Origin: Wenzhouxiangella sp. XN79A
GTDB taxonomy: Bacteria; Pseudomonadota; Gammaproteobacteria; Xanthomonadales; Wenzhouxiangellaceae
Length of the DNA stretch: 64,000 bases
Direction of reading: 5' to 3'
Assembly: GCF_012272825.1 (NCBI RefSeq)
Contig: NZ_JAAWWS010000156.1
Location: forward strand, 48,133-112,132
This document shows, one piece after another, positions 1 to 64,000 of this stretch. The translations under genes and the position numbers were made by a program. The first letter of the stretch is position 1, and every line of letters starts with the position of its first letter. The notes under the pieces were generated by a model. That model was not told the DNA's origin. It saw nothing but the letters and a program-made list of their open reading frames with translations, and did not search any database.

Positions 1-340
1 GAAACGCTTGTAGCCCTGGGCAGCAACAACCCAGAGGTGAGCAAGACAGCAGAACCACAGCGGCCACGAGTGCACTAGCCAAGGCAGGGCCAGGCTGATC
101 GTCACTGGTCGGCCACGATCGTCCACCGAAGCGGCCTGTGTTCGAACCGAGTCACCGGCAATGATCCGGCTTCGCCTCGGGTTCCAATGCCCCTGTACCC
201 GGCAAGCCCTTCCATCTCCGCGGCACTTCGCGATTTTCCGCGCCACGACCCTCGCCGGAGGGCAAACCCCGACAGGTACGCGCGCTTGTAAAAAAGCCCT
301 TTTGGGTACTTTTGTGGCGTTTGACAAAAGTACCTCGCCA
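1..340. repeat. Intergenic repeat, copy 1
   Basis: Non-coding sequence. Its opening (1-45), middle (169-185) and end (about 290-335) recur in the same order in 365-640. It ends in a perfect 10-bp inverted repeat, GTACTTTTGT (306-315) and ACAAAAGTAC (324-333), with an 8-base loop. Beside this is a second palindromic stretch, CCCAAAAGGG on the lower strand, followed by a T run. Repeats of this appearance are common between genes in Xanthomonadales; that comparison is from memory. Open frames here look like accidental translations of the repeat. Confidence 0.7.
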
Positions 341-364
341 GAAAGCGGACGAAGTCCGCGTGGC

Positions 365-640
365 GAAACGCTTGTAGCCAAGGGAAGCAATAACCCAGAG
401 GCAAGCAAACCGCCGAACGCAAGACATCCGCCCACCGAAGGGCCGTTCACCCAACCGAGCCGCAACCAACCATCCGGCTTCGCCTCGGGTTCCAGCCCCT
501 CTGTACCCGGCAAGCGCTTCCCACTCCACGGCACGAAGCGATTCTTCGCGCCACAACCGTCACCGGAGGGCAACCCCCGCCCGGTGCGCGCGCTTGTAAA
601 AAGAATTTTTCGGTACGTTTGTGGCGTTCGACAAAAGTAC
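365..640. repeat. Intergenic repeat, copy 2
   Basis: Diverged second copy of the element at 1-340, in direct orientation. Shared blocks are the GAAACGCTTGTAGCC start, the GCTTCGCCTCGGGTTCC block (478-494) and the terminal hairpin (613-640). The spacing of blocks differs from copy 1 by some 55 bases, so small indels have accumulated. Bases 1-661 therefore hold no gene, only these two copies and the linker between them. Confidence 0.7.
596..640 (-). terminator. Candidate terminator of the nuo operon
   Basis: On the lower strand, 21 bases after the nuoN stop, there is a 10-bp stem with one mismatch (640-631 with 622-613) and an 8-base loop. It is followed by a T-rich run (TTCTTTTT). This fits a Rho-independent terminator made from the end of the dispersed repeat. 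Function is inferred from position and shape only. Confidence 0.5.
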
Positions 641-661
641 CTCCATTGACACCGGATCGAG

Positions 662-2098
662 CTAGCTGAATGCGCTAATGCACAGACTGATCAGCCCGCC
701 GGAAAACAGGCCCAGTCCGAGCATGGCCAGGCCGTTGATCGACAGCACGGTCTGGAAATCGAACGGTGCGGTCACCGGCGTCGTGTTTTCCGGCTCGTCG
801 AAGTACATCAGCTTGACCACCCGCAGGTAGTAGAAGGCACCGATCACCGCAGTGACCACGGCCAGGATGGCCAGGCCGGTGAAGCCGGCGTCGATCGCCG
901 CGGCGATGACCTGCCACTTGGCGAAGAATCCGACGAACACCGGAATTCCGGCCAGCGAGAACATCAGCATCAGCATCATCAGCGCGAACCACGGGCTGCG
1001 TGCGTTCAGGCCTTTGAAATCGTCCAGGTTCTCGGCCTCGATCCCGTTGGCCGACAGCAGGATGATCATCGCGAACGCGCCCGCCGACATCAGCGCGTAG
1101 ACCAGCGTGTAGAAGGTGGCCGCGGCATAGCCTGCGGGCGAGGCGGCCAGCAGGCCGAGCAGGATGAAGCCGACGTGCGAAATCGTCGAATAGGCCAGCA
1201 TCCGCTTGATATTGCTCTGCGCGATCGCCACGACATTGCCCAGCACCAGCGACAGCGCCGCCAGCACCGCCAGCATGGCCTGCCAGTCCTCGTGCATCGG
1301 TCCCATGCCGTCAGCGAGCAGCCGGATGGCCAGGGCCAGGTAACCGATCTTCGGCAACGAGGCAATCAGAAGGGTCACCGCCACCGGGGCGCCGTGGTAG
1401 ACGTCGGGCAGCCACATGTGGAACGGCACCGCGCCGAGCTTGAATGCGATCCCGACGACCAGGAAGACCAGCCCGAAGGCCAGCAGCGCATCACCCGAAG
1501 CAGCCTGACCCAGAGCGCCGGCAATCTCCGACAGGGCCAGCGAACCGGTCGCCCCGTAGATCAGGCTCATACCGAACAGCAGGATGCCCGAGGCCAGCGA
1601 ACCGAGAATGAAGTACTTCATCGCGGCCTCGGCGCCACGCGCCGAATCGCGATTCAGTGCGACCAGCGCGTAGCTCGACAGCGCCAGCAGTTCCAGACCG
1701 AGATAGACGGTCAGCAGGCTCGAAGCGGAGATCATGATCATCACGCCGAGCAATGCGAACAGGCTCAACGAGTAGAACTCGCCCTTGTACAGTCCGGCCA
1801 TGCGCAGGAAGTGCTTGGCGTAGACGAATACGCCGATCAGCACCAGATAGGCGAACAGCTTGAGGATATCGCCGAAGCGATCGCGCACGAAGGTCTCGCT
1901 GAATGCGGTGACCGTTTCACCGACCGGCATCATCAGCCGCAGCGTGATGATTCCGGCGAAGGCCAGCACCAGCAGCGCCAGCGAATGCGTCAGGCCGCGG
2001 CGCTCGTCGGAGACGAACAGGTCCGCGATCAGGACCACGCAGGCCATCGCGGCAATGAAGATTTCCGGCAGCGCGAGCTGCAGTTCCGAAACGATCAT
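662..2098 (-). CDS. nuoN: NADH-quinone oxidoreductase subunit N
   Basis: Last gene of the nuo operon. The 478-residue product is one of three Mrp-antiporter-like proton-pumping subunits in the membrane arm of respiratory complex I. It is hydrophobic throughout, with about 14 predicted membrane helices. It carries the antiporter-family stretch around GAVPFHMWLPDVYHGAP and a quinone-oxidoreductase core typical of NuoN. Length is close to that of E. coli NuoN (485). Its ATG overlaps the nuoM stop by one base (TGATG), which suggests translational coupling. The gene is followed by the terminator-like hairpin at 596-640. Confidence 0.97.
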   Translation of the reverse strand: MIVSELQLALPEIFIAAMACVVLIADLFVSDERRGLTHSLALLVLAFAGIITLRLMMPVGETVTAFSETFVRDRFGDILKLFAYLVLIGVFVYAKHFLRMAGLYKGEFYSLSLFALLGVMIMISASSLLTVYLGLELLALSSYALVALNRDSARGAEAAMKYFILGSLASGILLFGMSLIYGATGSLALSEIAGALGQAASGDALLAFGLVFLVVGIAFKLGAVPFHMWLPDVYHGAPVAVTLLIASLPKIGYLALAIRLLADGMGPMHEDWQAMLAVLAALSLVLGNVVAIAQSNIKRMLAYSTISHVGFILLGLLAASPAGYAAATFYTLVYALMSAGAFAMIILLSANGIEAENLDDFKGLNARSPWFALMMLMLMFSLAGIPVFVGFFAKWQVIAAAIDAGFTGLAILAVVTAVIGAFYYLRVVKLMYFDEPENTTPVTAPFDFQTVLSINGLAMLGLGLFSGGLISLCISAFS

Positions 2099-3615
2099 CA
2101 GTCGACCTTCGTTGTCATGATGTGGTCAACCAGGTTGGCCACGGAGGGTTCCATCAATTCGATCAGCGGATACGGCCACAGTCCCAGGCCCAGAGTGAGC
2201 AATGCCAGCACGGTCAGCAGCACCCACTCGCGGGCGTTCAGGTCCTCGAGCTCGGCGACCTTGTCGTTGCCGACTTCACCGTAGAACACCCGCTTGACCA
2301 GCCACAGGCTGTAGCCGGCACCGAGGATCAGGGTCATCGCCGCGAAGAAGGCGAACCACGGGTCGGCCTTGAACGCGGCCAGGATCACCATGAACTCGCC
2401 GACGAAACCGCTGGTGCCGGGCAGGCCCGAATTGGCCATGAAGAAGAACACCGCGAACATCGCGAACCACGGCATCACGTTGGCCACGCCGCCGTAGTCG
2501 GCGATCTCACGGCTGTGGACCCGGTCGTACAGCACGCCGACGGCCAGGAACATCGCACCGGAGATGAAGCCGTGCGAAATCATCTGCACCATCGCACCGG
2601 AAATGCCCAGACCGGCGCCGCTCAGCTCTCCGGTATTGCGGGCGATCGCGAAGGCCAGGAACAGACCCAGGGTGACGAAGCCCATATGCGAGATCGAACT
2701 GTAGGCGATCAGCTTCTTCATGTCGCTCTGGGCCAGCGCAACGAAGCCGATGTAGACGATCGCGACCAGCGACAGTCCGATCACCAGCCAGTCCAGCGCG
2801 CTGGACGCGTCGGGGGCGATCGGCAGCGAGAACCGGACCAGGCCGTAGCCGCCGATCTTCAGCATGACCGCGGCCAGCACCACCGAGCCGCCGGTCGGCG
2901 CCTCGACGTGGGCATCGGGCAGCCAGGTGTGGACCGGCCACATCGGAATCTTGACTGCGAAGGCAATCAGGAAGGCCAGGAACACCCAGATCTGCGCCTC
3001 CAGGCCGATCGGCAGCGAGTGCAGGTCGGCGATCGCGAAACTGCCGGCCTGCAGGTACAGCCAGATCAGCGCGATCAGCATGAACACCGAGCCGAAGAAC
3101 GTGAACAGGAAGAACTTGATCGTGGCGAAGATCCGATTCGGCCCGCCCCAGATCCCGATGATCAGGAACATCGGCACCAGCATGGCTTCGAAGAACACGT
3201 AGAACAGCATGGCGTCGAGCGCCGCGAACATCCCGGTCATCAGACCCGACAGGATCAGGAATGCGCCGAGATACTGGTTGACCCGCTGCGTGACCGAGCC
3301 GGCGGCGATCACTACCAGCACCGTGGTCAACGCGGTCAGCACGATCAGCGGCAGAGAGAAACCGTCCACCCCCAGGTGGTAGTGGATATCGAACGCGGCG
3401 ATCCAGACCACCTTCTCCTGGAACTGGTAGGCGGCGGTGCCGAGTTCGAAGCCGGCCAGCAGCACCAGGCTCAGCGCCAGCGCCCCCAGGCTCGATACCA
3501 GCGCGATCAAGCGGCCCAACGACGAGCGCGCTTCCGGAACGAACAGCAGGATCGCACCGGTAATGACCGGGATCCAGACAACCAGGCTCAGCAACGGCCA
3601 GCTCATGACACCCAT
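2098..3615 (-). CDS. nuoM: NADH-quinone oxidoreductase subunit M
   Basis: 505-residue polytopic membrane protein, the middle antiporter-like proton-pumping subunit of complex I. Family features include GVDGFSLPLIVLT near residue 85 and the loop PMWPVHTWLPDAHVEAPT, followed by many hydrophobic helices. Length matches the family (about 500). Two start codons lie close together (MGVMSW); the upstream one, 7 bases after the nuoL stop, is used here. Gene order nuoL-nuoM-nuoN is the usual one. Confidence 0.97.
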   Translation of the reverse strand: MGVMSWPLLSLVVWIPVITGAILLFVPEARSSLGRLIALVSSLGALALSLVLLAGFELGTAAYQFQEKVVWIAAFDIHYHLGVDGFSLPLIVLTALTTVLVVIAAGSVTQRVNQYLGAFLILSGLMTGMFAALDAMLFYVFFEAMLVPMFLIIGIWGGPNRIFATIKFFLFTFFGSVFMLIALIWLYLQAGSFAIADLHSLPIGLEAQIWVFLAFLIAFAVKIPMWPVHTWLPDAHVEAPTGGSVVLAAVMLKIGGYGLVRFSLPIAPDASSALDWLVIGLSLVAIVYIGFVALAQSDMKKLIAYSSISHMGFVTLGLFLAFAIARNTGELSGAGLGISGAMVQMISHGFISGAMFLAVGVLYDRVHSREIADYGGVANVMPWFAMFAVFFFMANSGLPGTSGFVGEFMVILAAFKADPWFAFFAAMTLILGAGYSLWLVKRVFYGEVGNDKVAELEDLNAREWVLLTVLALLTLGLGLWPYPLIELMEPSVANLVDHIMTTKVD

Positions 3616-3622
3616 GCGTGAA

Positions 3623-5587
<1,965 letters not shown>

Positions 5588-5646
5588 GTGTCAGTTCGTC
5601 CGTACGGTTCGCGGCGGTCGGTTCGAAGGCGTCCGGAGCCCGGGCA

Positions 5647-5952
5647 TCAACCCCGGAGCTCCTCGATGTCCTCGACGTTGATGGTCTGGCGATTGCGGAA
5701 CAGCACCACCAGGATGGCCAGACCGATCGCGGCTTCGGCCGCAGCAACGGTCAGGATGAAGAACACGAAGATCTGTCCATCCATGTTGTCGAGGAAACGG
5801 GAGAACGCGATGAAGTTCATGTTCACCGCGAGCAGCATCAGCTCGATCGACATCAGCAGGATGATGATGTTCTTCCGGTTCAGGAAGATGCCCGCCACCC
5901 CGATCGAGAACAGGATCGCGCCGAGCGTCAGGAAATGGGCCAGCGTCAGCAT
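5647..5952 (-). CDS. nuoK: NADH-quinone oxidoreductase subunit K
   Basis: 101-residue, three-helix MnhC-like subunit of complex I. The two membrane glutamates needed for proton transfer are seen at residue 37 (MSIELML) and residue 73 ([11 protein letters not shown]), matching the E. coli positions 36 and 72. Length is standard. It starts one base beyond the nuoJ stop, so the two genes are tightly linked. Confidence 0.97.
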
Positions 5953-5953
5953 G

Positions 5954-6553
5954 TCAGGAATCCTCCCCTTCGGACTCGACCCGGACCAGGCGAACGCGGT
6001 CCTCGCGGCGGATGCGCACCTGCTGGGACGGGTCCTGGTACTTGGTCTGCGGCCGGCGGCGATGGGTCAGCATGATCGCCGCAACGATCGCCACGAGCAG
6101 GATGAACCCGGCGATCTCGAACGGATACAGGTACTCGGTAAACAGCACCTCACCGAGCAACCGGGTGTTGCTGCCCTCGTCGGCGGCATGGACCAGGACC
6201 TGGCTGTCGAGGCCGCGCGACCATACCAGGATGAACAGCTGGGCCGCCATCGCCAGTGCCACCAGGATGCCGACGGGCAGGTAGCGTGCGAATCCGGCCT
6301 TCAACTTCGTGAGGTTGATGTCGAGCATCATCACCACGAACAGGAACAGCACCATCACCGCCCCCACGTAGACCAGCACCAGCGTGATGGCCAGGAACTC
6401 CGCTTCCAGCAGCAGCCAGATGCAGGCCGCCGAGAAGAAGCACAGCACCAGGAACAGCACCGAGTAGACCGGGTTGCGCGAGGTGATCACGCTGAGCGCC
6501 GACAGCGTCAGCACGCCGCCGAACAGGTAGAAGATGATTTCGATGATGGGCAT
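5954..6553 (-). CDS. nuoJ: NADH-quinone oxidoreductase subunit J
   Basis: 199-residue membrane subunit of complex I. The third helix carries the conserved [19 protein letters not shown] segment, which forms the pi-bulge helix implicated in coupling quinone reduction to proton pumping. The polar C-terminal tail ([17 protein letters not shown] onward) is typical of the family. A gap of 156 bases separates it from nuoI, the longest gap in the distal half of the operon; no gene or obvious hairpin was found there. Confidence 0.96.
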
Positions 6554-6709
6554 GGTCGTCGTTTCGGTTCAGTACGTGCGGTCGTGCGCGAACACCGCTT
6601 CTGCGGTACGTCGGTCGGGTTCGGGCACGTTCACCTCTCGTTCGTGATAGTCGGCGGACCGCCGTCCGGACCCTGAAGCCGGACGGCATCCATGATGTTC
6701 AAGCGACGG

Positions 6710-7198
6710 TCAGCGGTACGGCGCGTCCTTGGCCCGGGCCGCGGCAATCTGCGGCTCGAGTCGGTCGCCGAGGGCCAGCAGCTGATCCTTGGTCACGATG
6801 TTCTCGCCCCGGTTCTCGAAGTGATACTCGGTGAAATCGGTCTCGACGATCGAGTCGACCGGGCAGCTTTCCTCGCAGAACCCGCAGTAGATGCACTTGA
6901 ACAGGTCGATGTCGTAGCGCGTGGTGCGGCGCGTTCCGTCTTCGCGCTGGGTCGAATCGATGGTGATCGCCAGTGCCGGGCAGACCGCTTCGCACAGCTT
7001 GCAGGCAATGCAGCGCTCTTCGCCGTTCGGATAGCGACGCAGCGCGTGCAGCCCCCGGTAGCGCGGCGACTTCGGCGTCTTCTCCTCCGGGTAGCTCAGC
7101 GTGAATTTCGGGCGCGTGAAGTACCGGAACGTGACGTTCAGTCCCTTCATCAGCTCCAGCAGCATCAGTGAGCGGAAATACTGTCGAACGGCTTGCAT
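6710..7198 (-). CDS. nuoI: NADH-quinone oxidoreductase subunit I
   Basis: 162-residue 8Fe ferredoxin-like subunit carrying clusters N6a and N6b, which pass electrons towards NuoB and quinone. Two CxxCxxCxxxCP motifs are complete: C63, C66, C69, C73 and C102, C105, C108, C112. The start is the ATG in MQAVRQYF; the same frame stays open for some 340 codons upstream because it runs through nuoH out of phase, so the upstream part is not coding. The start lies 2 bases after the nuoH stop. Length equals the family norm. Confidence 0.97.
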
Positions 7199-7200
7199 GC

Positions 7201-8205
7201 TCAACCTCCGTACAGGCCGGTTACGCGGAACACGGCGGCGACCAGGATCCAGACGATCGTGATCGGGATGAAGACCTTCCAGCCCAACCGCATGATCTGG
7301 TCGTAGCGGTAGCGCGGGAACGTGGCGCGGAACCACAGGAAAAGGAACATGAACCCGACGGTCTTGATCAGGAACCAGTGAGCGCCCGGCTCTCCGATGA
7401 TCGGCACGCCGGCGAACGGACTCAACCAGCCACCGAAGAACAGCAGCGCGGTCAGCGCCGAGATCAGGATCATGTTGGCGTATTCGGCCAGGAAGAACAG
7501 TGCGAAGGCGCTGCCCGAGTACTCGACGTGAAACCCGGCAACGATTTCCGACTCGCCCTCGGCGACGTCGAACGGCGCACGGTTGGTCTCGGCCACGCCG
7601 GAAATGAAGTAGACCACGAACAGCGGGAACAACGGCAGCCAGAACCAGCTCAGAAGCCCGCCCGACTGGGCGTTGACGATCGTCGACAGGTTCAGGCTGC
7701 CCGACAGGATGATGACGCCGACCAGCGCGAAGCCCATCGCGATCTCGTAGGACACGATCTGGGCCGCCGAGCGAAGGCAGCCGAGAAAGGCGTACTTCGA
7801 GTTCGATGCCCAGCCACCGACGATCACGCCGTAGACGCCCAGCGAGGTCATGGCCAGGATGTACAGCAGACCGGCGTCGATGTCGGCCAGCACCAGGCGA
7901 TCCGAGAACGGCACCACCGCCCAGGCCGCGAAGGCCGGCACCAGCGTCAGCATCGGCGCCAGGATGAACAGGAACCGGTTCGAATTGGCCGGAAGAATGA
8001 TCTCCTTGAGCAGCAGCTTGAACACATCGGCGAACGGCTGGAACAAGCCCTTCGGACCCACCCGGTTCGGACCGACGCGCGACTGCATGTAGCCGATGAC
8101 CTTGCGTTCGGCAAGGGTGTAGTACGCCACTGCCAGGATCAGCGGCACCATGATCATCAGGACCTTGGCGACCGTCCAGGCCAGTACCGTGAATTGCTCG
8201 ATCAT
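7201..8205 (-). CDS. nuoH: NADH-quinone oxidoreductase subunit H
   Basis: 334-residue membrane subunit that shapes the quinone chamber and links the peripheral and membrane arms of complex I. Signature segments are [16 protein letters not shown] near residue 54 and the acidic [19 protein letters not shown] loop (quinone/proton path). Start chosen at [10 protein letters not shown], whose ATG overlaps the nuoG stop by one base (TGATG). In-frame sequence upstream belongs to nuoG read in the wrong phase. Length fits the family (about 325-345). Confidence 0.96.
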
Positions 8206-10583
8206 CAGGCGGACTCTCCATTCGAGGCTTCGATCGCGAGCGGACCCCAGGCCGCGCCCAGGCGGCTGGACAGGCAGCTGGTGACCGGCAGCCAGGCCGC
8301 GCCCGGCGGCACGCCGTCGTCGTAACGGACCGGGGCGGTCACGGATACATCGCCCTGGCCGATCATCACGCGTTCGGCATCGCCGAGAGCCAGCGCGTCG
8401 CGCGCCGAGGGATGCAGCACGCAGTAGGCATGGTCGGCATGGTCGGTCGCCTGCAGCGCTTCGGCCCGGCGCAGCAGCGCATCCCCACCGAACATCGGCA
8501 CCACGCCGACCCGCCACAACGGCGCCTCGGCCTGATCGGCGGCCTCGAACGCGCCGGCACCGAGTTCCGGAGACAGCGCCGGCGACTCGTCGAACACCGG
8601 ATCGACCTGGTTCAGACCGGTGAACTCGAAGCCGTCGAGTTCGAGACGCTCACCGAGCACGCGCAGGATCTTCCAGCCGGGCCGCGCATCGCCCGGACTG
8701 CGTGCAGCGGCGGTCAACCACTGGCGGGTGCCGTCGGCATTGACGTAGCTGCCGTCGGTCTCCGGGGCCGGCGAAAGCGGCAACAGCACGTCGGCGACAT
8801 CCAGAAGATCGGTGCCGGCGAAGCTGGCTACCGCGACCACCACTTCGGCAGCGTCGAGAGCCGCGCGCGACGCGGCCGGGTCGGCCAGATCGAATTCCGG
8901 CTCCAGGTCGTACAGCAGGTAGGCCTGGCGCGGCGAGGCGATCTGCTCGGCGGCGCTCAGGCCGCCGGTTCCCGGCACCGCACCGGCGCGCCATGCGCCC
9001 TCGGCATTGGCCGCGGCCGGCAGGAACATGCGGGCGGTCTCGAGCACCCGGCACAGCTCGTCGGCCAGCGCGCGCAGCACTGCGGCCTGGGGGTGGGCCG
9101 ATGCGACGTCGCCCAGCAGCAGGCAGGCGCGCTCGGCGTCGCGCAGCGTCTCGGCCACCGCCCGGGCCGGTTCGTCCGGGACATGGCCGGCGACGAAGCG
9201 CCCGAGGTCGGAGTCCGGCACCGAGACCTCGCTGGCCTGGTAGGCGGCGTGCAGCACCCGGGCCAGGGTCACGACCATCTGCTGCGGCGGGACGATGAGG
9301 CGCTGCGTGAGGTCGTACGGAAGATCCCAGGCGATCGGGTTCAGGTCCATGATCCGGGCGCCGTGGCTGCGCCACGCGGTCCGCACCCGATGGTTCAGGA
9401 TCGGCTGGTCGTGCCGCAGGTAGCTGCCGACCAGGAACACCGCGTCGGCCGAGGACAGGTCCTGCATCGGCCGGTCGAGCCGCGCGCGGCCGACGTTCGG
9501 ATCTCGCGGATCGCTCACACGCAGGCGGTGATCGATGTTCGGCGTGCCCAGGCCGTCGGCCAGCTGCCGCAGCAGTCGATGCTCCTCGCTGGTCGCGCGC
9601 GGCGAAACCAGGACGCCGAGCTGGTCGGCCCCGTGCGTCGCCGTGGCGTTCCTCAAGGCCTGCGCGGCGAAGGCCAGCGCGGTCGGCCAGTCGACGGTTT
9701 CCCATTCGCCGTTGCGCTTGATGCGCGGGGCGGTCACGCGATCGTCGGCGGCCAGGCCGAAGTGACTGTAGCGGTCGCGGTCGGCCAGCCAGCACTCGTT
9801 GATGCGCTCGGCATCGCGCGGCACGCTGCGCATGATCTCGCCGCGACGCACGTGGTAGAAGAGGTTGGAACCGACGCAATCGTGTGTGCCGATGTACGGC
9901 TTGGCCGACATTTCCCAGGCGCGCGCGGAAAACCGGAACGGCTTGTTGGTCAGCGCGCCGACCGGGCACAGGTCGATGATGTTGCCGGACAACTCCGATT
10001 CGATGTTGCGCTCGATGAAGGTCGAGATCTCGGTCTTCTCGCCGCGATTGACATCACCCAGCTCGGCACTGCCGGCGATCTCCTCGAGGAACCGCACGCA
10101 GCGCGTGCAGTGGATGCAGCGCGTCATGTCGGTGGCGACCAGCGGGCCGAGGTTCTTGTCCTTGACCACGCGCTTGCGCTCGGTGAAGCGCGAGATCGAG
10201 CGGCCGTAGCCCATCGCCAGGTCCTGCAGCTCGCACTCGCCGCCCTGATCGCAGATCGGGCAGTCCAGCGGGTGGTTGATCAGCAGGAACTCCATCACGC
10301 CGCGCTGGGCATCGACGGCCCGGCGCGAGCGGGTGAACACCTTCATGCCGTCGGCCACCGGCGTGGCGCAGGCCGGCAGCGGCTTGGGCGCCTTCTCGAC
10401 GTCGACCAGGCACATCCGGCAGTTGGCCGCGATCGACAGCTTCTTGTGGTAGCAGAAGCGCGGAATCTCGATGCCCGCCTGATCGGTGATCTCGATGATC
10501 ATCTGGCCCTTGCGCGCCTGAAGCTCGCGGCCATCGACCTCGATCGTCACCGTATCCACCGGCTTGTTTTCGACAGTTGCCAT
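8205..10583 (-). CDS. nuoG: NADH-quinone oxidoreductase subunit G
   Basis: 792-residue subunit of the NADH-oxidising arm that houses several Fe-S clusters. Visible ligands: [2Fe-2S] C44, C55, C58, C72; HxxxC plus CxxC group H104, C108, C111, C117; and [4Fe-4S] C156, C159, C162. The C-terminal part is a degenerate molybdopterin-oxidoreductase domain. Length is in the range of alpha/gamma NuoG proteins without a full-size molybdopterin domain. Start is [10 protein letters not shown]; the extra 25 codons upstream come from an inserted repeat. It is separated from nuoF by 204 bases that hold an inverted-repeat element. Confidence 0.96.
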
Positions 10584-10608
10584 GACTGAATCCAGTAAGA
10601 CTCGATTT

Positions 10609-10763
10609 AACCGCGGATGAACGCGGATGAACGCAGATTGAAATGAAACACCCGGCAAACGAGAGCCTTGCCGTTCGAACGGCGCGACTCGATCTCGGTC
10701 GTGGACGTTTCAGGGGTTCTTTTCACGATTTTCATCTGCGTTGATCTGCCTTCATCTGCGGTT
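10609..10763. repeat. Inverted-repeat element between nuoF and nuoG
   Basis: Left arm 10609-10638 and right arm 10734-10763 are near-perfect reverse complements. Each is itself made of three roughly 10-base units of the form GCAGATGAAC (or GCGGATGAAC). About 95 unique bases lie between the arms. It sits in the spacer downstream of nuoF, before nuoG. The same family recurs at 12110-12247, and a related ACACGGATG version at 20915-21108. It probably forms a long RNA hairpin in the nuo transcript. Confidence 0.75.
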
Positions 10764-10787
10764 CGATTGTTGAATATGTGTCGACGG

Positions 10788-12083
<1,296 letters not shown>

Positions 12084-12109
12084 GGCTTGAATCACCTTGA
12101 TTCGAATGG

Positions 12110-12247
12110 AACCGCAGATGAACGCAGATGGACGCAGATCGAAAACCACAGGAACGGAAGAACGCGCGTGGACAGCGCGACAACTCATGTTCGGGACCGG
12201 TCTTCGCTTTTGACTTCATCTGCGTTGTTCTGCGTTCATCTGCGATA
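12110..12247. repeat. Inverted-repeat element between nuoE and nuoF
   Basis: Left arm 12110-12139 (accgcagatg, aacgcagatg, gacgcagat units) and right arm 12218-12247 are inverted copies, with about 78 bases between them. This is the same family as 10609-10763, again between complex I genes and outside coding sequence. Confidence 0.75.
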
Positions 12248-12262
12248 ATTCATTTCGTTCCG

Positions 12263-12790
12263 TCACTCGAGTCCGTCGAGGATCTCGTCGATCTTCTGCT
12301 CGGTCAGGTTCTCGTGGTAGTGGCCGTTGACGATCATCATCGGCGCGCCGGTGCAGGCGGCGACGCATTCCTCCTCGATCTTCAGGAAGATCCGACCGTC
12401 GGGCGTGGACTCGCCCATCCTGATGCCCAGCTTGTTCTCGACGTGTTCGACGACCTTGTCGGCGCCGCACAGCATGCAGGAGATGTTGGTGCAGATCGAA
12501 ATCGAGTTCCGACCGACCGGCCTGGTTTCGAGCATCGAATAGAAGGTCGCCACCTCGTAGACCCACAGCGGCGGAAGCTCGAGGTAGTCGGCCACGGCGT
12601 CCATCAGGTCTTCGGTCAGGTAGCCGCCGTTCTGCACCTGGGCGGCGTACAGCGCCTGGATCAGGGCAGAACGACGTCCTTCCAGCGAATCGGGAAACTT
12701 GGTCTTCCAGTGGTCGATGGTCGAGCGGGTGTCGTCCGACAGCAGCTCGGCCTTGCCGGCCGCCGGGCTTTCGTGGGCCTGGAAACTCAT
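12263..12790 (-). CDS. nuoE: NADH-quinone oxidoreductase subunit E
   Basis: 175-residue thioredoxin-fold subunit that carries the N1a [2Fe-2S] cluster next to NuoF. The four ligands are C100, C105, C142 and C146, in the usual CxxxxC ... CxxxC arrangement. Start is [11 protein letters not shown]; its ATG overlaps the nuoD stop by four bases (ATGA). The in-frame open sequence further upstream lies inside nuoD and is not coding. Length is typical (about 160-180). Confidence 0.97.
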
Positions 12791-14040
12791 CGATCGATTT
12801 CTCCGAATACGATGTCCTGGGTGCCGATCAGCGCAACGACGTCGGACAGCATGTGGCCGCGCGCCATTTCGTCCATCGCCGACAGGTGAGCAAAGCCGGG
12901 CGCACGCAGGTGAACCCGGAACGGCTTGTTCGCGCCGTCGGAGATCAGGTAGCAACCGAACTCGCCCTTCGGCGCTTCGACCGCGGCATAGGTCTCGCCT
13001 TCCGGCACGCAATAGCCCTCGGTGAACAGCTTGAAGTGGTGGATGAGGGCTTCCATGTCGTCCTTCATCTCTTCGCGCGAGGGCGGCGCGACCTTGTAAT
13101 TGCCGACCATCACCGGGCCCGGATTGTCGCGCAACCAGCGGATGCACTGCTGGCAGATCCGGGCCGACTGGCGCATTTCCTCGACACGCACCAGGTAGCG
13201 GTCGTAACAGTCGCCGTTGACGCCGACCGGGATGTCGAAGTCGACATCGCGATAGCGGGCGTAGGGCTGTTTCTTGCGCAGGTCCCAGGCCACGCCGGAA
13301 CCTCGCAGCATCGGGCCGGTGAAACCCAGCTGGCGTGCCCGCTCCGGGCCGACCACGCCGATGCCGACGTTGCGCTGCTTCCAGATGCGGTTGTCGGTCA
13401 GCAGCGTTTCGTACTCGTCGACGCGCTCGAAGAAGTCGGCCATGAAGGCATCGAGAAAGTCCAGCATCGAGCCTTCGCGCCACTCGTTCAGGCGCTTGAC
13501 GTCGGGCGCCTTGCGGAAGCGGCTTTCGGCCACCTTGGGCATTTCGTCGGGCAGGTCGCGATACACGCCGCCGGGGCGGTAATAGGTGGCGTGCATGCGC
13601 GCACCGCTGACCGCTTCATAGCAGTCCATCAGCTGTTCGCGCTCGCGGAACGCATACAGGAACAGCGTCATCGCGCCCAGGTCCAGCCCGTTGGCGCCGA
13701 TCCACATCAGGTGGTTCAGGATCCGGGTGATCTCGTCGAACAGCGTGCGGATCCATTGCGCGCGCTCCGGCGGCTCGATGTCGAGCAGCTGCTCGATGGC
13801 CCGCACGTAGGCGTGCTCGTTGCACATCATCGACACGTAGTCGAGCCGGTCCATGTAGCCGATCGACTGGTTGAAGGGCTTGGACTCGGCCAGCTTCTCG
13901 GTCGCGCGGTGCAGCAGACCGACGTGCGGGTCGGCGCGCTGCACGACTTCGCCGTCCATTTCGAGGATCAGGCGGAGCACACCGTGGGCGGCCGGGTGCT
14001 GCGGGCCGAAGTTCAGCGTGTAGTTGCGGATCTCGGCCAT
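12787..14040 (-). CDS. nuoD: NADH-quinone oxidoreductase subunit D
   Basis: 417-residue 49-kDa-type subunit, homologous to hydrogenase large subunits, which lines the quinone-binding cavity with NuoB. The N-terminal [15 protein letters not shown] motif and the conserved C-terminal IVFGEIDR are both intact. Separate from nuoC here (in E. coli the two are fused), as in most Xanthomonadales. It starts one base after the nuoC stop. Confidence 0.97.
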
Positions 14041-14041
14041 G

Positions 14042-14773
14042 TCACAGGCCTCCTTCGCGGCGGTCGAGCTGGTCGCCGACGTAGCGCGAATCCTGCCGGA
14101 TCACGCGCGGCACCAGCACCCGCGGCTCGATCTCGGTCGGCTCGTAGACCACGCGCTTCTTCTCTTCGTCGTAACGCACGGTGACGTTGCCGATCAGCGG
14201 GAAGTCCTTGCGGAACGGGTGGCCGATGAAGCCGTAGTCGGTCAGCAGCCGGCGAAGGTCCGGATGACCTTCGAACATGATGCCGAACAGGTCGAAGGCC
14301 TCGCGCTCGTACCAGTTGGCCGAGGCCCAGACGTCGACCAGCGACGGCAGGGTCGGAAAGCCGGCATCCTGCGGGTGGCAGCGCAGCCGGACGCGATGGT
14401 TGTGCACCGTCGACAGCAGGTGCACGACCACGGCGAAGCGATTCGGGATCGCCTCGGCCTCGGGCCGGCTGGCCCAGTCGAAGCGGCCCGGACCGAGGTG
14501 GTCGACGCCGCGCGAGAATCCGCTGCCGGTGGCTTCGGCGGTTTCCCATTCGTCGTCGCCGTAGCCGAGGAAGTCGACGCCGCAGAGGTCGACCAGCATG
14601 TCGAACTCGAGCTCGGCGTCGTCGCGCAGGCGGGTACAGGTATCGACCCAGTCACGCGCCTGGACTTCGACGGTCAGCTGCCGGACCTGCTCGCGCACGG
14701 CCACGACCCGGTCGCCGAGCAGCGACTCGATGCGCTTGACGATCTTCTGGTTGCGTTCGGTGAACTGGCTCAT
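14042..14773 (-). CDS. nuoC: NADH-quinone oxidoreductase subunit C
   Basis: 243-residue 30-kDa-type subunit of the peripheral arm. The signature [20 protein letters not shown] appears at about residues 154-173, followed by [20 protein letters not shown]. Start is [10 protein letters not shown]; the frame is open further upstream only because it crosses nuoB out of phase. Its ATG overlaps the nuoB stop by four bases. Confidence 0.96.
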
Positions 14774-15306
14774 GCGGCAGGCGCCATGATCGTGTTGGTC
14801 CGGCGGATCTTCTTCTGCAGCTGGATGATTCCGTAGACCAGCTGCTCGGCCGAGGGCGGGCAGCCGGGCACGTAGACATCGACCGGGACGATCCGGTCGC
14901 AGCCGCGGGTCACGGCGTAGGAATAGTGGTAGTAGCCGCCGCCGTTGGCGCAGGAGCCCATCGAGATCACCCATTTCGGGTCGGGCATCTGGTCGTAGAC
15001 CTTGCGCAGCGCCGGCGCCATCTTGTTGCACAGCGTGCCGGCGACGATCATCACGTCGGACTGGCGCGGGCTGGGGCGGAACACCACGCCGAACCGGTCG
15101 AGGTCGTAGCGCGATGCGCCGGCGTGCATCATTTCCACCGCGCAGCAGGCCAGGCCGAAGGTCATCGGCCACATGCTGCCGGTCCGCGCCCAGTTGATCA
15201 GCGTATCGACCGACGTGGTGACCATGCCCCGGGCGAGCAGCGGGTTGCTGTCGGCATCGGGCCGGAGAATGTCGTCGACCTGGTTGAGTTCCGCAATCAC
15301 TCCCAT
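14770..15306 (-). CDS. nuoB: NADH-quinone oxidoreductase subunit B
   Basis: 178-residue subunit that holds the terminal N2 [4Fe-4S] cluster, the direct electron donor to quinone. Ligands are the tandem C54-C55 ([10 protein letters not shown]), C119 (MGSCANGG) and C149 ([10 protein letters not shown]). Start is [10 protein letters not shown], which overlaps the end of nuoA by 10 bases. Length is typical for the family (about 158-220). Confidence 0.97.
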
Positions 15307-15653
15307 TCCAGCGCACCCTTCTTCCATTCGTAGATGAACCCGATCACCAGCACCGCCAGGAAGATGGCCATCGCGACCAGCCCGGTCATGCCGATCGCAT
15401 CCAGCGCGACCGCCCACGGGAAGAGGAAGGCGATTTCCAGGTCGAAGATGATGAACAGGATGGCGACGAGGTAGAACCGCACGTCGAACTTCATGCGCGA
15501 GTCCTCGAAGGCCTCGAAGCCGCACTCGTACGGCGAGTTCTTCTCGGCATCGGGCCGGCGCGGTCCGAGGATGCCGCCGGCCAGGATCAGCGCCACGCCC
15601 ATACCGGCCGCCACGCCCAGGAAGATCAGGATCGGAAAGTATTCGGTCAGCAT
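15297..15653 (-). CDS. nuoA: NADH-quinone oxidoreductase subunit A
   Basis: 118-residue, three-helix membrane subunit, first gene of the nuo operon. The conserved loop [20 protein letters not shown] and helix [20 protein letters not shown] are present. Start is [10 protein letters not shown]. It lies 118 bases downstream of tRNA-Leu; that gap contains a strong hairpin (15722-15740) and presumably a promoter, which could not be pinpointed. Confidence 0.97.
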
Positions 15654-15721
15654 GTCGTCTCGTTTCCTGCGAAGCCCCGGACCGGACCGCGTCCGGAAAC
15701 GGGGCGGGATGAGAAGCGAAG

Positions 15722-15740
15722 CGCCCGGTGATCCCGGGCG
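15722..15740 (-). terminator. Hairpin between tRNA-Leu and nuoA
   Basis: Perfect 7-bp stem CGCCCGG/CCGGGCG with a 5-base loop, 31 bases downstream of the tRNA 3' end, followed on the lower strand by CTTCGCTTCTC. It could terminate the tRNA transcript or act as a processing or attenuation signal ahead of nuoA. The T tract is weak. Confidence 0.4.
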
Positions 15741-15771
15741 TCTCGTCGTCATCCACGTCGTGTCGTGATCC

Positions 15772-15858
15772 TGGTGCCGAAGGCCGGACTCGAACCGGCA
15801 CGGCCGTTAGGCCACTGCCCCCTCAAGACAGCGTGTCTACCAATTCCACCACTTCGGC
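15772..15858 (-). tRNA. tRNA-Leu (anticodon GAG)
   Basis: 87-base class II tRNA read on the lower strand. Acceptor ends GCCGAAG and CTTCGGC pair, and CCA is encoded at 15774-15772. The D-region has the leucine-type TGGTGGAATTGGTAGAC sequence. The anticodon stem-loop CTGTC TTGAGGG GGCAG gives GAG, reading CUC/CUU codons. A long variable arm and GGTTCGAGTCC T-loop follow. It sits between secG and nuoA, a position conserved in Xanthomonadales. Confidence 0.97.
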
Positions 15859-15903
15859 AGGAACACGACGTGAACTCGAAAGTCGTTGAACTCGTTGCCC
15901 CGG

Positions 15904-16347
15904 TCAGCCGACCGGAGGCTCCGGAATCGTCTCGGCCTCGCTGTCCGATTCGATCTCCGTACCGGCCGCGTCGGGCTCGGCTTGCGGCTCGGCCTCATCG
16001 CCGGACGGCGCGCTGTCGAGCTGCTCGATGACGGCATCGACGGCCGCTTCCGGATCGTCTTCGGGCGCGGATTGCTCCAGCGCACCGACCACACCGAGGT
16101 CCTCCGACTGTCCGCCGCCACCGGCCGCGAGGACGGCCATGGCCAGGCTGATGCCGAAGAACCCGACGGCCAGCCAGCCGGTGGTGCGGGTCAGGAAGTT
16201 GCCGGCGCCGCGCGAACCGAACACGGTGCCCGAAGCACCGGACCCGAACGCCGCACCCATGGTCGCACCGGGCCCGCGCTGGACCAGAACGATGGCGATC
16301 AGGCCAGCGGCCAGCAGGACGTGCAACACGATCAGTACCGTAAACAT
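15904..16347 (-). CDS. secG: Preprotein translocase subunit SecG
   Basis: 147-residue small subunit of the SecYEG inner-membrane channel. Two membrane helices (about 3-22 and 53-75) flank the highly conserved cytosolic loop VQRGPGATMGAAFGSGASG. The acidic tail after residue 80 (rich in E, D, P and A) makes the protein longer than E. coli SecG (110), a common variation. Start is MFTVLIVLHV; 39 further codons upstream are in frame but do not resemble the family. It lies directly upstream of the tRNA-Leu and downstream of tpiA. Confidence 0.95.
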   Translation of the reverse strand: MFTVLIVLHVLLAAGLIAIVLVQRGPGATMGAAFGSGASGTVFGSRGAGNFLTRTTGWLAVGFFGISLAMAVLAAGGGGQSEDLGVVGALEQSAPEDDPEAAVDAVIEQLDSAPSGDEAEPQAEPDAAGTEIESDSEAETIPEPPVG

Positions 16348-16408
16348 GCGTGACTCAGATTCCGTGGTTGATTCTCGCTCCCGCGTTCCGGCGGGAAGAT
16401 TCCGCGTC

Positions 16409-17179
16409 TCAGGCGACCGCGGCCTCGACGATGCCGAGGAACGACGCAGCGTCCAGCGACGCACCGCCGATCAGGCCGCCGTCGATGTCCTCGCAGGCCA
16501 GCAGGGCCGATGCATTCCCCGGCTTCATGCTGCCGCCGTAGAGGATCCGTATGCGGCCCGCTATTGTAGCACTCTCGTTCGCGAGGCGGGTTCGAATGAA
16601 CGCGTGAATCTCCTGGGCCTGCTCCGGCGTGGCGGTCCGGCCGGTGCCGATCGCCCACACCGGCTCGTAGGCGACGACCGCCTGCTCGAAGGCCGCGATT
16701 CCGGCCTCGCGCACCACCGCGTCGATCTGCGCGCCGATCACCGCCTCGGCCTGGCCGGCGTCGCGCTGGACCAGGGATTCGCCGACGCACAGCACCGGAA
16801 TCAGCCCGCCGTCGATCGCGGCGACGAACTTCGCGGCCACGATTGCGTCGGTTTCGCCGTGATCCTCGCGCCGCTCCGAGTGGCCGACCAGCACGAACTC
16901 GGCGCCGAAATCGCGCAGCATGGCGGCCGACACATCGCCGGTGTGGGCGCCGGACTCGCGCGGACTCAGATCCTGGGCACCGAGCGCCAGCTCGGCCGAG
17001 CCGTGGGCCGCGACCAGGGTCTCGCGGGCCGCGGCCAGGTAGGGAAACGGCGGCATCACCGCCACCTCGGGACCGACCGGCCGGCCGGCGAGGATGCCGG
17101 CGATCAGTTCGCGGGTCATGGCCTGCGATCCGTTCATCTTCCAGTTCCCGGCGATCAGCGGGCGGCGGTCAGGGTGCAT
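16409..17179 (-). CDS. tpiA: Triose-phosphate isomerase
   Basis: 256-residue glycolytic TIM-barrel enzyme that interconverts dihydroxyacetone phosphate and glyceraldehyde 3-phosphate. Catalytic residues are in place: K14 (AGNWKMNG), H100 (VLVGHSERR) and E172 (AYEPVWAIGTG). The phosphate-binding ILYGGSMKPGNA is near the C-terminus. Start is MHPDRRPLIAG. It is first in the tpiA-secG-tRNA-nuo string, 61 bases upstream of secG. Confidence 0.97.
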   Translation of the reverse strand: MHPDRRPLIAGNWKMNGSQAMTRELIAGILAGRPVGPEVAVMPPFPYLAAARETLVAAHGSAELALGAQDLSPRESGAHTGDVSAAMLRDFGAEFVLVGHSERREDHGETDAIVAAKFVAAIDGGLIPVLCVGESLVQRDAGQAEAVIGAQIDAVVREAGIAAFEQAVVAYEPVWAIGTGRTATPEQAQEIHAFIRTRLANESATIAGRIRILYGGSMKPGNASALLACEDIDGGLIGGASLDAASFLGIVEAAVA

Positions 17180-17385
17180 GTCGACTCTCCTCGTCGGCGG
17201 CATGGGCATGGGCTTCGGGCTCGCGTCGGCACGGGGACCGGCGCGGCGGTCAAGGATAGGCGCGCGCGCCGCGCCGCGCAATGCACGCGGCCCGATCGGC
17301 CGTACTTGGCCCGTTCTTCACGAGGCCCCGACCATGATGATCCAGCGACCCTGCACACCCGACTCGGCCATCCGGAGGAACCGAA

Positions 17386-17994
17386 ATGAATCGCCTGCTG
17401 ACTTCGACCCTGCTGACCGGCGCCGCACTGGCGGCCACCGCGCTTGCGCCCGCACCGGCCGCCGCCGCGCCGGAGACCTACGTCATCGACACCCGCGGCG
17501 CACACGCCTTCGTCCAGTTCAGGATTTCGCACCTCGGCTTCTCGTGGCTGTACGGCCGCTTCAACGACTTCGAGGGCGAATTCACCTTCGACCCGGACGC
17601 CCCCGAGACGTCGTCGGTGGCCGTCGAGATCCGCACCGCCAGCATCGACAGCAACCACCGGCGCCGCGACGAACACCTGCGCGGCGAGGACTTCCTGAAG
17701 GTCGAGCAGCACCCGGTCGCGCGCTTCCGCTCGACCGCCTTCGTACCGACCGGCAAGGACCGGTACCGGCTCGAGGGCGAACTGACGATGCTCGGGCAGA
17801 CCCGCGATCTGGCGATCGAGGTCGAACAGACCGGTGCCGGCGAAGACCCCTGGGGCGGGTTCCGGCGCGGCTTCGAGGGCACGACCACGCTCACGCTGGC
17901 CGACTGGGGCATCGATTACGAGCTGGGTCCGGAGGCGCGAACCGTACAGATGACCCTGACCATCGAAGGCATCCGCCGCGACGGCGAGACCTGA
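17386..17994 (+). CDS. YceI family periplasmic protein
   Basis: 202-residue secreted protein. A Sec signal peptide (hydrophobic core LLTGAALAATALA, cleavage near AAA at about 28) precedes a lipocalin-like YceI domain beginning YVIDTRGAHAFVQFRISHLGFS. YceI proteins bind isoprenoid or amphiphilic ligands in the periplasm; the ligand here is unknown. A clear GGAGG lies 8 bases before the ATG. It is divergent from tpiA (206-base gap) and convergent with pmbA. Confidence 0.9.
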   Translation: MNRLLTSTLLTGAALAATALAPAPAAAAPETYVIDTRGAHAFVQFRISHLGFSWLYGRFNDFEGEFTFDPDAPETSSVAVEIRTASIDSNHRRRDEHLRGEDFLKVEQHPVARFRSTAFVPTGKDRYRLEGELTMLGQTRDLAIEVEQTGAGEDPWGGFRRGFEGTTTLTLADWGIDYELGPEARTVQMTLTIEGIRRDGET

Positions 17995-18011
17995 ACAGGT
18001 CGGACCCGCGC

Positions 18012-18036
18012 GACCCGGACGGCCGCCGTCGGGGTC
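18012..18036. terminator. Bidirectional hairpin between yceI-like gene and pmbA
   Basis: A 25-base palindrome with 10 of 11 pairs matched, GACCCGGACGG/CCGTCGGGGTC around a 3-base loop. It occupies the 40-base gap between two convergent genes and overlaps the pmbA stop. It has no T tract, so termination by this hairpin is an inference from position and stability. Confidence 0.4.
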
Positions 18037-19414
18037 ACTCCCCGGCGACGGTCATGCGTTCGATCAGGATCGACGGGGTCTGGACGTTGCGCCGGGTCTC
18101 GACATCGTTGCCGAGCGCGACGACTCCGGCGTACAGGTCCCGCAGGTTGCCGGCAATGGTGATCTCCTCGACCGGGTAGGCCACTTGCCCGTCCTCGATC
18201 CAGTAGCCCGACGCGCCGCGCGAGTAATCGCCGGTGACCAGGTTCACGCCCTGCCCCATCACTTCGGTCACGACCAGGCCGCGGCCCATCTGCCGGATCA
18301 GCTCGGCCTGCGAGGCCTTGCCCGGCCGGACCAGCAGATTGCGCACGCCGCCGGCGTTGCCGGTGGTCTCCAGCCCGAGTTTTCGTGCCGAGTAGCTGCC
18401 CAGCAGATAGCGGACCAGCCGACCGGCTTCGATCAGCGGCGCCGGCTTCGTGGCCACGCCTTCGGCGTCGAACGAACTCGACCGCGCTTCACCCGGCCGA
18501 TGCGGATCTTCGTGGATCTGGACGAAGTCGGGGAAGATCGCTTCGCCGCGACGATCGAGCAGAAAGCTCGAGCGGCGATACAGGTTGCCGCCCGAGGCCG
18601 CGCCGACCAGGTGGCGAATCAACCCCAGCGCGGTGTCGGGCGTGAACAGCACCGGCGTCGGGCCGGTCGGCGCGCGGCGCGCGCCGAGCCGCTTCAGGGC
18701 CCGCTCCGCAGCGCCCCGGCCGGTGAGCTCGGGCGCGGCCAGGGCGTCGAAGCGGCCCTGGTCATCCCAGTCCCAGTCGCGCTGCATGCCGCGCTCATCG
18801 CGCGCCACCAGCACACAGCTCTGGCCGTAGCCGGTGTGCCGATCGGCAGCGAGAAACCCGTGGCTGTTGGCATACACGCCGATCGCTGCCGACGTCGAAA
18901 CGCCGGCGCCCTCGGAGTTGTCGATCCGCGGGTCGACCTCGCGGCCGGCCGTCTCGATCGCCCGTGCGCGCTCGAGCAGTGCGTTCATGTCCGGCGTCGC
19001 GGGATGCCAGCAGTCGAAGTCCTCGATGCGTTCGGCCATGCGCTCGGCATCGGCCAGCCCGCCGGCCGGGTCGGGCTGGGTGTAGGTCGCGATCGCCAGT
19101 GCCTGCTCCACGGCACGCTCCAGCGCCTCGGGCGACAGGTCGCCGGTGGTTGCCGTGCCGCTGGCCTTGTTGCGATACACCGTCACCGTCACGCCGCGGT
19201 CGCGTGCTTCCTCCAGCGTGTCGACCTCGCCGAGCCGCACGCTGACCTCGCGGGCCAGGCTGGAGCTGACGCGCACCTCGGCCTGCTCGGCGCCGCCGGC
19301 CCGCGCCTTTCGCAGCAGGCCCAGGGCAATCTCCGACAGCATCGCCTGTTCGCCGTCCGGATCGACCAGCAGTTCATGGGCCCCGCGGGCCTTCGGTTCG
19401 GGCAGCGCGCTCAT
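18035..19414 (-). CDS. pmbA: TldE/PmbA family metallopeptidase subunit
   Basis: 459-residue partner of TldD. In E. coli the TldD/TldE heterodimer is a cytosolic metalloprotease that trims unfolded peptides, matures microcin B17 and degrades CcdA. This subunit lacks the HExxH motif, as expected for TldE, and has the C-terminal GYWIEDGQVAYPVEEITIAGNL block typical of the family. Its ATG overlaps the tldD stop by four bases, which fits a stoichiometric complex. Confidence 0.95.
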   Translation of the reverse strand: MSALPEPKARGAHELLVDPDGEQAMLSEIALGLLRKARAGGAEQAEVRVSSSLAREVSVRLGEVDTLEEARDRGVTVTVYRNKASGTATTGDLSPEALERAVEQALAIATYTQPDPAGGLADAERMAERIEDFDCWHPATPDMNALLERARAIETAGREVDPRIDNSEGAGVSTSAAIGVYANSHGFLAADRHTGYGQSCVLVARDERGMQRDWDWDDQGRFDALAAPELTGRGAAERALKRLGARRAPTGPTPVLFTPDTALGLIRHLVGAASGGNLYRRSSFLLDRRGEAIFPDFVQIHEDPHRPGEARSSSFDAEGVATKPAPLIEAGRLVRYLLGSYSARKLGLETTGNAGGVRNLLVRPGKASQAELIRQMGRGLVVTEVMGQGVNLVTGDYSRGASGYWIEDGQVAYPVEEITIAGNLRDLYAGVVALGNDVETRRNVQTPSILIERMTVAGE

Positions 19415-20841
19415 GCCGTACCTCCGACCGTCAGGCCATCGATGCGCAGGGTCGGCTGACCGACGCCCACCGGCACGCCCTGGCCGTCCTTGCCGCAGAC
19501 GCCGACCCCGGCGTCGAGCTCGAGGTCGTTGCCGACCATCGCCACCCGGGTCAGCACGTCCGGGCCGTTGCCGATCAGCGTGGCGCCCTTCAGCGGCGCG
19601 CCGACCTTGCCGTTCTTCACCCGGTAGGCCTCCGAGGCCACGAACACGAACTTGCCGGAGGTGATGTCGACCTGCCCGCCGTTGAAGTTGACCGCATAGA
19701 TGCCGTCGTCGACCGAGGCCAGGATTTCCTCCGGATCGTGCTCGCCGGGCCGCATGTAGGTGTTGGTCATGCGCGGCATCGGCAGGTGCGCGAACGACTC
19801 GCGCCGGCCGTTGCCGGTCGCCGGCATGCCCATCGCGCGGGCGTTGAGCTTGTCCTGCATCAGGCCGACCAACCGGCCGTCCTCGATCAGCGTCGTGCAG
19901 TGGGTCGGCGTGCCCTCGTCGTCGATGCTCAGCGAGCCGCGGCGACCCGGCAGCGTGCCGTCGTCGACCACCGTGCAGTGCTCGGTGGCCACCTTCTCGC
20001 CCATCTTCCCGTTGAACGCGGAAATGCCCTTGCGGTGGAAATCGCCTTCCAGGCCGTGGCCGATCGCCTCGTGCAGCAGCACGCCGGGCCAGCCCGGACC
20101 GAGCACCACGGTCATGAACCCGGCCGGCGCGTCCTCTGCGGCCAGGTTCAGCGTGGCCTGGCGGACCGCCTCGCCGGCCAGTTTCTGCCAGGCCTCGGGG
20201 CGCATCAGCTCATCGAGCGCGTAGCGCCCGCCGCCGCCGGCGTTGCCGGACTCGCGCCGGTCGCCTTCCTCGGCGATCACCCGGACATCGAGCCGGACCA
20301 GCGGCCGCACGTCGCCGGCCCGGGTGCCGTCGCTGGCCGCGATCAGCACCGATTCGTGCTGGCAGGCCAGCGAGACGTTGACCTGGGTGATGCGCGGGTC
20401 CAGCGAGCGGGCGTAGGCATCGATGGTACGCAGCAGGTCGACCTTGTCGGCCGAACCGCGCGCCTCGATCGGGTTGTCGGCCGAATACAGCGCCGGCGTA
20501 TCGACACGGCGCGCGACCGGCAACTGCCCATCCTCGCCGCTGCGGGCGATCGAGCGCGCGCTGCCGGCGGCTTCGAGCAGCGCAGGCAGCGTGATCGCGT
20601 CGGCATAGGCGAACCCGCTACCGGTGCCGACCACCGCTCGCACGCCGACGCCCTGGTCGATGTGGAAGCCGCCGGCCTTGACGATGCCGTCTTCCAGGCT
20701 CCAGGTCTCGGTCTGGCGATTCTGGAAATACAGATCGCCGAAATCGACCCGCCCGGCGACCAGCCGGCCGAGCACGCGATCGAGGTCGTCCGGCTGGAGC
20801 TCGGCCGGGGTCAGAAGATGTTCGGTTGCCAGTTGCAGCAT
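19411..20841 (-). CDS. tldD: Metalloprotease TldD
   Basis: 476-residue catalytic subunit of the TldD/TldE protease. The zinc motif HEAIGH is at residues 257-262, within GWPGVLLHEAIGHGLEGDF. Start is MLQLATEHLLTP; an in-frame extension of 22 codons upstream runs into the repeat-bearing spacer and is not supported. It is translationally coupled to pmbA. In gammaproteobacteria tldD commonly follows yhdP, as here. Confidence 0.96.
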   Translation of the reverse strand: MLQLATEHLLTPAELQPDDLDRVLGRLVAGRVDFGDLYFQNRQTETWSLEDGIVKAGGFHIDQGVGVRAVVGTGSGFAYADAITLPALLEAAGSARSIARSGEDGQLPVARRVDTPALYSADNPIEARGSADKVDLLRTIDAYARSLDPRITQVNVSLACQHESVLIAASDGTRAGDVRPLVRLDVRVIAEEGDRRESGNAGGGGRYALDELMRPEAWQKLAGEAVRQATLNLAAEDAPAGFMTVVLGPGWPGVLLHEAIGHGLEGDFHRKGISAFNGKMGEKVATEHCTVVDDGTLPGRRGSLSIDDEGTPTHCTTLIEDGRLVGLMQDKLNARAMGMPATGNGRRESFAHLPMPRMTNTYMRPGEHDPEEILASVDDGIYAVNFNGGQVDITSGKFVFVASEAYRVKNGKVGAPLKGATLIGNGPDVLTRVAMVGNDLELDAGVGVCGKDGQGVPVGVGQPTLRIDGLTVGGTA

Positions 20842-20914
20842 GTCGTGCTCACTTGAAGTCGTCGTTGAGGGCTTCGTTCGCGCCGTCGAAACCGGGAAGG
20901 TGTCCACACCAGAA

Positions 20915-21108
20915 CACGGATGGACACGGATGAAGATCAGGAATTCGTCACCGTCGGACCACGCCGTTTCGTAGAAGGGCGGAGCAACGTCGACGGCGCC
21001 TTGGACCGCGCCGGGCGCGATCGTTCGTGATGCGTCCGTTTCCCGGGCAACGGGCCGCGCCGAACTTCACGTCCACTCATTATCGGTGTTCATCCGTGTT
21101 CATCCGTG
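20915..21108. repeat. Inverted-repeat element between tldD and yhdP
   Basis: Left arm 20915-20934 (ACACGGATGG, ACACGGATGA units) and right arm 21089-21108 (TTCATCCGTG units) are inverted copies about 155 bases apart, inside the 325-base gap between tldD and yhdP. It is a sister version of the GCAGATGAAC elements in the nuo operon. The rest of the gap shows no gene. Confidence 0.7.
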
Positions 21109-21166
21109 GACAAACAAACCAGGCGCGTCCATGACCCGAACAGATATCCGGGCGCCGGCGCGGGAT

Positions 21167-24100
21167 TCAACCTCCGCCGCCTTCGTCCGGGGGCGATTCT
21201 TCGCCCGGCAGGGCCTCGACGCCGCGGGCGCTGATCGGCACGATCGAGGGGTCGCTCCACGGGCCGGTGACCGCGTACTGGACCTCGGAAATGCCGCGCA
21301 GCGGCTTGTCGAGCAGCTGCTGCAGCGCGGCACCGGCCGCCGCGCCGATCGGGCCGCCGGTCAGCGCGCCGATGATCGGCAGGGTCGAGCCGACGCCGGG
21401 CTGGACGATCAGGGTCTGGTCGTAGGTGCGATCGACCAGGTCGGTGCGACCGCGCACCCGGACGATCGCCGCCGGCGCCTCGATCACCAGGTCGTCGGTC
21501 ACCGCCTCGCCGTCGGCCAGCTCGAAGTGGCCTGCCACGCGGTCGAAGGTCAGGCCCTCGGCGAACACGTCGGTGAAGTCCAGCCGGAGCCGACGCGGGA
21601 TCGAGTTCAGGCTGACCAGACCGAGCAGGCGGCCGGCGCCGGGCTGCGCTTCGGGAATCACGCCGTCGCCGATCACCAGGTCCAGCGCGCCGTCGAAGCG
21701 CTGAAGCGTGAAATCGAGCGGGCTGCCCGGCCAGCGACCGTCGAGCGTGATCACCGCCTGGCCGCGCTGCAGGGCCAGATCGAAGCCGGCCTCGTTCAAC
21801 ACGCGGCCGAGGCCGTCGGCGGTGAAGCGGAACCGCCCGCCGGCGGTCGGCCGCCCGTCTTCGCCGGACCGCCAGTTGCCGCTGCCGGTCAGCGCCAGCG
21901 CTTCGGACTCGGTCGCGAACTGCTCGATCTCCAGCCCGTCCGGCGCGGCGTGCGAATTCATCGTCAGCCGACCGAGCTCGAGCTCACCGAAGCGCAGATC
22001 GTCGATCCGCAGGTCGATCTCCGGGAGCCGGCGCGGGTCCAGCGTCGACGGCCGGCCGGGCGGCTCGTCGACCGCCGGCCCGCGCGGCCAGTGGACCCGC
22101 TGGAACTCCGCGACGATCGCCGGGATGCCGCTGCCGCCGCCCGGCAGTCGGACCCGGCCGGCCACCGCCGGGCCGTCGACGCCGAGCCGCCAGTAGTCGT
22201 CCTCCCGGCCCAGGTCCAGCGTCATCGCACCCAGCGAAGTCCGGCCGAGCCGCGCATCCTCGATCCGCAGCGCGACGCGGCCATCGACACGGGCCGCGGC
22301 TGCGGCCCCGGCCGCACCGCGTTCCAGCAGCGGCGCGGCCAGGCCCAGCCAGCCGCCGAGGTCCAGCACCGGCAGTTCGCCGTCGACGTCGAAGCGCCCG
22401 CTGGCCGGCAGTTCGGCCGCGCCCGAACCCAGACCGACGCCGATCCGCTCGGACCCCGACCACAGGACCTCGGCGCGGTCGACGAGATCGAGCCGGACCG
22501 GCGCGTCGGCCCGGCCGAGCGGCACGACCAGCTCGAACGGCCAGGCCGCGCCGGCCGCCTTGTTCATCGGCGCGGGCAGATCCAGCGACAGCCCGACCAG
22601 GTCGCTGGCCACGCGCAGATTGCCGCTGCCCTGGCTGCCGGCGCCGCCGCCGAGCACTTCGACGGCCAGCGGCACGGTGCCGGAGACCCGGTCCAGCCAG
22701 CCGGTCAGCGTCTGCGGATCGAGCCCGAAGGCGTCGTCGGGCAGCGCGCGGTCCAGCGGCCAGCGTCCGGCAAGATGCAGCGCGAAGCGCGGCGCGAAGT
22801 CGGCGCGAACATCCAGCGACAACGGCGTCCCGTCGCGCTCGACCTCGAGCCGGGCCGGGCCGAAGCCCGCGCGCTGGAAGCCGATCGCACCGCGGATCGC
22901 GTCCAGCCGGTAGCGCGGCGTGTTCCAGTCCAGCGCCGCACCGTTGAAGCGGACCGCACCGGCCAGCCGCCAGTCGCGCAGTCCGCGCATCGGCAGCCAG
23001 ACCGCGGCCTCGGCCGAGGCCGGGCCGGACCAGCGACCGGCGTCCAGCGCCTCGCGGGCGCCGGCCAGCGGCAGCGCCCGGGTCAGTCGGGCCAGGTCGG
23101 CCGCACCCGCGCCCGGTGCGCTGGCCAGGTCCAGTTCGATTTCGGCGCTGGGCAGGTGGGCGATCCGGACCGTCGGGGCCCGCAGCGCCACGCCGGCCAC
23201 GCGCCCGGCCTCGACCGCGCCGTCCATCGACGGGCCGAGAAACTCCAGCCGCCCGTGCAGGTCTTCGCCGCGCGGCCAGCCGCGCGCATAGTCCAGGGTC
23301 AGGCCCTCGAACCGGATCCGGCTGTTCAATGCGCCTTCCGCCATCGATCGCTTCCAGGTGGTCGGGTCGCCGAACAGCGTGGTTCGGGCCTCGACCCGCT
23401 CGACCGCGATCAGCGCGCGGGCCAGCCAGCGGCGCACGTCGGCCGGCAGCCCCTTCAGCGGCAGCCAGCGCTGCGGCCGCTCGGCGGCAAGGCGTGGGGT
23501 GTCGACCAGCAGGTCCAGCATCACGCCGGAGGTCCAGGACGGATCGGTCAGCACCCCGCCATCGACCCGCAGGACCCGCTCGGCATCGGCAATTTCGAGC
23601 CCGTCGAATTCGATCCGACCCGGCCGCCAGCCCAGCGCGCCGTCGCTGCGATCGAAACGGACCGGCTCCGGGAACAGCGTCGGCCAGTCGAGCGCGAGCG
23701 CGCCCGACGGCTGCAGGCGCAGCGCGTCGCCGGCGAGGCCGAAATCCAGTTCGTCGAGCTCGAGATCCAGCGATTGCGCTTCGAAGCCGGCCCGCAGCGC
23801 GCGGATCCGGCCCCGGGCGGCATGCGGCCGGCCCTCGGCGCCGGCGCCGAACGCGAAGTCGTGCAGCGTCCCGCCCAGCGCGCTCGGCACGTCCAGGCCG
23901 CGTCCGCGCCACGGGGCGACCCAGGCGTGCAGGCGGGCCAGGTCGACGAACTCGGCAGCCATTGCGTAATGCGCCCGATCGGTGCCGAGCGCGGCGCGCG
24001 CGACCCAGGCCTCGCCGGTGCCGGGATCGGCAAGCTCGAACCCGATCTCGAATCGCGTGCCCTGCCCGCGCAGCGCCGATTCCAGCCGCGCCCGCTCGAC

Positions 24101-24940
24101 CGCCTCGTCGTCGACCCGTCGGACCAGGTCGAGATCGACCAGGCCGTCGAGCCCGTCGCGGGCGGTCCAGTCGATCCAGCCTTCGCCGGCCAGGACCAGG
24201 CCCGTACCGGCCTCCGGGTCGGCATCGATCTGCAATTCCGGGACGCGGGCATGGCCGTTCAGGCCGGTCAACCGGCCGTCGTCGAGGTCCAGCCGCAGCG
24301 CCACCCGGATCGGATCGCCGACCGCGCCGTCCGGACGGGCCAGCAGCTCCAGCGCGAGCCGGTTGCCATCGCGGGCCAGCGCGGCTTCCGGCACGTCCAG
24401 CGCCAGCGCCGGCAGCGCGCGTGGCTCGACCCGGATGCCGACCTCGCGCAGGGTCAGGTCGCCGGCGGTCAGGATCCGTTCCCAACCCCGCTCGATCCGG
24501 CCCTGCTCGAGCTGCCAGCTCCAGCGCCCGTCGGCGGCCTGGATCACGGCCACGTCCAGCCCCAGCGCAGCCAGGCCCAGCGTGTTGCGCGCCGGGCGAG
24601 CCAGGTTGTACAGGCGCAGCTGCAGCCGGGCCTGGTCGAGCTGCAGCAGCGGCGCCTCGGCCGAACCGATCTCCAGCCCGATCAACCGGATTTCCGGCGA
24701 CATGCGCGGCCAGCGCGCGCGCAGCTCGCGGATGCGGACCGGCTGGTCCAGCGCGTCGCTCAGCAGGCGCTCGACCAGCGGGCGCGAGACATCGGCATAC
24801 GGCGCCAGCAGCCGGCCGAGGCTGACCAGCGCCGCCGACACGATGATGATCACCGCCAGCGACTTCCAGAACACCCGCCGCAGCGCACGCAGGCGGCGGC
24901 GGGCCCGATCGCGGCGTTCCGACGAACGCGTCCGGCTCAA
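21167..24940 (-). CDS. yhdP: YhdP family AsmA-like protein
   Basis: 1257-residue envelope protein. A basic N-terminus is followed by one membrane anchor (FWKSLAVIIIVSAALVSLG, about 25-43), then a very long periplasmic region of repeated beta segments, ending in an AsmA-like C-terminal block (VDRTYDQTLIVQPGVGSTLPI onward). In E. coli, YhdP with TamB and YdbH moves phospholipids to the outer membrane. Length is nearly the same as E. coli YhdP (1266). It lies 13 bases downstream of rng. The upper strand opposite it is open for more than 1400 codons, an effect of high GC content. Confidence 0.93.
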   Translation of the reverse strand: MSRTRSSERRDRARRRLRALRRVFWKSLAVIIIVSAALVSLGRLLAPYADVSRPLVERLLSDALDQPVRIRELRARWPRMSPEIRLIGLEIGSAEAPLLQLDQARLQLRLYNLARPARNTLGLAALGLDVAVIQAADGRWSWQLEQGRIERGWERILTAGDLTLREVGIRVEPRALPALALDVPEAALARDGNRLALELLARPDGAVGDPIRVALRLDLDDGRLTGLNGHARVPELQIDADPEAGTGLVLAGEGWIDWTARDGLDGLVDLDLVRRVDDEAVERARLESALRGQGTRFEIGFELADPGTGEAWVARAALGTDRAHYAMAAEFVDLARLHAWVAPWRGRGLDVPSALGGTLHDFAFGAGAEGRPHAARGRIRALRAGFEAQSLDLELDELDFGLAGDALRLQPSGALALDWPTLFPEPVRFDRSDGALGWRPGRIEFDGLEIADAERVLRVDGGVLTDPSWTSGVMLDLLVDTPRLAAERPQRWLPLKGLPADVRRWLARALIAVERVEARTTLFGDPTTWKRSMAEGALNSRIRFEGLTLDYARGWPRGEDLHGRLEFLGPSMDGAVEAGRVAGVALRAPTVRIAHLPSAEIELDLASAPGAGAADLARLTRALPLAGAREALDAGRWSGPASAEAAVWLPMRGLRDWRLAGAVRFNGAALDWNTPRYRLDAIRGAIGFQRAGFGPARLEVERDGTPLSLDVRADFAPRFALHLAGRWPLDRALPDDAFGLDPQTLTGWLDRVSGTVPLAVEVLGGGAGSQGSGNLRVASDLVGLSLDLPAPMNKAAGAAWPFELVVPLGRADAPVRLDLVDRAEVLWSGSERIGVGLGSGAAELPASGRFDVDGELPVLDLGGWLGLAAPLLERGAAGAAAAARVDGRVALRIEDARLGRTSLGAMTLDLGREDDYWRLGVDGPAVAGRVRLPGGGSGIPAIVAEFQRVHWPRGPAVDEPPGRPSTLDPRRLPEIDLRIDDLRFGELELGRLTMNSHAAPDGLEIEQFATESEALALTGSGNWRSGEDGRPTAGGRFRFTADGLGRVLNEAGFDLALQRGQAVITLDGRWPGSPLDFTLQRFDGALDLVIGDGVIPEAQPGAGRLLGLVSLNSIPRRLRLDFTDVFAEGLTFDRVAGHFELADGEAVTDDLVIEAPAAIVRVRGRTDLVDRTYDQTLIVQPGVGSTLPIIGALTGGPIGAAAGAALQQLLDKPLRGISEVQYAVTGPWSDPSIVPISARGVEALPGEESPPDEGGGG

Positions 24941-24953
24941 ATCAGCGCCTCCG

Positions 24954-26441
24954 TCACAGCAGCACGACGTCGAATTGCTCCTGGCCGTACTGCTCCTCGG
25001 GCTGGAACCGGATGCTGGTGCCGAGCTGCTCGGTCAGTTCGGCGACGGTCCGGGTGTGGTCCTCGAGGATCTTGTCGACGACCTGGGGGGAGGCCATCAC
25101 CATCAGTCGGCCGGTTTCGAACTGGCGCACCGCGCGCAGGATCTCGCGGAAGATCTCCGAGCAGACGCTGTCGACCGATTTCTGCCAGCCGCGCCCGTTG
25201 CAGTGCGGACAGGGTTCGCACAGGCGGTGCTCCAGGCTTTCGGTGGTTCGCTTGCGTGTCATTTCGACCAGGCCCAGCGGCGAGATCTCCGACACCGAGG
25301 TCCGGGCCGGATCGCGGGCCAGCGCCTGCTGCAGCATGCGCAGCACCTGGCGCTTGTGCTCCTCGTCGGTCATGTCGATGAAATCGACGATGACGATGCC
25401 GCCGAGGTTGCGCAGCCTCAGCTGCCTGGCCAGCGCCTGGGCCGCCTCCATATTGGTCTTGAACACCGTCTCGTCGAAGTTGCGCACGCCGACGTAGCCG
25501 CCGGTGTTGACATCGACGGTGGTCATCGCCTCGGTCTGGTCGATCGTCAGGTGGCCACCGGACTTCAGCGGCACCTCGCGCTTCAGCGCCCGCTCGATCT
25601 CGTCCTCGACGCCGAACAGGTCGAACACCGGGCCGGTGCCGGCGTGGGCGTCGATCCGGTCGGCCCACTCGGCGACGAAGGTGGCCGCGAAGGCCTGCGC
25701 CTGGCGCAGCGTGGTCGGATCGTCGATGCGCACGCGGTCGATGCCGCCGTGCATCAGGTCGCGGATCGCGCGCAGCGGCAGCGACAGGTCCTCGTAGATG
25801 CAGTCGCCGGGCTTCGGCTGGTCCGACATCCGACGCTCCAGGTCCCGCCACAGCGTGCGCAGGTAGAACAGATCGCGCTCGAGCTCCTCGCGCCCGACGC
25901 CTTCTGCGTTGGTCCGGACGATCAGCCCGGTTTCGTCATCGGCGCCGAGCAGGTCCTCGACCAGCGCGCGCAGGCGCGAGCGCTCCTCTTCGTTGTCGAT
26001 GCGCAGCGAAACGCCGACCGAGCGCACGCCGGGCAGATAGACCAGAAATCGCGACGGCAGGCTCAGCTGGGTGGTCAGCCGCGCGCCCTTCGAGCCCATC
26101 GGATCCTTGACCACCTGGACCAGCACGTTCTGACCTTCGCGGATCAGCTCGCTGATCGGCGGCACGGTCGATTCGACCAGCTCGTCGTCCAGCGCGGCGC
26201 TGAGCTCCGGGCGCGGCCGGGCGATCTCGCCGGCGTGCAGGAACGCCGTCCGGCTCAGCCCGATGTTGACGAACGCCGCCTGCATGCCCGGCAGCACCCG
26301 CTCGACCTTGCCGAAGTAGATGTTGCCGACGTAGCTGATGTCGTCGGCGCGCTCGAGGTGGACTTCCTGCAGCAGCCCGTTCTCGACCAGCGCGACACGG
26401 CGCTCCGATGGGGTCACGTTGATCAGCAGTTCGTTGCTCAC
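24954..26441 (-). CDS. rng: Ribonuclease G
   Basis: 495-residue endoribonuclease of the RNase E/G family, which matures the 5' end of 16S rRNA and degrades mRNA. It has an N-terminal S1 domain (DISYVGNIYFGKVERVLPGMQAAFVNIG), a catalytic core with the metal-binding VDVNTGGYVG and VIVDFIDM segments, and the zinc-link CPHCNGRG. It lacks the long C-terminal scaffold of RNase E, so it is RNase G. Start is MSNELLINVTPSE. Gene order maf-rng-yhdP is conserved in gammaproteobacteria. Confidence 0.96.
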   Translation of the reverse strand: MSNELLINVTPSERRVALVENGLLQEVHLERADDISYVGNIYFGKVERVLPGMQAAFVNIGLSRTAFLHAGEIARPRPELSAALDDELVESTVPPISELIREGQNVLVQVVKDPMGSKGARLTTQLSLPSRFLVYLPGVRSVGVSLRIDNEEERSRLRALVEDLLGADDETGLIVRTNAEGVGREELERDLFYLRTLWRDLERRMSDQPKPGDCIYEDLSLPLRAIRDLMHGGIDRVRIDDPTTLRQAQAFAATFVAEWADRIDAHAGTGPVFDLFGVEDEIERALKREVPLKSGGHLTIDQTEAMTTVDVNTGGYVGVRNFDETVFKTNMEAAQALARQLRLRNLGGIVIVDFIDMTDEEHKRQVLRMLQQALARDPARTSVSEISPLGLVEMTRKRTTESLEHRLCEPCPHCNGRGWQKSVDSVCSEIFREILRAVRQFETGRLMVMASPQVVDKILEDHTRTVAELTEQLGTSIRFQPEEQYGQEQFDVVLL

Positions 26442-26543
26442 GGGGTTCGGGCTCGCGCGGGGTGGACGACGGACCGGACCGCCGATGCAGCGCGGACCCG
26501 GCCCGAAAGCATAGCATCCGGGGGGATCTGCACCCCTCCGGGC

Positions 26544-27128
26544 TCAGGCCGGGTCGAAGCCGGCGGCGCGCAGCAGTTCGGCGGTCTCGAACAGCGGCAG
26601 GCCGACCACCCCGGAATGACTGCCGTCGATGGTCCGGATCCAGGCCGCAGGCGCGCCCTGGATGCCGTAGGCGCCGGCCTTGTCCAGCGGGTCGCCGGAG
26701 GCCACGTAGCGGGCCATCCAGCCCTCGTCGAGCGCGGCGAACTCGACCGCGGTGACCGATTCGCGAACATCGATCCGGCCATCGGGGGCGCGCAGTGCCA
26801 CGGCCGAGTGAACGTGATGGGTGCGGCCGGCCAGAGCGCGCAGCATCCGCACGGCGTCCTCTGCGTCGCTCGGCTTGCCGAGTATCGAGCCGTCGAGCAC
26901 CACCGAGGTATCGGCACCGATCGTCCAGGCCGCGAGATCGAGCGCGGCCGCCTTCTCGCGCGCCATCCGCTGCACGTAGTGCGACGGCGATTCACCGTCG
27001 CGGACCGATTCATCGATATCGGCCGGCCGGACCTCGAAGCGCTCGATCAGCACGGCCAGCAGCTCGCGCCGGCGCGGCGAGCCGGAGGCCAGGACCAGGG
27101 TCGGGCTCGATTCCAGCGCGTCGTTCAT
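26544..27128 (-). CDS. Maf-like nucleotide pyrophosphatase
   Basis: 194-residue Maf/HAM1-fold protein. The N-terminal LVLASGSPRRRELL motif, the central AWTIGADTSVVLDG and the YGIQG segment are diagnostic. Members remove pyrophosphate from dTTP/UTP (YhdE type) or m7GTP (YceF type). The position next to rng favours the YhdE (dTTP/UTP) subgroup, but this is inferred from context. It starts 4 bases after the rlmH stop region in the same operon. Confidence 0.93.
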   Translation of the reverse strand: MNDALESSPTLVLASGSPRRRELLAVLIERFEVRPADIDESVRDGESPSHYVQRMAREKAAALDLAAWTIGADTSVVLDGSILGKPSDAEDAVRMLRALAGRTHHVHSAVALRAPDGRIDVRESVTAVEFAALDEGWMARYVASGDPLDKAGAYGIQGAPAAWIRTIDGSHSGVVGLPLFETAELLRAAGFDPA

Positions 27129-27132
27129 GGAT

Positions 27133-27591
27133 TCACTTGTGATAGGGGTGACCGGTGGTCACCGTCCAGGCCCGGTAGAGCTGTTCGGCCAGCAGCACCC
27201 GGACGAGCATGTGCGGCAGCGTCAGCGGCCCCAGCGACCAGCGCTGCTCGGCGGCGGCCAGCACGGCGTCATCCAGCCCGTTCGCACCGCCGACCAGCAG
27301 CGCGACCGTCCGGCCGTCCATCTGCCAGTTCTCCAGCCGCTCGGCCACGTCCTCGGTGCGCCACGGCGTGCCGCGGCCATCGAGCGCGATGACGCGGGCG
27401 CCGTCGGGGATCTTCGCCAGCAGCTTTCCGCCCTCGTCGCGGCGCACGTCGGCCGGCGAAGAGCCGCGCCCGGCGTCGAGTTCGACCAGGTCCAGGTCCA
27501 GGTGGGGCGGCAGGCGCTTGCGGTATTCGCCGAAGCCCTCGGCGATCCAGCCGGGCATCTTCCGCCCGATCGCGATCAGGGCCAGCCGCAC
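27133..27591 (-). CDS. rlmH: 23S rRNA (pseudouridine1915-N3)-methyltransferase
   Basis: 152-residue SPOUT-class enzyme that methylates pseudouridine 1915 in helix 69 of 23S rRNA on the assembled 70S ribosome. The SAM-binding knot segments are visible: VALLVGGANGLDDAVL near residue 98 and the C-terminal LLAEQLYRAWTVTTGHPYHK. Length is within three residues of E. coli RlmH (155). It lies 10 bases after rsfS. Confidence 0.97.
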   Translation of the reverse strand: MRLALIAIGRKMPGWIAEGFGEYRKRLPPHLDLDLVELDAGRGSSPADVRRDEGGKLLAKIPDGARVIALDGRGTPWRTEDVAERLENWQMDGRTVALLVGGANGLDDAVLAAAEQRWSLGPLTLPHMLVRVLLAEQLYRAWTVTTGHPYHK

Positions 27592-27601
27592 GACGGTCGG
27601 A

Positions 27602-28027
27602 CTACAGCGACTGGGCGGGCGGCGCGGCCGAGCGCTCGCGGGTCGAGGCGTCCCAGAGCTTCTCGAGGTTGTAGAAGGCCCGGGTCTGCGGGAGCATCAG
27701 GTGAACGACCACGTCGGCCAGGTCGACCAGCACCCACTCGCCGCCCTGCTCGCCCTCCACGCCCAGCGGCGGCGGCAGGCCCAGCGACTTCAGCTTCATG
27801 GTCAGGCGATCGGCCATGGCCTTGACCTGGCGGCTCGAGGTGCCGCTGGCCAGGATCATGTAGTCGGCGAAGGTATTGCGTTCGCGCAGGTCGAACACCT
27901 GGAGGTCCTGCGCCTTGGCGTCTTCCAGCACGGCGACGGCAAGATCGCGCAGGCGCTGGACGGATTCGGCATTGTCGGAGGGGTTCAAGAGGTCGGACCG
28001 TCTCGCTTCATCGAAAGAGGATGCCAT
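27602..28027 (-). CDS. rsfS: Ribosome silencing factor RsfS
   Basis: 141-residue RsfS/Iojap protein that binds L14 on the large subunit and blocks subunit joining when nutrients are scarce. The core KAQDLQVFDLRERNTFADYMILASG, with the NTFADYMIIASG-type motif, is clear. The C-terminal extension after VLDASTRERS is species-specific. In many gammaproteobacteria nadD lies just upstream; here a subtilase gene takes that place. Confidence 0.95.
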   Translation of the reverse strand: MASSFDEARRSDLLNPSDNAESVQRLRDLAVAVLEDAKAQDLQVFDLRERNTFADYMILASGTSSRQVKAMADRLTMKLKSLGLPPPLGVEGEQGGEWVLVDLADVVVHLMLPQTRAFYNLEKLWDASTRERSAAPPAQSL

Positions 28028-28126
28028 TGTACGCCCGTCGACCCCTGCGCGCGACCACCCGCAGAATCGCGTACCGAGGCGCCGGAAGGCCGGCGCCGCA
28101 GAATGGAAACGACGCGCACTGCCCGG

Positions 28127-31100
28127 TCAGTTCGGGCAGCTGCCGACGTTGGACAGGCGGGTCAGCGTCCGTTCGGTCGCGTAACTGGTGTTGATCGGCG
28201 GACCGATCTCGAACTCGATCGACTCGTTGGCGCTGGTCAGACCGTCGAAGGAGCGCGAGACCGTTCCGACCGGACTGTTCGTGATCGGCCCCTCCTCGCA
28301 GTAGATGCACCAGCCGCGGTACTCGAGCAGCTCGAGCACCTTGACGTCGCCGCCCGGCTCGCTGACACCGAGCACACCGCTGGCCAGCAACCAGCGCGGC
28401 TCGCCGACCGCGTCGAAGTAGTAGCGCACCCAGGCCTCGGTGGTGGCGGTGTAGAGCAGCGTCACGCCGCCTTCGGTCACGCCCTGCGGGAACCAGTGGC
28501 CGAGCAGCTGCTGGGTCTGCCCGTCGATCTCGGGGCAGTTCAGGCCGTGGTCGGGGGTGAAGATCTCCGATCCGTGGTAGCCGTTCAGGCGCCAGTCGAA
28601 GATCAGCTCGGTCTCGCTGAGCGCGGTCAGCTGGATCTCGCCGACCACGTCGACCGTCTGGCGCAGGCCGTTGCTGGTCACCCGGAAGATCGGCTGGCGG
28701 AAGTACGAGCTGTCGGCCTGCGGCGACACGCTGTTGGAGATATAGAACGCAGCCCCGCCGTCCTCGTCGTAGGTGTACCAGGTCACGAAGGCGTTGTTGC
28801 CGGCCACCTGGTACTCGATGCCCTGGTTGATCAGCCGGTCGCGCGGGCTCCACAGGCCGCGCTGGGGCGGGATGCCCTCGTCCTCGGTCACCTCGGCGGT
28901 GACCGTGACCGAGGCCTCGGCGTTGGCGCCGTTGTCCATGACCAGGAAATACAAGCCGGACGGGATGGTGGAGGCAGCGCCCGATGGCGTGACGCTGGCC
29001 GTCCAGATGCCGCCCGACACGCTGCCTGTGGTCACGAACTCGCCCAGCGTCGGCAGCGGCGGCGGCGTGATCGACGGCCCGCCCGGCGGTCCGAAGTTCG
29101 CGTAATCGAATCTGCGGATCTCCAGCGACTCGATCGGCCCGTCCACGGTGATGTCGAGCCGTGTTGCAGTCGGCGGCACGGCGATGCCCGACGTCGCGTG
29201 GACCGTCTGCGGCGGAATGACCAGCGGATAGGCCTGGCCTTCGAACAGCGCCACGCCCTCGGGCTCATTGTCCGCGGTCCGATCCACGGTCACCGGGATC
29301 ACGCCGACATTGGCCGTGAAGTCCGGCGACGAGGCGATGCCGACCGCGCCGATCCAGCGCTCGGTGCGGCGCATCGCCGGCTGGTCCCAGTAGACCGGCA
29401 GCGTCAGCGTTCCCCCCGGGTGCACCGCCGGACCGGATACGACCAGGCTCGGGTCGAGGTCCTCGCTGAGCACCGCGAACTCGAACGGCACGTTGTCGGT
29501 CGCGCCCGGAGAAGACGCCAGCCAGTTCTGGACCACGATCCAGTAGGTGCCCGGCAGGGGCGTCTCGATCTGGCATTTCTCGAGGTCGCTCGGCGTGGTG
29601 GATTCGCAGAGCAGTTCGCTCGGTTCCGGGTTGCCGTCGCCGTCGGCGTCGCGGCCGACGAACAGGTCGATGTCCTGCGAACCGGAAATGAAGGTCTCGA
29701 CGTGCAGCAGCAGCGCATCGGCCGGCACGTCGACCAGCTCGACGGCCACGCCGGGTCCGCCGTCGAACGGATCCTGGTTGGACGTATCCTGCGACAGACC
29801 GACCACCCGCGATTCGGGCAGCGTCAGCGCGCTGGTTCGGTACAGCGCTTCGGACACCGCGCCGAGCTGTTCGATGACCAGCTCGCCGCGGCCGCGGTTG
29901 GTCTCGGTGGTGTAGTCCTGCTGGCCCGGCAGCACGCCGGCCGAGATGAACGCGCCGACCGGCAGCCGCTGCTGGCTCCAGACATCCCCGCCCGAGGTCA
30001 GCACGACCGCGCCGCTGGCCCAGGTACCGATCTCGGTGTCGCCCGGCGAGACGGTCACGGTCAGCGTCTGCGACTGGCCCGCGCTGAGCGTGAAGTCCGA
30101 CGGTGACACGTCGATGTCCAGTGGGCCCTCGGTCGTCACGCTCCAGACGCCATCGCCGAGTGCGCGCACGGTCCGGGTGAACACGCAGTTGCCGGCGCAG
30201 CCGTCACTGGCGATGCCCGGCAGGTTCAGCTGGCCGGGATCACCGCCCAGCGAGGGATTGGCGTCCTCGAACTCCTGGATGCTGACCGGCAGGTACAGGC
30301 CGATGTTCGAGGCCCGGTCGACCCGGACCCCACCGGCGCCGCGCTCGATGGTGCTGGCCGGCGAGCCGTCGTCCAGCGTCACGGCCTCGGGGTCGGCGGT
30401 CGTCATCAGCGCAGAAAAGACCTGATCCGGCCCCCAGTCCGGGTGCGAGCGGCGCAGCAACAGCGCGGCTCCGGCCACGTGCGGCGACGACATCGAGGTG
30501 CCGGTCAGGAACGCGATGGAGTTCGTACCGTCCGCGCCGGCGGCGATGATATCGGTGCCCGGCGCGGTAATGTTCGGTTTCATGACGTTCGGTGCGCCGA
30601 TCGACGGCCCGCGCGAACTGCTGGTGTTCAGTCGGCCGCCGAACTCGCCGCTCTCGACGCGCTGGGTACCGGTCAGTCGGCCCTGGTGCGCGCTGCCGCC
30701 GTCGAGCCAGCTGCGGATGCGATCGCCGGCCTCGTCGCCGAGGTGCATCGCCGGCAGGCAGTGGCGATCGCTGTTGACGCTTTCGCCCTCGGCATCGGTG
30801 TTGGCCAGGATCATTCCACCGGCGCCGGCGGCCAGCACGTTGCGGCCCTTTTCGATCCGCCCGTAGGTACCGCGGTCGCAGACCACGATCTCACCGTTGA
30901 AGGTGCCCGGCGCGAACGGATTGGTCGCGCCGCTGTTGTCGGCGCAGGTCGGGCCGAGTTCGGCCGTTCCGGTGCCGCACAAGGCGTTGCCGAAGTCGCC
31001 GGCGTAGACGATCGGGCGGATGTCGGTGCCGCCGGAAATGCCCGGGCCGGTCAGGGCGCCGAGCACGAAATTGCCGCCGGAGGCGTCGAACAGCCGGTTG

Positions 31101-32329
31101 GCGAGCACCCGGTCGTGGGTTGCGTTGGCCACCGCGAAGGCCCACGGCGCGTTGGCCGGCGTGCCGACGGTCCCTTCGCCCGGTCCGGAGTTGCCGGCCG
31201 AAGTGACCGCCACCACCCCGGCGGCACGCAGATTGAGGAAGATTTCCTGCGAGGTCGTGAACGACTGGCCGATGCCGGCCCAGGGGTCGGTCGGCGACCC
31301 GCCGATCGAATAGTTCAGCGCATCGACCTCATCGGTGATCGCCTGCTCCAGCGCCGCGGAGGTGTCGCTGCCGAAGCACACGAACGTGCCTTCGTCCGGG
31401 TCGTCCACGCAGGCCTTGTAGGAAATGATGCTGGCTTCCGGCGCTACGCCGGAGGTCGAGAAGAAGATCGGAATGTCCTCGCCGCCCGAGCCGAAGTTGA
31501 GCGTGAACGACCACGGCAGGCCGGCGGCGGTGCTGGCCACGTGCGACCCGTGCACGTCCGGATCCTTGCCGTCGGTGCCTTCGTCGGTGAAATCCCAGAC
31601 ACCGATCAGCTTGTCGTTGCACGGCACGTTCGGCTGATCGCACAGGCCGTAGAACTGCCCGCGCGGATTCTCGATCGTCGGCGTACCGGGCCGCGACGGG
31701 TCGAAGAAGGTCGATTCCCAGTTGATGCCGGTGTCGACCACGCCGATCACGGTGCCCTCGCCCCGGTTCGGCGCAACGATGTCGCCCTGGCCGGTCCAGT
31801 ACCGGTCGGCGCCCATCCATTCCGGTCCGTTGTCGGTGAGCGGATAGTGGATGAACTCCGGCTCGACCGAGCGCACGCCCGGCAGCTCGGCCAGCGCGCG
31901 GGCCTCGGCCAGCGTCAGCTCGACGGCGAAGCCGTTGAGCACGTGACGATAGACGTGCTTCGGTTTGATCGCGCGGCCCAGGGTGGCCTCGGCGCGCGTC
32001 AGCAGCTCGGCGCGCGCGCGGTCCAGGTGGGTGACGTAGTCGACCACGGCCGGCACGTCGGTGTCGAGCTTCGGCGCGCCGGTGACTTCGGGCGCGGTCG
32101 GCGCGAAGCGCTTGGCCGTCTTGCGGCCCTGGTCATCGAAGGTGTCGATGGTGCCGCCGCGGAAGGTCGGGGTCGGCGCCGAGTCGAGTCGGACGATGAA
32201 GGTGCCGGCCTCGAGACCCTTGGCGACCTCGGGTCGCAGGTCGCTCTTCGCGCCGGCGACCGTCCCCCCGACGGTCAGCGCGAGCGCGGCGGCAGCAAGA
32301 AGAAGGCTTCGGATTCGAGAATGATTCAT
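28127..32329 (-). CDS. Secreted subtilisin-like serine protease (S8)
   Basis: 1400-residue extracellular or periplasmic protease. Layout: signal peptide (about 1-27), inhibitor I9-like propeptide (about 42-162, TFIVRLDSAP to SVEPEFI), catalytic domain with D199 (VVDTG), H260 (DVHGSH), oxyanion N380 (TSAGNSG) and S612 (GTSMSSPHVAG). A PA domain is inserted at about 425-555. A long beta-rich C-terminal region follows, including a pre-peptidase-like segment (DIDLFVGRDADGDG) and a tail with cysteines. Start is MNHSRIRSLLL, which opens the signal peptide. Substrate is unknown. Confidence 0.93.
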   Translation of the reverse strand: MNHSRIRSLLLAAAALALTVGGTVAGAKSDLRPEVAKGLEAGTFIVRLDSAPTPTFRGGTIDTFDDQGRKTAKRFAPTAPEVTGAPKLDTDVPAVVDYVTHLDRARAELLTRAEATLGRAIKPKHVYRHVLNGFAVELTLAEARALAELPGVRSVEPEFIHYPLTDNGPEWMGADRYWTGQGDIVAPNRGEGTVIGVVDTGINWESTFFDPSRPGTPTIENPRGQFYGLCDQPNVPCNDKLIGVWDFTDEGTDGKDPDVHGSHVASTAAGLPWSFTLNFGSGGEDIPIFFSTSGVAPEASIISYKACVDDPDEGTFVCFGSDTSAALEQAITDEVDALNYSIGGSPTDPWAGIGQSFTTSQEIFLNLRAAGVVAVTSAGNSGPGEGTVGTPANAPWAFAVANATHDRVLANRLFDASGGNFVLGALTGPGISGGTDIRPIVYAGDFGNALCGTGTAELGPTCADNSGATNPFAPGTFNGEIVVCDRGTYGRIEKGRNVLAAGAGGMILANTDAEGESVNSDRHCLPAMHLGDEAGDRIRSWLDGGSAHQGRLTGTQRVESGEFGGRLNTSSSRGPSIGAPNVMKPNITAPGTDIIAAGADGTNSIAFLTGTSMSSPHVAGAALLLRRSHPDWGPDQVFSALMTTADPEAVTLDDGSPASTIERGAGGVRVDRASNIGLYLPVSIQEFEDANPSLGGDPGQLNLPGIASDGCAGNCVFTRTVRALGDGVWSVTTEGPLDIDVSPSDFTLSAGQSQTLTVTVSPGDTEIGTWASGAVVLTSGGDVWSQQRLPVGAFISAGVLPGQQDYTTETNRGRGELVIEQLGAVSEALYRTSALTLPESRVVGLSQDTSNQDPFDGGPGVAVELVDVPADALLLHVETFISGSQDIDLFVGRDADGDGNPEPSELLCESTTPSDLEKCQIETPLPGTYWIVVQNWLASSPGATDNVPFEFAVLSEDLDPSLVVSGPAVHPGGTLTLPVYWDQPAMRRTERWIGAVGIASSPDFTANVGVIPVTVDRTADNEPEGVALFEGQAYPLVIPPQTVHATSGIAVPPTATRLDITVDGPIESLEIRRFDYANFGPPGGPSITPPPLPTLGEFVTTGSVSGGIWTASVTPSGAASTIPSGLYFLVMDNGANAEASVTVTAEVTEDEGIPPQRGLWSPRDRLINQGIEYQVAGNNAFVTWYTYDEDGGAAFYISNSVSPQADSSYFRQPIFRVTSNGLRQTVDVVGEIQLTALSETELIFDWRLNGYHGSEIFTPDHGLNCPEIDGQTQQLLGHWFPQGVTEGGVTLLYTATTEAWVRYYFDAVGEPRWLLASGVLGVSEPGGDVKVLELLEYRGWCIYCEEGPITNSPVGTVSRSFDGLTSANESIEFEIGPPINTSYATERTLTRLSNVGSCPN

Positions 32330-32397
32330 GGATGGATCTGCTCCAGTTGTGATTGCCAACGCGGCCCCGCCCCCGGGGCCATGAAACGAACACGAAC

Positions 32398-33762
32398 TCA
32401 CTGGCCGGTGTCGACCGGCACGCGCATCGTGACCAGCTCCTCGGCGCTGGTCGGATGAATGCCAATGGTGCGATCAAAATCGGCCTTGGTCAAACCCGCC
32501 CGCACCGCCACCGCGAAGCCCTGGACGATTTCGCCGGCATCGGGGCCGACCACGTGCAGGCCGACCACCCGATCGCTGGCGTCTTCGACCAGGATCTTCA
32601 TCAGCGCCTTCTCCTGGCGCCCGGCCAGGGTGTAGCGCATCGGCGTGAACTCCGAACGATAGACCCGCAGCGGATCGAAGCGTTCCCGCGCCTCGTGTTC
32701 GGCGAAGCCGACGCTGGCTGCCGGCGGCTGGCTGAACACCGCCGAGGGCACGTGCTCGTGGTCGGCCTGGCGCGGCATCTCGCCGAACTGCGTATCGGCG
32801 AAGGCATGGCCCTCGGCCAGCGCCACCGGGGTCAGCTGGACGCGGTCGGTCACGTCGCCGACGGCGAAGATGCTGTCGACCGAAGACCGGCTGTCGCCGT
32901 CGACCTGCACGTGCCCGTTCCAGCCGAGCTCCACGCCGGCATCCTCGAGGCCCAGGTCGCCGACGTAGGGCGAACGTCCGGTCGCGAAGAACACCTGGTC
33001 ATAGGTGCCGGTCGTATCATCCGTGTAGGTCACCTCGATCCGCCCGTCGTCGGCTCGCTCCAGCCGCGCCGGGCAGACTTCGGTGCGGATGTCCACGCCG
33101 CGCTGGCGCATGCCCGCATCGACCACCCGTCGGATGTCGTCGTCGAAGCCGCGCAGGATGCGATCGCCGCGATAGGCCACGGTCACCTTCGTGCCCAGGC
33201 CGTTGAAGATGCCGGCGAACTCGACCGCGATGTAGCCACCGCCGACGATCAGCAGGTCCTTCGGCTGCTCCGGCAGGTCGAACGCGTCGTCGGACACGAT
33301 GCCGAGCTCGGCCCCGGGGATATCGAGCCGGGTCGGCCGACCGCCGACCGCGACCAGGATCGTCTCGGCCGTGAAACGGCGCTCGCCGACCTGCACGGTA
33401 TGCGCATCGACGACCCGCCCGCGGCCTTCATGAACCGTCACGCCAGCGGCTTCGAGCATCCGCCCGTACACACCTTCGAGCCGGGTGATCTCCCTTTCCT
33501 TGGCCTCGACCAGCGCATTCCAGTCGAAGCGCGTCTCGCCGACGGTCCAGCCGTAGCCGGCGGCGTCTTCGAAGGCCTCGGAGAACTGGCTGGCGAACAC
33601 CATCAGCTTCTTCGGCACGCAGCCACGGATCACGCAGGTGCCGCCGAGGCGCGATTCCTCGCACAGGCCGACCCGCGCGCCGTGGCCGGCCGAGATGCGC
33701 GCGGCGCGCACGCCGCCGGAGCCGCCGCCGATGACGAAGAGATCGTAGTCGTATGAATGCAT
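32398..33762 (-). CDS. gor: Glutathione-disulfide reductase
   Basis: 454-residue FAD- and NADPH-dependent flavoprotein that reduces glutathione disulfide. FAD motif VIGGGSGGVRAAR lies at 10-22. Redox disulfide C43/C48 is in GGTCVIRGCVPKKL. The second dinucleotide fold begins LLIVGGGYIAVEFAG, and the dimer-interface active-site histidine is H436 in GIHPTSAEE. Length matches bacterial Gor (450). It is divergent from the DUF3293 gene with a 152-base shared upstream region. Confidence 0.94.
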   Translation of the reverse strand: MHSYDYDLFVIGGGSGGVRAARISAGHGARVGLCEESRLGGTCVIRGCVPKKLMVFASQFSEAFEDAAGYGWTVGETRFDWNALVEAKEREITRLEGVYGRMLEAAGVTVHEGRGRVVDAHTVQVGERRFTAETILVAVGGRPTRLDIPGAELGIVSDDAFDLPEQPKDLLIVGGGYIAVEFAGIFNGLGTKVTVAYRGDRILRGFDDDIRRVVDAGMRQRGVDIRTEVCPARLERADDGRIEVTYTDDTTGTYDQVFFATGRSPYVGDLGLEDAGVELGWNGHVQVDGDSRSSVDSIFAVGDVTDRVQLTPVALAEGHAFADTQFGEMPRQADHEHVPSAVFSQPPAASVGFAEHEARERFDPLRVYRSEFTPMRYTLAGRQEKALMKILVEDASDRVVGLHVVGPDAGEIVQGFAVAVRAGLTKADFDRTIGIHPTSAEELVTMRVPVDTGQ

Positions 33763-33914
33763 CGATGAATTCCGGACGTCTGGGGAAGGTAGAATCGAGC
33801 GCGTTGGATCCGGCGCTGGAACGTGAACATCAAACAGGGACCGTCCGAACGGCCCGTTTCTTGCCGCGCCGGATGATACCGCACCGCCCGCGAAGCCTGA
33901 CCGGAGAACCCTCG

Positions 33915-34364
33915 ATGTCCGCTGCCCCGCTGCCCAGCTCGCTGCTCGACGCGTTCCGCGCGACGATCTACCGGGTGCGCCTGAACAGCGGCGGCGAGGT
34001 CGATCTGCACATCGATCAGCCGGCCGGCTGGCCGGACGAAGTCGCCGGATCGATCCGACGCTGGATGATCCTGACCGCCGACAACCCGGCCGCCGAGCAG
34101 CGCGACGAGGTCGCCAACCGCAGCGCCCGCGCCGAACTCGACGCCGCGCTGGCCGAGGCCCGGCTGCCGGTCCGCGGCATCACCCGCCACATCGACCCGG
34201 ACGGTCGCTGGCCGGAAGAGCGCGGCCGGCTGATCGAGCTGCTGCGCTTCGACGACGGGCTGGCCCTGGCCCGGCGCTTCGGCCAGGCCGCCGTGGTCTG
34301 CGGCGAAGGCAACGGTCCGGCCCGGCTGGTCACGGTCTGTCGCGACGACCGGGCCTGCCGATGA
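33915..34364 (+). CDS. DUF3293 domain-containing protein
   Basis: 149-residue cytosolic protein that resembles the DUF3293 family: FRATIYRVRLNSGGEVDLHID followed by WMILTADNPAAEQRDEVANRSARAELD. Function is unknown. Start at MSAAPLPSS is preferred to an in-frame ATG at 33753, which overlaps gor and gives an atypical arginine/serine-rich extension. Its last four bases overlap the ccmA start (ATGA), so it may be translated as the first gene of the ccm operon. Confidence 0.8.
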   Translation: MSAAPLPSSLLDAFRATIYRVRLNSGGEVDLHIDQPAGWPDEVAGSIRRWMILTADNPAAEQRDEVANRSARAELDAALAEARLPVRGITRHIDPDGRWPEERGRLIELLRFDDGLALARRFGQAAVVCGEGNGPARLVTVCRDDRACR

Positions 34365-34954
34365 GCGAACTGCTGGCCGCCGATGCCCTGGTCTTCGAGC
34401 GCGCCGGCGAAGCGGTGTTCGAGCCGGTCTCGCTGGTCGTGTCGACCGGTGACGTCCTGGCCCTGACCGGCCGCAACGGCGCCGGCAAGACCACCCTGCT
34501 GCGCGCACTGGCCGGCATTCTCCGACCGGCCGCGGGCACCCGCACCGCACACGCCGACTGCGCGTTCCTCGGCCACCTGCCGGCGGTCAAGCACGACCTG
34601 AGCTGCCGCGAGAACCTGGCCTTCGAGCGCGGCCTGGGCCCGGCCGGGCTGACCGAGGCCGAGGCGCTGGCGCGGGTCGGCCTGGCCGGCCTCGGCCGGC
34701 GTCCGGCCCGCGCACTGTCGGCCGGTCAGCGCCGCCGGCTGGGCCTGGCCCGGCTGCTGGTCCGGCGCACCCCGCTGTGGCTGCTCGACGAACCCTACGC
34801 CAGCCTCGACGATGACGGCTGCGCGATCGTCGATGCGCTGATTGCCGGCCAGGTCGATGCCGGCGGCGCAGTGGTCCTGGCCACCCACCAGCGCTTTCCC
34901 GACCACCCGGCGCTGCGCCGGCTGGCCGTGGTCGCCGCCGAGGCCGCGGCGTGA
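34361..34954 (+). CDS. ccmA: Heme exporter ATP-binding protein CcmA
   Basis: 197-residue ABC ATPase of the CcmABCD complex, which releases holo-CcmE for cytochrome c maturation. Walker A GRNGAGKTT (37-45), signature LSAGQRRRLGLARL and Walker B LWLLDEPYASLD are intact. Overlaps DUF3293 upstream and ccmB downstream by four bases each. Confidence 0.96.
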   Translation: MSELLAADALVFERAGEAVFEPVSLVVSTGDVLALTGRNGAGKTTLLRALAGILRPAAGTRTAHADCAFLGHLPAVKHDLSCRENLAFERGLGPAGLTEAEALARVGLAGLGRRPARALSAGQRRRLGLARLLVRRTPLWLLDEPYASLDDDGCAIVDALIAGQVDAGGAVVLATHQRFPDHPALRRLAVVAAEAAA

Positions 34955-35625
34955 GCGGCTGGACCGAGGCCCGCGCGCTGCTGGCGCGCGACCTGCAGCT
35001 GGCCTTTCGCCGGCTGGGCCAGACGCTGCTGCCGCTGTTCTTCCTGTTCGCCGTGGTCGTGCTGATCCCGCTCGGCGTCGGCCCCGGCCCGGACCTGCTG
35101 GCGCGGCTGTCGGGCGGCATGCTGTGGGTCGCGGCCCTGCTGGCCAGCCTGCTGGCGCTGGAGCACCTGTTCCGGCCCGATCTCGACGACGGCTCGCTGG
35201 AACAGTGGTTCGTCGGCCGCCGCGAAGGCTACCTGGCCGTCTATGTCCGTCTGCTGGCCTACTGGCTGGTCACCGGGCTTCCGATCGTGCTGTTCTCGCC
35301 GCTGGCCGCGATGATGCTGAACCTGCCGACCCAGGCCCTGGGCACGCTGGTGCTTTCGCTGCTGATCGGCACCCCGGCGCTGACCCTGGTCGGCGGCCTG
35401 GCCGCGGCGCTGACGCTGACCACGCGCGGGGCCGGCGCGCTGCTGGCCATCCTGGTGTTTCCGCTGGTCGTGCCGCTGATGATCTTCGCCGCCGGTGCGG
35501 TCGGCCTGGCCGCCGACGGCTTCAGTCCGGCCGCTCACCTGGGTTTGCTGGCTGCCTTTACAATACTGTGTCTGACCCTGGCGCCGATCGGCATCCGCGC
35601 CGCGCTGAAGACGAATCTCGAATGA
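34951..35625 (+). CDS. ccmB: Heme exporter membrane protein CcmB
   Basis: 224-residue membrane permease of the CcmABCD complex, with six predicted helices. The family stretch around EHLFRPDLDDGSLEQW and LPIVLFSPLAAMMLNLP is present. The start codon is GTG in the overlap with ccmA. Its stop overlaps the ccmC ATG by four bases. Confidence 0.96.
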   Translation: MSGWTEARALLARDLQLAFRRLGQTLLPLFFLFAVVVLIPLGVGPGPDLLARLSGGMLWVAALLASLLALEHLFRPDLDDGSLEQWFVGRREGYLAVYVRLLAYWLVTGLPIVLFSPLAAMMLNLPTQALGTLVLSLLIGTPALTLVGGLAAALTLTTRGAGALLAILVFPLVVPLMIFAAGAVGLAADGFSPAAHLGLLAAFTILCLTLAPIGIRAALKTNLE

Positions 35626-36398
35626 TCTGGTCCACCCTCAAGCTCTGGTTCCACAAGCTCGGCTCGCCGCCCATCTTCAGCGTGTTCGCGCGCCGCGTCG
35701 CGCCCTGGTTGTGGGCCGCGTTCTTCGCCTGCACCCTGTACGGGGTGTACCTGGCGCTGTACGTCGCACCACCCGACTACCAGCAGAGCGATTCGGCCCG
35801 CATCCTGTACATCCACGTGCCGGCCGCCTGGCAGGCCATGCTGGCCTACGTGATCATGGCCGTGCTGGCCGCGATCGCGCTGATCTGGCGGATCCGCACC
35901 GCCGAGATCATGGCCATGGCCGCCGCCCCGATCGGCGCGGCGCTGACCCTGATCTGCCTGGTCACCGGCTCGCTGTGGGGCAAGCCGATGTGGGGCACCT
36001 GGTGGGAATGGGACGCGCGGCTGACCTCGATGCTGGTGCTGCTGTTCATCTACGTCGGCATCATGGCCCTGTATGCCGCCTACGACGACCCGCGCAAGGG
36101 CGCGCGTGTGGCCTCGGTGCTGGTCATCGCCGGGCTGGTCAACCTGCCGATCATCCACTTCTCGGTCGAGTGGTGGACCACGCTGCACCAGGGCCAGACG
36201 ATCCGGATCTTCGGCGAGTCGAAGATGGACCCGTCGATGATCCCGCCGCTGATCTGGACCACGCTGGGCACCAAGTTCCTGTTCGGCGCCGCGCTGCTCG
36301 ACCGCGCCCGCAACCTGCTGCTGGCCCAGGACCAGCACAAGGCCTGGGTCAGGCGCGAACTGGCCCCGGCGCTCGACGACAGGAAACAGCCGGCATGA
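35622..36398 (+). CDS. ccmC: Heme exporter protein CcmC
   Basis: 258-residue, six-helix heme-handling protein that delivers heme to CcmE on the periplasmic side. The tryptophan-rich WWD segment GTWWEWDARLTSMLVLLF is at about 125-142, with histidines in YIHVPAAW (about 63-70) and IIHFSVEWW (about 178-186) as heme ligands. Start is MIWSTLKLWFHK, coupled to ccmB. In-frame sequence upstream lies within ccmA/ccmB and is not coding. Confidence 0.97.
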   Translation: MIWSTLKLWFHKLGSPPIFSVFARRVAPWLWAAFFACTLYGVYLALYVAPPDYQQSDSARILYIHVPAAWQAMLAYVIMAVLAAIALIWRIRTAEIMAMAAAPIGAALTLICLVTGSLWGKPMWGTWWEWDARLTSMLVLLFIYVGIMALYAAYDDPRKGARVASVLVIAGLVNLPIIHFSVEWWTTLHQGQTIRIFGESKMDPSMIPPLIWTTLGTKFLFGAALLDRARNLLLAQDQHKAWVRRELAPALDDRKQPA

Positions 36399-36447
36399 AC
36401 CGCGCCCGTCCGAGCGCAGCAACAATCGATTTCGAGGTGGATTTCCG

Positions 36448-36630
36448 ATGATCCCCGAGCTGAACTATGCGCCGTTCGTCTGGTCCAGTTATGGAGTGTT
36501 CGCGGCCGTATGCGCGTGGCAGTTCCTGGCCCCGCTGATCCGCCGCCGGCGCCTGACCCGCCAGATCCGGGAACAGCTCGAAGAAGAACGCGCCGCGGCG
36601 GCCGTCGGTCGCCCCGCGCCCCGGTCATAA
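36448..36630 (+). CDS. ccmD: Heme exporter protein CcmD
   Basis: 60-residue single-helix protein: YAPFVWSSYGVFAAVCAWQFLAP followed by a basic, then acidic cytosolic tail. It completes the CcmABCD release complex for holo-CcmE. Sequence is short but the N-terminal APFVWSSYG pattern and its position between ccmC and ccmE identify it. Confidence 0.92.
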   Translation: MIPELNYAPFVWSSYGVFAAVCAWQFLAPLIRRRRLTRQIREQLEEERAAAAVGRPAPRS

Positions 36631-36643
36631 GGAGGCTTCGTCC

Positions 36644-37114
36644 ATGACCCGCACCCGCAAGCGCCGCATGATGATCGTGCTGCTGATCCTCACCGGCATG
36701 TCGGTGGCCACGGCCGTGGCCATCACCGCGATGCAGAGCAACGTGATGTTCTTCGTCAGCCCGACCAACGTGGCCGAGCAGGAACTGGCCCCCGACCGCA
36801 AGTTCCGGCTCGGCGGCCTGGTCGCCGACGGCACCGTCGTCCAGTCCGGCGACAGCCTGGACGTGCAGTTCGACGTCACCGACGGCAACCACAACGTGAC
36901 CGTCGTCTATACCGGCATCCTGCCCGACCTGTTCCGCGAGGGCCAGGGCGTGATCGCCCACGGCTACCTTCGCAACGGCCGCTTCGAGGCCTACGAAGTG
37001 CTGGCCCGGCACGATGAGACCTACATGCCGCCGGAAGTCCAGCGCGCGCTGGAAGAAGCCGGCCACCCGGCCGCCGGCGGCGAAAGCAAGCCAGCCTACG
37101 GAGCCGACGCATGA
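36644..37114 (+). CDS. ccmE: Cytochrome c maturation heme chaperone CcmE
   Basis: 156-residue membrane-anchored OB-fold protein that carries heme covalently to CcmF. N-terminal anchor about 9-30. Heme-attachment histidine H123 and Y127 lie in the conserved LARHDETYMPPEV motif. An AAGGAGG ribosome-binding site precedes the ATG. The last four bases overlap ccmF. Confidence 0.97.
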   Translation: MTRTRKRRMMIVLLILTGMSVATAVAITAMQSNVMFFVSPTNVAEQELAPDRKFRLGGLVADGTVVQSGDSLDVQFDVTDGNHNVTVVYTGILPDLFREGQGVIAHGYLRNGRFEAYEVLARHDETYMPPEVQRALEEAGHPAAGGESKPAYGADA

Positions 37115-39096
37115 GCGGCCTGCCGCACGGCCTGCTCGGCGAACTCGGCCAGGTGGCGATGATCACCTCGCTGGCGATCGCCTTCCTGCTCGCCACGCTG
37201 CCGCTGATCGGCGCCTGGCGCAACGATTCGAAGCTGATGGCGCTGGCGCCGTCGCTGACCCTCGGCCTGTTCGTGTTCGTCACGCTGGCCTTCGGCATCC
37301 TGGTCACGGCCTTCGTCATCAACGACTTCACGATCGCCTACGTCGCCACCAACTCCAACCTGCTGCTGCCGGTGTACTACCGCGTGACCGCCGTCTGGGG
37401 CGGGCACGAAGGCTCGCTGCTGCTGTGGGTGATGATGCTGGCCGGCTGGATGATCGCCGTGGTGATGTTCTCGCGCTCGCTGTCGCGGCCGTTCCTGGCC
37501 CGCGTACTGGCCGTGATGAGCTGGATCGTGATCGGCTTCCTGCTGTTCACGATCCTGACCTCCAACCCGTTCCAGCGCCTGCTGCCCACGCCGCCCGACG
37601 GCGCCGATCTGAACCCGCTGCTGCAGGACCCGGGCATGATCTTCCACCCGCCGCTGCTCTACATGGGCTACGTCGGCTTCGCGGTGGCCTTCGCCTTTGC
37701 CATCGCCGGCCTGCTCGGCGGTCGGGTCGAGCGCGACTGGGTGCGCTGGATGCGGCCGTGGACGCTGGCGGCCTGGTCGTTCCTGACCGGCGGCATCGCA
37801 CTGGGTTCGTGGTGGGCCTACTACGAGCTGGGCTGGGGCGGCTGGTGGTTCTGGGATCCGGTCGAGAACGCCTCGTTCATGCCGTGGCTGGTCGGCACCG
37901 CGCTGATCCACTCGCAGCTGGTCACGGAAAAGCGCAACGCCTTCCCGGCCTGGACCGTGCTGCTGGCCATTGCCGCCTTCTCGCTGTCGCTGCTGGGGAC
38001 CTTCCTGGTCCGCTCCGGCGTGCTGACCTCGGTCCATGCCTTCGCCAACGATCCCGAACGCGGCCTGTTCATCCTGGCCTTCCTCGGCATCGTCACCGGC
38101 GGCGCCCTGCTGCTGTTCCTGCTGCGCGCGCCGAAGCTGGCCCACGGCGAGGGCTTCGACTGGTTCTCGCGCGAATCCCTGCTGCTGTCGAACAACCTGC
38201 TGCTGGTGGTCTCGGCGGCGATGGTACTGATCGGCACGCTGTACCCGATCCTGGTCGACTTCATGGGCTGGGGCCAGGTCTCGGTCGGCCCGCCCTACTT
38301 CGGCGCCATGTTCATTCTGCTGATGACGCCGCTGGTGCTGCTGCTGCCGTTCGGCCCGATGAGCCGCTGGAAGCAGGACCGCTGGGCCCGGGCCGCCAGG
38401 CCGCTGCTGATTCCGGCCGTCGTCGCCGTGGTCGCCGGCACCGTCCTCGCCTGGCTGCTCGATGCCTTCACGCTGCGCGCCGTGACCGGCTGGATCGGCG
38501 GGCTGTGGCTGATCTTCGGCGCGCTGGCCTTCGTCGCCCGCGCCCTGAAGTCCTCGTCGGGCTTCCTGCGCGGCCACTGGGGCATGACCGCAGCCCACCT
38601 CGGCGTCGGCGTGTTCGTCATCGGGGTCGCCATGGTCGAATCAGCCACCTCCGAGCGCGACTTCGCGTTCACGCCGGGCCAGACCATCGAAACCGCCGGC
38701 CTGGCCTTCCGCCTCGACGAGGTGGTCACCGTCAAGGGCCCGAACTGGGCCGCCGAGGAAGCCCGCTTCACGGTGCTGAAGAACGGCGAACCGGTCACCA
38801 CCATGGCCCCGCAGAAGCGCCGCTATTACCGCTCCGGCCAGGTCATGACCCAGGTCGCGCTCAAGCCCGGCCCGTTCCGCGACCTGTACATCGCCATGGG
38901 CCAGCCGCTGGACAACGGCGCCTGGTCGATCCGCGTCCACGTCAAGCCCTTCATCCGCTGGATCTGGGGCGGCGCGGTGCTGATGCTGATCGGCGGCCTG
39001 CTGGCCGCGACCGATCCGCGCTACCGCCGGCTGGCCGCGCACGCGGCGAACAAGGCCGAGCGCGAACGGCTGCAGGGCGAGGTCGCGCCGGCGTGA
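37111..39096 (+). CDS. ccmF: Heme lyase CcmF
   Basis: 661-residue polytopic protein that ligates heme to apocytochrome c with CcmH. The WWD domain WGGWWFWDPVENASFMPWL spans 242-260, with further conserved PLLYMGYVGF (181-190) and HEGSLLLW (99-106). About 15 membrane helices and a periplasmic domain near the C-terminus. Length is typical (about 650). Confidence 0.97.
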   Translation: MSGLPHGLLGELGQVAMITSLAIAFLLATLPLIGAWRNDSKLMALAPSLTLGLFVFVTLAFGILVTAFVINDFTIAYVATNSNLLLPVYYRVTAVWGGHEGSLLLWVMMLAGWMIAVVMFSRSLSRPFLARVLAVMSWIVIGFLLFTILTSNPFQRLLPTPPDGADLNPLLQDPGMIFHPPLLYMGYVGFAVAFAFAIAGLLGGRVERDWVRWMRPWTLAAWSFLTGGIALGSWWAYYELGWGGWWFWDPVENASFMPWLVGTALIHSQLVTEKRNAFPAWTVLLAIAAFSLSLLGTFLVRSGVLTSVHAFANDPERGLFILAFLGIVTGGALLLFLLRAPKLAHGEGFDWFSRESLLLSNNLLLVVSAAMVLIGTLYPILVDFMGWGQVSVGPPYFGAMFILLMTPLVLLLPFGPMSRWKQDRWARAARPLLIPAVVAVVAGTVLAWLLDAFTLRAVTGWIGGLWLIFGALAFVARALKSSSGFLRGHWGMTAAHLGVGVFVIGVAMVESATSERDFAFTPGQTIETAGLAFRLDEVVTVKGPNWAAEEARFTVLKNGEPVTTMAPQKRRYYRSGQVMTQVALKPGPFRDLYIAMGQPLDNGAWSIRVHVKPFIRWIWGGAVLMLIGGLLAATDPRYRRLAAHAANKAERERLQGEVAPA

Positions 39097-39680
39097 CGCG
39101 GCTGGTGGCCATTCCACTGCTGCTGTTCGGCGTGCTGCTGCTGTTGCTGTTCGCCGGGCTGAAGACCGCCGACCAGCGCCAGACCATACGCAGCCCGATG
39201 ATCGGCAAGCCGGTGCCGGCCTTCGAACTGCCGTCGCTGGCCGAGCCCGGGCGCATGATCACCAACGCCGACCTGGCCGGCGAGCCGTACCTGCTCAACG
39301 TCTGGGGCAGCTGGTGCCCGGCCTGCCGGGTCGAGCACCCCTACATCGTCCGTCTCGGCGAAGAAGCGCCGGTGCCGCTGGTCGGCCTGAACTGGAAGGA
39401 CGAGCGCCGCGATGCGCTGCGCTGGCTCGAGCAGTTCGGCGACGGCTGGGACCTGCAGATCGTCGATTTCGAGGGCGTGCTGGCCATCGACCTGGGCGTC
39501 TACGGCGCGCCGGAGACCTTTCTGGTCGACCACAACGGCGTCATTCGCCACAAGCACATCGGCCCGATCGACCAGCCCGTGTTCGACGACCTGATGGAAC
39601 GCGCTGGCGGGCTGGCCGCCCTTGCCGACCAGGCCGCCGCCCCACAGACAGCGCAGGTAAGCGCGGGAGACACGCCATGA
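39093..39680 (+). CDS. ccmG: Thiol:disulfide interchange protein CcmG/DsbE
   Basis: 195-residue membrane-anchored periplasmic thioredoxin-like protein that keeps apocytochrome c cysteines reduced. Active site W73-C-P-A-C lies in NVWGSWCPACRVEHP (C75, C78). N-terminal anchor about 4-23. The start is a GTG that overlaps the ccmF stop (GTGA), giving VTRLVAIPLL; no ATG is available close by. Confidence 0.95.
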   Translation: MTRLVAIPLLLFGVLLLLLFAGLKTADQRQTIRSPMIGKPVPAFELPSLAEPGRMITNADLAGEPYLLNVWGSWCPACRVEHPYIVRLGEEAPVPLVGLNWKDERRDALRWLEQFGDGWDLQIVDFEGVLAIDLGVYGAPETFLVDHNGVIRHKHIGPIDQPVFDDLMERAGGLAALADQAAAPQTAQVSAGDTP

Positions 39681-40141
39681 CCGTCCGGACCCTGGCCGCA
39701 ACACTGCTGATCGTCATGGCCACCGCGGTCTCGGCACAGAGCATGCCCGAGGGCCAGAACACCAACCCGATCCAGCCGCTGGACTTCACCAGCGAGACCG
39801 AGCGCGAGCGCTACCACTCGCTGATCGGTGAACTGCGCTGCACGGTCTGCCAGAACCAGGCGCTGTCGAGCTCCGACGTGCCGCTGGCCGCCGACCTGCG
39901 CAACACCGTCTACCGCCTGATCCGCGACGGCCGCACCGACTTCGAGATCCGCCAGTTCATGCGCGAGCGCTACGGTGACTTCGTGCTGTACGACCCGCCC
40001 CTGGCCGGCCACACCCTGCTGCTGTGGGCCGGTCCGCCGCTGCTGCTGATCATCGGGGCCGTGCTGTCGGTCGTCATCGTGCGCAACCAGCGCCGCCGCA
40101 TGGCCGAGCGCGCCCCGGCCGAACCGCCCGCAGAGTCCTAG
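39677..40141 (+). CDS. ccmH: Cytochrome c maturation protein CcmH
   Basis: 154-residue periplasmic thiol-oxidoreductase with a signal peptide (about 1-20), the family motif LRCTVCQNQ (C55, C58) and a C-terminal membrane helix (about 113-136). It corresponds to CcmH proper; the TPR part that is fused in E. coli is a separate gene (ccmI) here. Coupled to ccmG by an ATGA overlap. Confidence 0.96.
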   Translation: MTVRTLAATLLIVMATAVSAQSMPEGQNTNPIQPLDFTSETERERYHSLIGELRCTVCQNQALSSSDVPLAADLRNTVYRLIRDGRTDFEIRQFMRERYGDFVLYDPPLAGHTLLLWAGPPLLLIIGAVLSVVIVRNQRRRMAERAPAEPPAES

Positions 40142-40194
40142 CCGCGGCCGTCAAGCCGCCGCATGGTCCGCTCAACCCCGGAGAGTCCTGACCC

Positions 40195-41367
40195 GTGTTC
40201 CTGTTCCTGAGTGCGCTCGCCTGTCTTCTCGCCCTGATCTTCGCGCTGGTGCCGCTGTTCCGTTCGACCCCGGAAGCGCGCGCTGTCCAGCGCCGTCTCG
40301 ACGCACTCGATGAACTGAGGGGCGACCTGCCCGACGACGAGTGGCAGCGCCGCCGCGAAGCACTGGAGGCGGAGCGGGCTCAGCACGTCGGCCCGTCACG
40401 CCACGGCGTCACCGCGGTCTTCATCGCCGTGCTGCTGCCGGTGCTGGTCGTGCTGTTCTATCGGATTGCCGGCACGCCGGAGGCCATGGGGCCGACCGAC
40501 CCGCAGGCCAGCGAGATCCGCGGCGCGCTGGGCGAACTGGCCGCCACGGTCAACGACGATCCCGACAACGTCGAGGCCTGGACCCGCATGGGCATGATCT
40601 GGAAGACACTGCAGCAGTGGCCGGCCGCAGAAGGCGCGTGGCGCCGCGTGCTGTTCCTCGACGAGAACAGCGCCATGGCCCGCGTCGAACTGGCCGAGAC
40701 GCTGCTGTTCGCCTCCGGCCGGCCCGAGATGCCCGACGAGGCCCTGCTGCTGCTGACCGAGGCCGTGCTGCTCGACCCGAACAACCAGAAGGCGCTGTGG
40801 CTGTCCGGCATGGGTGCGTTCCAGCAGGGCCGCTTCGCCGACGCCGTGGCCGACTGGGAACGCCTCGATACCCTGCTGCCAGAAGGTAACGTCAAGGACC
40901 AGGTCCGCCAGCAGATCGACCGCGCCCGCGCCGCACTGGCCAACGAAGCCCATAACGGCATGATGGCCCCGACCGACCCGGGCAGCGCCGAGCCGACAAC
41001 CGGGCCGGTGGCCGCCGAAGACGGCATCGAACTGACCGTCACCGTCGAACTCGCACCTGAAATCGCCGGCGCCGTCACCGGCAGCGAGACCGTGTTCGTC
41101 TTCGCCCGCGCCAGCAGTGGCCCGCCGCTCCCGCTGGCCATCGCGCGCTTCACCGCCGGCGACCTGCCCCGCACCGTCACCCTGACCGACGCCGACGCCA
41201 TGGCACCCAACATGACCCTGTCGACCTTCGACACCTGGGACGTCGTCGCCCGCATCAGCGCCAGCGGCAACGCCACCGCGTCGCCGGGTGATCTTCAAGG
41301 CGTGCGCGAGTCGGTGACCGTCGAGGACGGCGAGATCGCGGTACGGATCAACGAGCGGGTGGAGTAA
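40195..41367 (+). CDS. ccmI: Cytochrome c biogenesis protein CcmI
   Basis: 390-residue apocytochrome c chaperone. Two N-terminal membrane helices (about 2-21 and 71-91) flank a cytosolic basic loop (RRLDALDELRGDLPDDEWQRRREALEAE). Then a periplasmic TPR region (about 110-245) and a beta-rich C-terminal domain (about 275-390) follow. Start is GTG. It is the last ccm gene; the integron array begins 90 bases downstream, with no clear terminator seen. Confidence 0.92.
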   Translation: MFLFLSALACLLALIFALVPLFRSTPEARAVQRRLDALDELRGDLPDDEWQRRREALEAERAQHVGPSRHGVTAVFIAVLLPVLVVLFYRIAGTPEAMGPTDPQASEIRGALGELAATVNDDPDNVEAWTRMGMIWKTLQQWPAAEGAWRRVLFLDENSAMARVELAETLLFASGRPEMPDEALLLLTEAVLLDPNNQKALWLSGMGAFQQGRFADAVADWERLDTLLPEGNVKDQVRQQIDRARAALANEAHNGMMAPTDPGSAEPTTGPVAAEDGIELTVTVELAPEIAGAVTGSETVFVFARASSGPPLPLAIARFTAGDLPRTVTLTDADAMAPNMTLSTFDTWDVVARISASGNATASPGDLQGVRESVTVEDGEIAVRINERVE

Positions 41368-41457
41368 GGAGCCGAACGCATCGATCGACCGCGTGAACGG
41401 GCGAACTCGGATCCAATTGCATTAGAAAAGCGAAACCCTGTGCGAATCGGCAGCTCC

Positions 41458-41964
41458 TCACGAACGCCTGTTGGTTTCATTGATCGCACCACAACGTACT
41501 TTCGCCCAGTCCACGGTGCGAACGCCGGAAGCGGCATGAACGCGGACGAGATAACCGAAAGTATCGGGGTATTCAGCGGTGAATGCGGTCAACCAGGATA
41601 CGTCATGCTGGCTGAAGCTTTTCGGGCTTCGCCCGGACCGACTGAGCTTCCACTCCATCACCAACCGCGGGTGATGAGCGGCGCGCCAGTTTTCATCCCA
41701 CGCCGTTGCAAGAGCGTCGTTCCAGATCACCAGGTCTTTCGGAGCCGACTGCCGGGAACAGGCTCGAGGCTGGGGAACAGCCCCTTCGATTCGAACCTGA
41801 GCGAGATCGGATACCGCTGCACCTGGCTGAATTTGCGCGGCCAGGAACCTGTGCGCAAAGAGATTGACGCAATCGCGCTCCTTTCCCTGCCAACTCGCGC
41901 TGAGAAACCAGTGCGAGAAATCCTCCAGGGCATCTTCTACGAATCGATCGAGGCGACTGCGCAT
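41458..41964 (-). CDS. Cassette protein with PD-(D/E)XK-like signature
   Basis: 168-residue protein from the cassette most distant from attI. I do not recognise a named family. An N-terminal helical segment (FVEDALEDFSHWF, then KERDCVNLFAHRFL) is followed by KDLVIW (D77) and LVMEWKLSR (E104, K106). This D ... E-x-K spacing on predicted strands is the usual PD-(D/E)XK nuclease core. The later DVSWLTAFTAEYPDTFGYLVRV looks like an alternating helix and strand. It starts 13 bases after the GTT crossover point of attC-1. No attC follows it. The opposite strand is also open over the same span but has no cassette logic. Confidence 0.7.
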   Translation of the reverse strand: MRSRLDRFVEDALEDFSHWFLSASWQGKERDCVNLFAHRFLAAQIQPGAAVSDLAQVRIEGAVPQPRACSRQSAPKDLVIWNDALATAWDENWRAAHHPRLVMEWKLSRSGRSPKSFSQHDVSWLTAFTAEYPDTFGYLVRVHAASGVRTVDWAKVRCGAINETNRRS

Positions 41965-41976
41965 GTCCAGCTGAAG

Positions 41977-42056
41977 TCTTAACTCAGCGGCGCGGTTCTA
42001 GCCGCGTCCGGTGGAGGTCCGAAGGGCCGGAACGTACTTGAGCGACTTGCTTATGC
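41977..42056 (-). repeat. attC-1 (after hicAB)
   Basis: 80-bp attC read on the lower strand: R'' box GCATAAG at 42056-42050, then a palindromic body with GTCGCTCAAG and the GC-rich hairpins, ending at R' box GTTAAGA (41983-41977). It departs from the consensus: R'' has G instead of C at the last position and R' ends in A. The hicB stop codon TAA lies inside the R'' box. Confidence 0.85.
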
Positions 42057-42290
42057 GATTTGCTGTAGCGAGTTGGCAAGATCTCGGCCAGCTGTCGGTG
42101 GCGGGAGGGGCTTCCCCTCCTTGTGGTAAAGATCGATGATATCGTCCACGATCTGACAGAGTTGGTCGAAGACCTCCTTCTCGTCGTCGCCGTGGCAGCC
42201 GCCATAGACGAGGCCGGGTGCGCTACCCACAAAACACTGGTCTTCCTCCGACCACTCCACAATCTTGGCGTAGAGGGCACTTTCCTTCAT
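42051..42290 (-). CDS. hicB: HicB family antitoxin
   Basis: 79-residue partial-RNase H-fold antitoxin: SALYAKIVEWSEEDQCFVGS then APGLVYGGCHGDDEKEVFDQL, the HicB core. It would neutralise the HicA nuclease and probably bind DNA to repress the pair, although no clear C-terminal DNA-binding domain remains in this short form. Its ATG overlaps the hicA stop by four bases. Its stop codon is supplied by attC-1. Confidence 0.88.
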   Translation of the reverse strand: MKESALYAKIVEWSEEDQCFVGSAPGLVYGGCHGDDEKEVFDQLCQIVDDIIDLYHKEGKPLPPPTAGRDLANSLQQIA

Positions 42291-42484
42291 TTCTTCGCCT
42301 CCTGGACGGCCTTTTCTACCGCCCGAATCTGGTATTTCCTGGCGTCATCTCCGAGTTTGCCGGAAATCGTCACAGGTTTCGACACATTCGGGTGGACGAA
42401 ATTCCGGTGGCAACCCTTTCCACCCCGGTTCCGGAAGCCTGCCTTTTCGAGGCTCTTGACGAGTTCACGGACTTTGGGCGGCAC
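42287..42484 (-). CDS. hicA: HicA family mRNA interferase toxin
   Basis: 65-residue YcfA/HicA-type toxin with a double-stranded RNA-binding fold: VRELVKSLEKAGFRNRGGKG followed by the catalytic-histidine motif GCHRNFVHP and KPVTISGKLGDDARKYQIRAV. It is expected to cleave mRNA until bound by HicB. The start is GTG with a clear AGGAG eight to nine bases upstream. The toxin-first order and overlap with hicB are standard. The pair forms a single two-gene integron cassette. Confidence 0.88.
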   Translation of the reverse strand: MPPKVRELVKSLEKAGFRNRGGKGCHRNFVHPNVSKPVTISGKLGDDARKYQIRAVEKAVQEAKK

Positions 42485-42513
42485 TAGCGGCTCCTAGCTG
42501 GAAACCCCTTATC

Positions 42514-42600
42514 ACATAACGTCTGAGCTAAGCGGCGCGGCTTTAGCCGCGTCCGGTGGAGGCCCGAAGGGCCGGAACGTACTTGAGCGACTTGTTAGGC
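42514..42600 (-). repeat. attC-2 (between HEPN-like and hicAB cassettes)
   Basis: 87-bp attC on the lower strand: R'' GCCTAAC (42600-42594) and R' GTTATGT (42520-42514). Between them lie AAGTCGCTCAAG and CTTAGCTCAGAC as imperfect L boxes, plus two GC-rich hairpins (CGCGGC-TAAA-GCCGCG and GGCCC-TTC-GGGCC). The stop codon of the HEPN-like gene lies inside R''. Confidence 0.92.
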
Positions 42601-43146
42601 ATCATTGCCTTCGGCTTCCGAACTATGGGGGGACTTGTACCGCTCCAACATTTCGGGATTGTTCTGCGCGACCTGAAAGAAGAACTTGCTCATTTTTTGT
42701 AGCAGCCACCGCAACATCTGCTCAAGCGCCAATAACTCGGATTTCTCCAGATGCAAACCCTCGTTGAATTGGAAGTGCGGAAAATTGTACTCGCCATCTA
42801 GAACAGGAAATGTGCTCGTACGAAAGTGCATTTCTTCTTCGTCAGAATGCGCAATAATTTTCCTTCTCAGATGCATAATGCGGTCAAGAAGCTCTCGATG
42901 TCCCTGATTGAGTTTGATTCCCAGAGCGCGCAAGCTAAGCTGAGATCCGGCTCGCGAATTCTCAAGTGGTCTAGCCATAGAGATAATCAGCGTTGTTTCG
43001 AAGCAACGGAACTTCCTCAAATCGACCCGACTATACCTTTCTTCGAAGTCACACTCCTCAAGAAGAAATGTCAGCGCGGACAACGCCTGCTGCAGATCCC
43101 ATGATGCGTAGATTGCCCTAATCAACTGCGCCTCAGTTATCCTCAT
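42595..43146 (-). CDS. HEPN-like cassette protein (R-x4-H motif)
   Basis: 183-residue, mostly helical, soluble protein from the second cassette. I cannot assign a named family. The segment LLDRIMHLRRKIIAHSDEEE contains R95-KIIA-H100, the R-x4-6-H motif typical of HEPN ribonucleases, on a predicted helix. An earlier basic block is LRKFRCFETTLIISMARPLENSR (about 43-65). Codon use is AT-rich compared with neighbours. The ATG lies four bases after the attC-3 R' box, whose AGG is the only ribosome-binding purine run. The TAA stop is within attC-2. Confidence 0.75.
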   Translation of the reverse strand: MRITEAQLIRAIYASWDLQQALSALTFLLEECDFEERYSRVDLRKFRCFETTLIISMARPLENSRAGSQLSLRALGIKLNQGHRELLDRIMHLRRKIIAHSDEEEMHFRTSTFPVLDGEYNFPHFQFNEGLHLEKSELLALEQMLRWLLQKMSKFFFQVAQNNPEMLERYKSPHSSEAEGNDA

Positions 43147-43149
43147 GAT

Positions 43150-43237
43150 GCCTAACCGTCTGAGCTAAGCGGCGCGGCTTTAGCCGCGTCCGGTGGAGGC
43201 CCAGAGGGCCGGAACGCAATTGAGCGACTTGTTATGC
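43150..43237 (-). repeat. attC-3 (between first and second cassettes)
   Basis: 88-bp attC on the lower strand with R'' GCATAAC (43237-43231) and a perfect R' GTTAGGC (43156-43150). The body is nearly identical to attC-2, differing in a few bases (CAATT for TACTT, and AGA for GAA in a loop). Confidence 0.93.
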
Positions 43238-43243
43238 GGCATC

Positions 43244-43663
43244 TTACCCTCGCCGCAACTTATTGAATAAAAGGTACCCCAGGAACATACCACCAGCCAC
43301 AATTACCGCGAAAATTGCCAAAACAAAAAGTGTGGCAAACAGCGCCCCGAAACCATGAACGGTGCTGCCGTTCCAGGTAACTGTTCCCGCACCAAAGACT
43401 CCCGCCAAGCCTAAAAGCCCAATCAACAAGCCCCAGCTACAGAGAAAACTGCCGACGAAATCCAGAAAATCGGCGCCGGCTTGTAATGGCTTGTGTTGCA
43501 CGCCCTTTATGGCGTTCAGCTCGCCCTCCAGACTGGCAGCACGTTGCGATTTCTGTTCCATTGCGTCTGAGAGCTTCTTAGCTCGCTCGGGGTATGCTGC
43601 TCTATCAATACTGGACAAAGCTTGCTCCAGCTCTGCGATAGTGTATTTATCTATGTCACCCAT
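43244..43663 (-). CDS. Two-helix membrane protein, first cassette
   Basis: 139-residue protein from the cassette next to attI. Residues 1-55 are charged and helical with heptad-like spacing (YTIAELEQALSSID, KLSDAMEQKSQRAASLEGELNAI), so a coiled coil is likely. Two membrane helices follow, about 66-92 and 105-132, with a short loop (TVTWNGSTVHG). No family is recognised. Base composition is AT-rich. The start lies 11 bases after the attI/cassette junction. Being first in the array, it would be the best-expressed cassette if a Pc promoter exists. Confidence 0.75.
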   Translation of the reverse strand: MGDIDKYTIAELEQALSSIDRAAYPERAKKLSDAMEQKSQRAASLEGELNAIKGVQHKPLQAGADFLDFVGSFLCSWGLLIGLLGLAGVFGAGTVTWNGSTVHGFGALFATLFVLAIFAVIVAGGMFLGYLLFNKLRRG

Positions 43664-43673
43664 AACCTGTTCC

Positions 43674-43735
43674 GCATAACTAGAAAATATGTGGCGAAAA
43701 GGCTGTGTAGCGAGTAGGCGTGCAAAAATGCTCGT
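43674..43735 (-). other. attI candidate / cassette junction
   Basis: On the lower strand a GTTATGC box (43680-43674) marks the junction between the first cassette and the sequence upstream of intI. It matches the attC R' boxes in sequence. The exact right boundary of attI cannot be read by eye; the 250 bases between here and the intI start presumably hold attI and both promoters. No convincing -35/-10 pair was found. Confidence 0.55.
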
Positions 43736-43929
43736 TAGTACGCGTGTTTCCGCAGTCAGGAATTGCCAAGTATCTGATTTTCAACGCCCTGCCCCACAGT
43801 TCGTTCGGAGATATCCTGCACGAACGCCGCTTAGCGCGCAAGTTTCCTACGCGATTCCGGGTGATTTTCCGATGGTGCGTCGCGTTTCTTCGTGGCGGAA
43901 TGGGATCCAGTCCTCACGCGGCAGCCCCG

Positions 43930-44886
43930 ATGGCCGAGAAGCTTCTCGATCGAATGCGCCGGATCATCCGGGTCCGGCACTACAGCAGAAAGACCGAGCA
44001 GGCGTACCTGCGCTGGGTTCGGCGATTCATCCTGTTTCACGGGAAGCGTCACCCGAAGACGATGGGGGCCGAGGAGGTCACGGCCTTTCTGAGCCACCTG
44101 GCCGTCGAGCGGGGCTGCGCGGCTGCGACCCAGAACCAGGCACTGAACGCGATTCTCTTCCTGTACCGCCGAGTACTGGAGATCGAACTGCCCTGGCTCG
44201 ACGAGGTGGTCCGGGCCAAGCGGCCGCAGCGGGTGCCGGTGGTGCTGACGGCGTCGGAGGTTCGGGCCGTTCTTGCACAGCTGCCGCCGCCCCACGATCT
44301 GATTGCGCAACTGCTCTACGGCTCGGGCCTGCGTGTGGGCGAGGCCGCCGCGCTCCGGATCAAGGACGTGGATACGGACCGCCGGTCGATCACGGTCCGG
44401 GACGGCAAGGGTGCCAAGGACCGCATCACGGTGCTGGCCGATCGCTGCATCGAGCCCATCGGCCGACAGATCGAACGGGCCGCCACGCTGGCCAGGCGGG
44501 ACCGCGATCGGGGCGAAGGCGGCGTGATCCTGCCCTTCGCGCTGGCCCGGAAATACCCGAACGCGCAGTTCGACGAGGCCTGGATGTTCGTCTTCCCCGC
44601 GCGCCGGCTCAGCCGGGAACCGCGAAGCGGACGAATCGCTCGCTATCACGTGCTGACCGGTACGATTCAGCGCGCGATCAAGAAGGCGGCGCAACGCGCC
44701 GGCATTCGCAAGCCGGTGACCAGCCACGCGTTCCGCCACAGCTTCGCGACCCACCTGCTGGAATCCGGCGCCGACATCCGAACGATCCAACAACTACTGG
44801 GCCATTCCGACGTGCGCACGACGATGATCTACACCCACGTCGTCCAGCGCGGCGCGCTGGGGGCGCGGAGTCCCTTCGACGGTTGA
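43930..44886 (+). CDS. intI: Integron integrase IntI
   Basis: 318-residue tyrosine recombinase that inserts and excises cassettes at attI and attC. N-terminal SAM-like domain: RHYSRKTEQAYLRWVRRFILFH. Catalytic residues R135 (YGSGLR), K160 (RDGKGAKDR), H266 and R269 (SHAFRHSF), H292 (LLGHSD) and Y301 (IYTHV) are all present and offset by 11 from IntI1. The integron-specific insertion KYPNAQFDEAWMFVFPARRLS (about 208-228) separates it from XerC/D. Start at MAEKLLDRMRR gives the usual length; longer in-frame starts at 43720 and 43900 are less likely. The gene appears intact. Confidence 0.95.
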   Translation: MAEKLLDRMRRIIRVRHYSRKTEQAYLRWVRRFILFHGKRHPKTMGAEEVTAFLSHLAVERGCAAATQNQALNAILFLYRRVLEIELPWLDEVVRAKRPQRVPVVLTASEVRAVLAQLPPPHDLIAQLLYGSGLRVGEAAALRIKDVDTDRRSITVRDGKGAKDRITVLADRCIEPIGRQIERAATLARRDRDRGEGGVILPFALARKYPNAQFDEAWMFVFPARRLSREPRSGRIARYHVLTGTIQRAIKKAAQRAGIRKPVTSHAFRHSFATHLLESGADIRTIQQLLGHSDVRTTMIYTHVVQRGALGARSPFDG

Positions 44887-44894
44887 TCGACGGC

Positions 44895-44911
44895 GGATCG
44901 AAGAACGATCC
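44895..44911. terminator. Hairpin between convergent intI and 44918 gene
   Basis: GGATCG-AAGAA-CGATCC, a perfect 6-bp stem in the 31-base gap between the ends of two convergent genes. There is no T run. Possible bidirectional terminator. Confidence 0.3.
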
Positions 44912-44917
44912 CGCGGG

Positions 44918-45439
44918 CTAATCGTCTTCGCGAAGCACCATCCGCACCGCGCGGGCCTCTTCGCCCCACGGCGCGATGTTGGTCATCTGCAGCACCAGCG
45001 TGTCGTCGGGACGCTGGCTGAGCTTGATGCGCCAGTGCCAGTCGGGACCGGTGCCGGCGGGGTAGCTGTATTCAGCGGCCAGCAACGCGCCGTGGGCGGC
45101 GACGGGGGTCAGCGCTACGCCTTCGGGCTGGTGCCAGCTGTCGTGCCAGCGCAGGCCGTCGTCGGCCCAGGTCAGTTCGCCGGAATGGGGCGTGCCCTTG
45201 TAGACCCAGGTGTAGGTCATGCGGTCGTTGCCGACCTGCAGCGTCGCGTCGCTGGTCTCGCCCTCGTTGCCGCTGGGGTCGACCCAGAGTTCGGCGCGGC
45301 CCGACCACTCGCTGCCGGCCCGGGCCGCGGCCCATTCGTTCAGGTTCTGCATGGCGTCGTCCTCGCTGGCGTCGGCCGGGGCGGCTGCGGCAAGCAGCAG
45401 CACGGCGGCGATGATGCCGATCCGGTTCCAGGTGTTCAT
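44918..45439 (-). CDS. Secreted protein of unknown function
   Basis: 173 residues with a clear signal peptide (RIGIIAAVLLLAAAAPADA, cleavage near residue 25). The mature part is a predicted beta protein: WSGRAELWVDPSGNEGETSDATLQVGNDRMTYTWVYKGTPHSGEL and repeated tryptophans. The pattern recalls DUF1579-like or lipocalin-type proteins, but I cannot assign a family. It is convergent with intI and 52 bases downstream of the TIGR02450 gene. Confidence 0.7.
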   Translation of the reverse strand: MNTWNRIGIIAAVLLLAAAAPADASEDDAMQNLNEWAAARAGSEWSGRAELWVDPSGNEGETSDATLQVGNDRMTYTWVYKGTPHSGELTWADDGLRWHDSWHQPEGVALTPVAAHGALLAAEYSYPAGTGPDWHWRIKLSQRPDDTLVLQMTNIAPWGEEARAVRMVLREDD

Positions 45440-45491
45440 GACCGTGTTCCCGCTCTCTGCGCGCCGACGGGATGCGGCGCACGGGTCCAGC

Positions 45492-45707
45492 CTACTCCCA
45501 ACCCTGCCGCCAGCGCGAGCGGTCGGTGAGCTCGCGCCAGTCGATCGCCGTCTCGCGCTTCGAGAGCACGGCCTGCAGCGTACAGGCCACGACGTTCTGC
45601 TCCTCGTCGTATTCGACCTCGGTGACCAGGAAGTGCTTCTCGCGGTTCACCGGTTCGACCGCGGTCCACTTGCTGTTGCGGAGTTTCTTCGGGTGGATGC
45701 GGTTCAT
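45492..45707 (-). CDS. TIGR02450 family Trp-rich protein
   Basis: 71-residue basic protein with the family pattern: INPKKL-like start (NRIHPKKLRNSKWTAVEPVN), REKHFLVTEV, then DWRELTDRSRWRQGW at the end. Function unknown; DUF2389/TIGR02450 members are small and tryptophan-rich. Start is the ATG at 45707, which overlaps the YihY gene stop by four bases. A longer open frame upstream is an out-of-phase reading of the YihY gene. Confidence 0.88.
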   Translation of the reverse strand: MNRIHPKKLRNSKWTAVEPVNREKHFLVTEVEYDEEQNVVACTLQAVLSKRETAIDWRELTDRSRWRQGWE

Positions 45708-46654
45708 GCGTTGGAGCCCGGGGCGTCTTCGAGCAATTCCCGGTGGACCCGGACCGCGGTGTTGCGGGGCCGGATGCGGTGCCCGCGCTGCTCGAGCCTG
45801 GCCCGACAGATCGACGCGCCGATCAACAGGATCAGCGACGAGTAGTTGACCCACAACAGCAGCAGCACCAGCGATCCGGCCGCGCCGTAGGCCGAGGCCG
45901 CGGCGGTGTTGGCCAGGTACCAGGCAATCAGGGATTTCCCGACAGTGAACAGCAGCGCGGTGATGAACGCACCGGCCAGCACGTCCTTCCAGGTCAGCAC
46001 GACATCCGGAAGAATCCGGAAGATCGCGGCGAACAGCAGCGTGACGACGGTCAGCGAGAGCAGCGGCTCGACGCCGAGCATCAGCCAGGCCGGGATCGGC
46101 AGCCACTGCTCGGCGTGCGCGATGACGGCGCGCACGACCACGCCGAGCACCAGCGAGACCAGCAGCACGAAGCCGATCGACAGCACCATGGTCAGCGACA
46201 GCAGCCGGGCCTTGATGAAGATCCACAGGCTGTTCTTCGTCGGCCGGGGGGCGACGTCCCAGATCTGGTTCAGCGATTTCTGCATCTGGGCGAAGACGGT
46301 CGTTGCGCCGACGACGGTCGCGGCCAATCCGGCCAGCGTCGGCCACAGGCCGCTGTCCTGAATGTGCGAGTTGGTGATCGCGGTTTCGATCACGCCGACG
46401 GCCTGGGCGCCCATCACGGCTTCGAGCTGGCCCATCAGCTCGGCCCGCGCGGTGTCCTCACCCAGCACCAGGCCGAGCACCGCGACGACCAGGATCACCA
46501 CCGGTGCGATCGAGAACACGGTGAAGAAGGCCAGCGCCGCGGCATAGATGAACGCCTGGCTGTCGAGCCAGTTCTTGCCGGCGGCCTGGAAGATCTCCAG
46601 CCAGTGGCGAACGAATCGCCCGATGGAAGAAGGACTCGAAAGCATCATGATCAA
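45704..46654 (-). CDS. YihY/BrkB family inner-membrane protein
   Basis: 316-residue polytopic membrane protein. The N-terminal QAFIYAAALAFFTVFSIAPVVILV, the middle segment RILPDVVLTWKDVLAGAFITALLF and the C-terminal YGAAGSLVLLLLWVNYSSLILLIGA are all typical of YihY/BrkB proteins (six helices). Biochemical role is unresolved; the older RNase BN label is incorrect for this family. Starts MIMM and MML are both possible. It forms an operon with the TIGR02450 gene. Confidence 0.92.
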   Translation of the reverse strand: MIMMLSSPSSIGRFVRHWLEIFQAAGKNWLDSQAFIYAAALAFFTVFSIAPVVILVVAVLGLVLGEDTARAELMGQLEAVMGAQAVGVIETAITNSHIQDSGLWPTLAGLAATVVGATTVFAQMQKSLNQIWDVAPRPTKNSLWIFIKARLLSLTMVLSIGFVLLVSLVLGVVVRAVIAHAEQWLPIPAWLMLGVEPLLSLTVVTLLFAAIFRILPDVVLTWKDVLAGAFITALLFTVGKSLIAWYLANTAAASAYGAAGSLVLLLLWVNYSSLILLIGASICRARLEQRGHRIRPRNTAVRVHRELLEDAPGSNA

Positions 46655-46761
46655 AGGATAACGGACTGACCGGAACCCGCGCTGGCGTCGGAAGACCTGC
46701 CTGCAGGAACGCTCTTCGCGCCTTCTTGGCCAATCGCGCCCGACCTGCCAGAATAGCCGGC

Positions 46762-47463
46762 ATGACTGCCTCCAGATTTCCTCGCCGGGGTGCGCGCATG
46801 ACCCGGCTCGAGACCTTTACCGATGCCGCCTTCGCCTTTTCCGCGGCGCTGCTTGCGATCTCGATCGACGAGGTGCCCTCCGACTACGACGGTCTGATCC
46901 TGGCGCTGAAGAGCACGCCGGCGTTTGCGGCCAGCCTGCTGGTCATCCTGTTCTTCTGGCACGGGCATCAGCGCTGGAGCGACCGCTACGGCCTGGAGGA
47001 CACCTCCTCGGTCTACCTGACCTTCGGCCTGATCCTGATGGTCATGGTCTACGTCTATCCGCTGAAGATCCTGATGGGCAGCGGCTTTGCCTATCTCACC
47101 GGCGGCTGGCTGCCGTCGGAATTCGACTTCGACAGCTTTCGGCAGTTTCGCGTGCTGGTCTCGATCTACGGCAGCGGCTTCGCGGTGCTGTGCCTGATCA
47201 TGGCGGGGCTGTTCTGGCATGCATGGAGACTACGCGCAGCGCTGGCCATGAGCGCCGAGGAAGCGTTCGATACACTCGGCGAAATGACCCTCTGGCTGTT
47301 CCCCGTCGTGTTCTCGATCGTGATCGTGGCCTTGATGTGGGCGATCCCGGATGAACAGGTCGCGATGGTCCCGTTCCTGTTCTTCCTGCTGGCCTTGTTC
47401 AGCCCGGTCAACAGCCGCATCGCCCGCGGCATGGCCCGACGCCGGTTCGGTCGATCGGATTGA
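46762..47463 (+). CDS. TMEM175-like (DUF1211) membrane protein
   Basis: About 233 residues, six predicted helices. The first helix begins RLETFTDAAFAFSAALLAIS, close to the RxxxFSDAVFAIAxTLL filter motif of bacterial TMEM175 potassium channels, although the S of FSD is T here. Later WHGHQRWSDRYG also fits the family. Channel activity is an inference. A second start (MTRLETF, 46798) places the motif at the N-terminus as in many homologues and may be the true one. It is divergent from the YihY gene. Confidence 0.8.
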   Translation: MTASRFPRRGARMTRLETFTDAAFAFSAALLAISIDEVPSDYDGLILALKSTPAFAASLLVILFFWHGHQRWSDRYGLEDTSSVYLTFGLILMVMVYVYPLKILMGSGFAYLTGGWLPSEFDFDSFRQFRVLVSIYGSGFAVLCLIMAGLFWHAWRLRAALAMSAEEAFDTLGEMTLWLFPVVFSIVIVALMWAIPDEQVAMVPFLFFLLALFSPVNSRIARGMARRRFGRSD

Positions 47464-47468
47464 GCGAC

Positions 47469-47536
47469 GCCGGTCCGCCTCGCATCCGTCGACGGCGGCG
47501 GCAACGAGGCGCCGCTCCGCTTCCTTCCGGACCGGC
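47469..47536. repeat. Nested inverted repeat between convergent genes
   Basis: GCCGGTCCG (47469-47477) pairs with CGGACCGGC (47528-47536), and the adjoining CGCCTCG (47476-47482) pairs with CGAGGCG (47505-47511). The result is a long branched or bulged hairpin filling the 77-base gap between convergent genes. It may stop transcription from both sides. Confidence 0.45.
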
Positions 47537-47540
47537 GCCG

Positions 47541-48011
47541 TCACTGGGAGTGACCGTCTCGATCGCGGCGCCGCGCCTCGATCCGCTGCGCGATCCACCA
47601 CGTCCCCAGGAACGCGATGCCGCCGAGGCCGATGCCGTAGACCGGCACCACCGCCAGCAGCAGCCCCGAGGTCGAGGACCCGGTCCGGGTGCCGTCGAGG
47701 TCGAGCATCCAGGCCAGGTGGGCCGGAATCGACACGGCCATTGCCGCCACCAGGAAGCCGATCGCGCCCCGGCGCACCGGCGCGTTGTGCTGCGAATGCC
47801 CGAGCCAGAACAGGATGCCGGCCAGGACCAGCGGAAGGGCATTCCAGAACACCCAGGGGTTGATCAGCACGCCTTCGGCGACGTAGATGAAGACCAGCAG
47901 CCCCACGAGAACGGCGATCAACGGTTTCACATCAACCCGCCTTCCGGCCGTCTTCCGGCCAGTCGCGGGCGCGGCGGTGGCGCGCCGGCCTGACACCTGC
48001 GGCCCGCTCAT
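47541..48011 (-). CDS. Small membrane protein of unknown function
   Basis: Up to 156 residues, with four predicted helices (IAVLVGLLVFIYVAEGVL, WNALPLVLAGILFWLG, IGFLVAAMAVSIPAHLAWML, GLLLAVVPVYGIGLGGIAFLG). I recognise no family. The first 27 residues are arginine- and alanine-rich and may not be translated; a GTG at VKPLIAVLVG is a plausible alternative start. No operon partner. Confidence 0.6.
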   Translation of the reverse strand: MSGPQVSGRRATAAPATGRKTAGRRVDVKPLIAVLVGLLVFIYVAEGVLINPWVFWNALPLVLAGILFWLGHSQHNAPVRRGAIGFLVAAMAVSIPAHLAWMLDLDGTRTGSSTSGLLLAVVPVYGIGLGGIAFLGTWWIAQRIEARRRDRDGHSQ

Positions 48012-48287
48012 CGTCCCGGGCGCTGCCGGCGATCGTCCATTGCCGATCCGGACGATCGCGCCGGAGGGAAGCCACCCCGCGCTTCAGGAAGCCGCTGCGC
48101 TCGGCGCCTGTGCTCGCCCGGCAGGGCCCGCAGCCGTCCGCCTTGCGGCCGAAGCTCTCGGTGCTGTCGTGGGCCTCGGGTTCGAGGACATCCCGGCTGC
48201 CCGTCCCGGGCTCGAAGCCGGGCGGATGGGCGGCGGCGCGGATCGGCGGCCAGGCCGCCTCGCCGCTGTCGCCGCGCAAGGCCACGA

Positions 48288-48977
48288 TCACGCCGCCACG
48301 CCGAACAGGCGGCCGACCCCGGCGGTCAGCGCCATGGCAAGCGCGCCCCAGAACATGACCCGGATCGCACCCTTGCCGATCGGCGCGCCGCCCGTGCGCG
48401 CAGCAATGCCGCCGAGCAGCGCCAGGAACCCCAGCGAGGACAGCGCCACCAGGCCGATCAGCAGGTCCAGCGGCGCCGCCCAGGCCACCAGCAGCGGCAG
48501 CGCGGCACCGATCGTGAAGGTGGCGGCGGAAGAAAGCGCGGCCTGCACCGGACGCGCAGCGACCGTGGTCGAAATGCCGATTTCGTCGCGCGCATGGGCC
48601 CCCAGCGCATCGTGCGCCATCAGCTGCTCGGCGACCTGGCGGGCCAGCGCCGACTCGAGGCCGCGCTGCTCGTAGATCTCGGCCAGTTCGCGCGTTTCGG
48701 ACTCGGGGTGCTGCTTCAGCGACCTCGATTCCAGCGCCAGGTCCGCGCGCTCGGTGTCGGACTGCGAGCTGACCGATACGTACTCGCCGGCCGCCATCGA
48801 CATTGCCCCGGCAACCAGTCCGGCCACACCGGCCAGCAGGATGCCCGAGTGCCCGGTGCTCGCCGCGGCCACGCCGATGATGAGGCTTGCGGTGGAGACG
48901 ATGCCGTCGTTGGCGCCGAGCACGGCGGCGCGCAGCCAGCCGATGCGGTGAGAACGGTGGATCTCTTCGTGGGTCAT
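48288..48977 (-). CDS. VIT1/CCC1 family transporter
   Basis: 229-residue membrane protein of the vacuolar iron transporter family, predicted to export Fe2+ or Mn2+. Helix 1 signature RAAVLGANDGIVSTASLIIGVA, then AGAMSMAAGEYVSVSSQSDTERADL, a cytosolic helical loop (EIYEQRGLESALARQVAEQL) and a second membrane pair. Five helices in all. The 276 bases between it and the preceding gene contain no convincing coding sequence. Confidence 0.92.
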   Translation of the reverse strand: MTHEEIHRSHRIGWLRAAVLGANDGIVSTASLIIGVAAASTGHSGILLAGVAGLVAGAMSMAAGEYVSVSSQSDTERADLALESRSLKQHPESETRELAEIYEQRGLESALARQVAEQLMAHDALGAHARDEIGISTTVAARPVQAALSSAATFTIGAALPLLVAWAAPLDLLIGLVALSSLGFLALLGGIAARTGGAPIGKGAIRVMFWGALAMALTAGVGRLFGVAA

Positions 48978-49041
48978 GTCGTGCCCTCCTGTGCGAGTGG
49001 CGGGTCGGTCTTTCCCGGGCCCGTGAGGCCGGCCGACGCCC

Positions 49042-49391
49042 TCATCGGCTGCGTGTCATGGCCGCCTTCGAGCGCGGCTTCTTCGACTTCGGCGGCGGCA
49101 GTTCGGCGGCGGTGTCGATCAGCAGCTGCCGCAGCGTCTCGGTCTCGTCGAGCAGTTCATCGGCCACCGGATACGGCTTGGCACCCGGGTACGGCGGGCG
49201 CATCGGCAGGTCCGGGCCGTGTCGCTCGAGCGCCGGGGCGGCCTTGATGAAGCAGCTGCCCCGGCAGGCCAGCGCGATGAATCCGCCTTCGAAATGGACG
49301 CCGTACTCGCCGAACATCGCCCGGGCGGTCAGGCGCTCGGCCAGCCCGGCGGCATCGAGCAGGTGTCGATGAAACCGGGTCCGGTGGCCAC
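49042..49391 (-). pseudogene. TfoX N-terminal domain gene, frameshifted
   Basis: Reads from a GTG at 49391 (VATGPGFID, preceded by GAGG) and changes frame near 49362-49370. The other frame then gives HLLDAAGLAERLTARAMFGEYGVHFEGGFIALACRG, a TfoX-N domain, and continues to a basic end (PKSKKPRSKAAMTRSR). Insertion of one C in GACACC would restore a single frame of about 116 codons. No start codon is available close enough in the second frame. Either a real null allele or a base-call error. A related gene lies at 57145-57342. Confidence 0.75.
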
Positions 49392-49613
49392 CGGGGCACC
49401 TCGGCGAGCGGTGTCCAAGGACTCGATCATCGCGCACCCGGGCCCCGGCTGCAACGGAGCCGGCCCGTGGAAACAGCGAGCGCGGCATCGCTGGCGGGAG
49501 ACGGTGTGCCTCGCACCTGCACGGCTCGAAAACGGTTGAGACTGTTTCCGGCGGAATACTGCATCCCATCCAGGAAACAACGATCGTTCGTTCAACACGA
49601 AGGGAGATTGACC

Positions 49614-50651
49614 ATGACGTCCGCCACCCTCGCACGCGCTGTCGTGCTTACCGGCCTGCTCGGCCTCCTGCTGGCGCCTTCGGCCACCCCGGCGCAGGCG
49701 ACCGCATTCGCCTACCAGGGCCAGCTGACCGACGCCGACGGCCCGGTGAACGGAACCTGCGATTTCGACTTCTCGCTGTGGTCGGCGTCGAGCGCCGGAA
49801 GCCAGGTCGGGACCGATGCAGCGCCCGGCCTGGCCGTTTCCGGCGGTCTGTTCACGGCCCAGCTCGACTTCGGCGCCGGCGCCTTCGACGGCAGCGAGCG
49901 GTGGCTGGAAGTCGTCGTGGACTGCGGCGACGGGCCGGCCACGCTTCCGCGCCAGCAGCTCACCGCATCGCCGTATTCGCTGACCAGCCTGTCGACCGTC
50001 GGCCTGCAGGGCCGCCCGGTCAGTGGTGCCGCGCCGGGCGCGGGCGAGGTGCTGGCCTGGGACGGAAACCAATGGGCGCCGGCGCCGGACCAGGACAGCG
50101 GCGGCGATATCGAGGCGGTGCTTCCCGGCGTCGGCCTGAGCGGCGGCGGGACCAGCGGCACGGTGGGTCTCGACGTCGAGTTCAACGAAGTCCAGCGGCG
50201 CGTCGATGACGCCTGCCCGGCCGGCTCCAGCATCCGCTCGATCGCTTTCAACGGCGACGTCGCGTGTGAACTCGATTCCGACACCACCTACAGCGGGGCC
50301 GATTTCGCGCTCAGCAACCAGCAGTGCCCGGCCGGTCAGTTCGTGACGGAGATCGATAGCGACGGCAACGCCGTCTGCGGCTCGACCGGCGGGTTGAGCA
50401 TCACGATTCGAACGGATACGGTCACCGCGCAGAACCTGTCGGGCACGCAACAGCTGTTCGCCACGGCGAACTGCCAGGCCGGGGAATTCCTGACGGGGGG
50501 CGGTGCCTCCGCCTCGCCCCGGATGCGGTTGTACCGCTCGTACCCGCTGTCGGCAACCCGCTGGACCGTGTCCGCCCTGAAGCGCTCCGACGATGCCGCA
50601 CCCGGCGAAACGCTGGAGCTGACCGCGTACGCCATGTGCGCATCGCTCTGA
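49614..50651 (+). CDS. Secreted beta-rich protein, tandem copy 1
   Basis: 345 residues with a signal peptide (VVLTGLLGLLLAPSATPAQA, cleavage near 27). The N-terminal domain TAFAYQGQLTDADGPVNGTCDFDFSLW ... GGLFTAQLDFGAGAFDGSERWLEV ... LPRQQLTASPYSL is a motif common at the start of large secreted or fibre proteins. The C-terminal region has cysteine pairs (DACPAGSS, NQQCPAGQF). Function unknown. AAGGGAG lies 11 bases before the ATG. It is paralogous to 51100-52065, including the 77-base leader. Confidence 0.8.
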   Translation: MTSATLARAVVLTGLLGLLLAPSATPAQATAFAYQGQLTDADGPVNGTCDFDFSLWSASSAGSQVGTDAAPGLAVSGGLFTAQLDFGAGAFDGSERWLEVVVDCGDGPATLPRQQLTASPYSLTSLSTVGLQGRPVSGAAPGAGEVLAWDGNQWAPAPDQDSGGDIEAVLPGVGLSGGGTSGTVGLDVEFNEVQRRVDDACPAGSSIRSIAFNGDVACELDSDTTYSGADFALSNQQCPAGQFVTEIDSDGNAVCGSTGGLSITIRTDTVTAQNLSGTQQLFATANCQAGEFLTGGGASASPRMRLYRSYPLSATRWTVSALKRSDDAAPGETLELTAYAMCASL

Positions 50652-50661
50652 CGCCATCGCC

Positions 50662-51024
50662 ATGAGAACGCTTGCTGGAATTCTCATCGCGAGGGGCCTC
50701 GCCTCGGCCGGGTCGGCCGAGGCCGTCGAAGGGACTGCCGCCCGGGCCGTTACGCCGTGCCCTTCCACGCCGAGCGCTACGCTCGGTCGGCCGGACGCCT
50801 CGCAGACCCGATCGGGCGTCGCGGTATCGCTGACCGGCGGCTGCGGATACGCGACCGCAGTGACCGACCTCGACCTCTCGGGCACGCTGGCGATCGAACG
50901 CCCGCCGGACCTGCAAGCCTCGACCCCATTCGCGGAAGACCCGGCCGGCATGCCGACCCGGATGCTGGCGCCCGGGCAGATGGCGTTCGAATGCGTCTCG
51001 GCCACGGGGCTCGAAATCGGCTGA
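50662..51024 (+). pseudogene. Remnant of the DUF11/IPTL-CTERM gene
   Basis: 120-codon open stretch that is a shrunken, degenerate copy of the gene at 52058-53500. Shared features in order: MRTLAGILIA signal-like start, SATLGRPD (TLGQPD in the intact gene), VTDLDLSGTLAI, FAEDPAGMPT (CAEDPAGVPT) and LAPGQM (LAPGET). At least one internal deletion removes about 50 residues, and all sequence after about residue 170 of the intact protein is missing. It is probably not functional, although it is still open. Confidence 0.7.
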
Positions 51025-51099
51025 GACGTTTTCCGCCGAAATGCTGCATCCCTTTTCGAGGAAGCAACGATCGATCGTTCAACACAAGGGAGATTGACC
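51022..51099 (+). repeat. Duplicated leader of the tandem unit
   Basis: The 78 bases before the copy 2 ATG match 49537-49613 before copy 1, with shared TGAGAC, TTTCCG, CTGCATCCC, CAACGATCG and GTTCAACAC blocks and the same AGGGAGATTGACCATG start region. The promoter and leader were therefore duplicated with the gene. The repeat unit is about 1485 bases long (49537 to 51021). Confidence 0.75.
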
Positions 51100-52065
51100 A
51101 TGACGTCCGCCAACCTTGCACGCACTGTCGTGCTTATCGGCCTGCTCGGCCTCCTGCTGACGCCTTCGGCCGCCCCGGCGCAGACGACCGCCTTCACCTA
51201 CCAGGGCCAGCTGACCGACGCCGACGGCCCGGTCAACGCGACCTGCGATTTCGGATTCTCGCTGTGGACCGCGGCCAGTGGCGGGGTCGAGGTCGGGACC
51301 GACGCTGCGTCCGGGCTGGACGTTTCCGGCGGCCTGTTCACGACCGTGCTGGACTTCGGTGCTGCGGTGTTCGACGGTACGCCGCGCTGGCTCGAGGTTG
51401 CCGTCGACTGCGGCGACGGGCTGGCGACCCTGCCGCGCCAGCAGCTGAATCCCGCCCCCTACGCGCTGACCAGCATCTCGACCACCGCGTTGCGGGGCAG
51501 TCCGGTCAGTACGGCGACTCCGGCGACCGGCCAGGTCCTGACCTGGGACGGTGGTGCGTGGGCGCCGAGACCGGAAACGGGCGACATCGCCGGAGTCACC
51601 GCCGGCAACGGCCTGACCGGCGGCGGTACGACCGGAACGGTCGTACTGGACGTCGATCCGGCCAGCGTCCAGAACCGCGTCACGGGCTCCTGCCCCGCCG
51701 GCGAGAGCATTCGTGAAGTCAACGAGGACGGCAGCGTGGTCTGCGAAGCCGATTCGGTCGGCCTCACGGGCTACCAGTGGGTACGCGCCGTCGAGACCGT
51801 CGACCTCAGCGTGAACGAATGCGGTTCCGTTCGCGCCGAGTGTCCGTTCGGCAAGAAACTGATCGGGGCCTGGACCGGTTCCTCGAGCAACACCATCGTT
51901 CCGTCGGCCGGCAGCACCGGGATCCGGTCGGGAACACCACCCCGTCCGCCGTCCTCGTACAGCTCGTTGTTCTGCAACCTGTGCCGGGTCGGCGTCCAGG
52001 TCGGCTGCGGTGCCACACCGACCACGGCCACCATCCGCGTCGAGGCGATCTGTGTCGATGAATAA
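51100..52065 (+). CDS. Secreted beta-rich protein, tandem copy 2
   Basis: 321 residues, paralogue of 49614-50651. Signal peptide VVLIGLLGLLLTPSAAPAQT, then TAFTYQGQLTDADGPVNATCDF and the conserved GGLFTTVLDFGAAVFDGTPRWLEVAVDCGDGLATLPRQQL. The two copies are close through about residue 170, then diverge completely; this one ends in a cysteine-bearing domain (CPFGKKLIGAWTGSSSNTIVPSAG, CNLCRVGVQVGCG). It overlaps the next gene by eight bases. Confidence 0.8.
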   Translation: MTSANLARTVVLIGLLGLLLTPSAAPAQTTAFTYQGQLTDADGPVNATCDFGFSLWTAASGGVEVGTDAASGLDVSGGLFTTVLDFGAAVFDGTPRWLEVAVDCGDGLATLPRQQLNPAPYALTSISTTALRGSPVSTATPATGQVLTWDGGAWAPRPETGDIAGVTAGNGLTGGGTTGTVVLDVDPASVQNRVTGSCPAGESIREVNEDGSVVCEADSVGLTGYQWVRAVETVDLSVNECGSVRAECPFGKKLIGAWTGSSSNTIVPSAGSTGIRSGTPPRPPSSYSSLFCNLCRVGVQVGCGATPTTATIRVEAICVDE

Positions 52066-53500
52066 GCCAACCCCCATCCCGAACCGGGCTCTTCGCATGG
52101 CCCGCACGATGAGCGCCCTGGCGGCTTCGATCCTGCTGATCGAGGCATCGGCCCAGTCCGTCGAGTGGCGCAGCACCGACGCGGCGGCCGCTCGCCTGAC
52201 CGACGGCACCTATACGCTGACGGCCACCCTCGGGCAGCCCGACGGAGGCGCACCGCAATCGGCCGGCGGCCTGACCCTGTCCGGCGGCTTCTGGCCGGTG
52301 GCCACGCTGGCCGACCTCGAACTCGACGCCACGGCGCTGACCGACCCCGTGATCGCCGGCACGCGCGCGGAGTACCTGCTCGAAGTTCTGAACCGCGGGG
52401 CCGCCTGGAGCACCGGCACCCTGTCGATCGCCTTGCCGGCCGACCTCGACTCGCCGGTCACCTCGGGATGCGCCGAAGATCCCGCCGGCGTTCCGACCTG
52501 CACCCTGCCGCTGCTGGCGCCGGGAGAGACCGCGAGCATCACGGTCGAGGCCGACGCCGCCGGCCTGCTGCCTCCGAGTCTGACCACCGACTACTCGATC
52601 GCGGGGACAGCGTTCGAATCGGACCCATCCGACAACGGGCTGCAGCTGGCGACACCGACGGGCGCAGACACGACGCTGACGCTGTCGAACACCGCCGATC
52701 CCGACCCCGCGGTGGCCGGAGGCACCTTGACCTACACGCTGAGCGTTGCCAACGGCGGCCCGTCGGACGATCCGGCGACTGCGCTGACGTCGACGTTCGA
52801 CCCGGCGCTGGCCTGCGGTTGGACCAGCGTCGCGACCGGGGGCGCGGCCGGCAACACCGACGCGACCGCCCCGGCGGTGCTCGACGAAACCCTGCAGCTG
52901 CCGAACGGCGGCGCGGTGACCTACACGATCGAGTGCGCGATCGACCCGGCCCAGCAGGCGGCGTTGACCAGCCGCTTCGATGCCGTCAGCAGCGTCGATG
53001 CGGCCGACCAGGTCACGGCCGAAACCGTGACCGGCATCGACACCGTCGCCGACCTCGCGCTTTCGCTGGAGGTGTCGGATCCGAACCTCCTGGCCGGCGA
53101 GATCGTCGACTACCGCGTGTCGGTGCTCAACCTCGGCGTCTCGACGTCGCAGGCCCCCGAACTCGAATTGACGCTCGGCGATGGGCTGGTGTTCGACATG
53201 GCCGACGCCGGCTGCACGTTCGGAGGAACCGATACGGTGCGTTGCACTCTGGCCGACCTGCCGCCCGGCGACACCGCCGTCCGGACGATTTCGGCGATCA
53301 ACGAGCCGTCGCGCGGGCCCCGCGAGGTCAGCGTATCGGTCGCCTCGACCACGCCGGATCCGGACCTCGAGAACAACTCGACGACGTTCACCGGCTTCTC
53401 GGTGGTGCCGATTCCGGTGGCCTCGCTCCCGGGCAAGCTGCTGCTGATGCTCGGGCTGCTGGCCTTCGGCCTGCTGGCGCTGCGTCGGGCCGGCGGCTGA
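52058..53500 (+). CDS. DUF11-repeat protein with IPTL-CTERM-like tail
   Basis: 480-residue secreted protein. After the signal region the first domain has YTLTATLGQPD ... LTLSGGFWPV, then DUF11-like repeats (LADLELDATALTDPVIAGTRAEYLLEVLNRG, CAEDPAGVPTCTLPLLAPGE, and again DADLTL/VADLALSLEVSDPNLLAGEIVDYRVSVLN). The C-terminus is a sorting signal of IPTL/PEP-CTERM type: PIPVASLPGK, one hydrophobic helix, then LRRAGG. The start overlaps the preceding stop, so the two secreted proteins are probably co-translated. The protein-sorting enzyme was not found in the window. Confidence 0.82.
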   Translation: MNKPTPIPNRALRMARTMSALAASILLIEASAQSVEWRSTDAAAARLTDGTYTLTATLGQPDGGAPQSAGGLTLSGGFWPVATLADLELDATALTDPVIAGTRAEYLLEVLNRGAAWSTGTLSIALPADLDSPVTSGCAEDPAGVPTCTLPLLAPGETASITVEADAAGLLPPSLTTDYSIAGTAFESDPSDNGLQLATPTGADTTLTLSNTADPDPAVAGGTLTYTLSVANGGPSDDPATALTSTFDPALACGWTSVATGGAAGNTDATAPAVLDETLQLPNGGAVTYTIECAIDPAQQAALTSRFDAVSSVDAADQVTAETVTGIDTVADLALSLEVSDPNLLAGEIVDYRVSVLNLGVSTSQAPELELTLGDGLVFDMADAGCTFGGTDTVRCTLADLPPGDTAVRTISAINEPSRGPREVSVSVASTTPDPDLENNSTTFTGFSVVPIPVASLPGKLLLMLGLLAFGLLALRRAGG

Positions 53501-53525
53501 CGGTCCGGGCCGGGGCGGTCGAAGG

Positions 53526-56375
53526 TCAACCGGCGCCGGCGGCGGCCAGCACGGCTTCCGCACGGCGCCGGATCTCGGCGCCCTCGGCGAACTGCTGCTC
53601 CAGCACGGGGGCCGTGACCGATGCCAGCCGGCGGGCTTCTTCGATCCGTCCGAGCGCTGCGAGGGCCTGGGCGCGCAGGACGTCCAGAATGCGGCGCTTG
53701 GGGTGATCCGGCGCGAACGCCGTCGGGAACGAACGCTCGATCCGCTCGATGGTTGCAAGCGCCCGATCGGCCCGACCGGCGTCGAGGTCGATCCGGACCG
53801 CATCCATCCGGGCCCGGCGCAGACCGGTCGCCGCCATCGGCCCCAGGGCTTCGAGCGCGGCCACTGCATCCGCCATGCGGTCCATCGCCACGCCGTGCTC
53901 GCCCCGCGTCGCCGCGATCAGGGCGCGCTGGACCTCGGCGACCTGCCAACGATAGGCATTGTCCGGATGATGCTCGGCCAGCGCGGCCTGCGCGGCATCG
54001 AGCAGGGCCTCGGCTTCGTCCACGCCACCGCGCTTGATCAGCAGCCGGGCCAGGTTGACCCGGGCGCGGATCAGGGCCAGCGCTTCGGGCCCTGCCAGGT
54101 CCTGCCGAAGCCGGATCGATCGGCGGAACAGCGGCTCGGCCCGCGCAAGGTCACCATAGTCCTCGTACAGGCTGGCCAGGTTGTTGACCAGGAACACGTG
54201 CAGCAGCGGATCCCGCGCCGGGTCACGCTCGACGCTGGCCAGGGCGTCCCGGTAGGCACGCTCGGCGTCGCGGTAGCGCCCGGCGTCGTGATGGAGGTTG
54301 GCCACTTCATTGCCCAGCGAGGCCAGCGAGATCGAGTCGTCGCCGTAGACCGCTCGCAGCAGGCCGAGCAGTTCTTCGAAGACGGCGGCAGCTTCGGTCA
54401 AGCGACCGGCGCTCCGGAGCGCCCCGCCGAGGGTCTGCATCGAGCGCAGGCGCGACGGATGGCGGACGCCGAGCTGACGGGTCTTGGCCTCGATCACTTC
54501 TTCGAACACGTCGATCGCTTCGTCGTAGCGACCCTGCTCGGCCAATGCAATGGCCAGGTTGTGGCGAAAGCGGGTTCGCATGATGTCGTTCTGGCGGGTC
54601 TCGGGCAGCGTATCGGCCACCGCCAGCGCGCGCTGCGCCTGGAGCTCGGCCTCGCGATAGCGCTCGGTCTCTTCGAGCACGATGCCGTAGTTGTTGTACG
54701 CGCTCGCCAGCGCCTCGGCCGGCCCGCCCTCGTTCTCGAGGGTCTCGATGGCCGCGAGCAACCGAGCCTCGGCGTCGGCGTGCTCGCCGCGCTCCCGCTG
54801 AAGGTCGGCCAGTTCCAGACGCAGGTCCCAGGTCTCCTCGTCATCGCTTTCGACCCGACGGGCAAGGGCTGATTCATAGAGCGGGACCGCGTCGTCGAAC
54901 AGATCCAGATTGCGATACGCCACGGCCATGCGGTGGAGCAGTCGGGCATGGACGGCCGGCGATAGGTCGGTCTGATTTCCGATTCGATCGACGCCGCGGT
55001 CGAGCAGCTCGCGCGCAGTCAGGGTCTCGCCCTGGTGCGTGGCCGGATCGGCGGCCCCGAACAGGTCGACCAGGTAGTCTGCGATCTGTTCGGTGGTGTC
55101 GACGGCCTCCAGGGCGGTGGTTCGCTCCTCGTCCAGCTTGACGGCCAGCGCGATCAGGCCCGCCAGCAACGCGGCGACGATCAGGCCCGACGTCCCGATC
55201 GATGCGGCCAGCGCCCGATTGCGCCGGGTGAACTTGACCAGCTGCTCGGCCCAGTTCGATCGACGGGCTCGCACCGGATGATCGGAGACCCAGCGCTCCA
55301 GATCATCGACCAATGCCGCAATACTCGGATACCGCTGGTCCGGCGCTTCGGCCATGGCCCGGTCGATCACGGCATCGAGGTCGCCGCGAACCCGGCGGGC
55401 TTCGCGCGGTCGGCGCTGTTCGACGAGCAGCGCCGAGGCCGACGCACGCCGGCCATCGCGCTGCGCCGCCGGGTCGTGCGGTGAGTGGCCGGTCAGCAAG
55501 CGATACAGCAAGGCCCCGAGGCTGTAGATGTCGGTGGCGATGGTGATGGCTCCACCGCGCAGCTGCTCCGGACTGGCGTAGGCGGGCGACAACGCTGCCC
55601 CGCCGTGAATCGTCCGGGCCGGATCTGCCGCCGGTGAAACGGAATGCGATCCGACCGCTCCGCCCGATGAAGGCGTGGTCTCGACGAGTCTTGCGATGCC
55701 GAAATCCAGCAATCGCACGCGACCGGTACGGTCGACCAGCACATTGTCGGGCTTGATGTCGCGGTGGATCACCAGGTTGGCGTGAGCGTACTGGAGCGCT
55801 TCGCCGACCTGTCGAACCAGCTCGACACGTTCGCGCAAGTCGAGCTTCTGTGCTTCGCAGTATCGTGAAATGCTGCAGCCGTCGACATAGTCCATCACGA
55901 GGTAGGGACGGCCGTCGGCCAGCGATCCCCCATCGAGCAGGCGGGCGATGTTGGGGTGATCGAGGTCGGCCAGGATCTGGCGCTCGCGCGAGAATCGCTC
56001 GGCCATTCCGTCGGCCATCGGCGCGTCCAGCACCTTGACGACCGCGGTCTGGCGGTACACCTCGTCGTCGCGCTCGACGAGATACACCGCCCCCATGCCG
56101 CCGCGGCCAAGCAGTCGCCGGATCGCCCAGCAGTCGACCCGCTCGCCGGACGCAAGCGTTCGGGGCAGCAGCGTTTCGGTGAAGCGGCGGAGCCGCCCGC
56201 CGATCGGATCATGCGCCCGATCGGCCGCGACCAGCCGGGTCAGCTCGGCGATCAGATCGGGCCGCTCCTCGGCGACCGTCTCGAGAAACTCCTCCAGAGC
56301 GTCGGCCTCGAGCGTTTCGGTCTGACCGAACAACCGCTCGAGGTCTCTCCAGGCATCGGGACCGAGCGTACTCAT
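53526..56375 (-). CDS. Transmembrane Ser/Thr protein kinase with TPR domain
   Basis: 949 residues. The N-terminal helical region (1-80) is followed by a Hanks-type kinase domain with G-loop GRGGMGAVY (90-98), K114, HRDIKPDN (204-211, catalytic D206) and DFG 224-226. One membrane helix (about 390-412) separates it from a long extracytoplasmic TPR-rich region (about 430-949). The kinase is expected to sense through the TPR region and phosphorylate cytosolic targets. Its ATG overlaps the sigma factor stop by four bases, so the sigma factor is the likely partner. Confidence 0.92.
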   Translation of the reverse strand: MSTLGPDAWRDLERLFGQTETLEADALEEFLETVAEERPDLIAELTRLVAADRAHDPIGGRLRRFTETLLPRTLASGERVDCWAIRRLLGRGGMGAVYLVERDDEVYRQTAVVKVLDAPMADGMAERFSRERQILADLDHPNIARLLDGGSLADGRPYLVMDYVDGCSISRYCEAQKLDLRERVELVRQVGEALQYAHANLVIHRDIKPDNVLVDRTGRVRLLDFGIARLVETTPSSGGAVGSHSVSPAADPARTIHGGAALSPAYASPEQLRGGAITIATDIYSLGALLYRLLTGHSPHDPAAQRDGRRASASALLVEQRRPREARRVRGDLDAVIDRAMAEAPDQRYPSIAALVDDLERWVSDHPVRARRSNWAEQLVKFTRRNRALAASIGTSGLIVAALLAGLIALAVKLDEERTTALEAVDTTEQIADYLVDLFGAADPATHQGETLTARELLDRGVDRIGNQTDLSPAVHARLLHRMAVAYRNLDLFDDAVPLYESALARRVESDDEETWDLRLELADLQRERGEHADAEARLLAAIETLENEGGPAEALASAYNNYGIVLEETERYREAELQAQRALAVADTLPETRQNDIMRTRFRHNLAIALAEQGRYDEAIDVFEEVIEAKTRQLGVRHPSRLRSMQTLGGALRSAGRLTEAAAVFEELLGLLRAVYGDDSISLASLGNEVANLHHDAGRYRDAERAYRDALASVERDPARDPLLHVFLVNNLASLYEDYGDLARAEPLFRRSIRLRQDLAGPEALALIRARVNLARLLIKRGGVDEAEALLDAAQAALAEHHPDNAYRWQVAEVQRALIAATRGEHGVAMDRMADAVAALEALGPMAATGLRRARMDAVRIDLDAGRADRALATIERIERSFPTAFAPDHPKRRILDVLRAQALAALGRIEEARRLASVTAPVLEQQFAEGAEIRRRAEAVLAAAGAG

Positions 56376-56971
56376 GCAGACGCATCCCCGACCCCGAGGC
56401 GCGAGGCGACGAAGGCCCGGGCCATCCGAAGGTCGCGATGAACACTGGCCCGGGATCGTCCGGTCACGCGGACCAGTTCGTCATAGCCGAGCCCGCCGAA
56501 GTAATGCAGTTCGAGCATGTCGAGCTTGGCCGGATCACGCTTTCCCAGCGCCTCCATCGCCGCCTCGAGCGCCAGCAGGTCGACGTTGGGGTCGGAACCT
56601 GCGACCGAGGATTCGTCCAGCGTGACCCGCACGGCCTGGCCGCCGCGCTTCTGGGCCATCCGCTGCTTGGCGTGATTGATCAGGAAGTTGCGCATCATCC
56701 GTGCAGCCAGCGCGAACAAGTGATCCCGGCTCTCGCAAGCCGGCGGTCGATCGAGCAGCTGCATGACGACTTCGTGCACCACGGCCGTCGGCTGCAGCGT
56801 GACCTGGTGGAGTTCGTGCTGCATCTGCCCGCCTGCGATCTCGCGCAACCGCTGATAGACGAGCGTCGAAAGCAGATCGCCGGCGGCGTCGCTGCCGGCC
56901 TTCCAGTCCGCCAGAAGCCGCGTGATCTCCGCGGGTGTACGTTCGCCTGTCGGTTCCACGGAATCGGACAT
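56372..56971 (-). CDS. ECF-family sigma factor paired with a kinase
   Basis: 199 residues. Region 2 is YQRLREIAGGQMQHE ... QPTAVVHEVVMQLLDRP ... SRDHLFALAARMMRNFLINHAKQRMAQKRGG; region 4 is DMLELHYFGGLGYDELVRVTGRSRASVHRDLRMARAFV. This belongs to the Sigma70_ECF group commonly found with Hanks-type kinases. No anti-sigma factor is nearby; the downstream kinase probably controls it by phosphorylation, as known for EcfP/PknT of Vibrio parahaemolyticus. An ATG three codons upstream (56980) is an alternative start. Confidence 0.9.
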   Translation of the reverse strand: MSDSVEPTGERTPAEITRLLADWKAGSDAAGDLLSTLVYQRLREIAGGQMQHELHQVTLQPTAVVHEVVMQLLDRPPACESRDHLFALAARMMRNFLINHAKQRMAQKRGGQAVRVTLDESSVAGSDPNVDLLALEAAMEALGKRDPAKLDMLELHYFGGLGYDELVRVTGRSRASVHRDLRMARAFVASRLGVGDASA

Positions 56972-57144
56972 GATGCACATGCAAAGCGCGACCGGGGCGA
57001 AGCTTCCACTCGATCGTCGACGCGTGAGTCAAGAGTATGCGAACTGTATGAAAACGCCGTCGTCCGCGCAAGGCCGTAGCGGTCGATCGAGGCCGGAAGG
57101 CCGCATTCGTCGACGCCACTTCGTCGCTTCGCTGCATCCGCCGC

Positions 57145-57342
57145 CGCGCCCTTCGACAGGTCCGGGCCATGCTTGGCGAGCGCCGGCGTGGCCTTGATGA
57201 AGAAGCCGTCCTGGCCGGCCAGCGCGGTGAATCCGCCTTCGACACGGACGCCGTGTTCACCGAACATCGGCCGGGCCGTCAGGCGATCGCCCGGCCCGAC
57301 GCTACCGAGCAGCTGTCCGATGAAGCCGGGATCGACGGCCAT
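57145..57342 (-). pseudogene. TfoX N-terminal domain gene, 3'-truncated
   Basis: Starts MAVDPGFIGQLLGSVGPGDRLTARPMFGEHGV and continues RVEGGFTALAGQDGFFIKATPALAKHGPDLSKG, paralogous to 49042-49391. After about residue 65 it no longer resembles TfoX; the reading frame merely runs on into the sigma-factor gene. The remaining part of the 56972-57403 gap must hold the promoter of the sigma/kinase operon, which I could not locate. Confidence 0.65.
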
Positions 57343-57403
57343 GATCCGTGGCCGAACGATCGGTCGATTGCCGCCTTCTCAGCGCCCGATCGCCGGACGC
57401 GAC

Positions 57404-57781
57404 TCAGGTCGCCGTCGTCCGCGCGGCGCGCCGGAACAGCAACGCCGCGACCAGGAACGCCGCGGCGAAGAACCCGTTCAGGCCGAGCAGCTCCAGCGCC
57501 GGGCTGTGGGGGCGGCCCAGCCCGGCAGCCAGGGCGTAGCCGCCGATGATCGTGGTCAGCAAGGCCATTGCGGCCAGGGTGCGCGCCATGCCCCGGGGCC
57601 GGCCGCGCGAGATCACCAGGCCGAGGACACCGACGGCGATCACAGCGAGGTACATCGCATTGGCCGGGTCGCCGTCGGCGCCGATGATGCCGACGCCGAG
57701 GCTCAGCCACACCAGCAGCAGCGACGAGACCAGGGCCCCGATCCAGGCCAGGCTGCGGGAAGCGGAGCGATCGAGCGTCAT
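57404..57781 (-). CDS. Four-helix membrane protein of unknown function
   Basis: 125 residues, four predicted helices (WIGALVSSLLLVWLSLGVG, NAMYLAVIAVGVLGLVIS, TLAAMALLTTIIGGYALAAGLG, LNGFFAAAFLVAALLF). No family recognised. Start at MTLDRSASRS; it overlaps the stop of the upstream gene by four bases. Last gene of a three-gene operon. Confidence 0.7.
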   Translation of the reverse strand: MTLDRSASRSLAWIGALVSSLLLVWLSLGVGIIGADGDPANAMYLAVIAVGVLGLVISRGRPRGMARTLAAMALLTTIIGGYALAAGLGRPHSPALELLGLNGFFAAAFLVAALLFRRAARTTAT

Positions 57782-58254
57782 GGTGAATCCTCCGGGCCCG
57801 CTTGCATCCACCGCCGCGCCAGCTCCAGCGAGCCCAAGGCCGCGCCGCCACCGAAGAAGAAGGCCCAGACGGCATCGTCGAGCACCAGAGGCCAGGGTGC
57901 GATGCCGTCGCCGGACAGCAGGTTCATGGTCTGCAGGAACAGCGGCACGAAGATCGCCGTGCCGAAGGCGCCGCACAGCACCACCGGAATTCGACCCGAG
58001 GCCGCGAAGCGGCGGCGGCTGAGCAGCAGGCCGGTGCCCCACCAGAACACCGTGCCGCAGATGACGCCGATGACCGAGAAGCGAACGGCCAGCGATGCGA
58101 CGATCTGCCAGCGAGGCACGCCGTCGCCGGCTTCGCCGGAGACCGCGAACATCGAAAGCACCAGGCCGATCGCGCCGAAACCGATGCCCCACAGGATCGC
58201 GTTGCGCACGCTGCCCTGAAACCGCCCGAATCCACGGGGCCCGGCCGCGCTCAT
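57778..58254 (-). CDS. Membrane protein of unknown function
   Basis: 158 residues with four predicted helices (NAILWGIGFGAIGLVLSMFAV, RFSVIGVICGTVFWWGTGLLL, VVLCGAFGTAIFVPLFLQTM, DDAVWAFFFGGGAALGSLELA). No family recognised. Both ends overlap the neighbouring genes by four bases, so the three proteins are probably made together. Confidence 0.7.
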   Translation of the reverse strand: MSAAGPRGFGRFQGSVRNAILWGIGFGAIGLVLSMFAVSGEAGDGVPRWQIVASLAVRFSVIGVICGTVFWWGTGLLLSRRRFAASGRIPVVLCGAFGTAIFVPLFLQTMNLLSGDGIAPWPLVLDDAVWAFFFGGGAALGSLELARRWMQAGPEDSP

Positions 58255-58451
58255 CGATCGATCTCCGCGCGCGCCCTGCGCTGGCCGACCTTGCCGACGA
58301 TCAGCGCGAGCACGCCGGCCACGATCAGGCCCAGGGGAATGGCGCCGGGCTCACCGTCGACGATGACCTTGCCGCCGGCCAGCACGGCGCCGAGCAGTGC
58401 GACCAGCGCGCCGGCAACGATCGGCCGACGGGTTCGGAACATGGACTGCAT
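58251..58451 (-). CDS. Small two-helix membrane protein
   Basis: 66 residues with two hydrophobic segments (PIVAGALVALLGAVLAGGKVIV and GLIVAGVLALIVGKV) and a basic end. Start is MQSMFRTRRP or the MFRTRRP just after it; the in-frame region upstream includes the 11-bp repeat array and is unlikely to be translated. First gene of the operon that ends at 57404. Confidence 0.6.
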   Translation of the reverse strand: MQSMFRTRRPIVAGALVALLGAVLAGGKVIVDGEPGAIPLGLIVAGVLALIVGKVGQRRARAEIDR

Positions 58452-58495
58452 GGGGCGGACCCTCGATGTGGAGCAGACCGCCATCCTGCGGGGCG

Positions 58496-58561
58496 GATCG
58501 GGCAATGATCGGGCAATGATCGGGTACTGTCCGGACAATGATCGAACCGTGATCCGGCAAC
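58496..58561. repeat. 11-bp-period direct repeat array
   Basis: Six consecutive 11-base units: GATCGGGCAAT twice, then GATCGGGTACT, GTCCGGACAAT, GATCGAACCGT and GATCCGGCAAC. The period is close to one helical turn, so all units face the same side. The array lies 45 bases upstream of the first gene of the membrane-protein operon, a place where a multimeric regulator could bind. No regulator gene is adjacent. Confidence 0.65.
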
Positions 58562-58641
58562 ACGCCGATCGCGGCCGGCGACGGGCGCTTCGGCGCCCGG
58601 ACCCTGGCGACGCTGGCGGGATGCCGACCGTGGCGCCGACG

Positions 58642-60198
58642 TCACAGCGCGTGGGCGGTGCTGGTCTCGATCCGGTACAGCAGCCGGTTGGCCAGTTCGG
58701 CGGCCAGCGGCTCGGGCAGGTACGGCACGGTCTTCTCGCCGTGCGGCAGGCGGATGACCAGCGTGGCCAGGCCGTGGCGGCGTTGATAGGGGCTGCGCGT
58801 GACCTTGACCTGCTGGCAGCGTGCGTCCTCGAACAGGATGATCGTCGTGCCGATCAGGCCCGCGCGCACCTCCAGGCCCTGGTCGCCGATGTGCACGCCC
58901 CAGCGCTTCCAGCGGAAGTGGACCAGCACCGCCGCGATCGCCGCGATCGCAAGTGCCGCGAGCGGCGACCACCACGGACCGCTGCCGAGCAGGAAATGCG
59001 CCGCCAGGATGGCCAGCAGCGGAAGCAGCACGACACGCTGCCAGAGGATGCGACGAAACCGGACGTGGATGCCCCGGAAGGCCGGCGGCGACCAGGCGCG
59101 ACCGGCCAGTTCGGACGTGACCTGCTCCAGCCGCGCGGTCGGAATGCCGGGAACCAGGAAGCGCTTGTCCTGGTTCATCGGGTTCATCGCGTCGAGCGCG
59201 GCCTGGTGGCCGACCGCGTGCCAGCGGCCGAGCAGCCGGCCGAACGCGGTCTGGACCAGCTCCAGGCTGTGCAACTTGGACCGTTTCAGCGACTTCTCGC
59301 GCTTGTCGAGCAGTCCGTAGACGGCCTGCAGTCGCTCGGCGTCGCCGGTCAGCCGGTAGCCGTGGAAACGAACCCAGGCAATCAGGCCCGAGACCACCAG
59401 CCCGAGCGCGATGAAGGCAGCAATCAGCGCCAGCACGAGCCCGGCGGCCAGCCACGGCGCCGCCGACAGATCGCCGACGCCGACCAGGCCCGAACGCTCC
59501 AGCCACTCCACCGAGTCGACAACGCGGTCGCCGACCCGCTCGGCCAGGGGGCCGCCGACGACGCCGAGAATGATCCAGAGCTGGCTGGAGGTCATGCCGT
59601 AGCGGAACAGATCGCCGAACCCGGGCGCGAAGATCGCCGATTCGGCGGCGTCGAGATCGTCGCCCTCGCCGTCTGCGGGCTGCGCATCGGCCGCGGGAGC
59701 CCGCCGGTGCGCCCCGGCAATGCGATCGCGCAGCGCCTGCGCCTCGTCTGTGCGGATGCCCGGAAGTTCGACCTCGGTCTGCGCCGCCCCCGGCGTCTCG
59801 AGGTTGACGCGGATCAGCCCCAGCGGCTTCAGGTACAGCGGCTGGCTGAACGCGACGTTCTGGACTCGCTCGAAGCGGACCTTGAGCTCCTTGATCTCGA
59901 ACAGGCCCTTGCGGACGCGAATCGCGTTGTCGGCGATCAGGAACCGGAAGCGGCGGTGATAGATCAGCGTGCCGAGCAGCCCGATCAGCAGCAGGCCACC
60001 GGCGATCAGTGCGATTTCGCGCAGTCCGAGGGCGTCGGAGACGACCGCGCCGGTGCCGCCACCGATGACCAGGAACAGGTTCTCGCGCACCGCCTTCTGC
60101 GCGCCGCTGATGTACATCGCGATGACCGCGGCGGTCGGCAGGCGTTCCCAATCGGGGCCGACGGTCCCGGCCGGTTCCGGCTCGGCGGTCTCGTTCAC
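58642..60198 (-). CDS. PH domain-containing membrane protein (YdbT type)
   Basis: 518 residues. Three bacterial PH (bPH2) domains alternate with membrane helices: first FRFLIADNAIRVRKGLFEIKELKVRFERVQNV, second RLTGDAERLQAVYGLLDKREKSLKRSKLHSLELVQT, third VHIGDQGLEVRAGLIGTTIILFEDARCQQVKVTRSPYQRR. Family function is not settled. Its start overlaps the ydbS-like stop by four bases, the usual pairing. Confidence 0.88.
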   Translation of the reverse strand: MNETAEPEPAGTVGPDWERLPTAAVIAMYISGAQKAVRENLFLVIGGGTGAVVSDALGLREIALIAGGLLLIGLLGTLIYHRRFRFLIADNAIRVRKGLFEIKELKVRFERVQNVAFSQPLYLKPLGLIRVNLETPGAAQTEVELPGIRTDEAQALRDRIAGAHRRAPAADAQPADGEGDDLDAAESAIFAPGFGDLFRYGMTSSQLWIILGVVGGPLAERVGDRVVDSVEWLERSGLVGVGDLSAAPWLAAGLVLALIAAFIALGLVVSGLIAWVRFHGYRLTGDAERLQAVYGLLDKREKSLKRSKLHSLELVQTAFGRLLGRWHAVGHQAALDAMNPMNQDKRFLVPGIPTARLEQVTSELAGRAWSPPAFRGIHVRFRRILWQRVVLLPLLAILAAHFLLGSGPWWSPLAALAIAAIAAVLVHFRWKRWGVHIGDQGLEVRAGLIGTTIILFEDARCQQVKVTRSPYQRRHGLATLVIRLPHGEKTVPYLPEPLAAELANRLLYRIETSTAHAL

Positions 60199-60776
60199 GC
60201 GTCGAGCTCGTCCCGGCGGTCGCCATCGTCGCTGGCCAGCGCATCGCGCAACCGGATCTGCTCGGCCAGGTGCTCGCGCAGCGTGTCGGCGGCCTCGGCG
60301 TCGAGGCCGATCAGCGTCAGGTCGGCGGTGATGCCGCCGGCGGTGAACAGCTTCAACCGGGCCAGGCCGCGCCAGCGTTCGACCGGGCCGCTGGAGGTCT
60401 CGACATGCTGGATGCGGGCGAACGGCAGGGTGGTGACCGAGCGCCAGAAGATGCCCTCCTTCGCCGCGATGTCGTGCGCGCGCACCGCCCAGCCGCGATG
60501 ACCGGCGTCGACCCAGCGGTAGATGCCGATCAGCACGGCCAGCAGCAGCACGCCACCCGGTATCAGCAGCCCGGCCAGCAACGGCAGATCGGGAAGGAAA
60601 TTCATGGCTGTACCCACCAGCACGAACGGCAGCCAGTAGAGCAGCGTGGTGATCACGGTGTAGCCGCGGAAGCGCTCGGCGACCGGTTCGAACTCGAGCT
60701 CGCGGTAGTCCGGCAGCGCCTCGCGGGGCGTCTGCGGATTCTCGAACGCGTCGGTTTCGTGAAGGGCGTCGTCCAT
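60195..60776 (-). CDS. PH domain-containing membrane protein (YdbS type)
   Basis: 193 residues. Two helices (about 37-55 and 58-80) precede one bPH2 domain: WAVRAHDIAAKEGIFWRSVTTLPFARIQHVETSSGPVERWRGLARLKLFT. Start is MDDALHETDAF; thirteen more in-frame codons upstream are less likely. It is coupled to the YdbT-type gene, and the two proteins probably act together. Confidence 0.88.
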   Translation of the reverse strand: MDDALHETDAFENPQTPREALPDYRELEFEPVAERFRGYTVITTLLYWLPFVLVGTAMNFLPDLPLLAGLLIPGGVLLLAVLIGIYRWVDAGHRGWAVRAHDIAAKEGIFWRSVTTLPFARIQHVETSSGPVERWRGLARLKLFTAGGITADLTLIGLDAEAADTLREHLAEQIRLRDALASDDGDRRDELDA

Positions 60777-60879
60777 GGCCTTGTCCCAGTGCTTCCGATG
60801 AGTCGGCACCGGCATTGTCGCCGATCCGGCGGGATCCGTCGTGTGCCGGAAGTCCGTGCCGGCGGTTGACCGCGGCGGG

Positions 60880-62511
60880 TCAGCCGCGAACGCCGCTGTC
60901 GTGCCAGCCCGAGGTGATCGGGTAGCGCCGGTCGCGGCCGAAGGCCTTGCGGGTCACGCGCGGGCCCGGCGCGCCCTGGCGGCGCTTGAACTCGGCCATG
61001 AGCACCAGGCCGGCCACCCGGCGGACCATGGCCTCGTCCAGCCCGGTGGCCTCGACGATGTCGGAGATCGGCCGGTCCTCTTCGACGTACAGCTCGATGA
61101 TGCGGTCGAGCAGCGGGTACGGCGGCAGGCTGTCGTCGTCGCGCTGATCGGGTTTGAGCTCGGCCGACGGCGGGCGGTCGATGACGCCGGGCGGAATCGC
61201 CGGAGACTGTTCGTTGCGCCAGTTCGCCAGCTCGTAGACCATGCCCTTCAGGCAGTCCTTGATCGGGCTGTAGCCGCCGCACATGTCGCCGTACAGCGTG
61301 CTGTAGCCGACCGCCAGCTCGCTCTTGTTGCTGGTCGCCAGGACCAGGTGCCCGAACTTGTTGGAAAGCCCCATCAGCAGCATGCCGCGGGCACGGGCCT
61401 GCAGGTTTTCCTCGGCGATGTTCTCCGGGCGACCCTGGAACGGGCCTTCGAGCTGCTGCAGGCCGGCCTGGAAGATCGGTTCGATCGAGATCGTGTCGGT
61501 CGCAAGCCCCAGCAGGTCGACCTGCTCGGTGGCCAGGATCAGCGACAGTTCGCTGGTGTGACGCGACGGCATCAGGATGCCGTGGACGCTCTCGCCGCCC
61601 AGTCCGTCGGCGGCCAGCGCGGCGCAGATCGCCGAGTCGATCCCGCCGGACAGGCCCAGCACCACCGAGCGGAAGCCGTTCTTGCGCACGTAGTCGGTCA
61701 GTCCGCGCTGCAGCACCCGCCAGGTCACCGGCAGGCGATCGGTCTCGCCTTCGGGCCAGTGCAGATACTCGAGCCGGCCGGCGCCGGCGTGGAAGCCGAC
61801 GTGCAGCAGCACCTCGTCGCACAGCGCGGCCGGCGGAGAGAGCGTGCCGTGGCCGTCGATGCAGAGCGAATGGCCGTCGAAGACCAGCTCGTCCTGGCCG
61901 CCGACGCAGTTCAGGTACAGGATCGGCAGGCCGGTCTCGGCATGGCGGGCCTTCAGCACCTGGCCGCGGTCGATGTGCTTGTCGTGGTAGTAGGGCGAGG
62001 CGTTCGACGACAGCAGCAGTTCGGCACCGGCCTCTTTCGCGGCGCGCGCGGCCTCCGGCGCCCAGGTGTCCTCGCAGATCAGCACGCCGACCTTCACGCC
62101 CTTGATCTCGACGACCAGCGGGGTGTCGCCCTGGACGAAGTAGCGCCGTTCGTCGAACACGGCATAGTTCGGCAGGTCCCACTTGTCGTAGGTGCCGAGC
62201 ACCGAGCGATCGCGGATCCAGGCCGCGGCGTTGTAGCGCTTGTCGCCGTCGGCGCGCGGATAGGTCAGCACCACGTCGATGCCGTGGACGGCCTGGACGA
62301 TTTCGTGGAACAGGGTCTCGGTTCGCCGCATGAAGCCCGGCCGCAGCACCAGGTCCTCGGGCGGGTAGCCGGTCAGGGCCAGCTCGGGGAACAGGATCAG
62401 GTCGGCGCCCAGTTCGTCCCGGGCCCGCTCGATCGAGGCCAGGATCCGGTCCCGGTTGGACGTGATGTGCCCGACGAGGAAATCGTCCTGGGCCAGCGCG
62501 ATCTTCAGCAT
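60880..62511 (-). CDS. nadE: NAD+ synthase, glutamine-hydrolysing
   Basis: 543 residues. The N-terminal nitrilase-type glutaminase domain has the catalytic triad E (LFPELALTGYPPEDL), K (YDKWDLPNYAVFDE) and C (VLICEDTW). The C-terminal synthetase domain has the P-loop LGLSGGIDSA and GMLLMGLSNKFGHLVLATSNKSE. It makes NAD from deamido-NAD with glutamine as nitrogen donor. Length is typical for this two-domain form (about 540). Confidence 0.95.
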   Translation of the reverse strand: MLKIALAQDDFLVGHITSNRDRILASIERARDELGADLILFPELALTGYPPEDLVLRPGFMRRTETLFHEIVQAVHGIDVVLTYPRADGDKRYNAAAWIRDRSVLGTYDKWDLPNYAVFDERRYFVQGDTPLVVEIKGVKVGVLICEDTWAPEAARAAKEAGAELLLSSNASPYYHDKHIDRGQVLKARHAETGLPILYLNCVGGQDELVFDGHSLCIDGHGTLSPPAALCDEVLLHVGFHAGAGRLEYLHWPEGETDRLPVTWRVLQRGLTDYVRKNGFRSVVLGLSGGIDSAICAALAADGLGGESVHGILMPSRHTSELSLILATEQVDLLGLATDTISIEPIFQAGLQQLEGPFQGRPENIAEENLQARARGMLLMGLSNKFGHLVLATSNKSELAVGYSTLYGDMCGGYSPIKDCLKGMVYELANWRNEQSPAIPPGVIDRPPSAELKPDQRDDDSLPPYPLLDRIIELYVEEDRPISDIVEATGLDEAMVRRVAGLVLMAEFKRRQGAPGPRVTRKAFGRDRRYPITSGWHDSGVRG

Positions 62512-62596
62512 CGGGTCGGTTTCCGCGATGGACGGAGGGTCGGTCTTTCGACCGGTTCACCCGCGCCGGCGGCCGGCGCGGATGCGATCGGGCGCG

Positions 62597-63472
62597 TCAG
62601 CCCTTCAGCCGGTCGGCAATCGCCGTGCCCAGCTCGACCGGCGAACGCACGGTGGTCACACCGGCTTCTTCCAGCGCGGCGTACTTGGCCTCGGCCGTGC
62701 CCTTGCCGCCGGCGATGATGGCGCCGGCATGGCCCATCCGCTTGCCGGGCGGCGCGGTGACGCCGGCGATGTAGCCGACCACCGGCTTGGTCACGTTCTC
62801 GGCGATGAATTCGGCCGCTTCTTCCTCGGCCGTGCCGCCGATCTCGCCGACCATGATGATGCCCTCGGTTTCCGGGTCTTCCTGGAACAGGTCGAGGCAG
62901 TCGATGAAGTTCATGCCGTTGATCGGGTCACCGCCGATGCCGATGCAGGTGGTCTGTCCGAGACCGGCATTGGTGGTCTGGAACACCGCCTCGTAGGTCA
63001 GCGTGCCGGACCGCGACACGATGCCGACCTTGCCGGGCTTGTGGATGGCGCCCGGCATGATGCCGATCTTGCACTCGCCCGGGGTGATGATGCCGGGGCA
63101 GTTCGGGCCGATCAGGGTGACGTCCTGATAGTCGGCCAGCGCGGCCTTGACGCGCATCATGTCCAGCACCGGGATGCCCTCGGTGATGGCCACGATGATC
63201 CGGACGCCGGCGTCGGCGGCCTCGAGGATCGCGTCGGCCGCGAAGGGCGGCGGCACGAAGATCATCGACGCATCGGCGCCGGTTTCCTCGACGGCCGCCT
63301 CGACGGTGTCGAAGACCGGCAGGCCCAGGTGTTCCTGGCCGCCCTTGCCGGGGGTCACGCCGCCGACCAGGCGGGTGCCGTATTCGATGGCCTGTTCGGA
63401 ATGGAAGGTGCCCTGCGAGCCGGTGAAGCCCTGGCAGATCACGCGGGTGTTCTTGTTGACCAGTACGCTCAT
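62597..63472 (-). CDS. sucD: Succinate-CoA ligase alpha subunit
   Basis: 291 residues. The CoA-binding Rossmann start [38 protein letters not shown] and the phosphohistidine loop [18 protein letters not shown] are all intact. With SucC it converts succinyl-CoA to succinate with nucleotide formation in the TCA cycle. Length equals E. coli SucD within two residues. Confidence 0.97.
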
Positions 63473-63483
63473 TGAAGTCTTCC

Positions 63484-63506
63484 TTCAGGCTGCCGCTTCT
63501 GCAGCC
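63484..63506. repeat. Small repeat in the sucC-sucD gap
   Basis: This resembles the last bases of sucC (about 63522-63544): both read TCAGGCxGCCGCTTCxxCxGCC. The copy in the gap also contains GGCTGC/GCAGCC, a 6-bp stem. It may be a short duplication of the sucC end or a hairpin regulating sucD. Confidence 0.4.
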
Positions 63507-63523
63507 TTTCTCGTATTCGTTTG

Positions 63524-64000
<477 letters not shown>

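Follow-up and report, generated by a model that had tools for sequence, protein, structure and literature searches.

Sedentary chromosomal integrons have been described in Xanthomonas (Xanthomonadales), where, according to PMC12444791, intI lies downstream of ilvD and cassette arrays lacking an integrase (CALINs) occupy conserved loci. The reviews trace CALINs to off-target insertion of cassettes, loss of intI or rearrangement (PMC8618304), and a prophage of Shewanella provides the precedent for a single CALIN headed by attI (PMC9892861). Where integrase-less arrays come from is still unsettled, and attI is difficult to identify except in a handful of well-studied integrons. In the present case, related genomes define attI by comparison, and in one genome the additional arrays all begin with sequences of this kind; these attI-like starts make the origin of integrase-less arrays testable.

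The window analysed here is a stretch of 64,000 nucleotides (positions 48133-112132 of contig C39) from a 3.75-Mb draft genome with a completeness of 99.97%; the named relatives of its integrase place it in Wenzhouxiangellaceae. Judged by its sequence, the integron that it carries is a further, well supported example of a sedentary chromosomal integron; what appears to be new is the arrangement in the whole genome, in which five arrays without integrase are all headed by an attI-like sequence.

The integron beside the ccm operon

The first-pass annotation had described, next to the ccm operon, a chromosomal integron with an intact integrase, and the features reported in Table 1 agree with this description. 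The most likely reading of the integrase is the 318-aa protein starting at ATG 43930 (MAEKLLDRM...), the start also used by its relatives, within a listed ORF of 43720-44886. It scored 449 bits with the TIGR02249 profile (cut-off 265), compared to 157 and 147 bits with the XerD and XerC profiles, respectively. An alignment check found the catalytic R, K, H, R, H and Y all present, together with patch III, the IntI-specific insertion LPFALARKYPNAQFDEAWMFVFP, which aligns with that of IntI1 and is missing from the Xer proteins of the genome. In a 37-row maximum-likelihood tree IntI clustered with integron integrases, grouping with those of its own genus and family, and the two Xer proteins of the genome fell outside, on a separate branch (100/100). 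Contig C39 carries the only intact intI of the 3.75-Mb draft. Neither CTGTN8ACAG nor CTGN10CAG, a LexA box consensus that may not be the motif of Wenzhouxiangellaceae, was found in 43601-43960, and the region upstream of intI yielded no sigma-70-type promoter. LexA (SOS) control of intI is frequent, not universal, and hence not decisive for sedentary chromosomal integrons.

Table 1. Coordinates of the integron, of its boundaries and of the integrase homologue (window positions unless a contig is given).
Feature	Position	Strand	Remarks
ccmI, end of ccm operon	40195-41367	+	left integron boundary; synteny with G004 L120:3838-5067
168-aa ORF beyond attC3	41458-41964	-	without attC; adjoins ccmI
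Cassette 3	41972-42519	-	hicA 42287-42484, hicB-like 42051-42290, attC3
attC3	41977-42056	-	degenerate; R'' GCATAAG (expected RYYYAAC), R' CTTCAGC (expected GTTRRRY), without GTT; model match 41971-42055, 70 bits
Cassette 2	42520-43155	-	ORF 42595-43146 (183 aa), attC2; 9/9 R'' match at attC1
attC2	42513-42600	-	core sites intact; model match 42515-42599, 109 bits
Cassette 1	43156-43679	-	ORF 43244-43663, attC1; 9/9 R'' match at attI
attC1	43150-43238	-	core sites intact; model match 43151-43236, 91.7 bits
attI	43678-43848	-	unit of about 167 bp, copies elsewhere in genome; GTT 43680-43678, crossover G 43680
intI, integron integrase (318 aa)	43930-44886	+	catalytic residues and IntI insertion complete
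DUF1579-like gene	44918-45439	-	right integron boundary; DUF1579 match slightly below cut-off; G004 homologue L054:14609-15043
IntI homologue	contig C38, 41550-42521		without catalytic Tyr and Lys; TIGR02249 187.7 bits, below cut-off

To search for attC, a covariance model was trained on 16 sites of the genus, with attC3 left out of the training. It matched at the three places where these sites had been announced, within a few bases, and at no other place in the 64-kb window at E ≤ 0.01. A 19-base attC core was found three times with zero mismatches, against a chance expectation of 0.28 at up to three mismatches, and the R''/R' and L''/L' stems showed compensatory changes in 13 cells (both sides changed), as many as in none of 500 shuffles. 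Since Rfam has no attC family, its gathering scan of the window, which returned only one tRNA, is silent on attC; a crude model-free scan for attC, with thresholds that were too strict, gave nothing in the window nor in the controls.

Each intact cassette begins with a sequence that is complementary to the R'' box of its own attC, and GTT in R' is the point at which IntI cuts. The R'' boxes of attC1 and attC2 are exact reverse complements of the starts of their own cassettes, and these starts, matched independently of any model, lie at attI and at attC1, respectively. For attC3, which has lost both core triplets, no complementary cassette start was found, and this site is probably dead. Thus, of three attC sites that were rightly called near-identical, one has decayed and two look functional. 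The absence of both core triplets also suggests that the hicAB cassette is locked in and not excisable by itself.

The attC sites and the cassette genes lie on the minus strand, opposite to intI. The proposed division of this strand into cassettes by three attC sites applies to cassettes 1 and 2; cassette 3 ends in the decayed site, and the 168-aa ORF, which has no attC, is either the last member of the array or a flanking gene. As anticipated, the cassette contents are mostly without assignment. The 139-aa product of cassette 1, a predicted membrane/coiled-coil protein, had no family match above the cut-off; the 183-aa protein of cassette 2 has homologues 27-34% identical on alphaproteobacterial plasmids, and its AlphaFold model without alignment was unusable (pLDDT 37); the 168-aa ORF had no homologue in the protein families or plasmids searched. 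The exception is cassette 3, a HicAB toxin-antitoxin pair, in which the HicA domain is clear (PF07927, 41.2 bits, cut-off 27) and the HicB partner is putative: the 79-aa hicB-like gene is assigned from position and size only, and gave no match in the family profile searches.

The attI candidate at the integrase side was also confirmed. The complementarity of R'' with the cassette start places its crossover exactly where the first cassette begins; about 165 bp before the GTT are common to other attI copies, and the site is kept beside the intI of the congener G004 (L054:10655). We also considered the attI unit as a folded, attC-like hairpin and discarded this idea, the folding being no better than that of shuffles on both strands (z 0.29 and 0.66).

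The genome of G004 was informative on chromosomal residence too. Its integron is flanked by ccmI on one side and, on the other, by homologues of YihY and DUF1579 in swapped order; ccmI runs to C1:605067 and intI begins at 630906. The integron lies about 24 kb from ccmI, compared to about 2.5 kb in the window. Only two attC sites were found at this locus of G004, both beside intI, and tblastn gave no counterpart of the window cassette genes in its array. The same neighbours on both sides indicate a resident chromosomal position, off mobile elements. The identities of IntI and CcmF to those of the window run parallel in G004 (86 and 86%), G006 (69 and 71%) and G010 (67 and 69%), but not in G008 and G009 (70 vs. 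56%); moreover, the integrase of G008, which belongs to another genus, nests inside the Wenzhouxiangella clade of the IntI tree, suggesting that the descent of IntI is not wholly vertical and that exchange occurs. IntI was found at E ≤ 1e-60 in 35 of the 61 genomes examined, and a large form is present in the complete genome G022, with at least 24 attC sites over 37 kb beside intI. The ccm operon as a general integron site was rejected: in G040 intI lies near ccm, in the opposite orientation and with unrelated genes between. Taken together, the intact IntI, attI, the opposite-strand cassettes, the near-identical attC sites and the neighbourhood shared with G004 leave us with little doubt that the integron in the window is a genuine one of the sedentary chromosomal type, small, with its integrase intact, and ordinary in itself.

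Arrays without integrase and their attI-like heads

Five further cassette arrays without intI were found on four other contigs, namely C14, C4, C46 and C36, the last with two arrays. By DNA similarity, the genome contains ten attC sites, of which three lie in the window; the other seven are on C14 (three), C36 and C46 (two each). An eighth extra site, on C4, is weak (19.6 bits), and its R'' box finds a 9/9 match in a cassette start at a distance of 963 nt. The arrays of C14, C36 and C46 qualify as CALINs, i.e., clustered attC sites with intI not nearby; the two arrays of C36, with one detected attC each, do not reach the two attC per cluster that are usually required. The genome being a draft, the unlinkedness of the extra arrays rests on the core genes carried by their contigs, that is, fusA on C14, clpB and a yaiI-like gene on C46, and ridA on C4 (named by eye from ORF translations).

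To define the array heads, the start of the first cassette was set by the R'' complementarity rule and the preceding sequence was then compared. All five extra arrays start at an attI-like sequence. The heads of C14 and C4 are copies of the window attI, at 90-91% over 167-169 bp and 83-84% over about 170-176 bp, respectively. The heads on C36 (two arrays) and C46 belong to a second attI type, matching the attI of G009, a genome of another genus; over 55-61 bp, C36b and C46b are 87-89% identical to the attI of its second integron. In G009 this type lies directly upstream of intI (C1; intI 10455-11408), and two attI copies without intI occur there as well, one on its contig C39 (97% over 187 bp), at the head of a cassette with one attC, and one on C44 (86% over 265 bp). 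C36b and C46b have 545 bp in common, including the 3' end of yaiI, so that either of them derives from the other or both go back to one shared segment. In G004, contig C3 contains two further attI-like stretches, of which one is close to an attC. Copies ending exactly at an inverted GTT were considered as a rule and rejected: C14 fits, and C4, the G004 copies and G009 C39 are off by a few to about 20 bases.

As a control, we took every GTT in six stretches of the genome, 2800 in all, and compared the preceding 45 bp with five intI-proximal attI sites. As counts, with the sites themselves unlisted, 1 to 8 sites were as similar as the array heads, which is about the number of heads. Lone arrays in G015, G017 and G018 start at sites that, by eye, do not look like attI.

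Possible origin of the extra arrays and a catalytically dead homologue

The window integron would work by standard integron chemistry, as we infer from its parts: IntI, encoded on the plus strand, would act on attC as a folded bottom strand and recombine it with attI in double-stranded form, at 43680; by this reaction new cassettes would be inserted beside attI, their genes pointing away from intI. Cassettes 1 and 2, with intact attC, would be excisable, and the HicAB cassette would be fixed by its decayed site. In the genome as a whole, one enzyme would have several landing sites, arising by duplication of attI, and we consider it rather probable that IntI serves the attI-like sites of the extra arrays in trans.

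The fact that each extra array starts at a copy of the landing site suggests that attI itself has spread around the chromosome. A broader proposal, which we regard as tentative and on balance unlikely as a whole, is that attI in Wenzhouxiangellaceae is a discrete, copyable landing module of about 170-190 bp, seeded at several loci, each nucleating an integrase-less array served in trans, and that a catalytically dead IntI homologue may bind as a regulator. If true, the seeding of attI would be an additional origin of CALINs, alongside the three that the reviews list.

There is an appreciable, though less than even, chance that the integrase-less arrays are instead remnants of whole integrons, duplicated or acquired, whose intI was later lost. 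In favour of this, the copy on G009 C44 keeps 265 bp of attI and intI leader at 86%, as a remnant without intI should; that on C4 is still about 57% similar beyond the attI unit, and the heads on C36 and C46 resemble attI of a second integron type, of which the genome has no intI. Decay after the loss of intI should, however, leave a gradient or remnants of the gene, and the edges of C14 and G009 C39 count against it: similarity stays at 90% over 167 bp in the former and at 97% over 187 bp in the latter, then drops to background, at once in C14, and no intI fragment was found at either locus in the searches of the own genome and of G009. With these abrupt edges, C14 and G009 C39 would fit the copying of a short module, and G009 C44, perhaps also C4, the loss of intI after a larger duplication.

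It seems very improbable that the arrays go back to off-target insertion at random attG sites, the resemblance of their heads to attI being a coincidence or only a short core preference of IntI. Insertion at attG has been described (Loot et al. 2024, cited in PMC12444791), and the lone arrays of G015, G017 and G018 do start at sites unlike attI; C14 and C4, however, share about 170 bp with a true attI, C36b and C46b match the attI of the second G009 integron, and among the 2800 GTT sites equal similarity is nearly confined to the array heads. Finally, that the window element is a Xer-type recombinase beside repeats, and no integron, can be practically dismissed: all tyrosine recombinases are distantly homologous, but family score, insertion, tree, attC fold and the cassette-end rule are all contrary.

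The dead homologue in the seeding proposal is encoded on contig C38 (Table 1). Ten genomes, representing at least four genera, encode such proteins; one of them, G001, lacks an IntI at E ≤ 1e-60. In 10/10 the Tyr and Lys are missing, both Arg are kept and the IntI insertion is recognisable; in the 37-row tree they form one branch (100/100), and where the flanks are covered the gene is syntenic, flanked by an amidohydrolase gene and, at its other end, by a lipocalin-like/ABC transporter cluster (both named by eye). Three pairs gave a dN/dS of 0.20-0.28 and G000/G004 one of 0.58, compared to 0.06-0.13 for IntI; thus, the homologue is constrained, less so than IntI. Our guess is that it may bind integron sites without cutting; if it binds attI or attC, it would be an unrecognised integron regulator. 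No family of IntI homologues without Tyr and Lys was found in the open literature searched, which is weak evidence of novelty.

Comparison with known systems

The integrons of Xanthomonas, as presented in PMC12444791, resemble that of the window in the divergent orientation of intI and cassettes, the resident position, the mostly unknown cassette functions and the extra integrase-less arrays on the chromosome. Unlike them, the window integron lies beside ccm, not ilvD, and its array is short; moreover, the arrays described here have attI-like heads, and the available part of PMC12444791 reports none for Xanthomonas. The closest solved structure is that of V. cholerae IntI4 (PDB 2a3v; residues 4-316 matched, E 1.3e-87), which differs in host, attC type and array size.

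As for the arrays, attG insertions (Loot et al. 2024, as cited in PMC12444791) are similar in that IntI acts on non-classical sites, but attG sites are unrelated chromosomal sequences, whereas the heads found here are attI-like. Cassettes of the delta-attI type show that parts of attI can join cassettes; these parts are mostly 14-18 nt at the 3' end of the cassette, compared to about 170 bp at the 5' end of the array in our case (PMC12901181). The Shewanella prophage, in which an attI copy heads an integrase-less array and a complete integron is also present, shares these two features with our genome; however, it involves one copy in one prophage, whereas here five heads, of two attI lineages, lie on chromosomal contigs, and a second genus is involved as well (PMC9892861).

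Arrays and attI copies outside the window

In Wenzhouxiangella sp. XN79A (G000), we found a 167-bp copy of the window's attI, 90% identical, at the head of a C14 array that lacks an integrase and carries three attC sites detected by the model, plus one attC-like site of a different type. Another copy, on C4, heads a weak attC and its DUF5677 gene; these are followed by two paired genes, one for a CD-NTase (SMODS) and one for SLATT_4, which make up a predicted CBASS-type anti-phage module, and a closing attC was not found. Three further arrays are headed by the second attI type, and two of these arrays (C36b and C46b) have in common 545 bp, at 93% identity, that take in the 3' end of yaiI, a DUF188-like gene.

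Loci discussed in the text
Feature	Location
Array adjoining fusA	L052:7490-10059 (G000:C14)
attI copy and following genes	L194:1007-3730 (G000:C4)
Arrays with second attI type	L051:5457-9542 (G000:C36); L203:2162-4026 (G000:C46)
Repeated attI type	L230 (G009:C1); L232 (G009:C39); L231 (G009:C44)
attI-like stretch, 62-64% identical	G004:C3:667094-667241, within L196 (G004:C3:660000-673000)
intI and ccmI neighbourhood	L158:6661-12837 (G040:C86)
IntI homologue	L255:5551-6522 (G000:C38:41550-42521)

Related genomes

G009, of another genus, has two intI genes and three copies of one attI type, one beside an intI and two without. No attC was detected near the attI-like stretch of the congener G004; this stretch is possibly an empty attI copy. 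In G040, from another family of the order, ccmI lies about 4 kb from an intI of opposite orientation, the genes separating them being unrelated, and this closeness is probably a coincidence.

A predicted inactive IntI homologue

The C38 homologue lacks both the catalytic Tyr and Lys and is predicted to be catalytically dead; it belongs to a single monophyletic, syntenic group in 10 genomes of the family, and also occurs where no intI was detected.

Follow-up and report, generated by a model that had tools for sequence, protein, structure and literature searches.

An integron cassette of Wenzhouxiangella encoding a probable stand-alone HEPN-type RNase of an unnamed family

The window analysed here, a stretch of 64,000 nucleotides from Wenzhouxiangella sp. 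XN79A, contains an integron whose full-length integrase gene, intI, lies on the + strand, adjoins the cassettes and is transcribed away from them. To the left of intI we located three 86-nt repeats with attC-type ends (at 43157, 42520 and 41975). The gene under study, at 42595-43146 on the - strand, is a genuine open reading frame (ORF) with an ATG start and 183 codons in the ORF listing of the window. Read from intI along the array, the features are:

43720..44886, + strand: integron integrase gene intI, divergent from the cassettes (TIGR02249, 8.1e-135, positions 1-313 of 315)
43244..43663, - strand: first cassette, coding for a 139-aa protein of no family with a hydrophobic C-terminal half
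43150..43237, - strand: attC of the preceding (first) cassette (GCATAAC...GTTAGGC)
42520..43155, - strand: whole HEPN-like cassette of 636 bp, bounded by G^TTAGGC (43156/43155) and the following G^TTATGT (42520/42519), as read directly and from the repeat spacing
42595..43146, - strand: HEPN-like ORF, 183 aa, 48% GC against 68.5% outside the integron in the window
42970..42972, - strand: codon of R59, the invariant Arg of an (A)RPF motif, which lies close to where predicted helix 2 ends
42847..42867, - strand: codons of R94-R95-K-I-I-A-H100, the conserved R-x5-H motif (R94, A99 and H100 invariant in 23/23)
42514..42600, - strand: attC of the HEPN-like cassette (GCCTAAC...GTTATGT), matched 10 times in its own genome at E ≤ 0.001, itself included
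42051..42484, - strand: third cassette, hicA (PF07927, 1.7e-10) and a hicB-like partner
41975..42060, - strand: third attC-like repeat, 81% identical, at the end of the HicAB cassette

The R'' boxes in the window read GTTATGY and were not matched by our initial attC pattern, GTTRRRY; the cassette boundaries were therefore read directly. The ATG stands 9 nt past G^TTAGGC and the TAA stop falls within the R' box GCCTAAC of the attC, so that the gene fills its cassette and a same-strand antitoxin gene cannot fit. When folded as single-stranded DNA, the attC was not clearly better than shuffled sequences (z -1.1), and the attC call thus rests on the repeats, the junctions and the integrase. The ORF lies between attC sites in an array beside a divergent intI and is, by this arrangement, an integron gene cassette. 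The first-pass annotation had described it as such, and the full-length integrase and the boundaries bear this out.

Several observations concern the rest of the array. The 139-aa protein of the first cassette (43244-43663, - strand) is coiled in its N-terminal half and probably has two membrane helices. The next cassette after the HEPN-like one (42051-42484, - strand) holds a HicA/HicB toxin-antitoxin pair, whose HicB-like partner has no Pfam match. Three further contigs of this genome, C14, C36 and C46 (L048, L049 and L050), contain seven more attC-like sites, 75-100% identical to the attC of the HEPN-like cassette, so that cassettes exist away from intI.

In Pfam, NCBIfam, PADLOC and PHROGs, no family was recognised for the 183-aa protein and no library cut-off was reached. 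Pfam matches to RhoGAP (0.048), DUF and coatomer families were dismissed as chance, and weak PADLOC matches (CARF at 0.00017 in homologue L008, PDC-M45A, AbiEi and ShosT), which vary between members, were not used. Two antisense ORFs of 73 and 92 aa within the gene were weighed as antitoxins and set aside as putative by-products of the overlap. A scan for sigma-70 promoters returned only sites at chance level.

We collected 22 homologues, with identities down to about 14%. Searches gave six relatives at 53-65% identity in bacterial genomes and nine plasmid records at 27-34%. The first-pass annotation had seen an RNase motif, R95-x4-H100, in the helix LLDRIMHLRRKIIAHSDEEE. This string is present in the protein and holds R94, R95 and H100, but shuffled proteins of the same composition contain Rx4H in 47% of cases and Rx4-6H in 85%, so that a bare Rx4H match is no better than chance and carries no weight. 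In the alignment of 23 sequences, R59, R94, A99 and H100 are invariant (23/23), whereas position 95 is occupied by N (12), R (5), D (3), K, G and H (one each), that is, by N, D or H in 16 of the 23. HEPN motifs take the form Rx4-6H, in which the arginine is followed by a polar residue that is N, D or H in most cases (PMC3710099), and this form is found here. Since R94 is invariant and the residue following it is mostly N, D or H as in this rule, the catalytic pair would be R94-x5-H100. Judging from the alignment, the true motif is R-[NDH]-x4-H (Rx5H), and R95 is the polar position after the predicted catalytic arginine. The acidic feature of helix 2 (Ex3[KR]) is represented by E50 in 14 of the 23 sequences and its canonical spacing is absent; not all HEPN proteins have a conserved acidic residue in this helix (PMC3710099).

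Structure prediction followed by a Foldseek search, the check proposed along with the HEPN assignment, delivered the helices and not the match. AlphaFold2 reached a pLDDT of 74.9 with 8 sequences and 79.2 with 13, the latter model placing four helices at residues 5-31, 40-61, 81-101 and 135-162. Predicted helix 3 carries R94...H100 at its C-terminal end and is separated from helix 2 by an insert; both the position of the motif and the insert are features of HEPN domains (PMC3710099). A β hairpin is predicted between helices 3 and 4, and residues 100-107, the loop right after H100, are of low confidence. Foldseek searches of PDB and BFVD with these shallow models, built from only 8 and 13 sequences and run without a known-HEPN control model, gave no match at E ≤ 0.001, and no HEPN structure was among the matches listed. 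As Foldseek gave no significant HEPN match, it is from the helices and the position of the conserved R94, A99 and H100 that we infer a HEPN four-helix bundle for this protein.

A link to a known family came from the homologues. HEPN_AbiU2 (PF18734) was the sole Pfam match of three separate homologues, each at the motif and below threshold (E 0.0054, 0.012 and 0.02); the best of them scored 16.7 bits against a cut-off of 26.8, and the protein of the window had no match. When eight AbiU2-family proteins were compared by hhalign, R94...H100 aligned with their Rx5H, and all 60 shuffled controls scored lower. The alignment spans 14 columns at a probability of 1%, so that the AbiU2 link is one of the motif, with no homology demonstrated beyond it. 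The two share the Rx5H form R[NDH]xxxAH, a motif towards the C-terminal half and, putatively, the stand-alone abortive-infection type, whereas the family described here is set apart by the (A)RPF signature and by fewer residues ahead of the motif. We consider its membership in HEPN to be likely.

A HEPN family in integron cassettes was named in 2013 by Anantharaman et al. (Vpc_cass2, PDB 3JRT; PMC3710099, PMC3548836). Like the protein studied here, 3JRT is a small, stand-alone, all-helical cassette protein of a gammaproteobacterial integron, a four-helix bundle with a proposed Rx4-6H RNase motif; for our protein this fold is predicted. Between helices 3 and 4, however, 3JRT has helical extensions where our model has the β hairpin, and its sequence was matched neither by phmmer with the single sequence nor by hmmsearch with the profile (PDB chains, E ≤ 10). 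Given the absence of sequence likeness to 3JRT and of a name in the four libraries, the family is distinct, yet of a kind already described. The suggestion that this could be a new gene thus stands for the family, which is different and unnamed, and gives way for the broader idea, as integron HEPN proteins were proposed in 2013 (PMC3710099, PDB 3jrt).

The distribution of the gene is sporadic, as judged from 101 related genomes, among which only the window's own carries it, and from a phylum-wide draw, in which it occurs in 4 of 399 genomes, its own included. Several homologues are proteins of viral contigs or prophages, with a few more from whole genomes; viral scans by the single sequence and by the L016/L017/L019 branch found nothing. 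The relatives from Alkalilimnicola, Billgrantia, Idiomarina and Colwellia follow GTTAGGC immediately and extend to GCCTAAC, and are therefore cassettes as well. The Idiomarina cassette adjoins an integrase remnant 47.5% identical to the integrase of the window. The Alkalilimnicola and Billgrantia cassettes (L002 and L003) are 98% identical over the ORF, with no more than background identity from G^TTAGGC outwards on one side and past GCGTTA on the other. An identity that ends at both junctions is direct evidence for movement of this cassette type as a unit. The homologous cassette thus moves between genera; unit movement was seen for the Alkalilimnicola/Billgrantia cassette, and the copy in the window is unique so far.

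A comparison of the 847 ORFs that neighbour the gene at 19 loci, which comprise plasmids as well as isolated cassettes from five genera, revealed no conserved partner gene. Exceptions are an HNH-like protein at two loci and recombinases or DinB/UmuC-type polymerases. The adjacent conserved antitoxin gene that marks a type II toxin-antitoxin system is absent from the cassette and from the 19 loci, in agreement with the first-pass statement that the cassette holds no antitoxin. At single loci, a non-cassette homologue directly precedes an ApeA gene, another precedes a GmrSD_N gene and a RiboL-PSP HEPN gene, and a third adjoins the GAP1-N1 gene of a GTPase-associated conflict system; one homologue opposes lysis genes on a prophage-like contig, whose ORFs were read by inspection. 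ApeA-like and RiboL-PSP/MAE_28990 HEPN proteins are HEPN effectors of defence loci, and two homologues of the family directly adjoin such genes. They have extra domains or operon partners, whereas the family here is single-domain and has no conserved partner.

Some neighbours are noted in their own right. The HNH-like proteins (L002:2080-3075 and L007:3841-4917; CVFCG...KEHILPxWL) are homologous at 39% identity and belong to no Pfam family; the gene lies once upstream of the cassette (L002) and once directly before the family gene (L007). Directly downstream of the Hydrogenophilales homologue, L007:5627-6202 may be HEPN-like (weak PADLOC Csm6 match, 0.0008). A 2'-5' RNA ligase/LigT-type gene (L010:4198-4755) precedes the Sphingobium plasmid homologue, a single occurrence. 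Enzymes of this type act on cyclic-phosphate RNA ends such as those left by HEPN RNases.

We favour, at a probability of about 0.6, the reading that the cassette encodes a single-domain, stand-alone HEPN-type RNase, triggered by phage or stress, of a family unnamed in Pfam, NCBIfam, PHROGs and PADLOC. This RNase family is probably anti-phage or dormancy-inducing, with the balance tilting slightly towards a role in defence. Dimerisation would align two R94/H100 pairs into a metal-independent RNase site, whose cleavage would leave a 2',3'-cyclic phosphate. The protein may be kept inactive, or its expression low, as long as no phage infection or stress occurs; on such a trigger, cellular or phage RNA would be cut and growth would stop, as proposed for AbiU2-type abortive-infection HEPN proteins. 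As no antitoxin gene travels with the cassette, control would have to come from the protein, from a low level of expression driven by the integron promoter or from a factor of the host. A bolder version, which we put forward only tentatively, is that this unnamed single-domain HEPN RNase detects phage and brings about death or arrest of the cell with neither antitoxin nor sensor partner, as a self-contained immune gene spread by integrons, plasmids and prophages.

Stress-induced dormancy or maintenance of the integron or plasmid, rather than phage defence, is the role that the same RNase would have in a rather unlikely alternative. A dormancy role was proposed by Anantharaman et al. (2013) for integron HEPN proteins (PMC3710099), and the adjoining hicAB toxin-antitoxin cassette, the cassette carriage and the sporadic distribution are all consistent with it. 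The lack of an antitoxin or conserved partner, however, argues against classical addiction, and the prophage and defence-gene settings of the homologues point to conflict with phages. More doubtful still is a four-helix protein unrelated to HEPN, in which the invariant R59, R94 and H100 would form another active or binding site. The listed Foldseek matches without a HEPN structure and a profile similarity to AbiU2 confined to the motif would fit such a protein, but an Rx5H with polar N, D or H at +1, its position at the end of the third of four helices and AbiU2 as the sole sub-threshold Pfam family in three homologues are jointly improbable by chance. Although many HEPN toxins have antitoxins, as in HEPN-MNT and RnlA/RnlB, we think it very improbable that this protein is the toxin of a pair, with its antitoxin encoded elsewhere in the genome and acting in trans, as no partner is conserved in the 19 loci with their plasmids and isolated cassettes in five genera, and a mobile cassette could hardly depend on a fixed antitoxin in every new host.

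Chromosomal and mobile integrons are known to carry anti-phage cassettes, which are small and of unassigned function (review PMC12409362). In the integron of V. cholerae, at least 16 of 179 cassettes, or about one in ten, protect against phage when expressed (PMC12409362), and most cassettes are still unnamed. Apart from the cassette lists of these anti-phage studies, the literature consulted gave no phage test of the present family. Integron HEPN cassettes and integron anti-phage cassettes have thus been described before, and what is new is this unnamed family. It offers a compact, testable candidate, consisting of a single gene with two key residues and natural cassettes in at least five genera. 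If the protein works alone, one would have to ask what restrains and triggers a toxic RNase that lacks an antitoxin.
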